Below are positions 1 to 64,000 of a stretch of 64,000 bases of DNA, one piece after another. This DNA is from Rhodocollybia butyracea. Lineage: Eukaryota > Basidiomycota > Agaricomycetes > Agaricales > Omphalotaceae. A program made the translations under genes and the position numbers. Location: assembly GCA_015501585.1 (NCBI GenBank), contig JADNRY010000042.1:186001-250000 (forward strand), written 5' to 3'. The notes below the pieces were generated by a model that was not told where the DNA came from, did not search any database, and was given only the letters and a program-made list of their open reading frames with translations. The first letter of the stretch is position 1; each line of letters opens with the position of its first letter.

Positions 1-2626
1 GAATGAAAACCTATCAACTGTGAATCAATCCGAACTCGAAACACTTCGTATCTTCTCAAGTACATAACTTAAATTTTGGACCTTTGACCTCGCTCTCAGT
101 GTCAATTTTTAGAAGTATACCTATCCTTGGATGCTCATCACGAGACCAGTTACGTTGACATACAACATTCGGAGTTTCGATCATTGGTACCTGTACCATT
201 GAAGATGTCCGATAAGGTGCTCGTTTCCTGAGTCTGTGGAGAGAACAAGTTTTGCAAGTTTTTTCAAGTTGAAACAAGAGGAAAAAAGAAAGAGAAGAGG
301 ATGAGCTTATCACATTCTCACTGAGGTACTATGAGTCGGAATTTTTGTGCTTGAAATCGATGAGTTGATGGATGCTACGCGCCATTTGCCTTGCGCTGTT
401 TTAAGAATTCAAGATGAATTCAAGGTCCTGATCCTGACTCTATGATGGGAACTTTCTCCGGATGGAGTCAGGACTTGGCCAATAAAATTCAAGATGACAA
501 AGCTTTCACTGTGGTCCGTGCCTGCTTCTAGTGCTGGCACACATCAACGCTCTCCCTTTTATCTACTACAATTCTAATCCACAGTATGTTCAATATAGAA
601 TTCATGAGCTTGAATTCATCTAGATTAGCTATCTTGCTTATTTTCTTGTGCTACAAGAACTTGAGCCAAAAATCAAGTTTTTTAAGAATACCATCTTTTT
701 TCACCCAAACATACCGTAAGTATGGGTGCGCTAGCGGTGCACTTGCAGAACTCACACGATCCATGTCTGTCACATGTATGACTGTCAGCAAGGATAAAGT
801 ACATTGGTACACTGTGACAACATGTACCTTTTTTACCCAATAAATGCGCCGCAGGTGCTCAAGATCAAGGGTAAGGGACAAACAGCGCACAGCGCAAAAC
901 TGGTAAGCGGAGTGCACAAGGGAGCACAAGGGAACAGCAGCCTTGGTGGAAACACTTCAGAAAACCGAACGAAATTCATATAAGTAATTGATGTGGAGTA
1001 AGTAGTTGCAATAATGGGATAATTATAAGATAAGCTTCAAACATACCGCTCCTTGGCCATGGCCACTGAGCTGTTGCAGCTCATGATCATGTGCTGGAGG
1101 TTTTCTTGAAGCTGCTCAGCTGCTGTTGCCAGCACCCACGAAATGATGTGTTGTGCATGTGACTCTGTCCTGACTCCGGATTTGGTTAGTGGAAGTGTCA
1201 GGTCCCCACATGAGGACTACAAAACGACGATAAAGACACGAAAGACATCACATGATCGCCATCGGGTATATTATGCGCTCAAATCTTGGTTAGAGGTAGG
1301 AGTTGATCCGCGGAAAATCACCCTGCCAAGAGATTTGCAAAAAAAAAAAAAAACTGTACTTTTGGATCACATATGATCAGCAACGAGAGTAAACTTTGAA
1401 CATTGAACGTCAAACGTGTACCTGCGTGTTACCTTGATGTAGAGCGCAAATAATGCCTGCCATCGACATCGACTGGCAATGTCTAACAAGGTTCGATTCA
1501 ATGACAATACTTAGTTTTTCCACGGCCCCTGTAATGCCGAGGTGTGCGCTATCCACAAAAGGACGCTGTTAGAACTTGGAAGGCTCTTCCCACATCTCCC
1601 ACCCAAGTCCGGTTAGAGCTGTTCTAATGTCTCTACCTGAGCTGAAGTATGATATGACCATCAACGTACCAGTTTACTATTATGAATGAACACTGGCGGC
1701 GCCCCGTAAAATCTGTGTTGTAACCTTGCTCCTGATTGTGTCCTAGAAGGTCCTGCGTCATTCACATCTATGTGGCATAACCGTACACTACGGAACCTAG
1801 ACCCTCCTAGACCATGAGATAAGGCGAATATGAATGTTATTTGGCCACCCCGTGCCACCGGTGAAACTTTTATGGAACCCGCCAGCTCTTGAGAGAGCTA
1901 TCTACTAAAACATTCCCGAGAGGTCGCATGACCGCGAGGCCGATACTCCGCAGTAACGCGTAAGCCTTTATGTGGTATAGAGGACCATGCAGCAGTAGAG
2001 TCAGTGTTGACAGCAGTGAATCGTGATATCGGAAAGGAAAGAAGGAAGTGAACGGCATGGATCCAGAGCTTACTGGTAGAAGGGGGAAGAACTCAAACTC
2101 CAGCGGAAGGCGGAAGGCGGACTCGGGCGGAAGAACTGAAACCTTGCTTCTGACGTTTAGCTGACTGTGCTGCATCATCTTCATCAGTTCCTGTCTGAGA
2201 TTGAGCGGGGCAGAACAACGTCTCGATTATGGCTTCTGGAACTATGTAATATGTATCCCATCAATATCCCTTGCCAGGTACGACTGCTCAGAAAGAGCAA
2301 TCTGAAACAGGCTATGGAATTTAGGGGGAAAAGTGCTGTTCAATGGAAAAACCAGCTCGGAGTAGGTACAGTATAGAATCGTCCTCACACTCTTTGGGTC
2401 GCGAAGAAGATATCTAGGCACAGAGCATGTGTGGCGTCCCGCCACATGTAATCGAAGGTTCACTGTGTAGCGCTAGCGTAAGATTGCTAAGATGCCAACC
2501 CAGAGTGGCAGCTGTCCGTCACGGTTCTTCATCAGTATCGCGTTTCCTGATCACAAATACCTAGATATAAGCTCAAATCCACGAGGAGTCCCAGGAGATT
2601 GTTGCTCTTGCACTCTCAACTTCCAA
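1..2626. other. Stretch with no recognisable gene
   Basis: I found no recognisable gene, RNA or transposon here. Several short open frames exist on both strands (for example 1143-1376 and 1870-2184), but none shows a family motif, a signal peptide or exon joins that extend it. The final few hundred bases presumably hold the promoter of the membrane-protein gene that starts at 2627. Confidence 0.4.
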
Positions 2627-4123
2627 ATGGGTGTTACATTCGCAGCATCTTCCATATTCAATGTAGGAATCGCAGTAGTGGCGCCAGTCGTCTCTTTGGC
2701 AGTGAGTGCTCAGTGTTCAAGAATAGCAACAATTACAGTTGACTGACAATATGCACTAGCTTGCACTCACTATACTCGGTAAGTCATGTTACAAACATCT
2801 TCCATTGGTTGGGTCCCAGAACTGATGCTACAAATTTCAAGGCATCTACTTTGTGATTTTTGGCCTGTCCACATATAATCTTTGGTATTCGCAGGATGTG
2901 TATCGCAGACGGCTCCATCTTACTTGGACGACTGCTTTGTTTTTGATCTCATGTCTTGGTGGTCTTGCTAGTGCGACCAGTGGAATGTTGGACTTGGTGG
3001 TGGAGTATGACACAATGCGGACACAGAACCCTGGGCCATTTGTTCAGTATGTCACACAAAACGGCCCACAGACGGCATTAGTGTGAGTAATAGCTGATTT
3101 TCGCTGGAAGTACAAGCTAAAACAATTTCTTTTTCTTGTTCAGAGGCATTGCGTATACCTGTTTGGTTGTTGCCAAGTGAGCATTGAATTTCCAAAGCAC
3201 AAGACCATAAGCTGACCCAATGCTGGAATAATTTAGCTCTCTGGCTGACTCTATCTTGGTAGGCTTTTAATTTCTATTTTATTGGTCGAGACATGACCGG
3301 TGTAATTAGATTAATCGGATTTACCTTGTATGGGGCTCAAGGACATGGACTCTGGCTCCACCAATCCTGTTGTCTTTGGCAATTAACAGTAAGTTCTGCT
3401 CAAGTGGGTATAGAAATTGATCAACCATGATATAATGCTTTGCTTCAAAATCTTAGGTGTTGGTCTTGCTGGAACTATCATGAGAACCAAGGGCTTCTCA
3501 AATACCGCCCTTGAATCCAATTTCAATCTGGAGTTGAAGGGCATAAACTTCGGCCTTGGATTCTTCTATGCAAACGCGGTCACCAATTTTATCTACACAG
3601 TGTTGATTGGTGAGAAACATGACCCAATTCCCCAAGTTGACAATTCCATTGACACCGTCCGGTGTAGCATGCCGCCTCTGGTGGCTCACACGAGGAGACA
3701 GTACTTTCTCTTCTGGTGAGAGGATTCAAAGACACAAACTTACTGCCGCTATCTTGTGAGAAAAATTGATCATTGTCGCTACTCACAGCTCTCATTGACC
3801 ATGATTTCCTTAGGCTTGAATGTGGAGTGCTTTATCCGATTGCACTAGTTGCTCATGCAGCCATTGAAGGGAATCTTAACGTCATCTCAACACCCGTGAA
3901 CTTGACCCCATGTGTCATTCTTCTTGCTGTAAGCTAGCTCTATATCTTGCGCATATCTATCATGCAGCCTAACTCTGCGGTACAGGGTTTGATCCCAACC
4001 GTAATTATTCTACGAACATGTCAAGGCATCAGCATTACCGATGCAGTGGCTGGTGTCAGAAACCCTGGATCCATGCATTCCCAGTCCGGGTCTGAAGAAT
4101 CTGGTCACATCGATGAGAAGTAA
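2627..4123 (+). CDS. Several-pass membrane protein of a basidiomycete family
   Basis: The gene has about nine exons with short GT-AG introns, and all joins I tried keep one frame. The start MGVTFAASSIFN opens directly into a hydrophobic helix. Successive exons give more hydrophobic segments: VAPVVSLALALTILGIYFVI, the block around LTWTTALFLISCLGG, GIAYTCLVVA, and later LAPPILLSLAINS. The motif LADSIL followed by RIYLVWGSRTW is typical of a large agaricomycete family of multi-pass membrane proteins with a conserved loop before a Tyr-x-Val-Trp pair. A late exon (ECGVLYPIALVAHAAIEG) gives another helix, and the protein ends in a short charged tail, GHIDEK. About 6-7 helices are likely. The family is abundant in mushrooms and has no firmly established function; receptor-like roles are only suspected. 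Integrity is good and I see no frameshift. Confidence 0.82.
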
Positions 4124-5703
4124 ATGGCCAAAAAAGGCCACGGCGTCGTATTGCTGTCTCATTTTTCTACCTCTTTGTAAAACTTGTGTGAGATAGATCC
4201 ATATTTGAAGTACTCGTTATTCTTATACACTCAATGAAATAATTATTTCGTCTGCTATGGTCCATCTCCTTCATTGTTTGCATTTGATCATTGAGTACTG
4301 AATTTTCCTGTGAGTCAATTTCTTGGTCAATTTTGACAAATTATTGGCAAATTCACCCTTGGTTGTCAAATTATTATGAATATGACGCAGGTTAAAGTGG
4401 AAAAGTTAACTGTTACCCCAAAAATGAACACGACTCTTCACATGACCTGAATACTAGTCACTACCACTATATTGCATAATTATAATTACCCCCATATGCT
4501 CTCACGGTCTGGAAAACTTTGTCAGTTTTGGAAATGGATGGTGGCTATGCTAAGTTGGACCCAACTGATATGCATTACCAGTGGGGAAAATGCCGTGAAA
4601 ATACGGGGCTGTACGGACAGAATTTAAGGGTAGTATTCAAACTTCAAACAAAATGACTTGTAATACTTAAACCCTTTCTACACTGGAAAGGGACATTCTC
4701 GTGTTTGACATTGCAAAAATTTGTAAGCTGATTTGAACTGGTGCACAGATCGGCTCCCAGCTGAACATGGATTTTATTCTTATTCATTGACGATTGTGTA
4801 TTGTACACTGAAAGTGGTAGAAGTGCAATGGTTATTTAAGTTGTCCTAGCCATCTTGAGTCTGTATCTTGAGCTGGAGCCGGATCCTGAGCGGAGCCCTA
4901 GCTGTCATGTAGGGCCTGGCTCAGGATTTTGGTAGGCCCTGCCCCTGCCCTTTACGAGCCGGGCCCCCGTTAGCACGTCACTGTAACATGTTACTACTAT
5001 GGGAGGATATGGTCATAATTTGGTCATAATTATATTTACAGTCAGTACACACACACTATAAGTCTATTAGTATGTGTGGTAAGCGAGTCAGTGTTTCTAA
5101 ATGGGTAAGAGGCAGTATGCTCCAACAAGGGTAAGTCCTCTTATTCATTGCCAAGTGGCACTTAATACTTATATTGATAGTTACGGTAAGTTATCGAGTT
5201 TGCATATTATCCTAGCCCAATCCTAAACTCCGGATGATCGGTCACCACGTGAGAGCTGCCCACAAGCTGTATTGGCCCATACGTATATTGGATCACTGTG
5301 CTAAGGCACTGCGGTCTTTCATTTTGACACGACGTTTTGCTACGTACCAGCGTGTTTAAAATTTCGCTCTTGATAAACGCCGCTGGACATATCACCCGCC
5401 CAAGAATTTTGGTGCATTTCACAGATTCATGTCTCACAGAGAGAAAAAGAAAACCGGTGACCGATAGAAATGGCCTCACAATCCTTCTTGACATGTTGAG
5501 TATTGATCTATCGAGCTGAATGAAATGGTGGTGTGTTTCCCGGAATCATCAATACACAGGTAGGGGTGAGAAAGATGCTGTGTCATTACTTTTTGTATAA
5601 CATTCGTACGTCAAGTAGGACTTGATCCATGTTCTGTTGACCCGTGATTAAAAGACGCACTTAAAAGATACCACGATGAGCATTATGCAGGCCTCCTCCG
5701 ATT
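4124..5703. other. Intergenic region with no recognisable gene
   Basis: I see no supported coding region. A GC-rich patch near 4860-4975 is rich in GGGCC-type words and looks like fragmentary repeat DNA. The last 60 bases are probably the promoter or 5' UTR of the small secreted gene at 5704. They share the segment GACGCACTTAAAAGA with the region upstream of the paralogue at 8146. Confidence 0.4.
5651..5675 (+). promoter_or_regulatory. Upstream segment shared by the two peptide genes
   Basis: The string GACGCACTTAAAAGA lies about 40 bases before the start codon here. It recurs at 8099-8113, about 35 bases before the paralogous start codon. Shared non-coding sequence at the same offset suggests a duplicated core promoter or 5' leader; the TTAAAAG part could act as a TATA-like element. 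That role is inferred from position only. Confidence 0.4.
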
Positions 5704-6152
5704 ATGCATCTTTCATCGATCATCAAGATTGTTTCGTTGTCCCTTCTCACAGCTACCACGGTAATAGCCCGTCCCCTTCACAAGAAGAAGGATGATGGGA
5801 TATCTGATAATGAAGATTTCGGCGAAAGGTATGACATGTAGCTTTGTTATACCTATTTTACTCATGCATCCCTCCTTTTGGTTAGAGATAAAGTGGCGGA
5901 AGATCCAAATGGGTATTTTAGTGCAACTCCCAGTTGAGAGACAAAAACTAACCTACTGAGATTAAATAGAGCGTTTCCGGCCACCGATTTTTCTGGTCCT
6001 GAATTTTTCCCAAAGACGGAGCCTGAAAATGTATGACTGCAGCTGTTTTCGGCTGTCAAAAGCTAATGGACACATACCTGTAGGAGCGTTACTTGTTCTT
6101 TTTCAGACGAAAACGTCAATTCAGTTGTAATGGTTCGAAGTGTACATTTTGA
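5704..6152 (+). CDS. Small secreted peptide precursor, copy 1 (Kex2-type)
   Basis: Four exons (5704-5828, 5886-5912, 5970-6030, 6084-6152) join to 94 codons including the stop. Residues 1-22 form a signal peptide (MHLSSIIKIVSLSLLTATTV, cleaved near the Ala before RP). An acidic, charged pro-region follows, then the conserved FSGPEFFP block. The C-terminus is FFRRKRQFSCNGSKCTF. A Kex2-like processing site (RRKR) would release QFSCNGSKCTF, with two cysteines four residues apart and an N-terminal Gln able to cyclise. The paralogue at 8146 has the same exon plan, the same FSGPEFF block and the same terminal layout. An alternative ATG at 5676 is in another frame and gives no signal peptide. Seen: the frames, cysteines and dibasic site. 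Inferred: secretion and processing. The mature function is unknown; a signalling or effector peptide is plausible. Confidence 0.75.
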
Positions 6153-8145
6153 ATATGTAGCTGCCCAAATCAACAAGCAATAGATGTTGTAAATTTTGAG
6201 GCAAACAGAACCTAGTCCGGAGACAACGCAGCGGGAGGTCCAGATCCTTGAGAGGTTTAGAGGTTGAGGTATGATGCCTGGCCAGTGTGGAAAACATGTT
6301 GAAATCCGCTGAGCGGATTTTTTTCGTAGTTCTTCTCGCGTGACTGGGGCCCTTAATAGAAGCATAGGATTATTCCCGACACCTCGAACAAGAGCAGTGC
6401 GGTTCCATAGCAAACCAGTTCCGAGGTCGTGTAACACGTGTTTAAGGGCTGCTTTACAGCTTTACAAGGGGCGGCTTCACATTCCAGGTCCTTTAGTGTT
6501 CAATCAATCCATTAATGACATATCAGGACGCTCATTTAAACATGATGAATTGGGGGAAGTAATGTAATGTCCTACAGGGCGTCATACTGGCAGGTGTGAA
6601 TCAGTCAAATATCCAATTGCCTTTGTCAGTCTTTCAGTGTCGAAGTGTTCACCAACTTGGTCCCAGATATTCTTCCTTTGTCCCAGAGATAGTAGTATCT
6701 ATACAACATTCTTTCTTTTTCTGACTTCAACACCATCCGTTTCCTCGACGATACCGTGTGGCGAGCGTGCTGAAAGAAGTTTTGTACACCAAAAAGGTGA
6801 GGAATCTTCTCAGAAAAAAGCGATATGAGTCAACCCCCAGGAAATCAGAACTACCCTAAACAAGACACGTTCTCCGAATAGACAGCGTCATTTCTAGAGC
6901 CTTGCAGATCTCTACGGGCATTATCGGAGGTAATATCCCGCGGATCTGCCAAAGTATCTCGATACCTCCAATTCATGACTGGATAGGACTACCGACAGCT
7001 GTGGACCAAAGAATAACACAGAAAGAACAATAGGAGGTATTAGGACGAAGGCCTAATGATTCCAGTACATATTTCTCAGTAGCAAGGCAGTATTCACGGC
7101 GGGATTCCTACGTCTGGAATAAAGTTCGTGCGATCTAGGAAAGGAAAAGGAGGGACGAAGAACGCGATATCCTTACAACTCATCGGAGGCACTGCCTTTA
7201 CAACAAATTGGAAAACTCGCGATCAGACATCCCAAGACAAGGACAAAATAGGGCATGAGAAGTCCTGTACTCAGCCTTGCGGATCTCGTTTTTCCAATTC
7301 CATAGTCGTGATGCCCCTGAGGTAATAATTTTATCGTTACGTTCCAAGTTTGATCTGGAAGTCCGGTGTAGAGTAACGTCAAAACAGTATCTGGAGAGAA
7401 ATGTACTAAAGATGTTCATCGTTGGCCAGCAGGCTCAAGCAATGCGTATCTATTGCACCCTGTTATCGAGCCTTTGTTCCTGTAGTCACAATAGTCACCC
7501 AGTTTATACGTCACAGTTTCCGTGAGCTATACAGCATGGGTATGAACTACCAGGGACAAATTTCAGAGCAATGTTCAGGTTCCCATGTTCGGTACTACTT
7601 TGATACCTTGCACATAATTGCCAATTTCAATATTACAGCTCACTTGTTCAGGTACTTAGTAGTAGGTTCTTATTTGAGTGATTTACAGCCATGATCTGAT
7701 GGCCTATTTAAAGTGGACATGCAGACCTAAATGAATTTTGGGATGTCAGATCACATTTCGCAAGGGTCTGGCAACTCATGAGCCCATAGCTCTAGCCTGT
7801 AGCTAGTAGATATGTAGCCAGATTATATACAAATATTTACCACTGTTAATTCTGGGCGTCTGTCAGACTGTCATCATGACCAACTTTGAAGTAAAGTGAG
7901 GTCAGGGTCTATCATTTTCCGGTCCTAAAGATACTCTGTAGCTAGGTAGCTATTCTCTACTCCTGACATACCTACAGTGTGTACAACACGCTGAGGCAGC
8001 TAGACAAATTAAGATCACTATCATGATGAGCTGTATCATTTTGATTGCTTACCAATAGTTGTTACATCTTGTGGATTGACATTGCTTGTGATTTCTAGAC
8101 GCACTTAAAAGACACCCTCTATAGAGCACTTGCCAACCTACCACC
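6153..8145. other. Spacer between the two peptide genes
   Basis: No gene is recognisable. Several short frames (6637-6828, 7277-7525, 7422-7694) lack motifs and overlap each other on both strands. The stretch before 8146 resembles, in scattered words, the stretch before 5704, as expected if the whole gene with its promoter was duplicated. Confidence 0.35.
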
Positions 8146-8605
8146 ATGCATCTTGCATCTATCACAAAGGTTATTTCGCTATCACTTCTCACCATTACTG
8201 CAGTGGTGGCCCGTCCCATCCAGAAATATGTGGGTGAACAATTTTCTGACAGTGAAAGGCATGTAAGAGAGTCCTTGCGATCTGCACACTAATAAACACC
8301 AGAATTAGTCCTTCAACGGACAGAGAAAAATCGGGAACAGAGTCAGATAGGTATGCTATTACACTTTCAATCCAGTTGTTTCAAGATTCTAACCTGTGGT
8401 TTCTGCAAGAGTCATATCTGCTACCAATGATTTCTCTGGCCCTGAATTTTTTCCAAGATCCGCTGTTGAAGAGGTAGGGCTGCAACTAATCTCCTTTGTC
8501 AATAGCTAATATATATGTATATCCACACAGAAGCGATTCTTAGGAGTTTTCAAACGTAAACGTCAAATTAGCTGTGACTTTTTTTCAGTCCAGTGCTCCT
8601 TTTAA
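8146..8605 (+). CDS. Small secreted peptide precursor, copy 2 (Kex2-type)
   Basis: Four exons (8146-8258, 8303-8350, 8410-8473, 8531-8605) join to 100 codons including the stop. The signal peptide MHLASITKVISLSLLTITAV is followed by a charged pro-region, the conserved FSGPEFFPRS block and the tail KRFLGVFKRKRQISCDFF with VQCSF to the end. Cleavage after KRKR would free a 13-residue peptide starting with Gln and holding two cysteines six residues apart, ending Cys-Ser-Phe. It parallels copy 1, which ends Cys-Thr-Phe. The frame is kept only if intron 1 uses a GC donor (AAAG|GCATGT) where copy 1 has AAAG|GTATGA; the GT four bases further on gives a non-multiple of three. Outside the signal peptide the paralogues are well diverged, but dibasic site, cysteines and terminal aromatic are kept, which suggests selection on the mature peptide. 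Confidence 0.72.
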
Positions 8606-9925
8606 TTGGTGACTGGTTGGTGCCTGGAACCGAGGAAGCAGAGGCACTATAGATTGGAAGACTTGAAAATTTAAATTGAATGAACTGTCATGAGCTTTGA
8701 TACCTTTGTACTCTGCGCCGTACCGTTTGCAGAGAATGTATATGTTATGGTGCTATGCAGTTCTGGTTGCACTGTACTGAGACTTGTATCGGACGACGAG
8801 GCTATTCACAACAACTTATCTTTGATTGATGTTGGTCTCGATAGTCAATCCTCTCGGTCAAGCTCGTCTCGCCAATCATTAGTGTCGAGCTTATCTCGAT
8901 CCTTAATGCTGCTGCGCAGCAATCCCCGACTACAAGGCAAATCATTGTCTTGTCACTCCTCTGTTATGCGGCCATCACCCATTAATTTAATTTAACCATC
9001 TAGTCAAACTTCGCTTTGAGAGTTAGTTGATTTTGCTTCAGGGTTGCTTCCAACCTTCAACAGGCTTCTGCCTACTTGCAACCCGCTGCCCATGGTCCAG
9101 CTGCTTTGAACTCTATGTCACCAGAAGATGTAAGCCACTCACTCAGGTTTTTGTGTAAGAAAACTTCACAAGGAAACTTCACAAGGAAACCCAACGAAAA
9201 TTGCAAGAGAGAATATGTAGGTAAGTAACAAAGGCCCTTTCCTCTGGTACTTTTGGCACTGTACCGTACACGGGCACGGCCGTATCTGATACGGATCATA
9301 CTTACAACGGACAACCCATACCTGTACCGTAAATTTAAGGTCGGAAAACATTACGGTATGGATGCAGGTTGTATAACATCCGTATACGGTATTTGACCAT
9401 GTCAAATTGCACAAACAAATTTACGCTTGAGAATAACTATCAATTGCTACACTAGATATATTCCAAACTAATCATCACCAAGAATTTTAATAATTGCAAT
9501 ACATGCCACACTGGCCCACACGAAGGCGCGCTTTCACACTATTCTAATTGCTTGAATTGTCTATGCTTTGAGACTTTCACGATGCTGCACATGCCTTTGA
9601 GCGGCTGGAGTAAATCAAAGCAGGAGAGTTCTAAAACACCCGCGACTTACCCCCGACGGCTACAACATCAGTGGTTGTTCCATCGACTCCAACTCCTGCT
9701 TCCACTCCTGCTCCCCTTATTGGTGCACTTGCCCTCAAGTTGCGCGGCTCAATGCAACTTAGACCCAGATGCAACTGATAATGACTATGGCTTACACAAC
9801 CGTCTTCGATTTCAATCTCAAAGTTGGTCAGTCTCAGTTACAGCTGGAAACACTGCCAATATCCACTCTTCATCGCCTCCCATTCCTGAAAATGTTCTCT
9901 CCCTTACTGAATCTTGCACTAAGTA
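8606..9925. other. Non-coding region with a CCGTA/TACGG-rich block
   Basis: An open frame of 101 codons at 8690-8995 is Ser-rich and shows no motif. Bases 9230-9400 are packed with CCGTA and TACGG words, a pattern seen again at 57940-58290. From 9552 a frame runs on into the LTR that starts at 9926; a Pro/Thr/Ala stretch near 9690 could be the end of an older coding sequence, but I cannot assign it. Confidence 0.35.
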
Positions 9926-10373
9926 TGTTGGAATTGATTCTTATGACGTCACGCGATTTTCCATAAATGCAGTGACATCATCGGGATTGATCACTAGGAT
10001 TGGACTTTCCGAGTGCCGGACTAGGTATTTCGGGCCATTACTCCACAAAGCGTCTCATCCTGCGGTATATTTCTTGATCCTATCCTTAAACATGCACTAT
10101 TATATGTTTGTACCTTGTTTCATAGCCTATTCGTATTTCCGCACCGCCTGCGGAGGCCGCGTATCTTTTACTTATATTCATAGATACTTTGTATCGGCTC
10201 CCCTCAGAGTGTTCTCTTCTCTCTGAGGTGAGCCTACTTACTTCCTTTATACTTACTTTTACTGACGAGGTCCATAGCTGTAGCTTACTGTGTACTTTGT
10301 TAGGTATTTATCAATATAGAGTGTTCTCTTATCTCTGAGCTGTAGCTTACCGCGTACTTCGTAAGCTCTTACA
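9926..10373 (+). repeat. 5' LTR of a Ty1/copia retrotransposon
   Basis: The segment begins TGTTGGAATTG and ends CTCTTACA, the TG...CA ends expected of an LTR. It is directly followed at 10374-10386 by GGTTATCGGGCCC, a good copia-type primer binding site, and then by the gag start codon. No second LTR copy exists in the window, because the element is truncated at its 3' side. The outer edge is therefore judged only from the end motifs. Confidence 0.6.
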
Positions 10374-10386
10374 GGTTATCGGGCCC
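10374..10386 (+). other. Primer binding site of the copia element
   Basis: GGTTATCGGGCCC directly abuts the LTR end. It resembles the GGTTATC-type primer binding sites of fungal copia elements, which pair with a half-tRNA primer. Confidence 0.5.
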
Positions 10387-10401
10387 CCGAATTGCTCAAC
10401 T

Positions 10402-13400
10402 ATGTCTTCGTCTGCCACTACCGTTAATGCGCTCACCGATACTCTCCTGAGTAACATCCCTACACTCAGTGCTTCTGGTTCCAACTGGACAATCTGGAAA
10501 CTTCGTTTCGAGGCTGCTCTTAAAGGCCACTTTGACGGTGTCGACATCAAGCCCGTCTTAACTGGTCCTAATACTGCGTCTGCCGAGGACCTTCATACCT
10601 GGTCAAAGAATGAAGCGACTGCCCGCAATCTCTTGATTTCCAAGGTTTGCGATTCCGTTGCACTGAAGATCGCGCGTTTTGGTACTGTTACTGAAGCATG
10701 GGCCGCCGTTGTTTCCGAGTTCACGGAAAAGTCTGGCTATGCTGAAGTTGACCTTCGACGTGGGTTTATGGACTCTACTTGCCCTCCAAAGGGTAACGTT
10801 TGTCAATTCCTAGAAGACCTGAACATGAAAAAAGAGAAACTTGCCGCTGTAGGTGTCGCTATTGATGATTCGGACCATCGTTCTACTATCCTCTGGGGTA
10901 TCCCTCATTACTACTCCACCTTTGCTTCCTCCATCATTACGTCTACACGCATTATCGACAAGACCAAGGTTGTTACACCAGCGGCCCTTGCTCAGGCTGT
11001 TGCTGAAGAGTATGACCACCAGAAAAGTCAACAGAATGCTCAGGGAGGGAAGCAGAAAGAGAAGAACGACAATGATGAGGCACTCGCTGTGAACTCACCG
11101 GCACAGCCTCAGAAGTCTGCGCAGAAGTCAAAGCGTACCTGCTGGAAATGCGGAAAGGAGGGACACTTGAAGCGTGACTGCAAAGTCAAAGTATCCGGGT
11201 CTGGTCAAGGATCCAAAGGTAACGCAGGGGCGGTCGAGTCTGATTCCGATTGGGAAGCAGGCGGTGCCTTTGCTGTTGATGATGAGGATCCCTGGAGTGA
11301 CTCCACATCTTCGTGCGGTGGTAATGACATGGTGTCTGACGACGGCGATGGTCTTTTGCTGTTCTCGGACATGGGTGATGCTGAAGTCCCGGATCTACCC
11401 GATGGCTTCGAAGAAGACTGGAGTGATGTTCTGTCTACTCACTCCGACACTTCCTCTCTTCTTGCAGCTCCTGTCATGAATGACGGAGGCGCCCCCTCCT
11501 GTGCTCGCTCTGAGCTATACGACTCTGGCTGCACCCGTCATATCAGTCCTTACCGCAATGACTTTGAGAACTTTGAAGCAATTCCTCCAAAGTCCTTCCG
11601 TACCGCAAACAAAGAGACATTTAGTGCCACTGGCACTGGTTCTATCACGGTGGATGTTCCTGCTGGCGTGGATGTCAACAAGCTCGAACTCACTGAAGTC
11701 ATGTATTCCCCCAAAGTCGGTTACACTCTTGTCTCCATCGGAAAGCTTGATGACCACAGTTTTACGGCAATGTTTGCGGATGGTAAGTGCACTATCCGTG
11801 CGCCTGGTGGTGAGCTTGTCGGAGAGGTCCCCAAGAACAAGGGAGGTGCTTATCGAGTTGACCAAAAGGTTGCGGATGGGGAAGCTGCAGCGCTGGAGAC
11901 GATCACGTTAGACCATCTCCATAAGCGCATGGGTCATATCTCACCTAAAGTTGCTCGCCATATGGTTACGAAAGGTTTCGCTACAGGCGTTCGACTCAAG
12001 AATGATGAGCCCCAGGACATTTTTTGCGAGTCCTGCATTTACGCCAAGGCTACACGCAAGCCTGTACCAAAGGAGAGACAGGAAGGATCCAGGGGCAAGG
12101 TTTTTGGCGAGGTAGTCCACTCGGACTTATGGGGTCCAGCAACGGTTCAGTCTCTGCAAGGAAAGCGCTACTATGTCTCATTCATCGATGATGCAAAACA
12201 CTGGGCTTACCTTGATTTTCTCCATGCCAAGGATGAAACATTCCGCTCCTACCATGAGTATGAAGCCTGGGCAAAGACCGAGCACGATGTCCCATCAAGG
12301 TCCTTCACTCCGACAATGGCGGCGAGTATACTGGAAAGGAGTTTGTTCTTTATTTGAAGACAAATGGTACAAAACAGAAACTCACTGTCCATGACACCCC
12401 TCAGCACAATGGCGTTGCGGAACGCTACAACCGCACTGTCATCGAGAAGGTCCAGGCGATGCTCCATTCCAGTGGGCTACCAAAGGCGTTGTGGGCGGAG
12501 GCTGTGCGTCATGCAGTGTGGGTCCTTAACCGTACGTCGACAAAGGCGCTGGATGGGATGACTCCTTTAGAGGCATCAACTGGGCAGAAACCGGACTTGC
12601 GTGGTTTGCGCGAGTGGGGTGAGAAGGTGTGGGTCCGAGTTGAGAAGGGCAATAAGCTTGGCGGGCGTGTTAGAGAAGGACGTTGGGTGGGCGTGAGTGA
12701 AAAGCGTAAAGGTTTTTGTGTTTATTGGCCAGATTCCCGTTCAATCACAGCCGAGCATAACGTCTACAGTGACAAGATGGCGGGAGTCAGTCGCGTTGAG
12801 GGGGAGGACTGGGATATCAACTTACCGACTCCCAGTGAGCAACCTCCTTCTCAGACGAAACCATCTTCTTCTACTCCGGTACCCCATGTTGAACCAACTC
12901 CTGATCCAGAGCCGGAATACTCATCGCATCCGGAAGCCTAGCCAGCGCGTCCATGATATTCTCGAAGGCCATACCCACTTACCGTCAGGTGTTCAAACAC
13001 CATCTACTCCTGCGCCCGTTAGCAAGCTTGAGGGGGAGAGTGAAGCGGGTCTGGTAGACTTGCTTGAGGATGAGGATTTTCTCCTCGAGTATGCTATGGT
13101 GGCTGAGACTAGTGATGCCAAAGCTCTTGAACCACGCACCTTAGCTGAAGCGAAACATTGTCCTGATTGGCCATTATGGGAGAAGGCTATAGAGGAGGAA
13201 CTGAAGATGTTGAAGGATATGGGTACTTGGGAAGTTGTCGAGAAGCCGGAAGGAGTTAACGTTGTTGGCTCCAAGTGGGTCTTCAAGGCAAAGAAAGATG
13301 CGGCCGGAAATGTGGTACGCTATAAGGCTCGTCTTGTTGCTCAAGGTTTTTCTCAGGTTCCTGGAGTTGACTACTTTGATACATATGCGCCGGTTGCACG

Positions 13401-13600
13401 CATGGCTTCTATTTGCGCTATTCTTGCGATGGCGGCTCACTTTGACATGGAAGTTCATCAGATCGACATAAAGGGCGCATATCTGAACGGTAAACTCACC
13501 GAGAATGAACAGATCTTCATGTCTCAACCTCCTGGCTTTCCGGAACCCGGTACATCACCTCGTCATGTTATCCATCTCCTCAAATCTCTTTATGGTTTTT
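10402..13600 (+). pseudogene. Truncated Ty1/copia gag-pol polyprotein
   Basis: Domains in order: Gag (SGSNWTIWKLRFEAALKG onward); a CCHC zinc knuckle, CWKCGKEGHLKRDC, near residue 245; an aspartic protease core, LYDSGCTRHISP; the GAG-pre-integrase HLHKRMGHIS...CESC; the integrase core with HSDLWGP and HSDNGGEY (the latter in the next frame); then the start of reverse transcriptase (GSKWVFKAKKDAAG, KARLVAQGF, YFDTYAPVARM, QIDIKGAYLNG). One frameshift lies near 12291-12297, where a base is missing before the IKVLHSDN segment. A second lies near 12918-12926. After LLKSLYGF the sequence leaves copia and becomes a reverse TLC-domain gene copy, so the YVDD box, RNase H and 3' LTR are gone. The element is dead in itself. 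Confidence 0.93.
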
Positions 13601-13617
13601 TTCCGGTCTTTTGTCTC

Positions 13618-14500
13618 TGTTCTCTCCTTCATCACGTTGGCGTTTCTTGAAGCCCTTTAGGCACCCCACGAACCACGTTGCGTGCGTAGGAAAGATACGC
13701 ATAAGGAAGACAGTGGGGACGATGGAGCCTATTTCCGGAGATGATGGTAACGGGATAGATAGATCTAGAGTGCATTGTGGTGAGAGGCGATAGAGGACGG
13801 TTCTTGGGGATATAATACGCGAGGCAGATGACATTATGGAAGAGAATCCGCGTGACAAAGGAGACGGCGAAGAGGACATTTGAAGCGGAGGCAGAGAAAA
13901 AAAGAGTGTTGAGAAACCAAGGACGAGTCGAAGAAGGTCGGGAACTGGAACGAGGCAAAGGAAAAATTAAAAAAAAGTTAGGACTTAAAAAGGACGTAGA
14001 ACACGACACACGAACCTCCATACAAGTGACCAAAGAAAAGACCTACGCCCATTTCTGGCGAATCACATTGTACGCGATAACGCTTGGATATAAGAGATGG
14101 TGGAGCCACCAAGTCACAATGCTTATTGATCCCGATAATATACTGCGCCAACCTGGCGCCAACCGACAGTTCACTATCCCAATAACAATTAGCGAAAAAA
14201 ATCCAGGTTGAAAATGGAAGACTCACGCGAACAAATACGCCTGAAAAAGCCGACTAGAACCAACGGACAACTCCGGAAAAGCCCTTACCGCACTAACGTC
14301 TCCTCTCGAAGCGAGATAATCCCAGACAAACGGCGCACTCGCCAAAGTCATTACACAGCTGGATATAGTAGTGATGATCCAGGAATTCTGTTTTGGCGAG
14401 GGAAAGGGCGGGGAAATGGCGGTAGTATGCGGAGACTAGGGCGGCGTAGGAGAGTAGGAACGTAGCATTGGGCCTAGTACGCCAATGGGACAAGAGCCAT
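13618..14500 (-). pseudogene. TLC-domain protein pseudogene (copy A)
   Basis: On the minus strand this matches the copy at 63073-64000 along its length. It opens with MALVPLAY and then a stop, where the intact copy reads MALVPSAQTQC. Later blocks (ASAPFVWDYLAS, FPELSVGSSRLFQ, NVLFAVSFVTRILF) are recognisable but spread over different frames. Its 3' end abuts the broken copia reverse transcriptase at about 13600-13618. TLC-domain (TRAM-LAG1-CLN8) proteins are multi-pass membrane proteins linked to lipid metabolism or sensing; this copy cannot encode one. Confidence 0.75.
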
Positions 14501-14833
14501 GGATGGCCGATGATCGATGAAAGGGCAGTGACTGAAGGAAAGAAAGAAAAAAGGTCAACACACATTGAAAGCCTGCTCACTGTACATGTGGCTAGCCTAA
14601 CTCACCAAGAACATCATCTTTCCATCAGCGTCCGGTATATTTACTGGTTCAAGAAGCGCCAAGAGATTATAGTGGTCAAGAGCGCCTAAAAACTACAAGC
14701 GCCCATTTTCTTTTCATACGATCATGTGCATCCACTCTCTCAATTCCATTCGTTAGTCCAGCTCAATACCTCGAGCTCTCTCTCAATCTTAGTCTGGAGA
14801 TCAAGGACAAGGACTACCACCACCAAATGCTTG

Positions 14834-15179
14834 TCAACTAACCAAATCCTGTTGTAAACAGGTTTCGCAGAAGGGTTGATGGAGAGGGCATTCAGTCGAT
14901 AACATTATCATAAGAATGAACAAAACACGTTCGAGATCACCGACGGTCTGAGGATCCAGATCAACGGCAGGCAGAAAGTCATCTTCAGAGCATTTGTATG
15001 CTGTACTTAGTCCAGAGATATCGATCCACGGCGATTGCAAGTTTGTACCATATGTACCATCAAATTAACTTACATATTTAATTTCATAGCGTAACGTAAC
15101 TCACATTACGAACTGAGAATGGAGGCCGCAGAAACTTGACGATGTTGAACAGGATCTCGTTGGGAAGTTCAACGAGCAT
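14834..15179 (-). pseudogene. F-box protein gene fragment
   Basis: From the ATG at 15177-15179 the minus strand reads MLVELPNEILFNIVKFLRP, a clear N-terminal F-box helix. A consensus donor (GTGAGT) follows. Downstream, the frame AYKCSEDDFLPAVDLDP runs to a stop near 14834, but the acceptor I can find leaves the wrong phase. The fragment stops about 330 bases short of the TLC pseudogene and lies just outside the CACTA-like element at 15307. I read it as the truncated 5' end of an F-box gene. F-box proteins bring substrates to SCF ubiquitin ligases. Confidence 0.45.
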
Positions 15180-15319
15180 GACGGTGCTAAGATGGTGGTA
15201 GGAGGAAGTACTCTGAGCGCTTACTTATATCGGTAAAAAAGAATCCTTTTTTTAAAGAGGTATGAACTATCAGTCACCCAGGAAGCTATAACAGAAGCCC
15301 ACCCTACACTGCGGGAAGG

Positions 15320-15645
15320 GAAGACAGTAATATAACGACCTAACAGACATTAAATCTGACTGTACAAGACATTAAATAGTACTGTCTAGACATGCAGTAT
15401 TACTGTCTCAGACAGTCAAGGTTACTGGCAAAGACAGTAAGGATTCCTGACTGCATTCCCAAGAACTGTCTTTTGACAGTAATCCTTACTGTCAAGACAG
15501 TAGCCATTACTGTCCCAGGGCAGTAGTCATAACTGTCTTAGGCAGTAGCCTTGAGTGTGTCAGGACAGTCATATCTAATGCACAAGGGCAGTTATATCAA
15601 CTGTCTACAAAAATACAGTTATATTGAATGTATCAAATACTATAC
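15320..15645. repeat. Left subterminal ACTGTC/GACAGT array
   Basis: About a dozen copies of ACTGTC or its complement GACAGT occur here. Several are paired head to head as short hairpins, such as ACTGTCTTTTGACAGT and ACTGTCAAGACAGT. The array sits just inside the left TIR of the CACTA-like element and mirrors the array at its right end. Confidence 0.8.
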
Positions 15646-15799
15646 ACAGGCCTACTAGTACTACTATCTATTCTCGCAAAGCAGAGACCTCGACCGGCCA
15701 AACGCTCTCATCCCAGTTGTTATCCCGCAATGTATAAAGGGAGAAATGGCTCACCTATTACCGAGATTGACTAGTACATCATGAAACCCCTACAAAATG

Positions 15800-16931
15800 T
15801 TTTTAGAAAAGGAAATATCGGGTAATGGAAGCATACCATTGAGATTTACTCAATCGGAGTGTCGTTCCCGAGATCCATGCAATGCACATGGACAATGTAG
15901 AAACAATGATGAAAAATTCGAGAATATCAGTATAACCACAAAGTTCAGCTTTGACATGCTACTCTCGAGAAGATGATTCATACCTGGAGGCGAGAACATG
16001 AAGTACTGCACCACTAAACAGCTTGATCTTCACAAGCGAGTCAACAGTTTTTGTGAACGAGGGTATTGATCTATAGATGATACCAGCTTTTATCCTCCAA
16101 AAGGGTTCGCAAAGTGGGAGTTGACAATCGACTATCGGGAGGGCCATCAGAATCCTGAAATAAAGCTTTCGTCAATTGCCTTGCACTCTGAAAAATGGAT
16201 ACCGTGTACATGTTTCGAAGTCAAAGTGACCTAAAAGAAAGTCAGAAAACCATCGAGACAGAGAAAGGCCAACTTATCAAAAGTAGGTAGTCTGCACGCT
16301 GATGAAAGGCGCGAGTAATGGATTAATGCCCGCCAGAGACCATGGTATCGAGTATACGAGGAAAGCAATTGAGAACACCCTAGACTTTGACTTGAGACAG
16401 AAGATATCAAAGGAGCCGGCAAAATGGCAGGTCTGGTGTTTTAGGAAATGGCAAGATTGTATACAAGGAGTCGGAGCGGGGTTGTGTGTAGCCTGTTCGA
16501 TGGGCGGGCCTCCAGAAACGAAAAGAAATTGTGTGATGAGAGCTTATGGTGATATCCTCTGAGAGCTAGCGGAACGGGTAGATCAAGACCCGTTAGACAT
16601 GAGTGTAGTGTATGCGTAGTGCCGCTGATAGAAGAACGCAACCAAATGTAAACCTGGAGAAAACTGACAAGTTTAAACACGGAATCAGAGAGAGAAAAGT
16701 CACCTATGCAAGGCCCAGGACCTTTCAGCATTCATAACACCTGGCATCAGCCTCTTCACCCGACCCCAATTGCTGAAAAGATCCTTAAAAGCCAACTTTT
16801 TCGATTTCGCCAAGAAGGGCCCATATAGAAGCCGAATCACGTCAGATAAGCGAAATTACTGTCAACACATAGATAACGAAGGGCCAGGATGAGAAAGAGG
16901 CAGTTTTTACCTGTAGAAGAAGGCGGAACAT
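15800..16931 (-). other. Possible host gene fragment captured in the transposon
   Basis: Minus-strand exon-like pieces with splice-like borders follow one another: a short start MFRLLLQ at 16931, then KLAFKDLFSNWGRVKRLMPG with MNAERSWALHR, then FTFGCVLLSAALRIHYTHV, and farther on IVDCQLPLCEPFWRIKAG. I could not join them in one frame to the end and do not recognise a named domain. The amino-acid texture is protein-like, not transposase-like. I infer a captured or decayed multi-exon gene; it could also be a novel gene of the element itself. Confidence 0.3.
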
Positions 16932-17559
16932 GGTGGTAGTAGTCAGAGAGACGCGACGCGTCTGTCAAAAAGTCAATGACGTCATATCAAATGTGGCTGT
17001 GCCACTATTCGAAATCGATAAGTTCGAGCCGAGCTACAGTCTAGCTCTTTTGCCCCACCGTGTCGTATCATTTTGTAGTCTAAAATTCCGTTCGAGTTCT
17101 GAAATTACCATGCTGGCTCTAAGCTGAACCCGATTTCCAACTTCTCTCGGCACTCTGGCTGGTGAAATTGATAGAAATCGTCAATTTCTTTTTGAGATTT
17201 TCCATGATAAGATCCGCAAAGTGTCCTAAGGATAAGATTATGAAGCGGCGATGACGGCCGATCAAAGTGAACTCTGCTTCCAGCTTTTATCGCGTCCCAA
17301 TTTTTGTTTCCCATCCACCCTTCCAAAAATTAACCTGTATACATTGATCGCTCCATCTTGTACCGCCGCCTTTTTTCCCATCCACGCGCCAGGCCAAGCT
17401 TAGGCAAATCCCCTATTATCTACTATTACAGGTATGTGGTTCAATCCATGGACCCGTCACTTTCCGTATGTTATCGAGTTATTGGCCGAACTGGATATTA
17501 TTCCACTCACACTATGTCCTATATTTTAGTTGGCATTTTTAGGTGCTTGTTGCACGCTA

Positions 17560-17825
17560 GTAGAGGTCTAAGTACGCTCAGTAAAACTGATATTAGGATA
17601 CTGACAGTTACAATAACTATTCTACGGTCAGTCCATATAACTGACCCGAAAATATGGGACAGTTATTATGCCTGGCCATATAAATATGGACAGTATATAT
17701 TACTGCCCCACAAAAGGACAGTAGGTATAACTGTCTTCATAGACAGTACATACAACTGTCTTCATAGACAGTACATACAACTGTCCTACAAAAGACAGTA
17801 AAGGTTACTGTATTTTTACAGAATT
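17560..17825. repeat. Right subterminal ACTGTC/GACAGT array
   Basis: About ten ACTGTC/GACAGT words occur here. They include a directly repeated unit, ACTGTCTTCATAGACAGT, spaced by ACATACA. The array is in mirrored orientation to the one at 15320-15645 and ends at the right TIR. Confidence 0.8.
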
Positions 17826-17847
17826 ACTGACTTCTCTTCCCGTAGTG

Positions 17848-19576
17848 CCTACTAGAAGAATGCAAAGGAGTAACTACTCACGAGTCAAAACTTAGGGCAC
17901 CATCTCGCATTTGAGTCTGGCAGGGGTCACAACACAACTGCGTCGGACCGCACCAGCTATACGGCAAAATCACCTAGCCCGTGCCAGATCGTGCGGCACG
18001 CTACATCTCACTAAGCAACTAGGGTTTACTAACCGCATGGTACATGCATGTTCAAGCAAGTTTGGTCAAGGTGCTCCGTCAAGGTGCTCCGCCATGCTGT
18101 TCTGAGAAGCTGAGTGCGTGGCAGTAATTCATCTGCAAAACCCAAGGCAAAACTTGGGTTTTGAGCGGAGCGGTTCTATTCGGTTGCTATTCAGTCCATA
18201 GCACCCCAGAGCAAGGGTACTGGCTGTAGAGCACTCTGAGCAGCTCTGGGTTGCTATGGCTGCTATGGCTGCTATAGAGCGCTCCAGAGCACTCCATAGA
18301 AGCCATAATTCATCCCATGTTTTTCAGATAAGTGTGTTTTGAATTCTAGTAGTACCTAGTGACCTCCTTGTTCCTGTACTATTTGTGTACTAGTCCCCCC
18401 GCCATCAAATTGAATGATCAGGCCCTTGCTGGTGCTTAATTAATTCTCTACATGTCGGAGAACTTCTTTCTCCTTCATGAAATGGACTTTAGAGCGGCGT
18501 GCACAGCTGTTATCTCTCTCCTTGTATTCCAGAGATACATCAACTGTGCATACAGGTCCCATACATCCAAATGTCATTTCCGCTATTTCTGCGTATTCAA
18601 TTGCGGACTTGCGGAGGAAATGGGTAATTTTGATTTATCATTTGATGCATGGTGCACTAAGGTTGCATGTAGGGGTTGACTTGCACTACTTATCTCGATA
18701 TATATTTGTCTTTTAACATTTTCACTGAACCCATATAGATGTACTTATCCCATAATTTTGTGCCAGTACTGCCAAGACTGATTCAGAAAAACTTGTGCAG
18801 TAGATGTTTGGATTGGGATGTCTGTTGTGATATTCAGCAAGTAGCCTTGGTACCTAAAGTAACGCTCCGATCGGGTTTAACAGATGGCGTGATACTGAGT
18901 CCGGGTGGAAATTAATTTCGAACGCAATATGATCTCTTGTTACTCTAGACTACATCTGGCCAATACCAGCGGGGGAGCTTCCAATGCTTCGAATAGGGTG
19001 ATTAGTTAACTCCAGCCTAAATATATAGAGTGTCCTTTGCGATGAACGCAAAGTCTGAGTCTGAGAAGGCTGGCAGTAAGTATGTGATTGAAGAAATTCT
19101 TCCCATGGTTATTGTAGCCATTGTTGGAGTTGTAACTTGTTCCCTGGCTTTTTTTTCTGGTGGTCCGTGGAGGTCTCGCCTCTTAGCTTCTGAATATGTC
19201 TGATGCATCCGAGTGACATTAAAGCTAAATCTTGACTTATTGAACTTAGAAGTTAGGAGACCCCTTGTAATTATTGCATGGGGCAGTCTCTGGAGCGAAG
19301 AGAACAACAATTGGGGTTCACTTTGGCCTAGAATACTAATGAAAGTTTAAGTCATTTAATGATATGATTCCGTGAATCATATCAGTCCATATCATGGGTC
19401 AACACTCTACCGAGCCAGTCTTCGACATTATGTACATGCGATTCAAGAATCACTTGACCAGATATGAGGCCAGTAGTATTTGGCCCGCTTACAGCAGGCA
19501 GTTCAACTCCAAGATATAAAAGAGATACTGCTTCTCATACCATCTCAGTGCAGACCAAAGCTACACTTTCAGCACC
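17848..19576. other. Intergenic region with simple repeats and one strong hairpin
   Basis: No gene is recognisable. A perfect 10-base-stem hairpin lies at 18137-18162 (AAAACCCAAG, six-base loop, complement). Just after it, 18180-18310 is built from GCTATGG and GAGCACTC words in tandem and inverted order. The last 80 bases before 19577 contain AAGATATAAAAGAG near 19511, a likely TATA box for the secreted protein gene. Confidence 0.45.
19508..19520 (+). promoter_or_regulatory. TATA box of the secreted protein gene
   Basis: GATATAAAAGAG lies about 65 bases before the start codon at 19577, a usual spacing for a fungal TATA box and short 5' leader. Confidence 0.5.
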
Positions 19577-20131
19577 ATGCAACTCTCATTCAAATCGCTC
19601 CTCTACATTGCTGCTACTGCGACGACTATTGTTAACGCTGCCATTATTGGGTCTGACACTGTGGTGAGCCATTGATTACAATACACTAGAGCGTGTTCTT
19701 AGCCTGACACATACTGCAGGACAGTCCTGACGCCATTGCCGCAGGAATGGTTTGCAGTGACCCTGGAGTTCAGGGAGACTGCGAGACGCTCAGTGTCACC
19801 ACTCTCCCAAGCCCATGTGCTCCGCTTCCCGGTGGCTTGTCTAAAACGTTGACAAGCTTGAAACTGAATGCAGGTTTTACCTGTACCTTCTATGTGTGAG
19901 TTTGTGTAGCCAGATTTTTTGTGCAAGCTAGCACCTATGCTGTGACTTCCTAGATCTGCAACTTGTGATGTCAGTGCTGCCCAAGGTTTCGCTAAGATCC
20001 TCCCAACCGGAGCTGCGGATTTTTCTAACATGGGTTACAACAATGCCTTGCAGAGTTTTACCTGCGCTTGTGAGAATAATGTTCTTCCATCGGTCCAACT
20101 TTTACTCATGCGTTATATTACAGCCACTTGA
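19577..20131 (+). CDS. Small secreted cysteine-containing protein
   Basis: Four exons with introns after ACTGTG (19663), in TATGT, and in the penultimate codons join without frameshift. The protein starts with a signal peptide (MQLSFKSLLYIAATATTIVN) and continues into a domain of about 90 residues with six cysteines: VCSD, GDCE, PSPC, FTCT, ATCD and the C-terminal FTCAST. The spacing, with LPSPCAPLP, LTSLKLNAGFTCTFY and a final Ser-Phe-x-Cys, resembles small secreted proteins of agaricomycetes that look like beta/gamma-crystallin-type domains. Function is unknown; such proteins are often regulated in fruiting or plant contact. The last short intron (gtgaga...ttacag) fixes the end as FTCAST; reading through it would instead add a poorly supported tail. 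Confidence 0.75.
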
Positions 20132-20289
20132 ACTGGCCTTTGGCCTTCTGTTTGCTCAATACGCGATTACATAGCTCAGGATAGTGAAATTGGTTTCTTG
20201 ACCCATCTGTTATACGAATATGTACTTGTATGATTTTGTGTGAAAAATTGCCTTTGTGAAATAAGTGCCATATCCTCAGCTGTCGTATC

Positions 20290-20655
20290 GACGTCGTAGA
20301 ATTCGGAGTACTAAGTATGGAGGTGACATTGCCGGTGTGGTTTTTGGAGCCATCTTTGGAATATGTCTATTTGGGTTGACCTTATGAGCAACAATAAGGA
20401 GAGCAGGAAGAAAACCAGCTCTACTTATTGCCAGCCCAACCACGCCAGATGGAATCGACGCTACTAGTATGGACTACGCCTGACTCAACAAATGTATACC
20501 AAAAATCCTCAATCTTGAAGACATGTTTGCTATCGATGCAACCGAAGGCGGAAAGTCTGCCCTTTTTGGTGTTCCTATCCTTGTCCTCAACGAAATATCT
20601 CGGGATCCTAGCGCTTACCCCGCATCTACCATTTCTATCCGTTCGAAGGCTGTGG
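20290..20655 (+). pseudogene. Remnant of a single-pass membrane protein gene
   Basis: GGDIAGVVFGAIFGICLFGLT followed by a basic SRKK-type stretch is the usual Gly-rich transmembrane segment plus stop-transfer of agaricomycete single-pass surface proteins. After it, in shifted frames, comes ILNLEDMFAIDATEGGKSA. The frame changes just after the helix and no upstream ectodomain is found, so I call it a remnant with low confidence. Confidence 0.3.
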
Positions 20656-20659
20656 GAGT

Positions 20660-21320
20660 TCACATGCCAAATCTGCAATCAGGTAGATATACCTGATCGG
20701 CGTGTTATGTGCCCGAGTATGTCTTTTTTATCTTTTATTGAGGTTTTGGAAGTTCCATGAACATTTTTGAACAGCTCTTCCTGAGCTGTTCTGTAGTGTG
20801 CTTCAACAGTCATAAATTCTCTTCCGGAGGTACTTTGGTTCTTGGCTATGAATGCGCTGTTATGAAACCCAGCTCAGAAGAATCACTTGCTATGCCAGTA
20901 GTATCGTCGATACTGATTCTCCCGTCATTAACTAACTTCGCTCTGAATGACCTCCTCTGACTGCAGCGGACGCTGGACGTCGGAGATGGGAGGATATCAG
21001 ATCTGAAGAGAGCCACCCGCACCCTCATTCTCAACCCGAGTATCCGTCGCACTAGCCAAGGTGATCCAAGGTGCCGTGCAGGATAAACATGGTAAGGATG
21101 GGAAAGGAACATTGAGTTTGGACTGGGATTTGACTGGGATCCTTGTGTGTTTTCGAGCCGCATCGGGGTATCACTGGCGTATCCTCTTATCTGCTTATAA
21201 GGACTGGAATACGTTAGGAACGCCACAGGTATTTAATAAAATAAAAGATGCACAGATGAAGCAGAAGGCTCGCATGGAAGAGACGATTGCCAGGGATAAG
21301 TTGCGAAAGTGACTGCAGAT
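20660..21320 (+). pseudogene. HIT-type zinc finger gene remnant (copy 1)
   Basis: The DNA matches the gene at 61192-62185 in its finger exon (ATGCCAAATCTGCAATCAGG, GATCGGCGTGTTATGT), in the second finger exon (CTGTAGTGTGCTTC) and again in its 3' end (GGTGCCGTGCAGGATAAACA). Frames are broken by several indels and stops. It ends near 21320, shortly before the F-box gene's 3' end. Confidence 0.6.
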
Positions 21321-21735
21321 GATAAGAGATTCCGCCAGGCTGGATCGATGCAGAACAAGCACTTGATGAGAGGGAGTAGGTTCCATCTGAATCGGGACAT
21401 GTGTTGAAAAGAAATGACTGGCTCAAGTCATGATATGCGGAGAAAATTGAAGTAGTCGCAGCACTACCTTAATCTCTCATCTATTTCAATACTTAATACT
21501 ACTTATCCTCGGCATGTCAGGTTGTTCAAGTCGATGACGCTGCGGGTCCGGAAAGTATCGGTTCCGAGCTAGAACACGAGCCAATCCATGTTCATCAAGC
21601 ACTCTACCCACCAAGCACTCAAGCAGATAGTTATCATATTGTACATCATTGCCTCTTCCCAAAAAACACGTTCCTACATCCCAAACTCTACTACCTGAAG
21701 AGTAAACTCAAGCTTTTCCAATCCAAAGGACCTCC

Positions 21736-23531
21736 TTAACCGGTGTTTTCATCTCCATCTCTTACCCAACTGCTAGCCGGAAACTCTGACTCATTTGAAG
21801 CCCTGTGCTGGCACGTTACTCCTTCATAAGACGCTGCTTCTTGCATTCTGATAGAATTCCACAGCTCGTCTTTAATCCCATTCCAGCCTACGAGTTAACG
21901 TAAGTAATATATGGTCAGCCAAAATAAAGGTGAACAATGACACTCATACCGTAGTCAGTCAGCTTTTTAGATTGTCTAACCAATTTATGATGCTCAAATT
22001 CATCCCACTCATATCCACCACGACTCAACAGAGTCTCTACTTCCTCACCCCAGCCAATTTCGGTCAATCGCCTCATGATACTGCTCAAAAAAAGGAAATT
22101 TGAATCTGACTACCGAAACACAAGACGAAAAAAACTGACTCTGAGATTCGTTGGCTCCTAATATCATTCAGCTCGTCGCTCCGTTCGCGAAGTTGCCCTG
22201 TATGCCAAGCTTCACACAATTTGGCGTGCTATAACCTCGTCGAGTAAGCAAAACCAAGCATAACTAACCACCACAGATAGAGTTACTCACCGCCCGTACA
22301 GCCTGAACCTCTTCTACTTTTCTCGAAAGCCATTTCCTACGCTCTTCCTCATCCTCCAGTGCATTAAACCCGTCCCTCAAGATCTCAGCACATCTATTAC
22401 TCCCAAGGCGTTTTACATATCCACCGTATGCTGAGAAAAAAAGAGACAATGACAAACTGAACCAAGCGCATTCAAGTATCGAGACTAACCACCCTTTCTG
22501 CTAACTTCAACGTACACGGAAGGTAAAACCTGCGGGTAACGAAATTCCCGTGGTTGTTGCGATAAATACTCTTCGTTGTATTCGGGAAGCCTACAGTCCA
22601 ACATCAGAACCAGGCAATAGTATAGATAAATCGATAAAATGACAACAGAACGCTTACTTCGCTTCACATTTCTTACAAAGTCTCATCCGAAACTCCCAGA
22701 ATATATTCTCACAGCGACCCTTCGGAACCTTGCACGCCTAGTCAGAATATAAGTGCCATTAGTATACAAGCAACTAAGAGGGTTCAGCCTCCCAAAAACA
22801 CGCGCGCTTACATGGCAATATGGATCAAACATCAACCTCGCATACTCAGGCTCATTCAAATCACTCGGTAGCGGTGGGAGCCCCACAATCGTCTTCCTCG
22901 CCGCACGCCAAATGCCCTCCGCTTTCTTGGTTATGAGCATCGCCCGGAGATCCTTCGACGTACGCGCGAGGTGGAGGAGGTCCCTAGGCCCGAGGTGGGA
23001 GAATATCTACAAACATCAAAACCAAATAGAGAATCAAGAGATTTTTTATGACAGTGAGTAAGCATGTGCGATTCAGTGTGAATGTGGTATGAAAAAAAAA
23101 AGTCTGCTGACCTCGAAAACCACGTCCAAAGGCATATCCTTCACCAACCTCTCCAAAAGCCCAAGCCTACCCCTAACATTTCGGAACTGTAAAGGCACCC
23201 GCTGCTTTTTGTTGACGCCCGAAGATCGTTCTTTTCGTTCTTGCACAAGTTGAGTCTCCTCCTCGTCCTCTCCATTCGACCCACCGGCCTTCGTGTTGGT
23301 TCCCTTCTTCTCAGCCCCAATTTTCACCCGTTTACAAGGCGGTTTCTTTTCCATCCTCCACCCTTGTTCCGCCTTTTCGACTTCAGTTGCTTCATCTTTC
23401 GGACTCCGTACCTTCTTTCGAGTTCGTTGCGTTACTTTTGTACCAGCACCATCGTTGTTGGTGGCGGTAGTGTCAGTAGAAGCCCCCGGATTTTTCTTGA
23501 TAGCTTGAATGCGAAGCGAACGTCGAGCCAT
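21736..23531 (-). CDS. F-box domain protein
   Basis: Eight exons join in one frame from the ATG at 23531 to the TAA at 21736-21738. The first exon encodes a long basic, disordered N-terminus (MARRSLRIQAIKK, then Thr/Lys/Glu-rich) running into GLLERLVKDMPLDVVFE. The next begins IFSHLGPRDLLHLARTSKDL, completing the F-box at roughly residues 130-170. Later exons give KAEGIWRAARKTIVGLPPLP, a Cys-rich part (ACKVPKGRCENIFWEF, CKKCEAK), and a helical C-terminus with AEILRDGFNALEDEEERRKW and EIGWGEEVETLL. This is the standard architecture of a very large agaricomycete family. It is expected to bind Skp1 and present substrates to an SCF ubiquitin ligase. Splice joins at DVVFE|IFSHL and CEAK|LPEY are typical. 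No defect seen. Confidence 0.88.
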
Positions 23532-24244
23532 CGCCGTCGTGACTATATATACTGCAATATGGTGAACCGCAGGAATGAGTGGAAGGTTTCAAGTAAGTAA
23601 ATGACTCAGGAGTCGATCAGCTGGTTACCCACGGCTACACGTGAGAATGACATCACGCGAGTTTCATTGACAGATCGCAACGCGATGGGAACAACTCGGG
23701 AAGGGCAGAAGATTCTGAAGAAATCAAAGAGAAGAATCAACAGCAATAGAAGAACGAGTCGAAGGGAATTCAACAATCTACAGCAATAGAACAACAGGTT
23801 CTGTTGAAATCAAAGAGAAGAATCAACGGCAACAAAAGAACGATCCGTTAACAGAGGTATGAGAACTACATACGTGAATATCATTGATCCTGATATTAAC
23901 TGATAATGAACTGATATATTTCGTACTCGACTCGGTTTCGGAATATTCTCTACTACACAGTACAAATGTACAAAGCGTTGTATCGTCTCGTGTACCCAAC
24001 ATCGCCCACACCATACACCAGGCTCAGACAGCCTTACAACGTTAGCCCGACGAACGAAGATCAGCACTGAGCAGTGTGCAACATGTACCATGATCATGTT
24101 GGAATAGACCGACGATAGAACGGGTAGTGGGCGTAGCGCATCGAGTAGTAGGTGTATAGTATTAGTTGGGGAGGATGATAAACTGGGACGAGGGATACAG
24201 GTACAACTGTTTCTTTCCGGACCATTAATCTCTATGTCCTCTCC
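23532..24244. other. Intergenic region with a short imperfect tandem duplication
   Basis: Bases 23700-23830 repeat the phrase GAAATCAAAGAGAAGAATCAA with CAGCAATAGAA in between, as an imperfect tandem duplication. No gene is recognisable. The minus-strand frame at 23810-24598 is partly the 3' end of the TLC pseudogene read in the wrong frame. Confidence 0.4.
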
Positions 24245-25104
24245 TTTTTCACCTTCGCCCGTTTCTTGAAGTCCTTTAGACATGCCAAGAACCACGTCGC
24301 GTGCATAGGAAAGATACACATTAGGAGGATTACGGGAACGATGGAGCCTAGTTCCGGAGATGATGGTAACGGTATAGATAGATCTAGAGGTATTGGGTGT
24401 TGTGGTGAGAGCTGTCAGTGTTGTAAGAGCCGTTAGAGGGCGGTTCTTGCGGATATAATGCGCGGAGAAGATGACACTATAGAAGAGAATAGACGTGAGG
24501 AAGGAGACTGCGAAGAGGACGTTTGAAGCGGAGGCGGGGAAAGAGTGCTGAGAGACCGAGACGAAAGTTGGGAACTGGAACGAGGCAAAGGAAAACAAAA
24601 AAATTTAGGACTTCAAAGTACATGTATAGGACATAGAACACGACATACGAACCTCCATACAAGTGGCCAAAGAAAAGACATACGCCCATTTCTGTCGAAT
24701 CGCATACTCGATAATGGATATGGTGGAACCAGCCAGTCGTGATGCTTATTTGATCCCGATAATGTACTGTGGCAACCGCCGGCGACAGGTCACTAGAGCC
24801 CAACAACAATCAATGGAATAAATCCAGCTACGAAAATGCAAAACTCACGCGAACAGATATGCTTGAAAAACCCGACTTGAACCAACGACAAACTCCGCAA
24901 ACGTCCTAACCGCACTAACATCTCCTCTCGCAGCGAAATAGCCTCAGACAAACGGCGCATTTTGGGCGCATTCGCAAAAGTCATGATCCAGGAGTTCTGT
25001 TTCGGCGGAGGAAAGTCCGGGATATGGCGTAGTATGCGGAGATGAGGGTGGCGTAGGAAAGTAGGACCGTAGCATTGGGTCTGCGCCGATGGGACAAGAG
25101 CCAT
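24245..25104 (-). pseudogene. TLC-domain protein pseudogene (copy B)
   Basis: It starts MALVPSAQTQC like the intact copy at 63073, then shifts frame within ten codons and loses about 20 bases around the GVMTLAS region. The second half keeps NVLFAVSFLTSILF and KNRPLTALTTLTALT, with the Pro/Leu/Thr repeat of the parent, but in another frame. It is divergent from the HIT-finger remnant at 25470, the same head-to-head arrangement as at 62-63 kb. Confidence 0.75.
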
Positions 25105-25469
25105 GGATGCCGGACGAAAGGGTAGACTGTTGTGACACTGAAAGAAAGAAAGAAAGAAAGGCCAACACACGTCAAAAGCATGCTCACAGTACATGTTGCT
25201 AGCGTAACTCACCAAAAGCGTCTTCTTTCCGTCAGTATCAAGTATATTTGCTGGAACATTACATTGAACAGGCTATAGCTTCAAGCTCAAGGTAGTCGTC
25301 GGGTCAAGAGTCGAGCGCCTAACAACGAGCGCCCGTTTTCTTTTTCTTACGATCATGCTCTCACTGATTCTATTCGTTAGCATACCTCCAGCTCTCTCTC
25401 AATTTTAGACTCACTTTGTAGGATTACAGCAAAACAAATCCAACGTTCGAATCTCCCAGCCTTCCCAAT

Positions 25470-26220
25470 CTACTCGAAAACTCCCAGAAAAGCGACATGC
25501 CAAATCTGCACGAAGAGGTTATGTAGTACGTCTTTTTCAGCTTTTATTTAGTTTTTAGAAGTTCCATGAACGCTATTCTGTAGTATGTCATAAATTCTCT
25601 TCCGGCGGTACCTTGGGCGGTACTTTAGCGCTTTAGCTTTAGTTCTTGGCTATGGATGTACTACTATCAAAACCACGTCAGATGAATCGTTATATAACGT
25701 TCTGAACGACCCGCCTCTAAAACCACTTACATACATCCCTCCGCTGGCCCGGCATAGACAACGAACCCGCCTACCCAGATCCCTTCCAGCGGAACACCCA
25801 AGGCCGTTGAGGACGAGGCATTATCACTATCTCACCATAGGTAAACCTTGCTTTTTTTCTGTCGAGAAATGTGTCTAATATAATCCAGTGCCTATCTATC
25901 TTATGTCCAGCCACCTACCTCGTCATGCGCCAAGCTCTCTTCACGTCTTCTCCCCTCCCAGTGTGCCTCGACCTTCTAAACACTGCCCTCTGAAACCTCC
26001 TCAAATCCCTCGATAAGCTCTCTGGTATCAAATGCGAGAGGGCACCGCAGCGGGCGTTGGGCGTTGGGGACCAGATAATTGATATCGGATATGAAGAGGT
26101 ATCCGAACATACTCGCCCTGCGCGCTAGACGAGGCGATCGAAAGTGCCGTGCAGGACAAAGATGGTAAGGAGGGGAAAGGGACATTGGGCTCGGATTGGG
26201 ATTCTTCTTAGATGTTGTGT
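25470..26220 (+). pseudogene. HIT-type zinc finger gene remnant (copy 2)
   Basis: It shares AAGCGACATGCCAAATCTGC and the following intron and second finger exon words with the gene at 61192-62185. It also keeps the 3' stretches around CTCGATAAGCTCTCTGG and GCGCGCTAGACGAGGC. Frames are destroyed. A degenerate tRNA-Leu follows at 26380, as downstream of the intact gene. Confidence 0.6.
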
Positions 26221-26379
26221 ATTTTCGAGCTGTAATGGGGTGCTATCCGTGCTATCAGGGTTTATCTGTGTCTCGTTCGTTATCATTTGGATTTATCGCT
26301 ACCTAGATCTATTGTTCCTACAGCACTCAACCAAGTTTTCAATGCCATAACAAAAACCGTCATCCTTACTTCCAATCAT

Positions 26380-26484
26380 GGTGAGATGACCGAATGGTCT
26401 AAGGCATTAAATTTGTAGGTGTTGATGTTTGCTGTCCACTATCTCCAGTCATTCGTGGCGTGGGTTGAAATCCCACTCTCATCG
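26380..26484 (+). pseudogene. tRNA-Leu pseudogene
   Basis: It begins GGTGAGATGACCGAATGGTC and ends GTGGGTTGAAATCCCACTCT plus CATCG. Both match the intact tRNA-Leu at 60879 with changes in the D arm, the anticodon stem (AAATTTGTAGG) and the T loop (TTGAAAT for TTCAAAT). Paired stems are partly lost. Confidence 0.65.
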
Positions 26485-26952
26485 TTGATGTGAAAAGTGA
26501 TACTTTTTTCCCACTGGATGTTTGCAACGGCGGTTTTTAGGATTTTCGAGCTTTATCCGCACTTATTCAATCCCCGCTGCATTCGAGTCTCCCCTCCTTA
26601 GATACATGCCCAAGTAGAAGTTCATTCAGTGCATGGGTGTACATGTAGAGCTTCTAGTCAATACATACATCAATACATACTACATATGTAAGTAACATTA
26701 TAAAAGACTCCTACAAGGATTTCTAATCAACTATTGTAAACTATTCGTAGGTCAACCTATGCTTGGGTTAATCATGCTTGGTCGAGTGGCTGATGGGTGG
26801 TTGATGGGAGGACTATTGTGTTTGGGTAGGGCTTGGGCCGGGTATGTCCTCACTGAAGAAGTGACCATCAGAAGACTCTTAATGAAAAGCTCTACAAAGT
26901 TTTGCCGCTAAGACGGCATAAGCGAACCGTATCCCTTCTATACTCCGAATAT

Positions 26953-27024
26953 CAGTGAGATGGCCGAACAGCCCCCTGCGCTAGCTGTGGCGTACACTGC
27001 CAGGTTCAAATCCCACTCTCATCA
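26953..27024 (+). pseudogene. Short tRNA-Leu-like fragment
   Basis: GTGAGATGGCCGAACAG and GGTTCAAATCCCACTCTCAT frame a 72-base relic in which the anticodon region is deleted. It retains box A- and box B-like sequences but cannot fold as a normal Leu tRNA. Confidence 0.5.
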
Positions 27025-28008
27025 TTCATCAGAGAACAAACGGGAACTTTCAACTCAGGAGTCCAAGTCCAAATCTTAACTGTAGCCCAGTGTAGTGAAA
27101 ATTTAATTTTCAAGTCCAAATTAAATCCTCATGAATCTAGGATGGGAAATTAAGATGTGGTTGAATCAGTATGATGAATAATACCGTAATCCCACGGAAC
27201 TTACCCGCAAGTACTTTCCCAGGACTTGAAACTGTGGAATTTTGATCCCTCGCCCACTGTGCCATGTTTGCAGCTAGCGAAGGATCCTGGATATGTGACT
27301 CCGAGTCTGCGGTATGACCGCAGCTCTTGGCAGTAATCAAATTGAGTTCAATCAACGGTAAAGTTTTCAGGGTTGAGTTTGAGTAGTGTTTGAGTGTACC
27401 AAAGGCAAAACCCATTTAGACTAGGAGATTCTTCATTCATCAGCCGGGCCTGAATTTGCATTTGGAACCGGGGGCCCCGGCTTTAAAGTTTCACACCGAG
27501 TGCATTCTCAAGTCTAGCTGTGATATAGTACTTGATTCTACGGTATCAAGGCCCCACGGTAAAAATGGTATTCTAGACTGTAAAATACGGCCCGGTTGCA
27601 TGAAGCCGTATACTGCGGTCTACCCCTATTATACAGTTACTGTATTGGTGCGAATCCCAACAGGCTTTTTCCGTTGATAATCGGACATATCGGTCCTTTA
27701 CCTTTACATTTTGAGAACAAGATCATTGTGTACAATTCGGAGATATGGTTACACCTGTTTTCTAATTTGTTCTCATCAGCCGGTTTGCAGCCGGTGTGTG
27801 CGTCCACAGCGGGAGGATCTCTGTCAATTTTCAAAACGTGGTGATCGCTATCCTCGATGAGGAACTATTCAAGGTTTTATCTTATGGCTGATAGCCATGA
27901 ATATGGTTGGCAATCTACACTGTTGCAAGGCAATTGATGGGTCTCTAAGTACGGGTATATAGGCTCCATCATACATCATAGTAAGATGTGCACTGTGATC
28001 CTTGAACG
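27025..28008. other. Upstream region of the decarboxylase gene
   Basis: No gene is recognisable; short frames at 27456-27844 overlap and lack motifs. GGGTATATAGGCTCC at about 27952-27966 is a good TATA box, roughly 50 bases before the start codon of the phenolic acid decarboxylase. Confidence 0.45.
27954..27963 (+). promoter_or_regulatory. TATA box of the decarboxylase gene
   Basis: GTATATAGGC lies about 50 bases upstream of the ATG at 28009, the usual distance for a fungal core promoter with a short leader. Confidence 0.5.
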
Positions 28009-28620
28009 ATGTCACCTCTACCGGTTGATAATCTCATAAACAAGCACCTCATCTATGAGTTTGAAAACCTGGATGGGACTCCAGCTCGATATGAGGCGTG
28101 GTATCAATGTTAGCGCACCGTTTTGTTGCTCGAATTTTTGCGGAATACTTATGCCCATATCTCACCGCTTACAGCAGAGGAAACAATTGTGTACAAGATC
28201 CACGGTGGGCCTTTGAAGGGGCGTTCTGCATATCAGAGAGCGTTTTATCAGAAAGTTTCCGGCGAAGATGAGATATACATGATATCTTGGATTGAAGGTT
28301 AGTATACCTTGAAAGCTCATGGCAACTGACATGCTCACGGTTCCATCACAGAAATGGGAACCACAGTATCTGTTTGCGTGAATCTCAAGGAAAAGACCGT
28401 AAATGGCTTTATTGCTTTCGCCGCTGGTCACTACAAAGAGAAAGAGCAAGCACGCGGTGACAAGAGAGACCCACAAACACTGGAGAGATGGCGAAAGCTC
28501 ATTGATATTGAGAACCAGCCAGTTCATCGGATTCCAAAACCAGTATTTGGGCGAATCATCGAAATTCATGAAGGTGCCGGAGAATTGACCGCTAGAACCA
28601 GCAATGACCCATATTTTTGA
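28009..28620 (+). CDS. Phenolic acid decarboxylase
   Basis: Three exons (28009-28108, 28175-28297, 28352-28620) give 163 residues, the normal length for the family. The sequence tracks bacterial phenolic acid decarboxylases from end to end: HLIYEFENLDG near the N-terminus, ETIVYKIHGGPLKGRS, EIYMISWIEEMGTTVSV, and RKLIDIENQPVHRIPKPVFG. Family enzymes convert p-coumarate, ferulate or caffeate into the 4-vinylphenol and CO2 in a small beta-barrel. The Arg of LKGR and the Glu of SWIE, both catalytic in bacterial enzymes, are present. Of the two usual tyrosines (I-Y-T-Y-E), the first is kept and the second is Phe (IYEFE). The donor GTTAGC in intron 1 is chosen because it keeps frame and removes an in-frame TAG. 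It lies next to phenylalanine ammonia-lyase, which makes the matching substrate class. Confidence 0.85.
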
Positions 28621-29258
28621 TAATTCATTTGTATTGTACTTACTACGACGTGAAAAATACACATGCTGGTTAATGATATTTTGACTCAAGTGTTCAGTCA
28701 CAAGTCACACGGATTTAATTCCAAGTATTTATTGAGTTTTCAGATTTTTTTTTGTATTTTGTTTTGGGCAAAAGTTATACAAAATTTCCGTGTTGAAGTA
28801 ACAAGAGTTTTTACTTCGGGACTAGTGTCTCCATTAGGGAAGTCCAGCACAACCTGAGCGCTTGCTGCCGGTTACACTATCGTTACAACACAGATCTTCA
28901 GGTTTAAGGTTTGGCAAATTGGAAAGCTGATTGTGAGGCTGCCCATATTTTAGCAGCATAATGAATGGTTTTGGGAGTCTCAATTTTTCTGCACGATCGC
29001 GGGAGGCCTCCGTAACCTGTCGCCAGATAACAAGCGTTTCCCACAAATATACTCTACATGCATATGAATATGTTTGCCTGCCGCCATAGCCCCCGCCAGT
29101 GTTTCTTGTAATACCCAAAAAGTACTTATGTAGAGCATATTTTGCATAAACTATGATACGTGATTAAATTCAAGCGTACTAAGCGCAAAACGCCCCGTGA
29201 ACTCATAGTCGACTCGCAGATACAGACTTACAGTATACATACAACACGAAATTAAACT
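28621..29258. other. Convergent intergenic region
   Basis: It lies between the 3' ends of the decarboxylase (plus) and the ammonia-lyase (minus). No gene or RNA recognised; the region should hold both poly(A) sites. Confidence 0.5.
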
Positions 29259-31898
29259 TTAAAGAAGGATTGGCCCTATGGCCTCGGAGAATATGCTATC
29301 CATTCTGCCCTTCTCTAATGCCTGGAAAATAGTAGTAATCTGCGTTCCAATCTCGTGCTTGTCCATGCCAAGCATTCCTTCTTCATGGGTATCTTCAGAT
29401 CATTCCGGACAAACCGTAGATGCGTTTTCCCGAATTACCGAGAAAATCAATCGCAGCAGCATCACGCCCAAAGTATTCCATTCGATTCTGGAGAAACAAA
29501 ACCCGCGCCTTGATCTCAAAACTCTGAAGCCACTCAACAGGGCCGGTTGAGGGTAGCAACTGAATGCTGTTGTTTTGAGCTGTACGAGTATAAAGTTCAG
29601 CTATCAGAGGTGACAACATAGTCTTGAATCGCGACACGGATTCCATAGACGCAGTAACAGCAAATTGAACACGAAGTGTTGTGAACAAAGAGGCAGATGT
29701 ATCTTGAAAAGTCGGGCTATCCGAGCATACCAACACATTTGGAAGTTCAGATTCAAGGAGAGCCTTGAGTTTCTCCAGATACTGGATATTCATCGCTCGT
29801 AGGTCTATGGCCTGGCATACAGTATAAAGGTAGGTAGCCACCAGCTTTGAAAGAGGTCAGAGGAGGCTTTTCAATGGGTAATAAGTTAAGACTTGCCTGT
29901 TGGAGGAGTTGTACACAACTCTTAGCATATCTTGCGGATGCAAGAGCCATAGAGTTTATAGATTGATTATGGTGTTCAGTTGAGTTGATGTGAGGAAGAA
30001 ACGATCCACTGAGAAAGCCAATCTCTAATGACCGGTCGCAAATGAGTTCTCAAATAATTGAGATTGACAACACACCTGATAAATAGGCAGCGCAGCAAAG
30101 ATCCGAAGATTTCAGACCATAATCAAGGTTGGGCTCTCCTGCAGCACAATCTGGAGGTAACCCTCGGTTCAACATCGGGTTTAGAAGTTCAGTATGTTGT
30201 GCATAGAGTAGCTTTCCTGGCAGAATATACAAAAAGAATAAGTCAACTTCATTTGCAAATCGGTGATCTCTTTTTACCTATGCCAAGCATAACGTGACGT
30301 ACAGTATCCATTGTCTCTGCGGGGGCAAGAGCTTGAAAGTTACCCGCATGGTACATGTTGTGGGGGAATTTACCATCCGGGTCAATGATGGGGTTGTCAG
30401 TTGTCGAGTTCAACTCAATGGTGATGGACCCGATTGCATGCAGGAGGCGTTCAGCAAACGGGCCAAGCCACTGCGGCACACACCTGTATAAAAATTAGAA
30501 AAAAATGTATACCATTCACTGCATTGGTTACTGCAGGACGCACCGGATGTGATATCTGTCTTGACGGAGTAGGTACTCAGGATCTCCTTCGGGATATTCT
30601 TTGAAAGCAAATTTAGATCCATTTGCCATGCGGGCTATGTTGGCAGCAATTTCCACTTGTCCAGGATGTGGGCGAGCGACAGCATGAGGGAATGACTCAA
30701 ACGGCTCGAGATTTGCCCTCAATGCTTCGATCGTCATAACCGACAGGCCTTGCGCTGCGAGGAGTAGTACATTTGCATCATAGAGAACCTGCGCAGCAGC
30801 ACTTGCACTGGCCGCTGTTCCACTAAGCAGTAATAGCAAATTATTAAACTTGAACAGGATACATCAAACATGAAAACATACTTTAAAATTGCAATTGCCT
30901 CTTTGGGACCGTAGGTCAATGGTTCCAACTGGATTTCCTTCAAAACCTGCACAGCAGGACGGATAGAGCGCTCGGGTCTAGGTCTTGTGGTAAGCTGTAG
31001 ACACTCTGCGATAGATACTAATCCCCAATTACCCTTTACCATACCAGACACGAAGATCAGGAAGACCAAGTAATGTTCCTGCAATATATGCGAGAGTACC
31101 GAGATCACCTACGATGAGGACAATTCTGAATTGAAGATATATCGTTATGAACAAGGAATCATACCACTGGCGCTGCAATCGAGAGGTGAAAGTGAGACCC
31201 AGGAGAGTTTGAGAGACACTTACCTCACAGTATTGTTCTTCGCTCCAAGAGGAACAACATCATGCAAGAGTAGTTCATACATTGAGGTGATTACAGTCCA
31301 ACGAACTCCAGAATGCCCCGAATCAAACTATTCAAGCGCACCTAGTTTGAAGGTTACATTGGAAAGTGTCGGAAAAGGAGGGATTCTTACCATCACAGTA
31401 CCCCTCATAAATTCCTCATCAAGGACCATTTGCATATCTACCGAAGTTGAGGTGATGGGTAGAATCCCATTGAGATTTTTTGTTACCAAAGCTCTCTGGA
31501 GCTCTTCAACCTTATTGGTGCGTGTAAAGGCTAATTGATAGGTGGCACTTAGATTATGCTGACCGAAGCAATGTTATCAAGTACCTGATGCTCCTACTCC
31601 AGTGGTGACACCGTAAAGTGAGGAGCCTTCACTCAATCGGTCTTGAACAGCAATGGTAGCTCGATTGACTCTCAAGAAGACCTCCTTATCATCGGAGAGC
31701 TTAGGGACTGATCCTCGACTGCAAAAAATGGATTAGAATCGTTCGATATAGGCGTAGCTAAAACTTTCACCGAGAGACTGCAATCACCCCAGCAATGTCA
31801 AGACTGTTACCGTCAATGAGGACACTGTCTCCTCCAGAAATATAAGCGTTGACCTTGCCTATCAAGTGGCGCGTGACACCAGTATGATTTAAGGACAT
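29259..31898 (-). pseudogene. Phenylalanine ammonia-lyase, frameshifted
   Basis: From the ATG at 31898 the exons give the MIO-type lyase fold in order: SLYGVTTGVGASA (catalytic Tyr loop), VRLNSLIRG, VPLGAKNNTV, the MIO triplet Ala-Ser-Gly in SASGDLGTLAYIAGTLLG, YGPKEAIAILNGTAASA, LRQDRYHIR, ELNSTTDNPIID, HNMYHAGNFQ, NRGLPPDCAAGEPNLDYG, HHNQSINSMALASARYAKS, and the helical C-terminus. It would deaminate L-Phe (possibly Tyr) to cinnamate (coumarate). The Ala-Ser-Gly codons span an 8-base exon at 31165-31172. One intron has a GC donor (CAG|GCAAGT). Single-base losses break the frame at about 31314-31319 (inside LIRG/HSG), 29413-29417 and 29378-29386. Neighbouring genes are unbroken, so I favour a decaying gene, though sequencing error remains possible. 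It is divergent from the monooxygenase gene at 32684. Confidence 0.88.
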
Positions 31899-32683
31899 AG
31901 TGAATGAACCTGAAGCAGCAATTTGGAATGGGCTGTACTTATCCTGTATGCAATCGGCGATAAAAAATGAGACTTCACCGCACCAGCTGAATGTCCGCTG
32001 TATCGGGCCCGTTCAAGAAGGGCTCTGACATCTGCATTCTGGGGGAGGTCTTTATTCAATCGGTTATTCGCCTGTGTTCAGTCGTGTTTTGTCAAGGTCC
32101 CATAGTCGATCGTCAAAATTCAGCCCCATCAGAAGTCCGAAGAACATCCGGGAACAGCGGGGAAGGCCTAATAGCTTGATACTGTAATGGGGCTTTTCCA
32201 TAGTCGATTGTGATTGGCGCATTCCGGAGGCACCAGATCTTCATTCAATTAGTCAGGTGTAGGCATGAGCGCGTGTGTCTGAGTCTGGAAGTAAGAGGAA
32301 TAGCCGGGAACAGCGGCGGAAGGTTCCGTTGACGGGCCATCAACCGAATTCCGTCAACAGGAATAAGAACCAACCCGAAAACAGCTGCTGTAGAGAAGGA
32401 AGGAGGAATGTATCAAGCACAAGACGGTCCGGAATGACTAGTTACTGATAGATGGATAAGGTTATTCGCTCCCGACTATGGACTTGTTCACAGACACGTA
32501 AATCACGGATGGAAGGCGAAAAGTTTATTTCGGTGTACGTGCGCCAGTACAAGCGTTTTTGGGTTGCTCCCAGGTACTCTTGAAACACTATGATAATTAG
32601 TTCTCATCAATGGCTAACTTGACAGGCCTCAATAAGTGAGTTTCAACGGGCTCACTTGATCCCATATCCCTTGTTCTCTCTCG
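31899..32683. promoter_or_regulatory. Bidirectional promoter of lyase and monooxygenase
   Basis: This 785-base spacer separates two divergent cluster genes. Two related halves are visible: CTTTATTCAATCGG with GGGAACAGCGGGGAAGG at 32049-32168, and CTTCATTCAATTAG with GGGAACAGCGGCGGAAGG at 32240-32325. They form an imperfect tandem duplication. Repeated CCGGGAACAGCGG could be a regulator site. There is no direct evidence of binding. Confidence 0.4.
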
Positions 32684-34121
32684 ATGCCTCTCCCAGATAC
32701 TACACAGGTTCTTGTTGTTGGTGCAGGACCTAATGGACTTGCATGTGCCTTAACGCTAGCAACACTGGGGATCAAAGCTACTGTTGTAGAAGCCAGGTCA
32801 GGAAGATCAGATGGTGCTAGAGGTTGTCTTATTCATGCTCGAACCCTAGAGGTGAGTTATTCACAACAGTGTATCAACCTCTCTTTAACATCCGATCAAA
32901 GGTCTTGAAAACAATCGGACTCTCGGATAATCTGAAAGACATTGGAATCCAGTCCAGGGGAATTATTTTTCATGCCAAGACCAATCCAATATTCAATGTT
33001 GATATTGCTGGACTTTCCGAGTTTACTGAGTTTCCGTTTATTCTGCTTACCCCGCAGTCCGAAGCTGAGCGGATTTTTGAAGAAAATTTGCTCAATCACG
33101 GTGTCGAAGTGATTAGAAATAGCAAGGTGATTGGGCTTCGTGAGGGCACGAGCAACGTGGAGGGGTTGCAGGTGTCTTTTGAAGATGGCTCCAGTATACG
33201 TGCTTCATATGTTGTCGGTGCAGATGGGGCGAGATCAACGGTGAATAAAATACAATGACCAACAAATTTCATGAACAAACGATCTATTTATCAATTAGGT
33301 CCGAACTCTGGCAGGGATCTCATTCAAGGACCCCTCGACCAAGATTATGTACGATGAAAATCCAGCATCTGCGATGTTTATGCAGATTACCCTTGCGGAC
33401 GTCATCCTAGATATCGACGCATCCATTGAAATTCGAAGAGATGTTGTTTCATGGTATCTCAATGGGAGAATAATGTTCTGCCCGTTGGACCCTCCCGAAT
33501 CCTTGGTTGTCGACAAGCACGAATCATTTTGGAGAATAGCCATTGCCATACCACCTGGATCGTCTACAACTCCTCCGAGATATCCAGACCATGCATATAT
33601 CCAGAGCGAGATAAATGAACGGAAGCCTTGGAAGGGGTCTATACGCTTGGACCAACTTCGGACAGCAGCAACTTACCGTGTCCGGTCTGCTGTAGCTGAC
33701 ACTTTTTTCAAGACAATTGGAAATGGTAAAATATTATTAGTAGGTGATTCAGGTCAGTGACCAGGTTGTTCAACATCAATCACTCTGATTCTAAGTAATG
33801 CTTTTAATAGCGCATGTACATTCACCAACTGGAGGACAGGGCATGAACCTAGGAATCTGTGACGCAGTTGCTCTCGGAAGGGCCATTGCGGAACACATCA
33901 GAGGTAGCCAAGATGACGCAGTTCTTGCTGATTACTCTGTCATGCGAAAGAGGACTGCAATTCAAGTCATTGAGGCCACCAAGCGCATGACCGCGGTTGT
34001 CAATATCCCTAATGGGTGGTTACGTAGGATTGCAAACATACTTATGTATGCAGTCAGTTTTATCACTCCCGTTCGAAGAAAGATTGCATGGAGACTTGGT
34101 GGGCTTACTTATCGGGATTAA
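32684..34121 (+). CDS. FAD-dependent aromatic monooxygenase
   Basis: Four exons (32684-32851, 32902-33240, 33299-33752, 33811-34121) give 423 residues. The order is: the dinucleotide-binding GxGxxG in VLVVGAGPNGLACAL near residue 10; the conserved RGCLIHARTLEVL; the second FAD motif VVGADGARSTV; and the GD motif in LLVGDSAHVHSPTGGQGMN. These are the hallmarks of single-component flavoprotein hydroxylases (FAD_binding_3 family). They use NAD(P)H and O2 to hydroxylate an aromatic ring. The C-terminus ends in a hydrophobic/basic helix and lacks the thioredoxin-like domain of phenol hydroxylases. In this cluster a phenolic substrate derived from cinnamate is likely, by inference. All joins keep frame and no defect is seen. 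Confidence 0.88.
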
Positions 34122-37100
34122 TTACAAATTTTATTGCTGTACTCCCTGTACTTACCTTCTATCTCACTAGCCTTGTACCATTTCAATCCATTCACGCTTT
34201 TCCGAAATTCTGTGATGTTCCTGTGATAACTTTTAGATTTCAAAACCCGAAATTGGGAAAAGCAAAGAAGTATTTGTTCCTAAATATATCTAGGGAGACG
34301 ACTGCTACACACCATAACCATACATGTTACATTGATGTTACATTTAGACAAAATCAAACACCAAACACCAACGAAAAATTTCCTAGAATGCTCAAGAGAA
34401 TATCTTGCGCAGAGAGCTGAGATCAATCATCACAGCAGCACCAGCCCAGATTTTTTTCGATGTTATAAGTGGCGGTTTGGTGAGTTTTCTTCCCACCTAT
34501 CATCTGGATATTCAATAAAGCATTTAAGATAGATTTACTTGGCCGCCCAATCTTGGTTTGAGGCAAAAGCTTTGAGATAAAAAACAGGATCGCCCTGATA
34601 AATTGTAGCCCGCCTTCAAACAGTCAGATATGATCAGATATTATAGCAGCCGATCAGCTATCTGTTCCGTGTTTGATTTTTTTGTCTACCCGTTACTAAT
34701 GTGCGGGCTGCAGCCAGGCCTGGGCTGCAAGTGATGTTTTTTATCTCCATTGTCGCAGAGGCTCAAAAACTAAAAGACCACAGCACTCCGGTCAAAGACC
34801 TCAACCCCACGAGAACATGGGTTGATGGGGCGGTCAAACAGGGGGACATTACTTACATTGAGCCTCAATATTGGCTTGTGATGCTTCTATCTAGGCCATC
34901 TGTACCTGATGTGGCCAACCTGACCAAAATTCAGTAAAACCCAGAAGCTTTGCTTCGGCTGTTCGGATGTTGTTCGGATGCTTCCCACCTGAGGCCCTCA
35001 AAAAGTTCGCAGCATAGTTGCTTTGGGCGATTCCTCTTGTCAGGAACGGCCCAGGCAGGAGCTCCCTGGCTGGCTGCGTAGCACTACGTGTTCCTAAGGA
35101 TGCTCGGACCGTGAACCCGCGATATCAGGTTGGTCGGTTGCTTGAGCTCCATATTCCATCCAGATACTGTATAATTACAACCATAGATATATTCACATAA
35201 TGCATAGCGGTTACCCCTGAACTGGGCCATTTTTAAAAATTCATAATGCGTAACAGCCCCTTTAACTAATTTTTTGGCCAGCTACATACGCCGGCATGAA
35301 CTGAACTTAATGATTCATACATATCAATTTCCAGCCTGAACATGTAATATTTGATCTTTGGGCATAACATATAACACCCCATGAACTTATGGTCATTTAG
35401 CTCATAAAAAGTATGTAAAAGGTGACTGGTCCCAATTAGCAACTGAATAGAACTGCTCCAATCAAGACCTAGGTTTTGCAGATTAGCGGTAAGGATTGAC
35501 ACAAGTCCGGCTATAACGGACCTAGTAGTTTGGACTCTATGGACAAATATGGACAAATGACTTCTATTAATTAGTCTCTGGTCCAAATTGAACTCCTATC
35601 GTTGTTATATCCAAACCGGGTATGTACTACAAAGGACTTGTATTATTATTGTACTCTAACAACTGTTGTTCTATCCAAACCAGACATGCTTAAGGTTTAA
35701 TAGAGTGTGGACCCTTGGGCTCCCAACAGGGGACCCGCGGGTTTGACCGATGGGAATACCCGTTCGACCGGGATTTCGCTCCCATGGGTCCAGGTCACAG
35801 GTCCTGTTTTTTTCTGCACAGGTACCATCGGGGTTTACCTGGATCTGGACACGTGTCTATTAGCTAGCTGTAAGGGTGTGTACAATCAATATTTGGTATT
35901 TATGAGGTGCTCATGCTAGTTAGTCTATGGACCAAAATCCACATAAGCTTTTTGGTTGGTGGGTCCTCTGAAAAATTTTTGACCTGATGCAACAGGTTCA
36001 CATCCAGGCATGTTCCGACCGGTTCCTAGACTTTGAAACTGAGATAGCATTGTGAGGCCATTCTAAAAAGTGCTTTTTGGAAGATGAAGAAAGAAATTGA
36101 ATGATTGACAGGGCCTTTTAGCGGGTGATTGCGCTAAGTATGCGAAAATCACATAGGAGATGGAGATACAGGAACAAAATCGGCGCTGTCTATTCACCAT
36201 AAACATGGGGAACAGTCTCAGGATAACCATTTCCGCCACTTTTTGTGACCAAAAAATTTGAATTGTCGTCTGATTTAATTTTTCGTTGATTTGTTATGTG
36301 TGGTCAGTACGGTAGTAAGTACAATGAGTCTTCCCTCCAGAGTTCTCAGGAAACTCTTTCCTATCAGCGCTCGAATCTGATCTCTATGCCGTTCGTAGGT
36401 TGGATACTTGTAGCAACATCATAGTGATACTGCGGTATCTGGTTTTAATACCGGAATCTAACTCCGTCACAGCGGCATTTTTCGATCTTCTCAATGTGAT
36501 AGCTTATCCCGCCATACCTATTGCACTTTTATCCTCATGCAGCAGTTCCACTGGATCATCTTAGAGATGCGTGCAGCACGCGTACAGCAAAGTCTTAAAA
36601 TAGCAAAAAATGGGGAGACAAATGATAAATGCCTGTCCGAATTTGTTCCGAACTTCAATTCGGGTAGCTTTGTGCATTTGAATTGGTTATGGGCACCGAA
36701 CTAGCTCTCTACAGTCTGTATTTGATAACAAAGAGCTTTAGGTTGCAGTTACAGGAGTAGTACCAGCTTTGTTAGTAAAACTGATTGATAACTGACTTAC
36801 TCCAAATTGATTTACTCCAAGTTGCTGGACATGAAGTGCCAAGCACGAACCATCACTTGTTTGCATTGAGAATTACAATACTCCTGGAGTCCTGATATCG
36901 CGGGGTAATCGGCTATGGCTTTCGTCTGTACTTGCTAACCGATTGTGGTCTGTTTCATTATAGAGTTGATTGAGCCTGAGAACACGGAACTGAGAGTCAG
37001 GCAAATGCAGTATAAGAGGCGAGTGCAGTATAAGAAAGAAATTCGAAACAAAGTCCCAGTGACCTGCACTCAGCCTGCTCAGTGTTCACCGTTGTTAACA

Positions 37101-37125
37101 GTTGCAGCCTAGATTTCGCTACGAT
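34122..37125. other. 3 kb without a recognised gene inside the cluster
   Basis: Short frames (34701-34937, 35707-35919) show no motif. GC-rich low-complexity sequence occurs near 35700-35830 (many GGGACC/CCCGTTCGACC words). I see no TIR or LTR pair. Near 37008-37035 CAGTATAAGAGG and CAGTATAAGAAAG could serve as TATA boxes for the halogenase gene. Confidence 0.4.
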
Positions 37126-39173
<2,048 letters not shown>

Positions 39174-39651
39174 ACTTTGTTCCACCCTTTAGATAACATT
39201 ACTGTATAGCAACTACCTTGTAACTTATCTGTTGCCTCAAGTCTAGTTTCGTGTCTAGAAAATAATGTGGTTCTGTCAACATGGTCTTAAACAACAGCCA
39301 TTCAGTTATTAGCACACCTTTTGGCAATTGCAACGACATCGGCAAGAACCATTTTGGATGTCAGCCAAAACCGATAGCCTTCATCCGGGAAGACCTAACA
39401 AAGCTTCGAAACATCATACCTAACGTGCAAACTTCAACTGACTATGATTGTTCAAGAAAGGATGGCAGATAATTTTCGTCGTCTTGATAATCCAAGTACT
39501 GAGAAACAGGGGTCTCAAGAAACGAATGTGAAGCTTGGTATAGTCGGATATATACTCTAAGTAGTAACCATGAATGAAAATAAAATGTCTGTAGCCATTG
39601 CAATCATATCTGCTATGCACGCTCGTCTTTTTAATACCCGTCTGAGAGTCA
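39174..39651. other. Convergent spacer between halogenase and transporter
   Basis: A 478-base gap between two 3' ends. No gene recognised; expected to contain both terminators. Confidence 0.5.
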
Positions 39652-41683
39652 TCACGCTTGTGTATCTTCCGTCGATCTCTTTTGTTCAGTTGAGCTCTCT
39701 GCGGCATCAGGCGCGCTTGCGACGGGAGTCTTTCCTACGCGATAGAAGATTGCGACAGACACAGTCATAAAAGTTACAACAGCAAACAGGAACCAGAAGC
39801 CATCAGCTCGACCAGTGAAAGAATTGGCGTTTGAACCGGGGGTGATGCTGCTTTGTATCGAGGAAATGATAGCTGAGCCGACCGCTGCACCGAGCTGTAA
39901 AGCAGCATTGAAGATAGCGCCGACCGTCGCTGCATATTTTGGAGGTGTAATCAGGAACATCGCTACACTGTTGGTAGGAAAGTATGACTATAAAGATGCG
40001 ATTGATTTAGCGCTGCACTTACCTTGCTCCGCAGTACACGAGAGTAGCTCCACTTGTTCCGAGAATGAAGGCAGGGAAGGCAAAGCGCCAGTATCGGTTT
40101 TCTGTCGGGTCTGTCGCTGAGAAAGGTTCCAAACCCGTACTGGTGATGAGGAGAATGCCTCCAGCGATGATAAGGTGCTTCGGTTTCACATGTCGAGTGA
40201 GGTACCCAGCCAGAACGGTCAAGAATACAGATGGAATACCGATGGGCAAACTTTGTTCATAGCGAGAATGAATTCATTTTCCATGACTTTCAAGGGATCG
40301 TACTCACAAGTGAATACCAGATTTGATGGGGGACCACAAAAACTCGTCCTGCCACTGGGAAGTGATCAGCAAAAACGTTGAAGTCCACCACAGATACGGC
40401 GTGAGTGAAATTCCAAATAGAACGCCGAAATTCGGGATTCTCCACATCTGAGGTGGTCTAAGACGGTAGAGACGTGGAGTAAGAAAAAGATGAACGATGA
40501 GATATGCTATAGGAAGCTTACAGGGAAGCATATTCCTCGGGAACCCTAGTCTCCCAGAACAAAAATCCGACGACCATGAGGATGGAGATAACTAACGGGG
40601 CGATGACCCGAGCCGTGCCCCACCCGACGGAGGATCCAGAAGTCAAAGCAAAAATGAAAAGTACGAGTGCAACTGAAGGATAAACATTAAGTAAATAGTG
40701 CATCTCATTCGGGAAAACATACTTGTCAAGATCGAGACTCCAATAATATCGAGACTCTGCACGCTAGCCTTTGCTCGCGTAGGATCGTCGGGCCTGCTGG
40801 GAATAAGGAGGAAACATATACCGGCAATGGGGATAGCCATAAGAGCTGAAAACCAGAAAAGCCAATGCCAACTTGCGAATTGGACGAATAGAGCACTAAA
40901 AACAACACCCAGGGCTGGTAGAGTGGAAGTTATTTAGATGTATGCGCTCTTCTATCTTCCAGGCGAAGCACTCTTCTTACCATTTCCAACAGCACCCGAG
41001 CCTCCGAAAGCCCCGATAGCGATTGCTTGTTCATTGGGCTCCGGAAAAAATCTGATAATGAGACCGAATGCGGAAGGAATCGTCAGCGATGCTCCTAGTA
41101 ACAGCAATTAACTAATCATGCTCTGAACGGAAGCTCAGATCTCTGAGTCTGAACTTACCAATACCACCCAGCGCACGCAAGACAAAGAGAGGGACTTCGA
41201 CGCGAACAAATCCACATCCAATGGACATTACTCCCAGGATAAGTGCGCCAGCAACGAAGCAGTATTCTACGAACGATTGTAGGTCCTTCACGTACTCATT
41301 CAACTTTAGAATGACTCACTGGGATCGTAGATATCACTAATTCTACCGCTCTAGTAGGATTTGAGGCTGTGAACGCCTAACAAGAAGCGACAAACACGCA
41401 CCACCAGAAGGAACGAGGCGAAAGTGAGCTGAAAGGCACTGACAATCCAAACGGTATCTAAACGCGCGTACGTGAGCATGCTTGACGCACCAAAGAAAGG
41501 CGAAGGTCACGTACTAGCATCCTCAATGTGTAGGTCGTTTGCAATAGCAGGAATCGCGACGAAAATTGCAGCAAAGTTGAAAACATCAAGGAATTGGGCG
41601 AGACAGAATAGGATCAGTAAGGTATATTTGCGAAGAGTTGAAATTTGAGCGTCCGGAGGGACTGCCGCTTCGCTGAGGGTCAT
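39652..41683 (-). CDS. MFS transporter, drug:H+ antiporter type
   Basis: The minus strand from the ATG at 41683 opens with MTLSEAAVPPDAQIS (cytosolic). The first helix FLDVFNFAAIFVAIPAI is close to the DHA2 motif in helix 1. The motif-A loop GRISDIYDP follows helix 2. Further exons encode CFVAGALILGVMSIGCGF, FVLRALGGIGASLTIP, GGSGAVGNALGVVFSAL, WLFWFSALMAIPIAGICFLL, APLVISILMVVGFLFWE, LRPPQMWRIPNFGVLFG-like segments, IPSVFLTVLAGYL, AAFNAALQLGAAVGSAIIS-like helices and a charged tail SSTEQKRSTEDTQA. About 12-14 helices are expected. Efflux of the chlorinated aromatic product or self-protection is the natural role in this cluster (inference). About nine exons; frames agree across the joins I checked. 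Confidence 0.85.
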
Positions 41684-43025
41684 CGTGGACGGGAAACAAG
41701 AAGGAGAAGATGCTGAAGGATAATAAACACGAATTCGCGTGTTTTGACAGGATGAATCAGCGAGTTCAAGGATGAATCAGCGAGAGGATGAATCAGCTGA
41801 ACTTTAGAGGGTGGGAGCATCGTAGAGGATCTCATACAGTTATAAGTACATAATCCCCTTCACCGACAGTGTCGGAATGTTGTCGGAAAGTTTAATTCTG
41901 CGCATATAAGCGGCTTTGATCAACAACAGCAACCTGTCCGAACTTTTGGCTCAGCATCTTGTTGGCAGACGCAGGGGGGAGCCCTTAGTAGCATGTGTTC
42001 AACTGCGTTCAATTGAGTGTTGTAAAGGACACTTGGGTTTTGTAAAGCTCCCGAACAGTCTTGGCGACAGGTTTATTTTGGACCATCATTAACACTATCG
42101 ACGGACCGATATGTCCTGTGTGGCATATGTACCACTTTCCTCATCTCTTATACTAACGATGATAATGCTTTCTACTCGAGACAGCTCAGGTAGTGTAGGC
42201 GCACAGTGAAAGAACTTGAAGTGAAATGCGACCCTGAGGTACAGCCACTGTACCCACTAAATGTTTATTTTATAATTGCAACTTCTCTCCATGTTGACAG
42301 AGAAGGGGTTATCGTTTGTTATATACAGTCTTATACAGTTGCAGCCATGGTTCTAAAATTTACCGGTCCGGAAGTAAGCGCCTATAACGTATGTGATGTG
42401 ACCGATGTTATCGCGATTAGCAACTATCGATCACATCACTGGCAGATGGGAGATGGACTCACCATAGCTGCTCCATCGGACTGGTTGCGAAAGTTCTGAA
42501 ATCATGATCGCTGACTTTGGTGAGTCGGTGAACCTTGCAGTGAACAATCTTTTCAAAAAACAAACTGTCAAAACTGTATGCCCTCGCGGAATTTGCCATA
42601 AGTCATTGATTAGCTTCCTACGTACATCATGCAAGCTCTACGCTATTATCTACATACGCATGTGCACGTAAAGTGGAAGATAGACAACTTGAACTATGGG
42701 ACGGGCAGTTCTCGCTCAACCGAGATCATCAAGCTGCAAGATGTGAGTCATAGGTTTTCCGGCAGACCGAAAACAAAATCCCGTTTTCACCGAATTATGC
42801 AAAATCCTGAATAGAAAGCATCGATCAAGTTTCTATATAGAGTTATAACTTATGTATGTCAAATGGAACCTCTACATGCCCTGTACTTAGTACAGTGTGT
42901 ACTTACTCGGCTAATGATGTACAGGGGGAGAACTTGATTGAGGTTGGTAACCAGGTTGTTGGATGAAGCTGTGCACAATGCTGAAATGAAAAAAAAAACA
43001 GTTCGCTATTGATGATCTGCTATTG
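41684..43025. other. Region with no recognised gene
   Basis: The frame 42206-42499 and the words around 42506 (ADFGES) do not extend into any recognisable domain. I see nothing else to support. Confidence 0.4.
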
Positions 43026-43026
43026 A

Positions 43027-43103
43027 TGATGAGAGTGGGATTTACACCCACGTCCTGCATGACTTCGGGTCTAGCGCCTTAGACCACTCGGCCATCTCAA
43101 CAT
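43027..43103 (-). pseudogene. tRNA-Leu pseudogene, intron-less
   Basis: The minus strand begins GTTGAGATGGCCGAGTGGTC and ends ACTCTCATCA like the intact tRNA-Leu. The anticodon region is CTAGACCCGAAGTCATG, without the intron and without a pairing 3' stem, and the T loop reads GTGTAAAT. Not functional by folding. Confidence 0.65.
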
Positions 43104-43259
43104 ATTTAAGAACGAGATTATGGTTTTGTTATAGTCATCAGAAAGCTTCTATAGAAGGGGAACGATAATCGAGCTAGTCGTACACACGAACAGTACACCA
43201 ATAATACAAAAAGGAATCCCAATCCAAGCCCAATGTCCTAGTCTCGAGAATCAAATGAC

Positions 43260-43835
43260 CCTCTACAATACCTCCTTTCCGTGCTTCTCATCTTCACCAT
43301 CTATGTTCCGCACAGCACCTTTGAATCCGCCTCAGCTAGCGCGCGCAACGTGTATGTCTTCTGGCACCTCAGGCCCAGGTGGAAAGTGACCCTCTCCAAT
43401 CCGACCAAACCTGGTTTCAAATTATCCTCCCATCACGGTTCACCAATGCTCACAGCGCCCTCTCGCGTTTGACACCGGAGAGTTTATCGATGGATATGTG
43501 GAAGTTTCGGAGGGGGATGTTCAGTTAGTCTGATTTCGGTTGGCCTCGGTGACTCGGAAAGGGAGAGGACGTGAAGAGGGCTTTGCGGACGGCGGGGAAG
43601 GTGGGTGGAGTAGTGATAAATACTTCGTATTGATAGTACTTAGTCTACCACTTGAGTACAAAAAAAAACAACAAAAAAGCGTACCTATTTCTCAACGGCT
43701 TCTGGTCGTTCCTGCGTAGGGAATTAGGCTCGTTGTCTGCGATGTAGGGCCAGCGGAAGGACGTTTTGGAAGTAGAACTCGAGGGTTCAGGGCATTTGGA
43801 CATCAGGATGCAATGCGGAATGGAATCATTCATGG
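43260..43835 (-). pseudogene. HIT-type zinc finger gene remnant (copy 3, 3' part)
   Basis: It matches the 3' half of the gene at 61192-62185: GTCTGCGATGTAGGGCCAGC, the GTTTATCGATGGATAT segment and CTCAGCTAGCGCGCGC. The zinc-finger exons are missing and frames are broken. A tRNA-Leu relic follows at its 3' side (43027), as at the parent locus. Confidence 0.6.
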
Positions 43836-44054
43836 AGAATGGATTGATATTAATATCGAATTTTTCTTGAAAGAGAGCTGGGGATACTTACAGCAGATGC
43901 AACTACCATTATCGTGGCAGACCGGACGCGACAGTGTACCCGTGCCACGCACTCGCCTTGTTTTTTGCTTGTTTTGTGGGTACTTGAGCTGGGACCATAT
44001 AGTTTAATTATGAGATAGAAAAAAAAACTCCAAATGAAACCATGCCTCATATGA

Positions 44055-44155
44055 TGAGTGGGATTTGAACCCATGCCACGAGTGGCTAGAGATAGCATTC
44101 AGTCAAGGACATACTACCTAAATCTAGGGCCATAGACCACTCAGTCATCTCACCA
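44055..44155 (-). pseudogene. tRNA-Leu pseudogene with intron
   Basis: On the minus strand GGTGAGATGACTGAGTGGTC, CTAGATTTAGG, a spacer, and CTAGCCACTCGTGGCATGGG then TTCAAATCCCACTCATCA. The 3' acceptor strand has lost bases (ACTCATCA for ACTCTCATCA), so the acceptor stem is damaged. Confidence 0.6.
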
Positions 44156-44388
44156 TGAAGTTGGAAGGATATCGAGGGATTGAGGAATCATGGTTTTGCT
44201 ATGCTAGTTGCTAGATACTAAATAGTACTTGTCGAGTGTTTTTATAGTGTTATAACTTCTGTATTGAAAGGGGCTCCAGTAAGCTGGTTGCCAGGAGCCT
44301 ACTGTAATACTTCTTAAGGCTTAGGCCAGTATTGGATCAAGCTAAGAGCAATCTTGAAATAAAAACAGCAGTCGGAAAGCTTCGCTGT

Positions 44389-44493
44389 TGATGAGAGTGG
44401 GGTTCGCAGTTTGAACCCACGCCACAAATGCATGAGTAGTGATATATCGGGATCATGTAAACCAGCCGTGCTCCAACAGACCACTCAGCACCA
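44389..44493 (-). pseudogene. Degenerate tRNA-Leu
   Basis: The 3' part GTGGGTTCAAACTGCGAAC contains an insertion in the T arm. The 5' part reads GGTGCTGAGTGGTCTGTTGG. It is downstream of the HIT-finger relic at 44690 in the usual module order. Confidence 0.55.
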
Positions 44494-44689
44494 TGGTTAG
44501 AAGAAGGGATTATGGTTGTTATGGGCATTAGAACGCATTATCTAGTAGGGAATGATAAAGATAAACCTAGATAATGATACACACATATACACACGATTAT
44601 ACAGTGATGACAAACGCACAGATATATTCAAGTACACCTCGAATTGAAGATACGCACTTTCTGGAAATCAGAAAGAATCCCAATCCAAA

Positions 44690-45657
44690 CTCAACGTCCC
44701 GATATCGTCTTTAACATCCTTATCCCGCACAGCATCTTCAATCGTCTCGGGTAGCGTGCGCAGCCCGGGTACACCTTCTGATACTCTTCAATCCTCGGGA
44801 TGAGAGAGAGGAGGAGGGTACGTCCTAGGTTTTAAAAAAAACAAACACGATACGTCGGTCAGTTATAGTCATAAACAGTTTATCCCGATCCAAACCTTAT
44901 ATCGATGCTCCCGTCTCCAACGCCTAAAGCACACTGTAGTGCCCTCTCGCGGTCGACACCAGAGAGTTTGTCAATGGAAATGAGGAGGTTTTGGGGCTGA
45001 TGCACGGTTTCGGGAGGTAGGGTGACCTGGTACGGAAGAAGCGCGAAGAGAATTTTGCTGACGACGTGCTGGAGCAATAACAGACCATGGATATCGAATA
45101 TCAGATTACTCAATAGCAGCGAATAAGAAAGGCGTACCGATAGCCTTATAACGCGTAACGCATAATGCTCGTCCTCAATGGCTTTGGGTCATTCCGCTGT
45201 TGAGGATCTCGATCAAGCTTTCAGGGTAGGCGGGTTCGGCGTCTGCGATATAAGGCTAGCGGAAAGATGCTAGTGGTTTGAGAGGTTGAGGGTCGTTAGG
45301 GTGACGGGAGAGTCGGGATTGGTATTGGAGTTTTCTTGACGAGCTGTTGATACTGAGTTCACAAGCGACGAGTTGTCTACTATATCTATTCTGGATGTAC
45401 TTGGTGTGGATGACGGTTCTTGTAGCGTAGTTTTTACATCCGTGGCTAGGGACGGACCGAATCATGCCTGCCTTCGTTAGAGCTTTTATATGGCTTTTAA
45501 GACATACGTCCAAACAACTATTCAAAAACATTCATGAATCATCTGAAAAACAATGAAATCGAGACGCACCTAACACGCTGTATTACTCTCTGGCTGCTTG
45601 GCATGTCGCTTTTTTGGGAGTTTTTCGTGCGGTTTGGCGAGGCTGGCACGTGGACAT
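44690..45657 (-). pseudogene. HIT-type zinc finger gene pseudogene (copy 4)
   Basis: It starts MSTCQPRQTARKTPKK, clearly the N-terminus of the 62 kb gene (MSASQLRQSARKTAKK). A deletion within the first finger then turns CQICNQVESNYTC into an interrupted frame. Downstream exons are recognisable (RDLHNLLISIDKLSGVDRER, ALGVGDGSIDI). DNA similarity continues upstream to about 46110, beyond the coding part, showing that a segment and not a transcript was copied. Confidence 0.7.
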
Positions 45658-46119
45658 TGGTTTTTGGTGGTGAGCAGAATACAGCTTGAGAGAGCTGCTG
45701 GAGGTACTGGGCTACCGGCGACCGGAAATGAGAAAGTTAATGAGAAAAGAAAATAGGCGCCTATGTTGGGCGCTCGACTTTTTGACTCCACTACGACTAC
45801 GTGTGCTTGAAGCGATAGTTTTCTTGTATGTTCTCCAGCTATAAATCAAATTCCAGTGAGTATACTTGATACTGACGAAAAAAAGACAGTTAGGCTAACC
45901 TCAGTAAGCAGGCTTTCGACGTCGACGTGTGTTGGCTCTTGACTCGGCACATAGCAAATGTCAAGCAAATGTTACTGTTGGTATGGTACGGTCTCGGGTG
46001 GTGGCAGATCAAACTGATAGTCACACATGGGTTCAGGCTGCTGGTACCTTTGTGTCAAGAGCCTTTCAAGAGCGCAAGCAGTCGGTCACAACTTACCTCG
46101 TGCCCAATCTAACTCTAAT

Positions 46120-48003
46120 TAGTCTCTGACTTGTCAAGCTCAGGCAAGCTCAGCTTCAAGACTCGCGCGAGACTCGAAAGGATTCTTGTCCTGTGCGAAC
46201 GCGCAGTTTTTCTCCTGGAGAGTCGGATAAACTGAAGGCATTTGATTCTTCTGGACGAAATCGCTGGATTACTGAACGCTGACTTGCTGCACGTATGGAC
46301 TTCCTCAGTTAAAAACACGGTCTAATTCGATTCAAAACTTGCACTTGCCACTTGCCGCCAGCATTTCTTCCCTTTCCATTCACCAGCGTAGCCTCAACTA
46401 CACCGAGTCCAGATTTCGACTTGGTTTCAAGATCAATGCTTCTACAACTTAATCCTCAGCCGCCTACTACGCTACCCAAACAGCGCATTCTTTAATCTTT
46501 TTCTTTCTGCTACTCTTCTGTACCCAAGACTCGTCATTCCTTCGTCAGTAACCCATGTTTTATCATGTTGTTATATATTTCTGCCCTAGCAACTGTATCT
46601 GTGCAAGTGGTTCTCGATATCACGCTATACCTCGCAGTCTATCTCATGGATTTGATTTGATTTATTCCATATATGTGTTCTGTGACGGTGTTGTGTGTAT
46701 GATTAACGCTATTATTGGCTATGTCGCCTGCCGAAATAGCGAAGTTCAATAACCCTGGTGTTGTAAAGGGGAAAACAAGAAAGCTGCTTGGGCCGTGAAC
46801 GTTTGACTCACTACGGTGGTGAAATTGCAGTCTGCAGAGGACCGCTCCGATGAAACAGAACTTCCGTCTGCGGTCTTTCTTTGCATCACACTTACCATGC
46901 CCATTCCGCCAGGTTGATGTACCATCTAAAAATACGACCGCCGAACCCAACTGGCATGTACCGTACCGATTGTTAGATCTCCATGACTTTTATGTGCCTC
47001 CTTGTTGCCAGTCTGTCGGGGTTTTATTGACTACGCAGAAGCGCGAGCCGCTATGTGATCTGCCGCTGAACATGTATATCTGCATTTCTTCTAGTCTTCG
47101 CCTCACCAATGCGTTCCATGCTGACTGTTTATCACAGGTACTGCTGACTCGCACCTGTAGTTGTTATACGACGTCTTGACTGTATCTGTGTACGCTTTGA
47201 CTGACTGTGTAGCCCCGATCTTTTTGACCCGAGTGGCTCACTGGAGATATAAGCGACTGTAATGATGATATACTTAAGGTTGAGATTCTCAGACTTACGA
47301 TGAAAATGCATGGCGGATGGAATACCATTTTAAAAAAAACCAGACGATAACTGACTCTACTTGTTATAAGGATGCAAATCAGAATAATCAGACCCTCGAC
47401 ATCAGCCTTTCCAGTATATGCCTTGCACGCTCCTTTGTCGCCTTATCCAGGCCCGCGCTGCGCGCGCGTTTGTCTGCCTCGATTTCAGCGCTCTATTACC
47501 GTGACCCTTTGTGGGCTACGATCTTCCAAGCTGGCCGCGGAGACGATGCAAGTACTTATGCCTGTCATTCAGATCGAGTGTTTGAGCTCTGTCTCGGAAA
47601 GCCTCGACTCTTGTCCTACAGAAATCAATTCACAACAGCTGTCGAGCTTCATAAGTACACATTTATGTCTGAAATGCAATAATTAGCGCTCCGCGTTCCC
47701 TTCATCAAGAGGTTCATCTTTTCTACTTTCAGCCCTCCTCTTGTAAAACAAAAATTGTTTTATTCTCTATCCACTCTCCGATCTCAATTGTGACCTCAGA
47801 AAGGATTTTTACTGATGTTAGGACGACTCGAGGCCGCCCCGTCGAACTCGGAACTTCGGTCCGCCTCCAAAAGCGACGAATGAGTGACAAGTGTGAGAAT
47901 CAGCAATGACATCGGCGCTAAAATTAGGCATAGCCTTTTTCAGCTACTTCTCCATCCTGCCATCCGTCTTCAATTGCCAAGTCTAGTTTCGCGGTGGATA
48001 TAA
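46120..48003. other. Region with no recognised gene
   Basis: Frames at 46564 (MLLYISALATVSVQVVLDIT, hydrophobic) and 47317-47682 (121 codons) might be pieces of genes, but I could neither extend nor recognise them. The last 100 bases should include the promoter of the gene at 48004. Confidence 0.35.
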
Positions 48004-50209
48004 ATGGCGTCGACCAAAGTCTTTGAGAATGCATCGCAATTCACTATTCAAGGGTCCGAATTCAACGCTGTTGCTGGGGACCAAATCACCGTAAATCATA
48101 ACACAAACTACGTAGGTGACGGCCCTTCGACACAACTCATCTCCGGAAGACGGGTTCGTTTTTCAGCTTTTCACATGTGCACGACTCATTCTAATGCTTG
48201 AATCAGTTCCGTGTTATTCCGGATGGCGATATTTTTGTCCTTAGTACAGGGTCTAGCACTAGCTCGCTGGACAAAGTAAGGGCTGTTCGCTCAATCAGTA
48301 CCGTTCAAGTGGTGGGACTTGGGGAATTGCGCAACTTCACCGCCATGACCTATGAAGGTCCTCAAGCAAAAGAGGTGTGCTCATCCGCAGCGTTTGGAGT
48401 TGCTGAAATCTAGAGTCTCAACTTTAGGCTTTTGAGGATGATCTGGTTGAACACTCTCAATTACGGTGACCAGCTCTCCCAAACTAGCTACGCAGACATT
48501 CTGACTCTGACACGATCGTCAGACATCATAATTTCGTCCAATTGTTTGGAGTTGTACATGGAGCCCATGTACCGGCATTGATATTCCATAGCGGTGAGTG
48601 TTTGTTTATATTCATATCGGCTACTGCTTAATATTGTTTACTGCAAGAGTTAATCCCTCTGCAGTACTTTGCAAAGTCGTGTTCATCAAGTCCTCTCGCG
48701 CTTGCATATCTAAAGCACCGATTTGTCCGTTCTTAAACTCCATGATGCTTTCAAAATATTAACTTATATCTTTAGTCCTTCGACATTGCAGAAGCCGAGA
48801 GGGTGACAAATGTGACTTCATGTTTCTGTTTCAGTTTTTGTATAACAAACTAACTTTCTTTCAAGTCCATGTATGCTGATGATAAAGGTTGGTGTATTTT
48901 GGAAGAACAATGTTGGATACAGCCAACATCTGGACGAATATGTGCTGGTCCCATTGCTTCATCATCTAATGATGGAATTATTCAAAAATCTTATGCTCCT
49001 TGGAATAAAAATGACCAGCTCAGAACTGTTCCTCAACTTGGTTTCCCAATCTACACCTCGGACCACGGCATCATAAAGCACATTACAGAGCATTTCGGCT
49101 CTGTTGTTTCATTTGTGGCATTGCTACTTGGGGTTGAGGATTTGGTAGCCGATTTGATAAATGATTCTGGCCATTTATTCACCTTTGGCTCCGTAATGAC
49201 TGTATCTGATGAGGTAATTGAAGTCATTGCCCTGTTTTCGATATTTGGCATTCATCTTCGAAGTCTTATTATCCACGGAAACCAGGAAGAATCATCGCCC
49301 AGATACCCTCAACTTCAAAAGTACCTTATTTGGTCGGGAGGTGGAAGAACTGGGGTAAAGCTTTGGAACTACACTCATCGGGCTGGACTAGGTATGTTAG
49401 CCGCTTCAACCTGCCATTGCACTGAACACTAAAGTGAAATAGGTTATTATATGTCTCACGGGAGCATTGCTTGTTGGAATGTGAAATGAAAGCCCAATTA
49501 TCAACGGATGAACTTCAAGCTGCATGGTTAGCACAGGCTGAGTGCATTTTAGAGAACATTGAGCAGAGATATGGTGATTGGATAGATTTTACTGTTTTGT
49601 CATTTCTAGGAGAGCTCAAATTGTTTTAGTTATGTTCAGCTCTAAGATAACAATGAGGCTCATTCAACACTCTGCCAGAGGGCCAAGTGGACCAAGAACT
49701 TTCACTTCTGTCTTTTGCAACCAGAAGATGTATCTTTTCATTGCACCCGTGAATGTTACTGAAATTGAATCCGTCCCATACTTTTCCTTCGATGTTCAGC
49801 CTTACTTTTGGTCATTAGATGAAAATGGAGCACGGCCGATGTCCCCCACAACACAGGGACTTCTGGGGCTTCCGTCATTTCGGGCCTCCGTTTCTGGAGG
49901 GAAGTGGTGGTCGACAGTAGAACAGAAGGCGGTATCTCAATATCTAAAATTGAAAGGTATCTCTGGGGTAAAATACTCGCACAAACGAGGCTATCCTCTT
50001 TTCAAGGCGCCAAATAATACGGTCGCAAATGATGGATTTGAAATTATTGAGGCGGTCCCGGATGGTAAGTGCCCTTTCATGAAAAATATGGCTTGCGGAC
50101 TAGCTCACCTTCTATGTATGTCCTCAAAGCTATTGGAGATGATTGGGAATTGATACCTGAAAACGAGGTCGACTACCACGCATCTGGTGGGGATTCTCCA
50201 AGACTATAA
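48004..50209 (+). CDS. Agaricomycete multi-exon protein of unknown function
   Basis: About ten exons join in frame from ATG 48004 to TAA 50207-50209. The N-terminus ASQFTIQGSEFNAVAGDQI is a hallmark of a large mushroom-specific family. It is followed by FRVIPDGDIFVLST, VRSISTVQVVGLGELRNFTA with TYEGPQA, then RHHNFVQLFGVVHGAHVPAL with IFHS and ELIPLQYFAKSC. The middle has CWIQPTSGRICAGP and a long segment. The C-terminal third has CLLQPEDPYFWSLDENGARP, SGGKWWSTVEQKAVSQYLKL, KRGYPLFKAPNN and the acidic end DDWELIPENEVDYHASGG. The early block (TMTYEGPQAKEAF, VHGAHVPALIFH) resembles the N-lobe-like region seen in fungal kinase-related families, but I see no catalytic residues. Two joins need the less obvious donors GTTAGC and GTGATT to hold frame. 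Confidence 0.72.
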
Positions 50210-50720
50210 GCAAAATTATTGCCACTTATTGTTTGATGTTGGATTGACAGATGTTTCTAAGGCTACTAAGTGGCTTCCATGGAGTGTGGATTGTACCTAC
50301 AGTCATTTCCACAACAGTGACTGTAGTCAACAAAACAAGGCACCCAAACGGCGCCTGCGACGAAGTAGATCGTTATCTTCAGTTAATCCAACAGGGGTCA
50401 TCCAAAAGCCTATAATAAACAGGCTGTATAGCAAGATATGGTGGTGTGACTCCTGCTCAGAGTCATTGATAGTCCACCCAGCACTTAGAAAGCCCTGTCC
50501 ACGCAGAGAACATCATATTATGCAGAGTATATGGAGGCATGAATGCATCCCCTTGGAAGATATGGATTTCTGCTTAAATCTCATTGACTACTAGAGCTTT
50601 TGTAAGTCTATATACATACACATCTAGACCAAAAAAAACAGTGGTTCCATTACAGGATACAAAGAATCTGAAAATCAAAACAAAAAAACTCGCCTTTATA
50701 GTATGCCAAAGGAGCCTCCG
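50210..50720 (+). other. Region after the multi-exon gene
   Basis: A frame of 135 codons at 50187-50594 overlaps the gene end and continues without motif; it is Lys/Arg-rich (RRLRRSRSLSSVNP). Possibly 3' UTR or chance. Confidence 0.3.
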
Positions 50721-50725
50721 AGTGA

Positions 50726-50765
50726 TGATGAGAGTGGGATTTGAACCCACCCAACTACCGGAGGA
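50726..50765 (-). pseudogene. 3' fragment of a tRNA-Leu
   Basis: GATGAGAGTGGGATTTGAAC then CCACCC on the plus strand is the complement of the 3' acceptor strand and T arm of the tRNA-Leu family. The remaining part is absent, replaced by unrelated sequence. The hairpin-rich LTR element lies about 240 bases downstream. Confidence 0.55.
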
Positions 50766-51007
50766 AAGCTGGCAGCATGAACTAGGTGTAGACAAGAGAG
50801 GGAGTCTGCTGATAGACTCAAGAGTAGTCAGTCAGGATCGGGAAAGTAGTCTAGCTGTAAAAGAAAGAAGATGACGCGTCTACAGAGCGCGTGATCTTAT
50901 CGAGTAGCAAGCAATGAGAATAAATGAGAAAACACTTAACTTTGAATAAGTATACATGTTGCTACACCGTAGACAACGACGGACACTCGATAAGACTGGC
51001 TCGTTGG

Positions 51008-51254
51008 TGTAACGCCTCCGCCTCTCCATCACCACCACTGACTGTATCCGGCGATACGGTCATCCTAGACGCCGCCGATAGACCAAACGGTCTATCTTAT
51101 CTTTCTATTTATTATTAATTATATAATACAACCGTTACTATTGTACAATTACTTAAGAGTCTAGTTAGTCTTTTACACCGTCGTACACACAATAGTATCC
51201 TATTTGTCGTGTTCACCGGTGTTCTTAAGGACTTTGCCCATAGGGCGTGTTATA
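51008..51254 (+). repeat. 5' LTR of the gag-only element
   Basis: It matches the 3' LTR throughout, apart from three small length changes and six substitutions. It contains the perfect stem ATAGACC/GGTCTAT (four-base loop) and other short hairpins. Ends are TGTAAC and GTTATA. Confidence 0.88.
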
Positions 51255-51284
51255 CTTTTTTGAACATCAAAAAATTACTATTGT

Positions 51285-53723
51285 GTGAATAACACAAAGC
51301 TATTAGCTAAAAACAGTTATACTACCAAGTATAACAATCATTATTCCATCTCGCTTCACAATCTATACAAACCCGCTCCGTTTTTCCTTCTCGCTATATC
51401 ATTTGCTGTCCCCATGACCTCTCAAAATCAATCAGAGAAGTCATATCAGAGTGTGCACAATTGCGCACCTTCCATTTGTGGTGACGTGTCACCACACTCA
51501 ATCTATTCAGTTGCATCAGCGACTCATTCAGTGCGTGCGTCTGAGGGACGGCACTACAGGCAGGACAAGAGTCCACCTAATGAACAGTCTATGACTATTT
51601 GTAAGAAACGGCCAACCCGAGAGGGTTTAAGTGAGATTTCTTCTGCGCTACGAGATGTAGCGGCATCACTCGACAAGAGTACACAAGTACTCAATTGTAT
51701 TCTCAATATAACTGAGAAATGGGATGCATCTAGCATCCGATCTGATGAAGAAAGATCTTCTTCATCAAGAAACAGCAATAGAATCACTATTGCTGCACCC
51801 ACACCGAGACGGCCTACCGTCACACCGCCGGTATTGCACAACGCAACACCATCTGTTCATACTGAGACAAACAACTCAGTACGCCAATGGCGTGAGACTG
51901 TGCCCAAGGCACCGTCAGTCCAACAATCACTGTTGGACGAACAGTATTCACAAGGGATGACCAAGTCACCCTGTCATGTTCCTGTATTCCGACAGGAATA
52001 CACACCAGTGTCAGTAAATATACCAACACCCATCTACACATCCCGCATGAGACAGAGTCCCAATGCAGAGGCAGCATCTCTGACACTGTGAGGTCCCAGG
52101 CCATTACCGGTGACCAAATCTTGCTCACCGCAAAGTGCGGTGAACATTAACAATGAACCGAAGTTACCTCATAACTTTGATCAGGTAGTAGCGATACCAC
52201 CAAAGGAAAGTACAATGTACTTACCTACTGCAAGGGCGCCAGTGGTACCCAATATTATTGCATCTCCGGTAGTTGTACTGAACATTACTGGAAATCAATC
52301 CAGTATGGGACCGCAATGTGGTACCCTTCCGGTAGTTCCTACTACCATACCCATCGCCCTGGCGACACAAAGTGTTGCCCCTCCAGTAGTACACACTACC
52401 GTAAGACTGCCCAGATTGCCACCCAGCAATGCACCAGGGCCAAGTTCAATGCCAGTACCAATGGTATTGGCAGAGTTGCAACCACAGCCGCTTCCGTTGG
52501 GAGTAGCTAAAGATTGGATGAGTTGCATAGCAATTCAACGCCAACATAACACCAGTCTCTGAGATTTTGGATTCACGCCATCTGGGCTTCCCAACCAAAT
52601 GGTGGGATATAATGTTGACGGAATACCCGTTGATAAATTGACTACTCCCAGAGAAATCTGGGATCAATTTTACATTCCACCTGCTGAGTCCTTTCCAGGA
52701 CCAAGCAATAATGCCGGAGCAAAAGTGCCTAGCAAAAAATCCCGTGAAGGGGGGAGGAAGCACAAGAGTGCTAAACCCAAAGGCCGCAAACGCAGCCCGT
52801 GGTCAGATGAATCATTGGACCCAAGTGATACTGAGTCAAATACTGACTCATTGTCTAATGCCTCTTGGCTAGACAAATTTGCTACCCGCAAGGGTAAAAT
52901 TACTAAAAATGAGCAGTGTAAACTACTGCGCTCACTTGCATCTAAGATGCGAGAAACAACAGGTGATGACAAATGTCGTTCCCGATGGAAACACAAGGTA
53001 CACAAAGTGTACCGTAAACAAATTTGAGATAAGGTAGGGAATCCTATCCCTCCCATTGAGAGCTGTAAAGCTCTTAAAGTTCCATCTCCGGAGGTCTATG
53101 ACGGATCTCCGGATGTCGATGTCTTCAAGCGGTGGCTAATGTCACTTCTCCAATGGATGGTAGTCAACCACATGTGCGGTGACGATTACAATGCTACACG
53201 GACTGCCATGCTTGGCATGTTTCTACAGGGCAAAGCCCTTGACTGGTATAACGACGAAGTCGCCGGTATACACCGCACTGTCCTTAAGTGGACATTTGAA
53301 GGCGCCATTATTGGTGACTTTGATTGTTGCATCCAAGCAACGACCATTCATCAAGCTGCACGGCAGTTTGACCTTATTGAGTATTCACCTGATACGGGTG
53401 TGAGGGATTATTATTCCTCACTTACACGATGGGCCTCACAGATGCTCCAAACACCGGATGGCGCAACAATGCGGAAACGGTTCATTGAGGGATTACCCCT
53501 CAATATTATTAGGCAACTCACAAATGAGGGGATCGTTCCAGAGTATGCCAAATTAGAAGTGATGGTCAGAGCCATCACGCGCATTGAGGACCACACGGCC
53601 CTCACTAACTATTATGTCTCATCTAGGAATAGAGATGACAAACAATCATTGGAACACCCTGATGAGTTAGATACTGAGAACATTGAACATGTTCTTGAAC
53701 CTATAAAGGAGGACTCCTCCTAA
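51285..53723 (+). pseudogene. Retroviral-type Gag frame with three in-frame TGA codons
   Basis: A single frame of 813 codons is open except for TGA at 52089-52091, 52560-52562 and 53025-53027; it ends at TAA 53721. No frameshift occurs in 2.4 kb. The likely start is MTSQNQSEKSYQ at 51414. The N-terminal half is Ser/Thr/Pro-rich and disordered; a basic patch (KKSREGGRKHKSAKPKGRKR) precedes a folded C-terminal part. That part has the pattern of the Retrotrans_gag domain of Ty3-like elements: VYDGSPDVDVFKRWLMSLLQ, ATRTAMLGMFLQGKALDWYN, RQFDLIEYSPDTGVRDYYSS, RKRFIEGLPLNIIRQL. All three TGA codons would be CGA (Arg) before one C-to-T change. No zinc knuckle is present. Confidence 0.75.
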
Positions 53724-54252
53724 TGCCCCCGGCGATGAAATGCTTGCCCGGGGCCTATATATACACATATATATTCACCCTACACCTTCAATAAGGTGTA
53801 TATGACCCATATAATAAACTACTCAGTTTATTTTGATGTGTTGGAAAGTCCAAACATCGATTTTGTAGTGGCCTGGAAACAGGTCATCTTGACACGATTC
53901 CAGGCCAATCACGTGTTCAGCGCTAAAGTTAGCGCTTACTGTTGCTTATACGCCTATGCGACATTTCCTGAACCCGGATTCTCAATGAGAATCCTCTTCA
54001 AGTGCTACTCGGAAACTTCCGAGTCTGCGCGTTGAACATTCGGACATTTCCGAATCAAATCATGCTCTAGTGGTACGCCCCGCTATCGTTTGATTCGGAT
54101 AAGCCCGAAAATCTGATGCGCCGCATCAATTACATCCCGTACTTGATGCGGGATCATTTTAGTTAATCCAAAACTAAAAATTGTTTGGATGGTGATGATG
54201 TCATTACCATTTGTACGATTTACATCCCTGATGTTAATCTGGTGGGGGAGGG
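53724..54252 (+). other. Non-coding hairpin-rich 3' segment of the element
   Basis: Between the Gag stop and the 3' LTR is a run of near-contiguous stem-loops. Examples are TACACCTT/AAGGTGTA (53781-53800), AATAAACT/AGTTTATT (53813-53832), AGCGCTAA/TTAGCGCT (53919-53936), GGATTCTC/GAGAATCC (53976-53994), ACTCGGAA/TTCCGAGT (54007-54024), ATTCGGA/TCCGAAT (54038-54055) and TTTTAGTT/AACTAAAA (54157-54179). A polypurine tract ends the segment. Confidence 0.85.
54240..54252 (+). other. Polypurine tract
   Basis: GGTGGGGGAGGG directly abuts the 3' LTR, the expected site for plus-strand priming in LTR elements. Confidence 0.7.
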
Positions 54253-54514
54253 TGTAACGCCTCCGCCTCTGCCTCTCCATCACCACCACTGACTGTATCT
54301 GGCGATACGGTCATCCTAGACGCCGCCGATAGACCAAACAGTCTATCTTATCTTTCTATTTATTATTAATTATATAATAAAACTGTTACTATAAGTATTG
54401 TACAATTACTTAAGAGTCTAGTTAGTCTTTTACACCATCGTACACACAATAGTATCCTATTTGTTGTGTGAGTCACCGGTGTTCTTAAGGACTTTGCCCA
54501 TAGGGTGCGTTATA
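54253..54514 (+). repeat. 3' LTR of the gag-only element
   Basis: Compared with the 5' LTR it carries an extra GCCTCT-type repeat, an ATAAGT insertion and a GAG insertion. It also has five transitions at CpG sites (CCGG to CTGG, ACGG to ACAG, CCGT to CTGT, CCGT to CCAT, TCGT to TTGT) and one C/A difference. All the CpG changes are in this copy. Confidence 0.88.
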
Positions 54515-54519
54515 GTTGG

Positions 54520-55160
54520 CCTCTGAGGTGACACCGTGACAGTTCCGGATGAAGGGGGGAAAGTGTTGATTTCTACTCGATGCGCTACTTTATATGACAG
54601 AGATGTAGCTACTAAATATAAGTAACCAAAGAAAAAAAGTATAATGACAAAGTGATCGAAAAGAAAGTTAATTAACCTCGACTCGGTCCGATCCGTTCCC
54701 CGAGATCCTCAATCAGCAAGAAGGATCGGGATACTCAATCCCCCGACACCAGCTAACAGAGTGGACAAAGCTTTGTAGCATGTCCGACACTTGCTAAAGG
54801 TATCGTAGTGTCGGTGGCGGTCCGGATCCTCCTGCTAATCAAGAATCTGGATCCTGTATTGTCCCAGCATTTCAGTTGTACCATAAAAATACTGTAAATA
54901 AAATAGAGTATCAGTGAATGTGATCGACAGGAAATGAAATATCGATGAGAGGGCTACTTAGCCCTACTACATAAGCACCCCCAAATCTAGCACCTCAAAC
55001 CACTTGGCCGTCTCAGCATACTTAACAAGGGGGAGATGCTTTATTATTGTTATTAAAACGCCTTACTACTGTAGTCTAGCAAACAAGTCAATGGAACCTC
55101 CACACATCGGGAGCTCCTAGCCTCCTACCCGGCTATATCAGTCGGAGTACCCACATGTCA
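54520..55160. other. Region after the retroelement
   Basis: No gene recognised. An 8-base inverted repeat CCGACACT...AGTGTCGG occurs near 54785-54815. At 54948-55016 a truncated tRNA-Leu relic on the minus strand keeps the 5' half (complement of AAATCTAGCACC and ACTTGGCCGTCTCA) but lacks the T arm. Confidence 0.45.
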
Positions 55161-55429
55161 CTAGGACGTTGGATGGACAGATTTTCTAGTGTAGTGACAG
55201 TGTAGACTACCATGAACCGTGTTTACTTGGATCATCTGCGGGCAATAGCGGTTGTTTCTTCGATTGCATAGACGATTGGGGAGGTGTCCTGAACCGTGGG
55301 GAGTGCAGGAGGAGCAGTGGAAATTTGAGCGGCATTGCAGGTATCCAGTCATCGTATTCTTTACAAGTGTCATTGGATCAAGCTCCGAAAAAAACTGAAT
55401 GTTGAACCCGAGGAGGCCACGGAAAGAGT

Positions 55430-55541
55430 GAGAGTGGGATTTGAACCCACATGAATGCCGAAGAGTGACCAGAGATAAGATGAGGGCGAACAGCCTAATG
55501 TCCACACCCTTAGACACTAGACCACTCCGTCATCTCACTGT
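55430..55541 (-). pseudogene. tRNA-like pseudogene
   Basis: The minus strand begins GTGAGATGACGGAGTGGTC and ends GGGTTCAAATCCCACTCTCA, with a D arm reminiscent of tRNA-Leu. The central part (about 45 bases, including GTCTAAGGGTGTGGACATTA) does not give a normal anticodon arm. A related copy lies at 57160-57270. Confidence 0.5.
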
Positions 55542-55777
55542 GTTTGACAAGAGGAACACCAGTAATATATGGTAATTGAATTTTTTTTTAAAAGCCAGTA
55601 ACAAGTAAGTGAATAGAGCCTCTACGCCACAGAACTCCCCTTCGACTATATATCTTGAGAGGTGGACGGAAATCAAGCTGGGATTGCCAGGAGAACTCAG
55701 TTCATGGAATCAAGTCGAGAACAATCTCGACATGAAAAGTAAAGCAACCTGAAATGTCCCCATAGACTGGTATGTTA

Positions 55778-55885
55778 TATGATGAGCGGGATTTGAACCC
55801 ACACCGCGAATAGAGATAGAATCCACAGAAGTGACCAAGTAGATACCCAAATCTAGCGCAAAGTCCTCTCGGCCATCTCGCCATG
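55778..55885 (-). pseudogene. tRNA-Leu-like pseudogene with TGG in the anticodon position
   Basis: The minus strand reads GGCGAGATGGCCGAGAGGAC, CTAGATTTGGG, an intron-like spacer, and CGGTGTGGGTTCAAATCCCG then CTCATCA. The anticodon loop has TGG where the intact genes have TAG, and the 3' anticodon stem is shortened. Confidence 0.55.
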
Positions 55886-55899
55886 CTGAAAACTAAAAG

Positions 55900-57100
55900 A
55901 GAGGATTATACTATCTAAAGCACCGTTAAGTCTTGTTACTTACTTGTGTAACGCATGGAACATTTACACCCAAGGAACTGCTACCTAGCTACATATTGTT
56001 GGAAATATTATCAGCTGTGCAATTGATTTGCTCGCCGATATTTCTCCAGTAGTTTTAGATGTTTATTCTGCCCCGGAGTGCACGCCGGTGTGGAGCTTAT
56101 CTGTTTTACCTTATGTTTTATCTTATATTTCTCCGTATATTTCTCCGTATATTTCTCCATAGCTGCAGCTTATTTAGGGCCTGTTTGGCAACATGAATCT
56201 GGATTTTGTGTGATTTTGCCAGAGGCAAGATTTTGAAGACTTATATAAAATGTTCGGATCAGCTGGCCGGTCGCCATGACTCTGGAAATGTCATAAAATG
56301 ACATAACTCCTGCCCTGACATGTTGGACATTCCTCTCGCTGTCCCGCAAGTCATCCCGACCACTCTCAATGATGCCACCCAGTGACCAACATGTTCTGGT
56401 CATCATCTTTCAAGTTTAATGTAATTGTATATTATTGTTAAAGCGATTTTGTTCCTCTATATTGTCTAAGCAAGTGAAACCTAAAGTAAAAACTACATTT
56501 GAGAGCGGCGGGCATGTCTGAGCATCGAGCGGGGTGTTGACCTCAACATGGAAGAAATGTCTGACAGGCTGTGACAGCATGCGCGTTTACACGGAGCGCT
56601 CAACTGGCTGATCTGAGTAATACTTACAAATGCTTGATGGCTTTTTTTATATGGTGGCAATACCTGGCAAAATCCAAACAAAATCTGAGATTCATGTTGC
56701 CGAACAGGCCCTTAAACCACCGTTCAATATTATTTTCCCCTCTGTGTTTGCTAGGGCTTCTCTGCTATAGACTGGAGTGAAGTGATCTTTCGGCGACTTA
56801 ATCATTTTACTCCAACACATATTGTAGGAGCAGATTCGAATCCAGCTAGGATTAGGAGATTACAATCATCAGATCACACTTAATAAAAGTGAAGCATAAC
56901 ATATGAACACTTGTGCCCATCTCTACCATCAACCACTCGACCATCTCCCGAAAATTTGAACCCAAAATTAGGGTCTCATTAAAGGCTTGGGATTTGAATC
57001 CATGCGGTGAGTGACTAGAGATAAGATGAGTCTTAGTCTGATGAGAGCTAGCAATAATCAAGGTTACGCCACCTTCAAATACACTAGACCGGGAACCCAA
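55900..57100. other. Region with no recognised gene
   Basis: Bases 56120-56160 repeat TATTTCTCCGTA. At 56830-56955 a tRNA-like relic (complement of CGGGAGATGGTCGAGTGGTT, and GGATTCGAATCTGCTC) is probable but degraded, and another at 56985-57090. Nothing else is supported. Confidence 0.4.
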
Positions 57101-57157
57101 TCAAGCTCCAAAAAAAAACTGAATTTTGAGTCCAGGGATGCCATGGAAAGAGTGAGA

Positions 57158-57270
57158 GCGGGATTTAAAACCCGTGCGAGCCGCGAGGAGTGACTAGAGA
57201 TAATATGAGAGCAAACAGCTCAAGGTTACGCGCCACCCTTAGACACTAGACCGCGTCTTCATCTCACTGT
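57158..57270 (-). pseudogene. tRNA-like pseudogene (duplicate of 55430)
   Basis: It matches the relic at 55430-55541 and lies in the same order before a TGG-type relic. The T arm is altered (GGGTTTTAAATCCCGCTCTC), adding one base to the loop. Confidence 0.5.
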
Positions 57271-57528
57271 GTTTAACAAGAGGGATACCACTGATATACT
57301 TATGGTGATGGATAATCTTTTTAGAAGCCAGCAACCAAGTATTAGTAGTGCATGCAGTCTCTACGCCCCAGTCTCGGGAGCGAGATAGTATATCTTAAGA
57401 GGACGACGGAAATCAAGCTGGGATTGGAGAACTCAGTTGATAGTATGATCAAACTACGGGACGCAAAAGCTACGCATAATTTTGACCATGAAAAACAAAG
57501 CAGCATGTAATGTTCAACAAAGCGAACG

Positions 57529-57632
57529 ATGAGAGCGGGATTTGAACCCCCGCCGCGAATAGAGATAGATTTCATAGAAGTAACCAAGTAGATACCCAAA
57601 TCTAGCGTGAAGACCTCTTGGCCATCTCACCA
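57529..57632 (-). pseudogene. tRNA-Leu-like pseudogene with TGG (duplicate of 55778)
   Basis: GGTGAGATGGCCAAGAGGTC, CTAGATTTGGG and GGCGGGGGTTCAAATCCCGC with TCTCATC. The acceptor stem still p pairs well (GGTGAGA with TCTCATC), but the variable arm and 3' anticodon stem are reduced to CTCTATTCG. Same anticodon position TGG as its duplicate. Confidence 0.55.
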
Positions 57633-57672
57633 TGATATAAAGCTACAAGAGAGGGTTATACTCAAGGTTATG

Positions 57673-57763
57673 TATGGAAAGCAAGAAGGGCCTGCCACCT
57701 CGGATCAAGATTTTTGACGTAGCCGAACTGATGTTGCCAAATCGGGACATGGACCTCGGGCAC
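57673..57763 (+). repeat. Left terminal inverted repeat
   Basis: It starts TATGGAAAGC and runs to CCTCGGGCAC, perfectly complementary to 60235-60325. Identity drops just beyond (CCATTATAATTATG against TCGTTACAATTATG). Confidence 0.85.
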
Positions 57764-57939
57764 CCATTATAATTATGTAAATCTAATCCAATTTATTTAT
57801 CACCGCTGTTCCCATTGCTCTGTTCTCGGACGAGAAGTTAAATGCCCTTAGCTACTTAAGAGTACAAGGCTAAGTACTCTATGTATGCCTCACGTGAGAG
57901 TGTGTACCCATTAGTAGTATAGGGCTCTTCACCATATGT

Positions 57940-58290
57940 AACGTATACAGTACGGAGATTTTCTCGTCTCCTATGGTACAGTACAGGCAAAATACGGCTG
58001 TATTCCGTATACGGACTGTACCTTAGGTTCACTCGTGACAATGAACTCCTTTGCCCCCAAATATGTGGTGAATGGTATTATTTTGCATGTATCAAGGGCT
58101 TAAGGTTCTTATTCTGTGCTTCTCCTGTTTCAGAATTGCAAGAAAAAGTCGTTATACATGCGTGTGATGATGCGTCATATACGGCGTAATACAGCGTAAC
58201 GGTATGGTAAAATACAGCTCATTCGAAGGTCTTACGGTACGGAAGATTTCCTGTAACTTACAGCCGCACTCCGTAGGCTACAAATACGGT
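57940..58290. repeat. CCGTA/TACGG-rich block
   Basis: Dense copies of TACGG, CCGTA and the palindrome CCGTATACGG, interspersed with AATACAGC words. A similar but shorter block lies at 9230-9400. Reading frames are not conserved. Confidence 0.5.
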
Positions 58291-60234
58291 GACAAGCCCT
58301 AGCCCATACTATTCAGTGCCGTCAGAAATAATAAGTAATCACACTGCACTACTTGGACTCCTATTATAGGGGCTATCAGTTCTGGGGTTTCCAAATCTTT
58401 GGTTAAATCTAAAGTCATAACAAAGTCATAATTGCTACCATCTTGTGTCACTATTGAAACTAAACGAGAAAAATCTGTGGCATCTCAGTTTTCTTCTAGT
58501 TTCCAAACAAACATCTTTATATCCTGGAGTCATTCTTCTCCCTGGCAGTACCTTTTACCAGTGAGCCAGCGACAAAATGTAAAACACAAATAAGTATGGC
58601 CTCAGAAGTGTGCAATACAACCAACTCGTATTGAGAACGGTAAGTACCTGTAAAACGCGAATAAGTACGGCTACATGTATAAGCGTAAGTACGAGTTCCA
58701 CAGATACATAGATAAAGTAAACGACTGAGGGGAAACAACGACGTGTCCTGAATATATAAGTAAATGCACAAAACTGCCAAGTCATAGAAAGGCACTCGGA
58801 TAAATGAGATACGTAGGTTAAATAAAAGAGGCAAGGAAAAATGAAGCTCCCCACCGGAGGATAAATTAAACCAGGACCAAAACACGTCCCATCTACGTCG
58901 GAAGCAAAAGGCGGGCAGGCCTCCTCTTCCCATAGTACTCCCTTTGACACAGAACAGCTGCTTAATACATTGCTGTGACCAATATGGCAAGTATGGCAGT
59001 CTTGTACATGCTGCCCAGTGCCAGTGAACTGCCACATGGCTTGCTGAACTACATGCACAGTTGTTCATGTAGCACGACTTGTACTACACCCACAAGGACA
59101 TACTTATTTCAATAAACCATTTATTCAATCTGAAATTCTTGCTTGTATTTAAAGGATGAATTACTTAGGAGTAGCTAGACAGACTCTCTCACTAGAAAAC
59201 CTAACTATTCTCACTCAGAAGACTTTGGAATTTGCTTTGAAAAGCTAGGCTTTCCCTCCTTGAATACTTAGATCAGAATTGGTTCAAGCATAGGCACGAG
59301 CTAAGCTCGGTTCAAGAGCCCAAATGGTACCGAATACATTGAACAAGTATGTGACAAACACAGACTTTCTAGCCAAGATATCATTAAGGGTAAGTACTCT
59401 GGCTGAGTCCCACTCTAATCCCAAGCTCATCAGGAGGAAATCTGAATTACTCACATCTGACTCAGAATTGACCTTGAATTGTTCACCCGTCTAGATTTCT
59501 ATCTAGTATGTTTCAAACTTCTCCCTTACATCAGTGCCCTCAGTTGATTACAGTCAAGTGTACTTACTTCTGAAGGCTTGTCTTGGGGTGAGTTTAAGTA
59601 ACTTTACTAGTAGGTAATCAGAGCCTGTTACTTATACAAGTATGACTCATTCTACAGGTACTACTAAGTGCAATTTAATCCAGTAGATTAACACTCAAGT
59701 GTACTACTGAGGGATATTGTACTTACTTATTCCATACTACATAGAAGAATCATGAATGGAATCTGGAAGGCTGGCCTATGCTTGGAATCTCAATAGCAAT
59801 GAGGTTTGATTTCTGGTACAGAGAAAGAGTTGTTAGCTCTTCTTGAATCTCTGAATCATGTTCGTCGACCGAAGGAGCCCCTAGATCATCTCTAACATCA
59901 AACAGCAATAAATCCCGGGCCTGGGTAATCAATTCAGTGGCAATTCTGTACAGGCTCGAGCTGACCTGAATATTGTGCTTGCCTCCTAATGAGCCCTTGA
60001 TGAACTCAGCACTCAGGTTACAAGTGGTAGGCTCAAAAACAGGTAAAGGGGGATGGCAACATGGTCACTGGCACAGTTTACTTTGCACGGTCACGACCAT
60101 CTTTTACGACACCGCCGTGACCGTATATGAGGCAGTAGTATACTCTGCTGTTAATTTGCAGCGTGTTTAGCATTTTTTCTCAACCGACGGCGTACCAATG
60201 GATAAATAGTAATAGATTTACATAATTGTAACGA

Positions 60235-60325
60235 GTGCCCGAGGTCCATGTCCCGATTTGGCAACATCAGTTCGGCTACGTCAAAAATCTTGATCCGAGG
60301 TGGCAGGCCCTTCTTGCTTTCCATA
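60235..60325 (-). repeat. Right terminal inverted repeat
   Basis: Inverse complement of 57673-57763, ending GCTTTCCATA and followed by the target repeat GTTAT. Confidence 0.85.
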
Positions 60326-60556
60326 GTTATACTAGTTAAAGAAAAACATCGCTAGAGACTTATTCCTAATAGGTCTTGTTACTTGCTTAACGAATGGAAC
60401 CTCCATGGAACCTCTACACCCTGCCACATGGGGAGCTCCACGTATCTTAGCAGCCGGATTCAACTCAAGCTAAGGATAGTAGACAATATTTATCAGATCA
60501 CGCTTTTAGATGTGCAAATAAAAATCAAAAAACATTCCTGTCCAAATAATTATTAA

Positions 60557-60655
60557 TGATGAGAGTGGGTTTTGAACCCACGCCACGAATGACTAGAGAT
60601 GGTTCACAAGAGGTCAACCTAAATCTAGCGCCTTAGACCACTCGGCCATCTCACC
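60557..60655 (-). tRNA. tRNA-Leu (anticodon TAG), with intron
   Basis: On the minus strand: acceptor GGTGAGA pairs with TCTCATC; D arm TGGCCGAGTGGTCTAAGGC; anticodon stem CTAGA with TCTAG; loop TTTAGG carrying TAG. An intron of roughly 20 bases follows position 37, then a long variable arm typical of class II (TCATTCGTGG). The T arm reads GTGGGTTTTGAACCCAC on the plus strand (loop TTCAAAA). One T-arm base differs from the neighbouring copy, so it may be slightly weakened, but all stems pair. Confidence 0.82.
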
Positions 60656-60878
60656 ATGGTTTAAAGAAGGGATTATGCCTTGTTAGGGGGAGGCTTAGAG
60701 GGGAACCCACAGTTATAAAAACCTAGATAATGATACGCCCATAATACGATACAGTGACGGATAGATACAGTAAGGATACACGGAGAATACGCCGATAATA
60801 CACAATGTTAATACACCTCGAATAACACCTCGAGTCGAATACACACGTATCTAAAAAGAATCCCTAGCCAATATAGAA

Positions 60879-60980
60879 TGATGAGAGTGGGATTTGAACC
60901 CACGCCACGAATGACTAGAGATAGATGTATCACTACAACGAACCTAAATCTAGCGCCTTAGACCACTCGGCCATCTCACC
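60879..60980 (-). tRNA. tRNA-Leu (anticodon TAG), with intron
   Basis: Same gene type as 60557-60655 and the best copy in the window: GGTGAGA/TCTCATC acceptor stem, canonical D arm, CTAGA/TCTAG anticodon stem with TAG, an intron of about 20 bases (ttcgttgtagtgatacatc), class II variable arm, and the T arm GTGGG-TTCAAAT-CCCAC. It lies about 210 bases beyond the 3' end of the HIT-finger gene, an arrangement repeated in the decayed copies elsewhere. Confidence 0.9.
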
Positions 60981-61191
60981 ATGGTTAAAAGAATGGATTA
61001 TGGCTTGTTGTGGGGATTAGAAAGCTTCATTGAGTTATAGAGGGAACAGTAATAATGATAGCCCCAGATAGTGATACGCACATATTACACACGATACACG
61101 GTACATTAAGATACATTAAGAACACGCCGATTATACACCTTGAATAACATCTCGAATCACAGACATATCTAGAAAGAATCCCAATCCAAGC

Positions 61192-62185
61192 CTAACGTCC
61201 CCTGCCGTCTTTACCATCCTTCTCCCGCACCGCACCTTCGATGGCCTCGGCTAGCGCGCGCAGCGCGAGTACGTCTTCTGATACTCCTGATCCTTCAGGT
61301 TGATGGTGAGGAGCTGGAAAAAAAAAACGATTCGTTCTCAGCTTTTTTTGACGAGTATAGTCATAAAACAAGTCATACCTTGTCCAAACCCAATATCGAT
61401 CCTTCCATCTCCAACGCCCAAAGCGCGCTGAAGTGCCCTCTCGCGTTCGACACCAGAGAGTTTATCGATGGATATAAGGAGGTTTCGAAGAGCGGTATTT
61501 GGGAGGTCTGGGTGCCCTGGGATAGGAGAAGACGTGAAGAGGGCTTTGCGGACGGCGGAGGAGGTGGCTAGAGGAGTAGGATAAATAAACATCGCAGTAT
61601 TACATTAGACGCATTACTTGATAGCAGCGAAAGAGAATTCGGCGTACCGATAGCCTCATAATGCCGTGTCCTCAGCGGCTTGGGGTCGTTCCGTTGTAGA
61701 GGATCAGGATATGCCGGTTCGTCGTCTGCGATGTAGGGCCAGCGCAGAGATGTTAGTGGTTTTAAGAGGTGGAGGGTCATTTAGGGCATTAGCGACGGGA
61801 GAGTCGGTATTGGTATTGGAGTTATGTTGGAGAGCTGGTAAAGCGGGGTCCATAGGTGACGATTCTACGGTTGTCGATGTCTTGGTATAGAGATTGCGCG
61901 GAAGACGATGCTTCTGACGCGGTTTTTGTGCCAGTACAAAATTGGCCGGGGATGGAATTACCGTCGGAGGATTTATGAATTTTGAAGCATACTACGGAGC
62001 AACTATTCAAAAACGTTCATTAGACATAACATGAGCAACAACGCTACGAAAAAAAAGATGAAAAAAGACGTACTAGGGACATAACACGCCGAACAAGTGT
62101 AGTTACTCTCTACTTGATTGCAGATTTGACATGTCGCTTTTTTGGCAGTTTTTCGTGCGGATTGGCGAAGCTGGGACGCAGACAT
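61192..62185 (-). CDS. HIT-type zinc finger protein
   Basis: The start MSASQLRQSARKTAKK leads into the zf-HIT finger CQICNQVESNYTCSACYV, joined across an intron (donor after AGTAC) to CSVVCFKIHK. That restores the C-x2-C, C-x2-C, C-x3-C, x-x-x-H pattern of the finger. Later exons give ESSPMDPALPALQHNSNT, SLRWPYIADDEPAYPD, PLRTRHYEAIG, LLISIDKLSGVERERALQRA and EDVLALRALAEAIEGAVRE to TAG. zf-HIT proteins of this size (Hit1/ZNHIT3-like) act in box C/D snoRNP assembly in the nucleus; the C-terminal helices fit that role. The frame between PPPLK and PLTSLR is off by one base: four T at 61760-61763, where the duplicate at 45.3 kb has three. That is either an error or a real frameshift. An upstream ATG at 62248 is possible. 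Confidence 0.75.
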
Positions 62186-63072
62186 TGGTTTTTGTGGTGT
62201 AGAATGGGTGGAAAGAACCGCTGGAGGTTGGGCTAACGGATGGAGCACAGTGACATGATCGTACGAAAAAAAGAATTCAGCGGGCGCTTATGCATTACGG
62301 GCGCTTGTACTTTCCGGGCGCTCGACTTCTGACTTCGACTCGCTGAGACGACTACAGGTACTGGAGCTGTAGTTTCTTCAATACAATGCCCTAGCGCTGT
62401 TTGAGCCGAATTCCAGTGAGTATATATCTATTTGCAGAAGCTGACGGAAAGAACACGCTTTCGGTGAGTTAAGCTAACCACAGTAAGCAGACTTTCGACG
62501 TGTTGTTGGTTTCTCGGTTCGACACGCGAATGTGACCTAGGTTGGACGTTGGACAAGGCCTAATTATGGTCTGCGTGTGCAGCATGTCGCAGATCTCTTA
62601 CCGATGGGACTAGTAGTAACACATGCGCAGGCCGTTGGTACCTTTGTGCCAAGGACGCCTTTCAAGAGGGCAGGCAGCGGCCACAGCTCGGTGCCACAAT
62701 CTCTGTCACTCAAGTACTCACTGTCCCGCCGTCTATCTCTCGAATTAGTCTACCTGACTCGTCGAAAGGTGCGCGAGACAAGAGAGTTCTCCTGTGCGGA
62801 CGACGTAGTTTTTCTCCAGCTTCTCGATAAAAACCACCAGATAACTGAACGTTCGAGAAGGGTCAACTGACTGGCTGTCCTTTCGAATTCACTTCTAAAT
62901 TCTATAATCGAGGAAATCGACTTACGCCACTCCCTGCGCACGTTTGCTCTATTCCGTCTTTTCACCATCCGCACAAAGCCACAAATATTCGGTCCGAATA
63001 TTCCGTAACATTTATACGAATTTTAGACTGAACTTTTTTCCTTTAGGGCACTCGTCCCTTTCCGCTACGGCC
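62186..63072. promoter_or_regulatory. Shared promoter region of HIT-finger and TLC genes
   Basis: The two genes are divergent with 887 bases between their starts. Parts of this spacer recur in front of the HIT-finger copies at 45.7-46.1 kb (GGTACCTTTGTG, CCTTTCAAGAG) and at 25.3 kb (AACGAGCGCCCG). The duplications therefore carried the regulatory DNA too. Confidence 0.5.
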
Positions 63073-64000
63073 ATGGCTCTCGTCCCCTCGGCGCAGACTC
63101 AGTGCGCGACGTTCCTACTGTCCTACGTCGCCTTCGTCTCCGCGTACTACGTCATTTCCCCGCACTTTCCTGCCCCGAAACAGAACTCCTGGATCATCAC
63201 TACTGTATCCAGCTGTGTCATGACTTTGGCGAGTGCGCCGTTTGTCTGGGATTATCTCGCTTCGAGAGGAGACGTTAGTGCTATTAGGGCGTTTCCGGAG
63301 CTGTCAGTTGGTTCTAGTCGGCTTTTTCAGGCGTATTTGTTCGCGTGGGTTGCCCATTTTCAACCCTGATTTTTTTCACTGATTGTTATTGGGTTCTAGT
63401 GACTTGTCGGTTGGGGTACTACGTTATCGGGACCAAATAAACATTGCGACTGGCTGGTTCCATCATATCTTGTATTTAGGCATTATTGAGTATGCGATTC
63501 AGCAGAAATGGGCATATGTCTTTTCTTTGGCTACGTGTATGGAGGTTCGTGCACCGTGCCCTACACCTAAAATATTTTGTGCTAACTTTATTTTTTTTTT
63601 TTCCTCGTTCCAGCTCCCAACTTTCGTCCTCGGCCTCTCAACACTCTTTCCGCGCCTCCGCTCCAACGTCCTCTTCGCCGTCTCCTTCTTCGTCACGCGT
63701 ATCCTCTTCCATAGTATCATCTGCCTCGCGTATTACATCCCCAAGAACCGCCCTCTAACTCCTCTTACACCTCTTACGCCATTGACACCTCTCACCACAA
63801 CATACTCAGAATCAATATCCCCTCTCTCTATGCCGTCACCATCATCCCCGGAAATAGGCTCCATCGTCCCCGCTATCCTCCTTACGTGTATCTTTCCGAT
63901 GCACGCGACGTGGTTCATGGCGTGTCTAAAGGGCTTCAAGAAACGGGCGAAGGTGAAGAAGGAGAGGATAGCGAAGATAGGGAAGAAAGATGGGAAAGAG
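63073..64000 (+). CDS. TLC-domain membrane protein, partial at window end
   Basis: Exons in frame: MALVPSAQTQCATFLLSYVA to RLFQAYLFA; then DLSVGVLRYRDQINIATGWF with HHILYLGIIEYAIQQKWAYV to CME; then LPTFVLGLSTLFPRLRSNVL with FAVSFFVTRILFHSIICLAY, a Thr/Pro/Leu repeat, and a final helix AILLTCIFPMHATWFMACLK followed by a basic tail running off the window. The WFHH pair followed by alternating helices matches the TRAM-LAG1-CLN8 fold; such fungal proteins sit in internal membranes and are linked to sphingolipid synthesis or lipid sensing. It is the only unbroken copy of the three here. The start is supported by equal starts in the pseudogenes. Confidence 0.78.

What the first reader, a model, noticed from the sequence alone, without database searches (positions are those of the whole stretch)
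51008..54514. A retroelement whose whole sequence is a chain of short perfect hairpins
Reading along the element I found stem-loop after stem-loop, in the LTR, in the Gag frame and in the 3' non-coding part. Perfect stems of 8-10 bases with 2-7 base loops include: TGTGGTGAC/GTCACCACA (51477-51496), TGATGAAGAA/TTCTTCATCA (51743-51767), CAGCAATAG/CTATTGCTG (51773-51795), GTCCAACA/TGTTGGAC (51918-51938), TGTATTCC/GGAATACA (51983-52002), TCACCGCA/TGCGGTGA (52125-52143), ATTGAGGG/CCCTCAAT (53484-53504), TACACCTT/AAGGTGTA (53781-53800), AATAAACT/AGTTTATT (53813-53832), AGCGCTAA/TTAGCGCT (53919-53936), GGATTCTC/GAGAATCC (53976-53994), ACTCGGAA/TTCCGAGT (54007-54024) and TTTTAGTT/AACTAAAA (54157-54179). 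Dozens more have 5-7 base stems, some with GNRA loops (AACCC-GAGA-GGGTT, TACCC-GCAA-GGGTA, TCCCAGA-GAAA-TCTGGGA). For random DNA a simple estimate (7 loop sizes x 4^-8 per position) gives fewer than one stem of 8 bases in 3.5 kb. The copia element and host genes I read here do not show this. A Gag reading frame overlaid on a continuous RNA structure suggests that the RNA is the selected object: packaging, protection, or escape from silencing.
Basis: partly seen in the sequence, partly recalled or inferred. Interest (0 to 1): 0.93.

Follow-up and report, generated by a model that had tools for sequence, protein, structure and literature searches.

The report
Retrotransposon RNA folded into hairpin chain
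A small parasitic DNA element that seems to carry only a capsid-type gene is written so that nearly its whole RNA copy is predicted to fold into more than a hundred short hairpins, more tightly than the RNA viruses it was compared with, which suggests that the folded RNA itself is what evolution has kept.

Summary
The element (51008-54514) is an old copy of a young, multi-copy LTR retrotransposon family with one ~780-aa Gag-like frame. The 13 listed stems are where stated; perfect stems of 6 bp or more number 48 against 7.0 in dinucleotide shuffles. In three open-frame copies the excess survives shuffles keeping protein, codons and dinucleotides (33-35 against 6-7; local folding z -19.4 in L014). 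Mean MFED is 40-42%; the rest of the window gives 1.7%, phages MS2/GA/Qbeta 27/23/33%. Non-CpG changes are 0.4-0.7 times as frequent in stems as in unpaired bases (8 copies, 6 at p<0.05); substitutions cost less structure than if placed at random; the least-paired stretch lies just before the Gag start codon (13 of 14 copies), which points to the RNA. Against: compensatory pairs are few (0-3 per comparison). Most likely the RNA is kept as a hairpin chain for Gag-driven packaging and compaction; shielding from host surveillance is a close rival. Function is untested. Some pol-bearing families here show the trend weakly (MFED 9-15%).

The parts
51003..51007 (.). target-site duplication GTTGG, left copy (right copy 54515-54519)
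   Evidence: sequence; 5-bp duplications read by eye at 26 of 28 other aligned copies in the flanks printed (not at L031 and L037)
51008..51254 (+). 5' LTR (TGTAACG...GTTATA), itself with hairpins
51255..51413 (+). leader; starts with a perfect hairpin 51256-51274 where a primer-binding site would lie; no TGG-type tRNA primer site seen by eye
51336..51395 (+). least-paired 60-nt window of the whole element, shortly before the Gag start codon
   Evidence: (0 of 3448 windows lower)
51414..53723 (+). Gag-like frame, broken in this copy by in-frame TGA stops at 52089, 52560 and 53025; terminal stop at 53721. The homologous frame is open over 780 aa in other copies
53217..53495 (+). weak match to Retrotrans_gag (PF03732), below its cut-off
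   Evidence: E 0.069; E 0.12 in L014
53724..54240 (+). 3' non-coding part with dense hairpins; about 53722-53965 does not align to the main subfamily (it is shared with L051) yet is also a hairpin chain
54241..54252 (+). polypurine tract GGTGGGGGAGGG
   Evidence: sequence
54253..54514 (+). 3' LTR, 92.8% identical to the 5' LTR over 251 columns
51008..54514 (+). chain of 117 hairpin domains (span limit 40 nt), 57.5% of bases paired in the predicted fold
   Evidence: perfect stems listed

Best explanation
A non-autonomous, Gag-only LTR retrotransposon (TR-GAG-like) whose transcript is kept folded by selection as a string of about 110-117 short hairpins covering LTR, coding and non-coding parts, with its least-paired stretch at the ribosome entry site. 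Shown by computation: the hairpin excess, its independence of codon choice, conservation of pairing, the unpaired stretch before the start codon. Inferred: that the selected molecule is the sense RNA (about 0.85). Most likely job (about 0.4-0.5): many similar small-loop hairpins act together as dispersed binding sites for Gag, so that this RNA is compacted and packaged into particles, in competition with the RNA of a Pol-supplying partner, much as the stem-loops of ssRNA phages do for their coat protein.
For: Codon-, protein- and dinucleotide-preserving shuffles: stems >=6 bp 33-35 vs 6.2-6.9; local energy of the L014 frame -753.9 vs -422.8 sd 17.1 (24 shuffles), z -19.4 at span 30, falling to about -14 for long spans (6 shuffles at full span), so the structure is mostly local. 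MFED 41.9% (61 fragments, minimum 30%), 42.2% and 39.8% for L014, L009 and the window copy; 37.8-39.3% against a synonymous null in L014, L009, L032. Same method on ssRNA phages, of which MS2 has dispersed coat-binding stem-loops (PMC4751978, passages): 22.8-33.0%. Loops are small (tri/tetraloops 62% vs 37% sd 6%) and A-rich (0.457 vs 0.385 sd 0.016). Non-CpG divergence in stems is 0.4-0.7 times that of unpaired bases in 8 of 8 copies, p<0.05 in 6. 12 of 12 copies compared keep more structure than the same substitutions placed at random (z -2.5 to -9.2). Single-copy variants hit stems at 54-64% (stems are 58-59% of sites), variants shared by copies at 36-53%. Two 3' segments that do not align are both hairpin chains. 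Least-paired 60-nt window lies just before the Gag ATG in 13 of 14 copies. Gag itself looks constrained: N:S 134:46 single vs 75:45 shared at non-CpG sites, p 0.03.
Against: All structure is predicted; no probing, expression or binding data. Few compensatory pairs, and double changes that break a pair are as common. At four-fold sites without CpG no single copy reaches p<0.05, and at codon positions 1-2 without CpG L036 goes the other way (0.0108 unpaired, 0.0123 stem). Of 45 fixed subfamily differences 20 fall in stems and 12 of these break the reference pair. G.T and A.C mismatches in stems are equally common (14 vs 16), not what simple RNA thermodynamics predicts, though MS2, GA and Qbeta show the same (9:9, 4:5, 9:7). 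GNRA loops 4 of 27 against 1 of 27 for the reverse-complement class is suggestive only. Gag lacks a zinc knuckle motif and no partner with the same LTR was found. In Ty1 and Ty3 internal sequence is dispensable when proteins come in trans (PMC4974528, passages).
Confidence: 0.5

Rival explanations
1. Same RNA-level selection, other job: genome-scale ordered RNA structure that shields the transcript from host RNA surveillance (RNAi machinery, RNA-dependent RNA polymerase, nucleases). Stems of 6-12 bp are too short to be Dicer substrates (recalled) but leave little free RNA for guide pairing.
For: Matches the GORS picture: several hundred consecutive stem-loops through coding sequence, indifferent to which bases pair (PMC7642675, passages); every one of 61 fragments of L014 is raised; 3' segments that do not align are both structured.
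Against: Does not explain why a Gag-only element should far exceed the pol-bearing elements sampled (MFED 8.5-15% in the most structured ones) that face the same host. Copies carry a CpG transition load, suggesting that DNA-level silencing acts anyway (inference).
Confidence: 0.3
2. Mutational origin: reverse transcriptase or replication template switching repeatedly turns imperfect palindromes into perfect ones; hairpins accumulate without function.
For: Strand-symmetric G.T/A.C mismatches; hairpins in every part of the element. In two of the clusters (both in the window copy) the changed stretch has a 5-nt reverse-complement match nearby where the reference has none.
Against: 46 clusters of >=3 substitutions in 5 copies compared with L014 (copies share ancestry) show no longer match than those 5 nt (clusters longer than a few bases could hardly score); by eye many changes lie in loops and linkers; the unpaired stretch before the ATG; 16 of 20 other Gag stretches have local z above -3.
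Confidence: 0.08
3. Selection on single-stranded DNA (minus-strand cDNA) or DNA cruciforms rather than RNA.
For: Hairpins are as stable on the antisense strand in absolute energy (-774.8 sense, -794.2 antisense).
Against: The least-paired stretch sits just before a start codon, which matters to mRNA only; synonymous-null z is -22.6 sense vs -15.5 antisense, although the baselines differ by G-U potential.
Confidence: 0.1
4. Chance, base composition, codon usage or simple repeats.
For: The 8-mer repeat count is mildly raised (101 vs 68.5 in mononucleotide shuffles).
Confidence: 0.01

Closest known systems
TR-GAG elements (non-autonomous LTR retrotransposons with gag only; described in plants)
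   Same: LTRs, target-site duplications, polypurine tract, one Gag-like frame, no Pol found
   Different: Gag barely recognisable and without zinc knuckle motif; partner not found; the titles and abstract starts listed do not speak of RNA structure (papers not read)
[quoted passage not shown]
   Same: continuous local stem-loops through coding and non-coding RNA, MFED raised everywhere
   Different: an LTR retroelement, and MFED about 42% against 15% (SARS-CoV-2) and a recorded maximum of 23.4% given in PMC7642675 (passages); shuffling details differ
ssRNA phages (MS2, GA, Qbeta) with dispersed packaging stem-loops
   Same: many short hairpins along a 3.5-4 kb coding RNA; same equality of G.T and A.C mismatches
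   Different: more perfect stems here (45 vs 7-23) and higher MFED; no known cognate binding loop; DNA phase in the life cycle
Ty1/Ty3 genomic RNA
   Same: LTR retrotransposon RNA that is both message and genome
   Different: stable structured regions make up at most about 30% of Ty1/Ty3 RNA (PMC11381356, passages); cis signals lie near the ends (PMC4974528, passages)

Membership tests
LTR retrotransposon | paired LTRs starting TG, with target-site duplication | tested here: met
   LTR pair, GTTGG duplication; 26 of 28 other aligned copies have 5-bp duplications
LTR retrotransposon | polypurine tract before 3' LTR and primer-binding site after 5' LTR | tested here: inconclusive
   PPT present at 54241-54252; no canonical tRNA primer site recognised by eye
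TR-GAG | encodes Gag and no protease/RT/integrase | tested here: inconclusive
   one ~780-aa frame fills most of the internal part and has no pol domain by Pfam, but its only retroelement hit is Retrotrans_gag below cut-off, so the Gag call is weak
TR-GAG | mobilised by an autonomous partner | tested here: inconclusive
   LTR pairs 96.4-100% identical in the 28 other aligned copies imply recent mobility; 17 other LTR hits are solo LTRs, truncated or same-family ends; only 40 of 418 LTR candidates were scored
GORS | MFED raised along the whole coding RNA | tested here: met
GORS | individual pairings poorly conserved between relatives | tested here: inconclusive
   pairings are largely conserved within the family, but relatives are at most about 8% apart; the 3' segment that does not align is structured differently
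dispersed packaging signals | stem-loops bind the cognate capsid protein | not testable with these tools
   needs binding data
Ty3/gypsy | RT-RNaseH-integrase of the gypsy type | tested here: not met
   no pol domain in the 780-aa frame and no second frame of 200 aa or more outside it in 29 sequences; the LTR ends resemble those of a gypsy family with RT, RNase H and integrase domains (TGTAACG...CGTTACA)

The most novel reading that the evidence does not exclude
A Gag-only retroelement has become a hyperparasite whose whole genome is one continuous, multivalent packaging signal: hairpin number and density along the message, not one psi site, win encapsidation, giving an RNA-phage-like genome architecture in a eukaryotic retrotransposon. 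Some pol-bearing families of the same genome show the same trend more weakly (MFED 8.5-15%).
Probability: 0.3. Interest if true: 0.92.

Novelty: new variant of a known kind. Interest (0 to 1): 0.82.

Why it matters
It extends pervasive local RNA structure from RNA viruses to an LTR retrotransposon, at a strength above the viruses compared here. If the RNA is the selected object, retroelement message and genome can be one folded, particle-ready string. It also offers a natural test of whether such structure serves packaging or evasion, because a young family (at least 58 loci) and more weakly structured families lie in one genome.

Tried and rejected
Composition, codon choice and repeats as the cause: rejected (8-mer repeats only mildly raised). 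Template-switch origin: no clear footprints. G.T versus A.C as a strand test: 14 vs 16 seemed to speak against RNA, but the phage controls show the same, so it is uninformative. Sense versus antisense energies: confounded by G-U potential. Protein relatives in the 5.8-billion set: none at E <= 0.001 among 7991 scored candidates; viral contigs: none. Rfam: three matches at E <= 1, all far below their gathering scores. Structure of the C-terminal piece: mean pLDDT 37.8, unusable, so no fold search was made. Autonomous partner with the same LTR: not found. Pol-bearing family A (L077, L078) as a homologue: no tblastn match to the 780-aa frame at E <= 1.

Rows dropped: 7 of 35 fetched copies (truncated, nested or cut: L011, L012, L023, L029, L038, L042, L043) before the first alignment (28 copies plus the window); 4 of 13 further copies (L045, L046, L055, L056) before the second (38 rows, counted; L051 only in part). 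One search uses only columns where the reference copy carries the commonest base. Searches used 12, 6, 8 and 14 copies. Other Gag stretches: 20 of 147 matches, picked by hand to spread over the score list.
Full report
WHAT IS THERE. The stretch 51008-54514 is an LTR retrotransposon: LTRs of 247 and 262 bases (TGTAACG...GTTATA), a 5-base target duplication GTTGG on both sides, and a polypurine tract GGTGGGGGAGGG before the 3' LTR (LTR identity 92.8%). A DNA search of the window's own assembly (95.6 Mb, 1381 contigs, unnamed) gave 72 matches with only 36 of 410 candidates scored; a search with the 780-aa protein gave 63 matches, by my count at 58 loci, 58 of 719 candidates scored, so copy numbers are lower bounds. 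The 28 other aligned copies are 96-98% alike on average; in 27 of them both LTRs are whole enough to compare over about 250 bases and are 96.4-100% identical (the cut copy L031: 98.6% over 141). The window copy is about 92% like them. A second copy, L051, shares the window copy's special 3' segment, so there are at least two subfamilies.

CODING. Seven of the 28 aligned copies (L009, L014, L015, L020, L031, L032, L034) have a single open frame of 780 aa, and L010 and L016 have 781 and 803. The window copy has the same frame, 51414-53723, with in-frame TGA stops at 52089, 52560 and 53025. The only hint of identity is a sub-threshold Retrotrans_gag match near the C-terminus (E 0.069 and 0.12); there is no zinc knuckle motif, and the most basic stretch (net charge +12 in 60 residues) lies at residues 481-540. 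No relative was found in the large protein set. Non-synonymous variants are rarer among shared than among single-copy variants (non-CpG 75:45 against 134:46, p 0.03; all sites p 0.0018), so the protein was probably under constraint while the family moved.

THE HAIRPINS ARE REAL AS SEQUENCE. All 13 stems of the finding are correct, and stems of 8 bp or more number 17 against 0.45 in shuffles. The proper null for a coding RNA keeps protein, codon counts and dinucleotides: stems >=6 bp in three open frames are 33, 35, 35 against 6.2, 6.9, 6.8, never above 12 in 30 shuffles each. Local folding energy of the L014 frame is -753.9 against -422.8 (sd 17.1) kcal/mol at a pairing span of 30, z -19.4 (24 shuffles); larger spans give z -16.5, -13.6 (24 shuffles) and -14.1 (6 shuffles). 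The predicted structure is thus mostly a string of small hairpins: 114 domains of mean length 24 in L014, 117 in the window copy with 57.5% of bases paired. LTR, leader, frame and 3' part all take part.

HOW STRONG. With 350-base fragments and dinucleotide shuffles, mean MFED is 41.9%, 42.2% and 39.8% (L014, L009, window copy; 61, 61 and 64 fragments) and 1.7% for 120 fragments of the rest of the window, whose highest value is 41% at 17500; against synonymous shuffles 37.8-39.3% (19 fragments each of L014, L009, L032). The paper on coronaviruses reports 15% for SARS-CoV-2, 7.5-10.7% for HCV and 23.4% as the highest recorded (PMC7642675, passages only); its shuffling differs in detail from mine. 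My own protocol gave 27.1% (MS2), 22.8% (GA) and 33.0% (Qbeta), and local z -21.5, -11.0, -15.9 against -35.2 (L014) and -28.6 (window copy).

IS PAIRING SELECTED? (i) Relative to L014, non-CpG divergence in stems is 24/1221 against 44/826 in unpaired sites for L049 (p 4e-5), and lower in stems in 8 of 8 copies tested (ratio 0.4-0.7), at p < 0.05 in six. At four-fold sites the direction is the same in 8 of 8, with p below 0.05 in four when all sites are counted and in none when CpG sites are left out; at codon positions 1-2 without CpG one copy (L036) goes the other way. The reference's own mutations bias this measure towards unpaired sites. (ii) A less biased test compares single-copy with shared variants: stems hold 58-59% of sites, 54-64% of single-copy variants, and 36-53% of shared variants; Fisher p from 0.001 to 0.11 over eight combinations of reference and filter. 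(iii) Placing each copy's substitutions at random on L014, matched for base and CpG context, costs more energy than seen: e.g. L049 -761 seen, -634 (sd 14) expected; z -2.5 to -9.2 in 12 of 12 copies. L014 is itself a mutated copy, which inflates this. (iv) Against: only 0-3 compensatory pairs per comparison, 0-3 double changes that break a pair, slid controls 0-2 kept; and of 45 fixed subfamily differences 25 are at 943 unpaired and 20 at 1382 stem sites, 12 of the latter breaking the reference pair. At 4-8% divergence many compensations are not expected (inference).

RNA OR DNA? In 13 of 14 copies the least-paired 60-nt window of the whole element is the one just before the Gag start codon; in the 14th (L049), 2 of 3290 windows are lower. 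The copies are related, so this is not 13 independent observations, yet in L049 and L048 that stretch is among the most changed (clusters at alignment columns 362-405). A ribosome entry stretch matters to mRNA only. The G.T/A.C test was tried and is uninformative because known RNA genomes behave the same.

OTHER RETROELEMENTS. Of 20 other Gag stretches (of 147 matches) 16 have local z above -3, and four do not: L073 -6.4, L071 -3.4, L074 -3.4, L069 -3.1. MFED is 13-15% in L069, L071, L073 and L097, 10.7% in L070, 8.0% in L061, 2.8% in L074, and 11.5% and 8.5% along the two longer stretches L077 and L078. L077 and L078 carry protease, RT and RNase H domains besides Retrotrans_gag and a zinc knuckle, and L078 also integrase domains; that family's LTR has ends like ours (TGTAACG...CGTTACA), but no similarity to our 780-aa frame was found. 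So moderate structure exists in some pol-bearing families, and the Gag-only family is the extreme among those sampled.

MECHANISM. Committed reading: transcript folded as beads on a string, with small A-rich loops displayed, bound in many places by Gag and packaged with Pol supplied in trans. Shown: folding propensity, its conservation, its gap at the start codon. Inferred: RNA as target, Gag as reader, competition with a partner. Shielding from host RNA surveillance is the closest rival and could act together with packaging.

LITERATURE. Searches of the open library for structure in retrotransposon RNA, hairpin-rich elements, gag-only elements and Ty1 RNA probing (top 8-20 papers listed each) showed no title or abstract start describing an LTR retrotransposon with a continuous hairpin chain; two more searches were for GORS and phage packaging. 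Only listings were seen except for PMC7642675, PMC4974528, PMC4751978 and PMC11381356, of which passages were seen. Ty3 and Ty1 RNA have at most about 30% stable structured sequence. That TR-GAG elements are defined in plants is recalled and fits the listing.

Noticed in passing
window 15340-15640 and 17580-17820: Two clusters of short ACTGTC/GACAGT units in both orientations, at the two ends of a ~2.5 kb stretch, like subterminal repeats of a DNA transposon; they give the only other 500-base window with z below -4 (z -7.3 at 17501).
   Followed up: partly
L069, L071, L073, L097, L077, L078: Some other retroelement stretches, two of them shown to carry pol domains, have moderate RNA structure (MFED 8.5-15%), comparable with structured RNA viruses.
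   Followed up: partly
window 44060, 50736, 55436, 55788, 60889: The same tRNA T-arm-like string GGGATTTGAACCCA occurs five times in one orientation, three of them close to the element, while ARAGORN finds no tRNA: tRNA relics or a tRNA-derived short element.
   Followed up: no
L020 and L022: Two copies on different contigs with the same 8 flanking bases on each side, target duplication CCCGC, and 99.7% identity: one insertion assembled twice or duplicated.
   Followed up: no
all aligned copies: C-to-T and G-to-A changes at CpG dominate the variants (e.g. 49 of 72 single-copy C>T are at CpG), which suggests cytosine methylation of inserted copies.
   Followed up: partly
window 51255-51275; L096 after its LTR: No TGG-type tRNA primer site seen; both this family and family A have TTTTGAAC close after the 5' LTR, in ours inside a perfect hairpin. 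Priming mode unclear.
   Followed up: no
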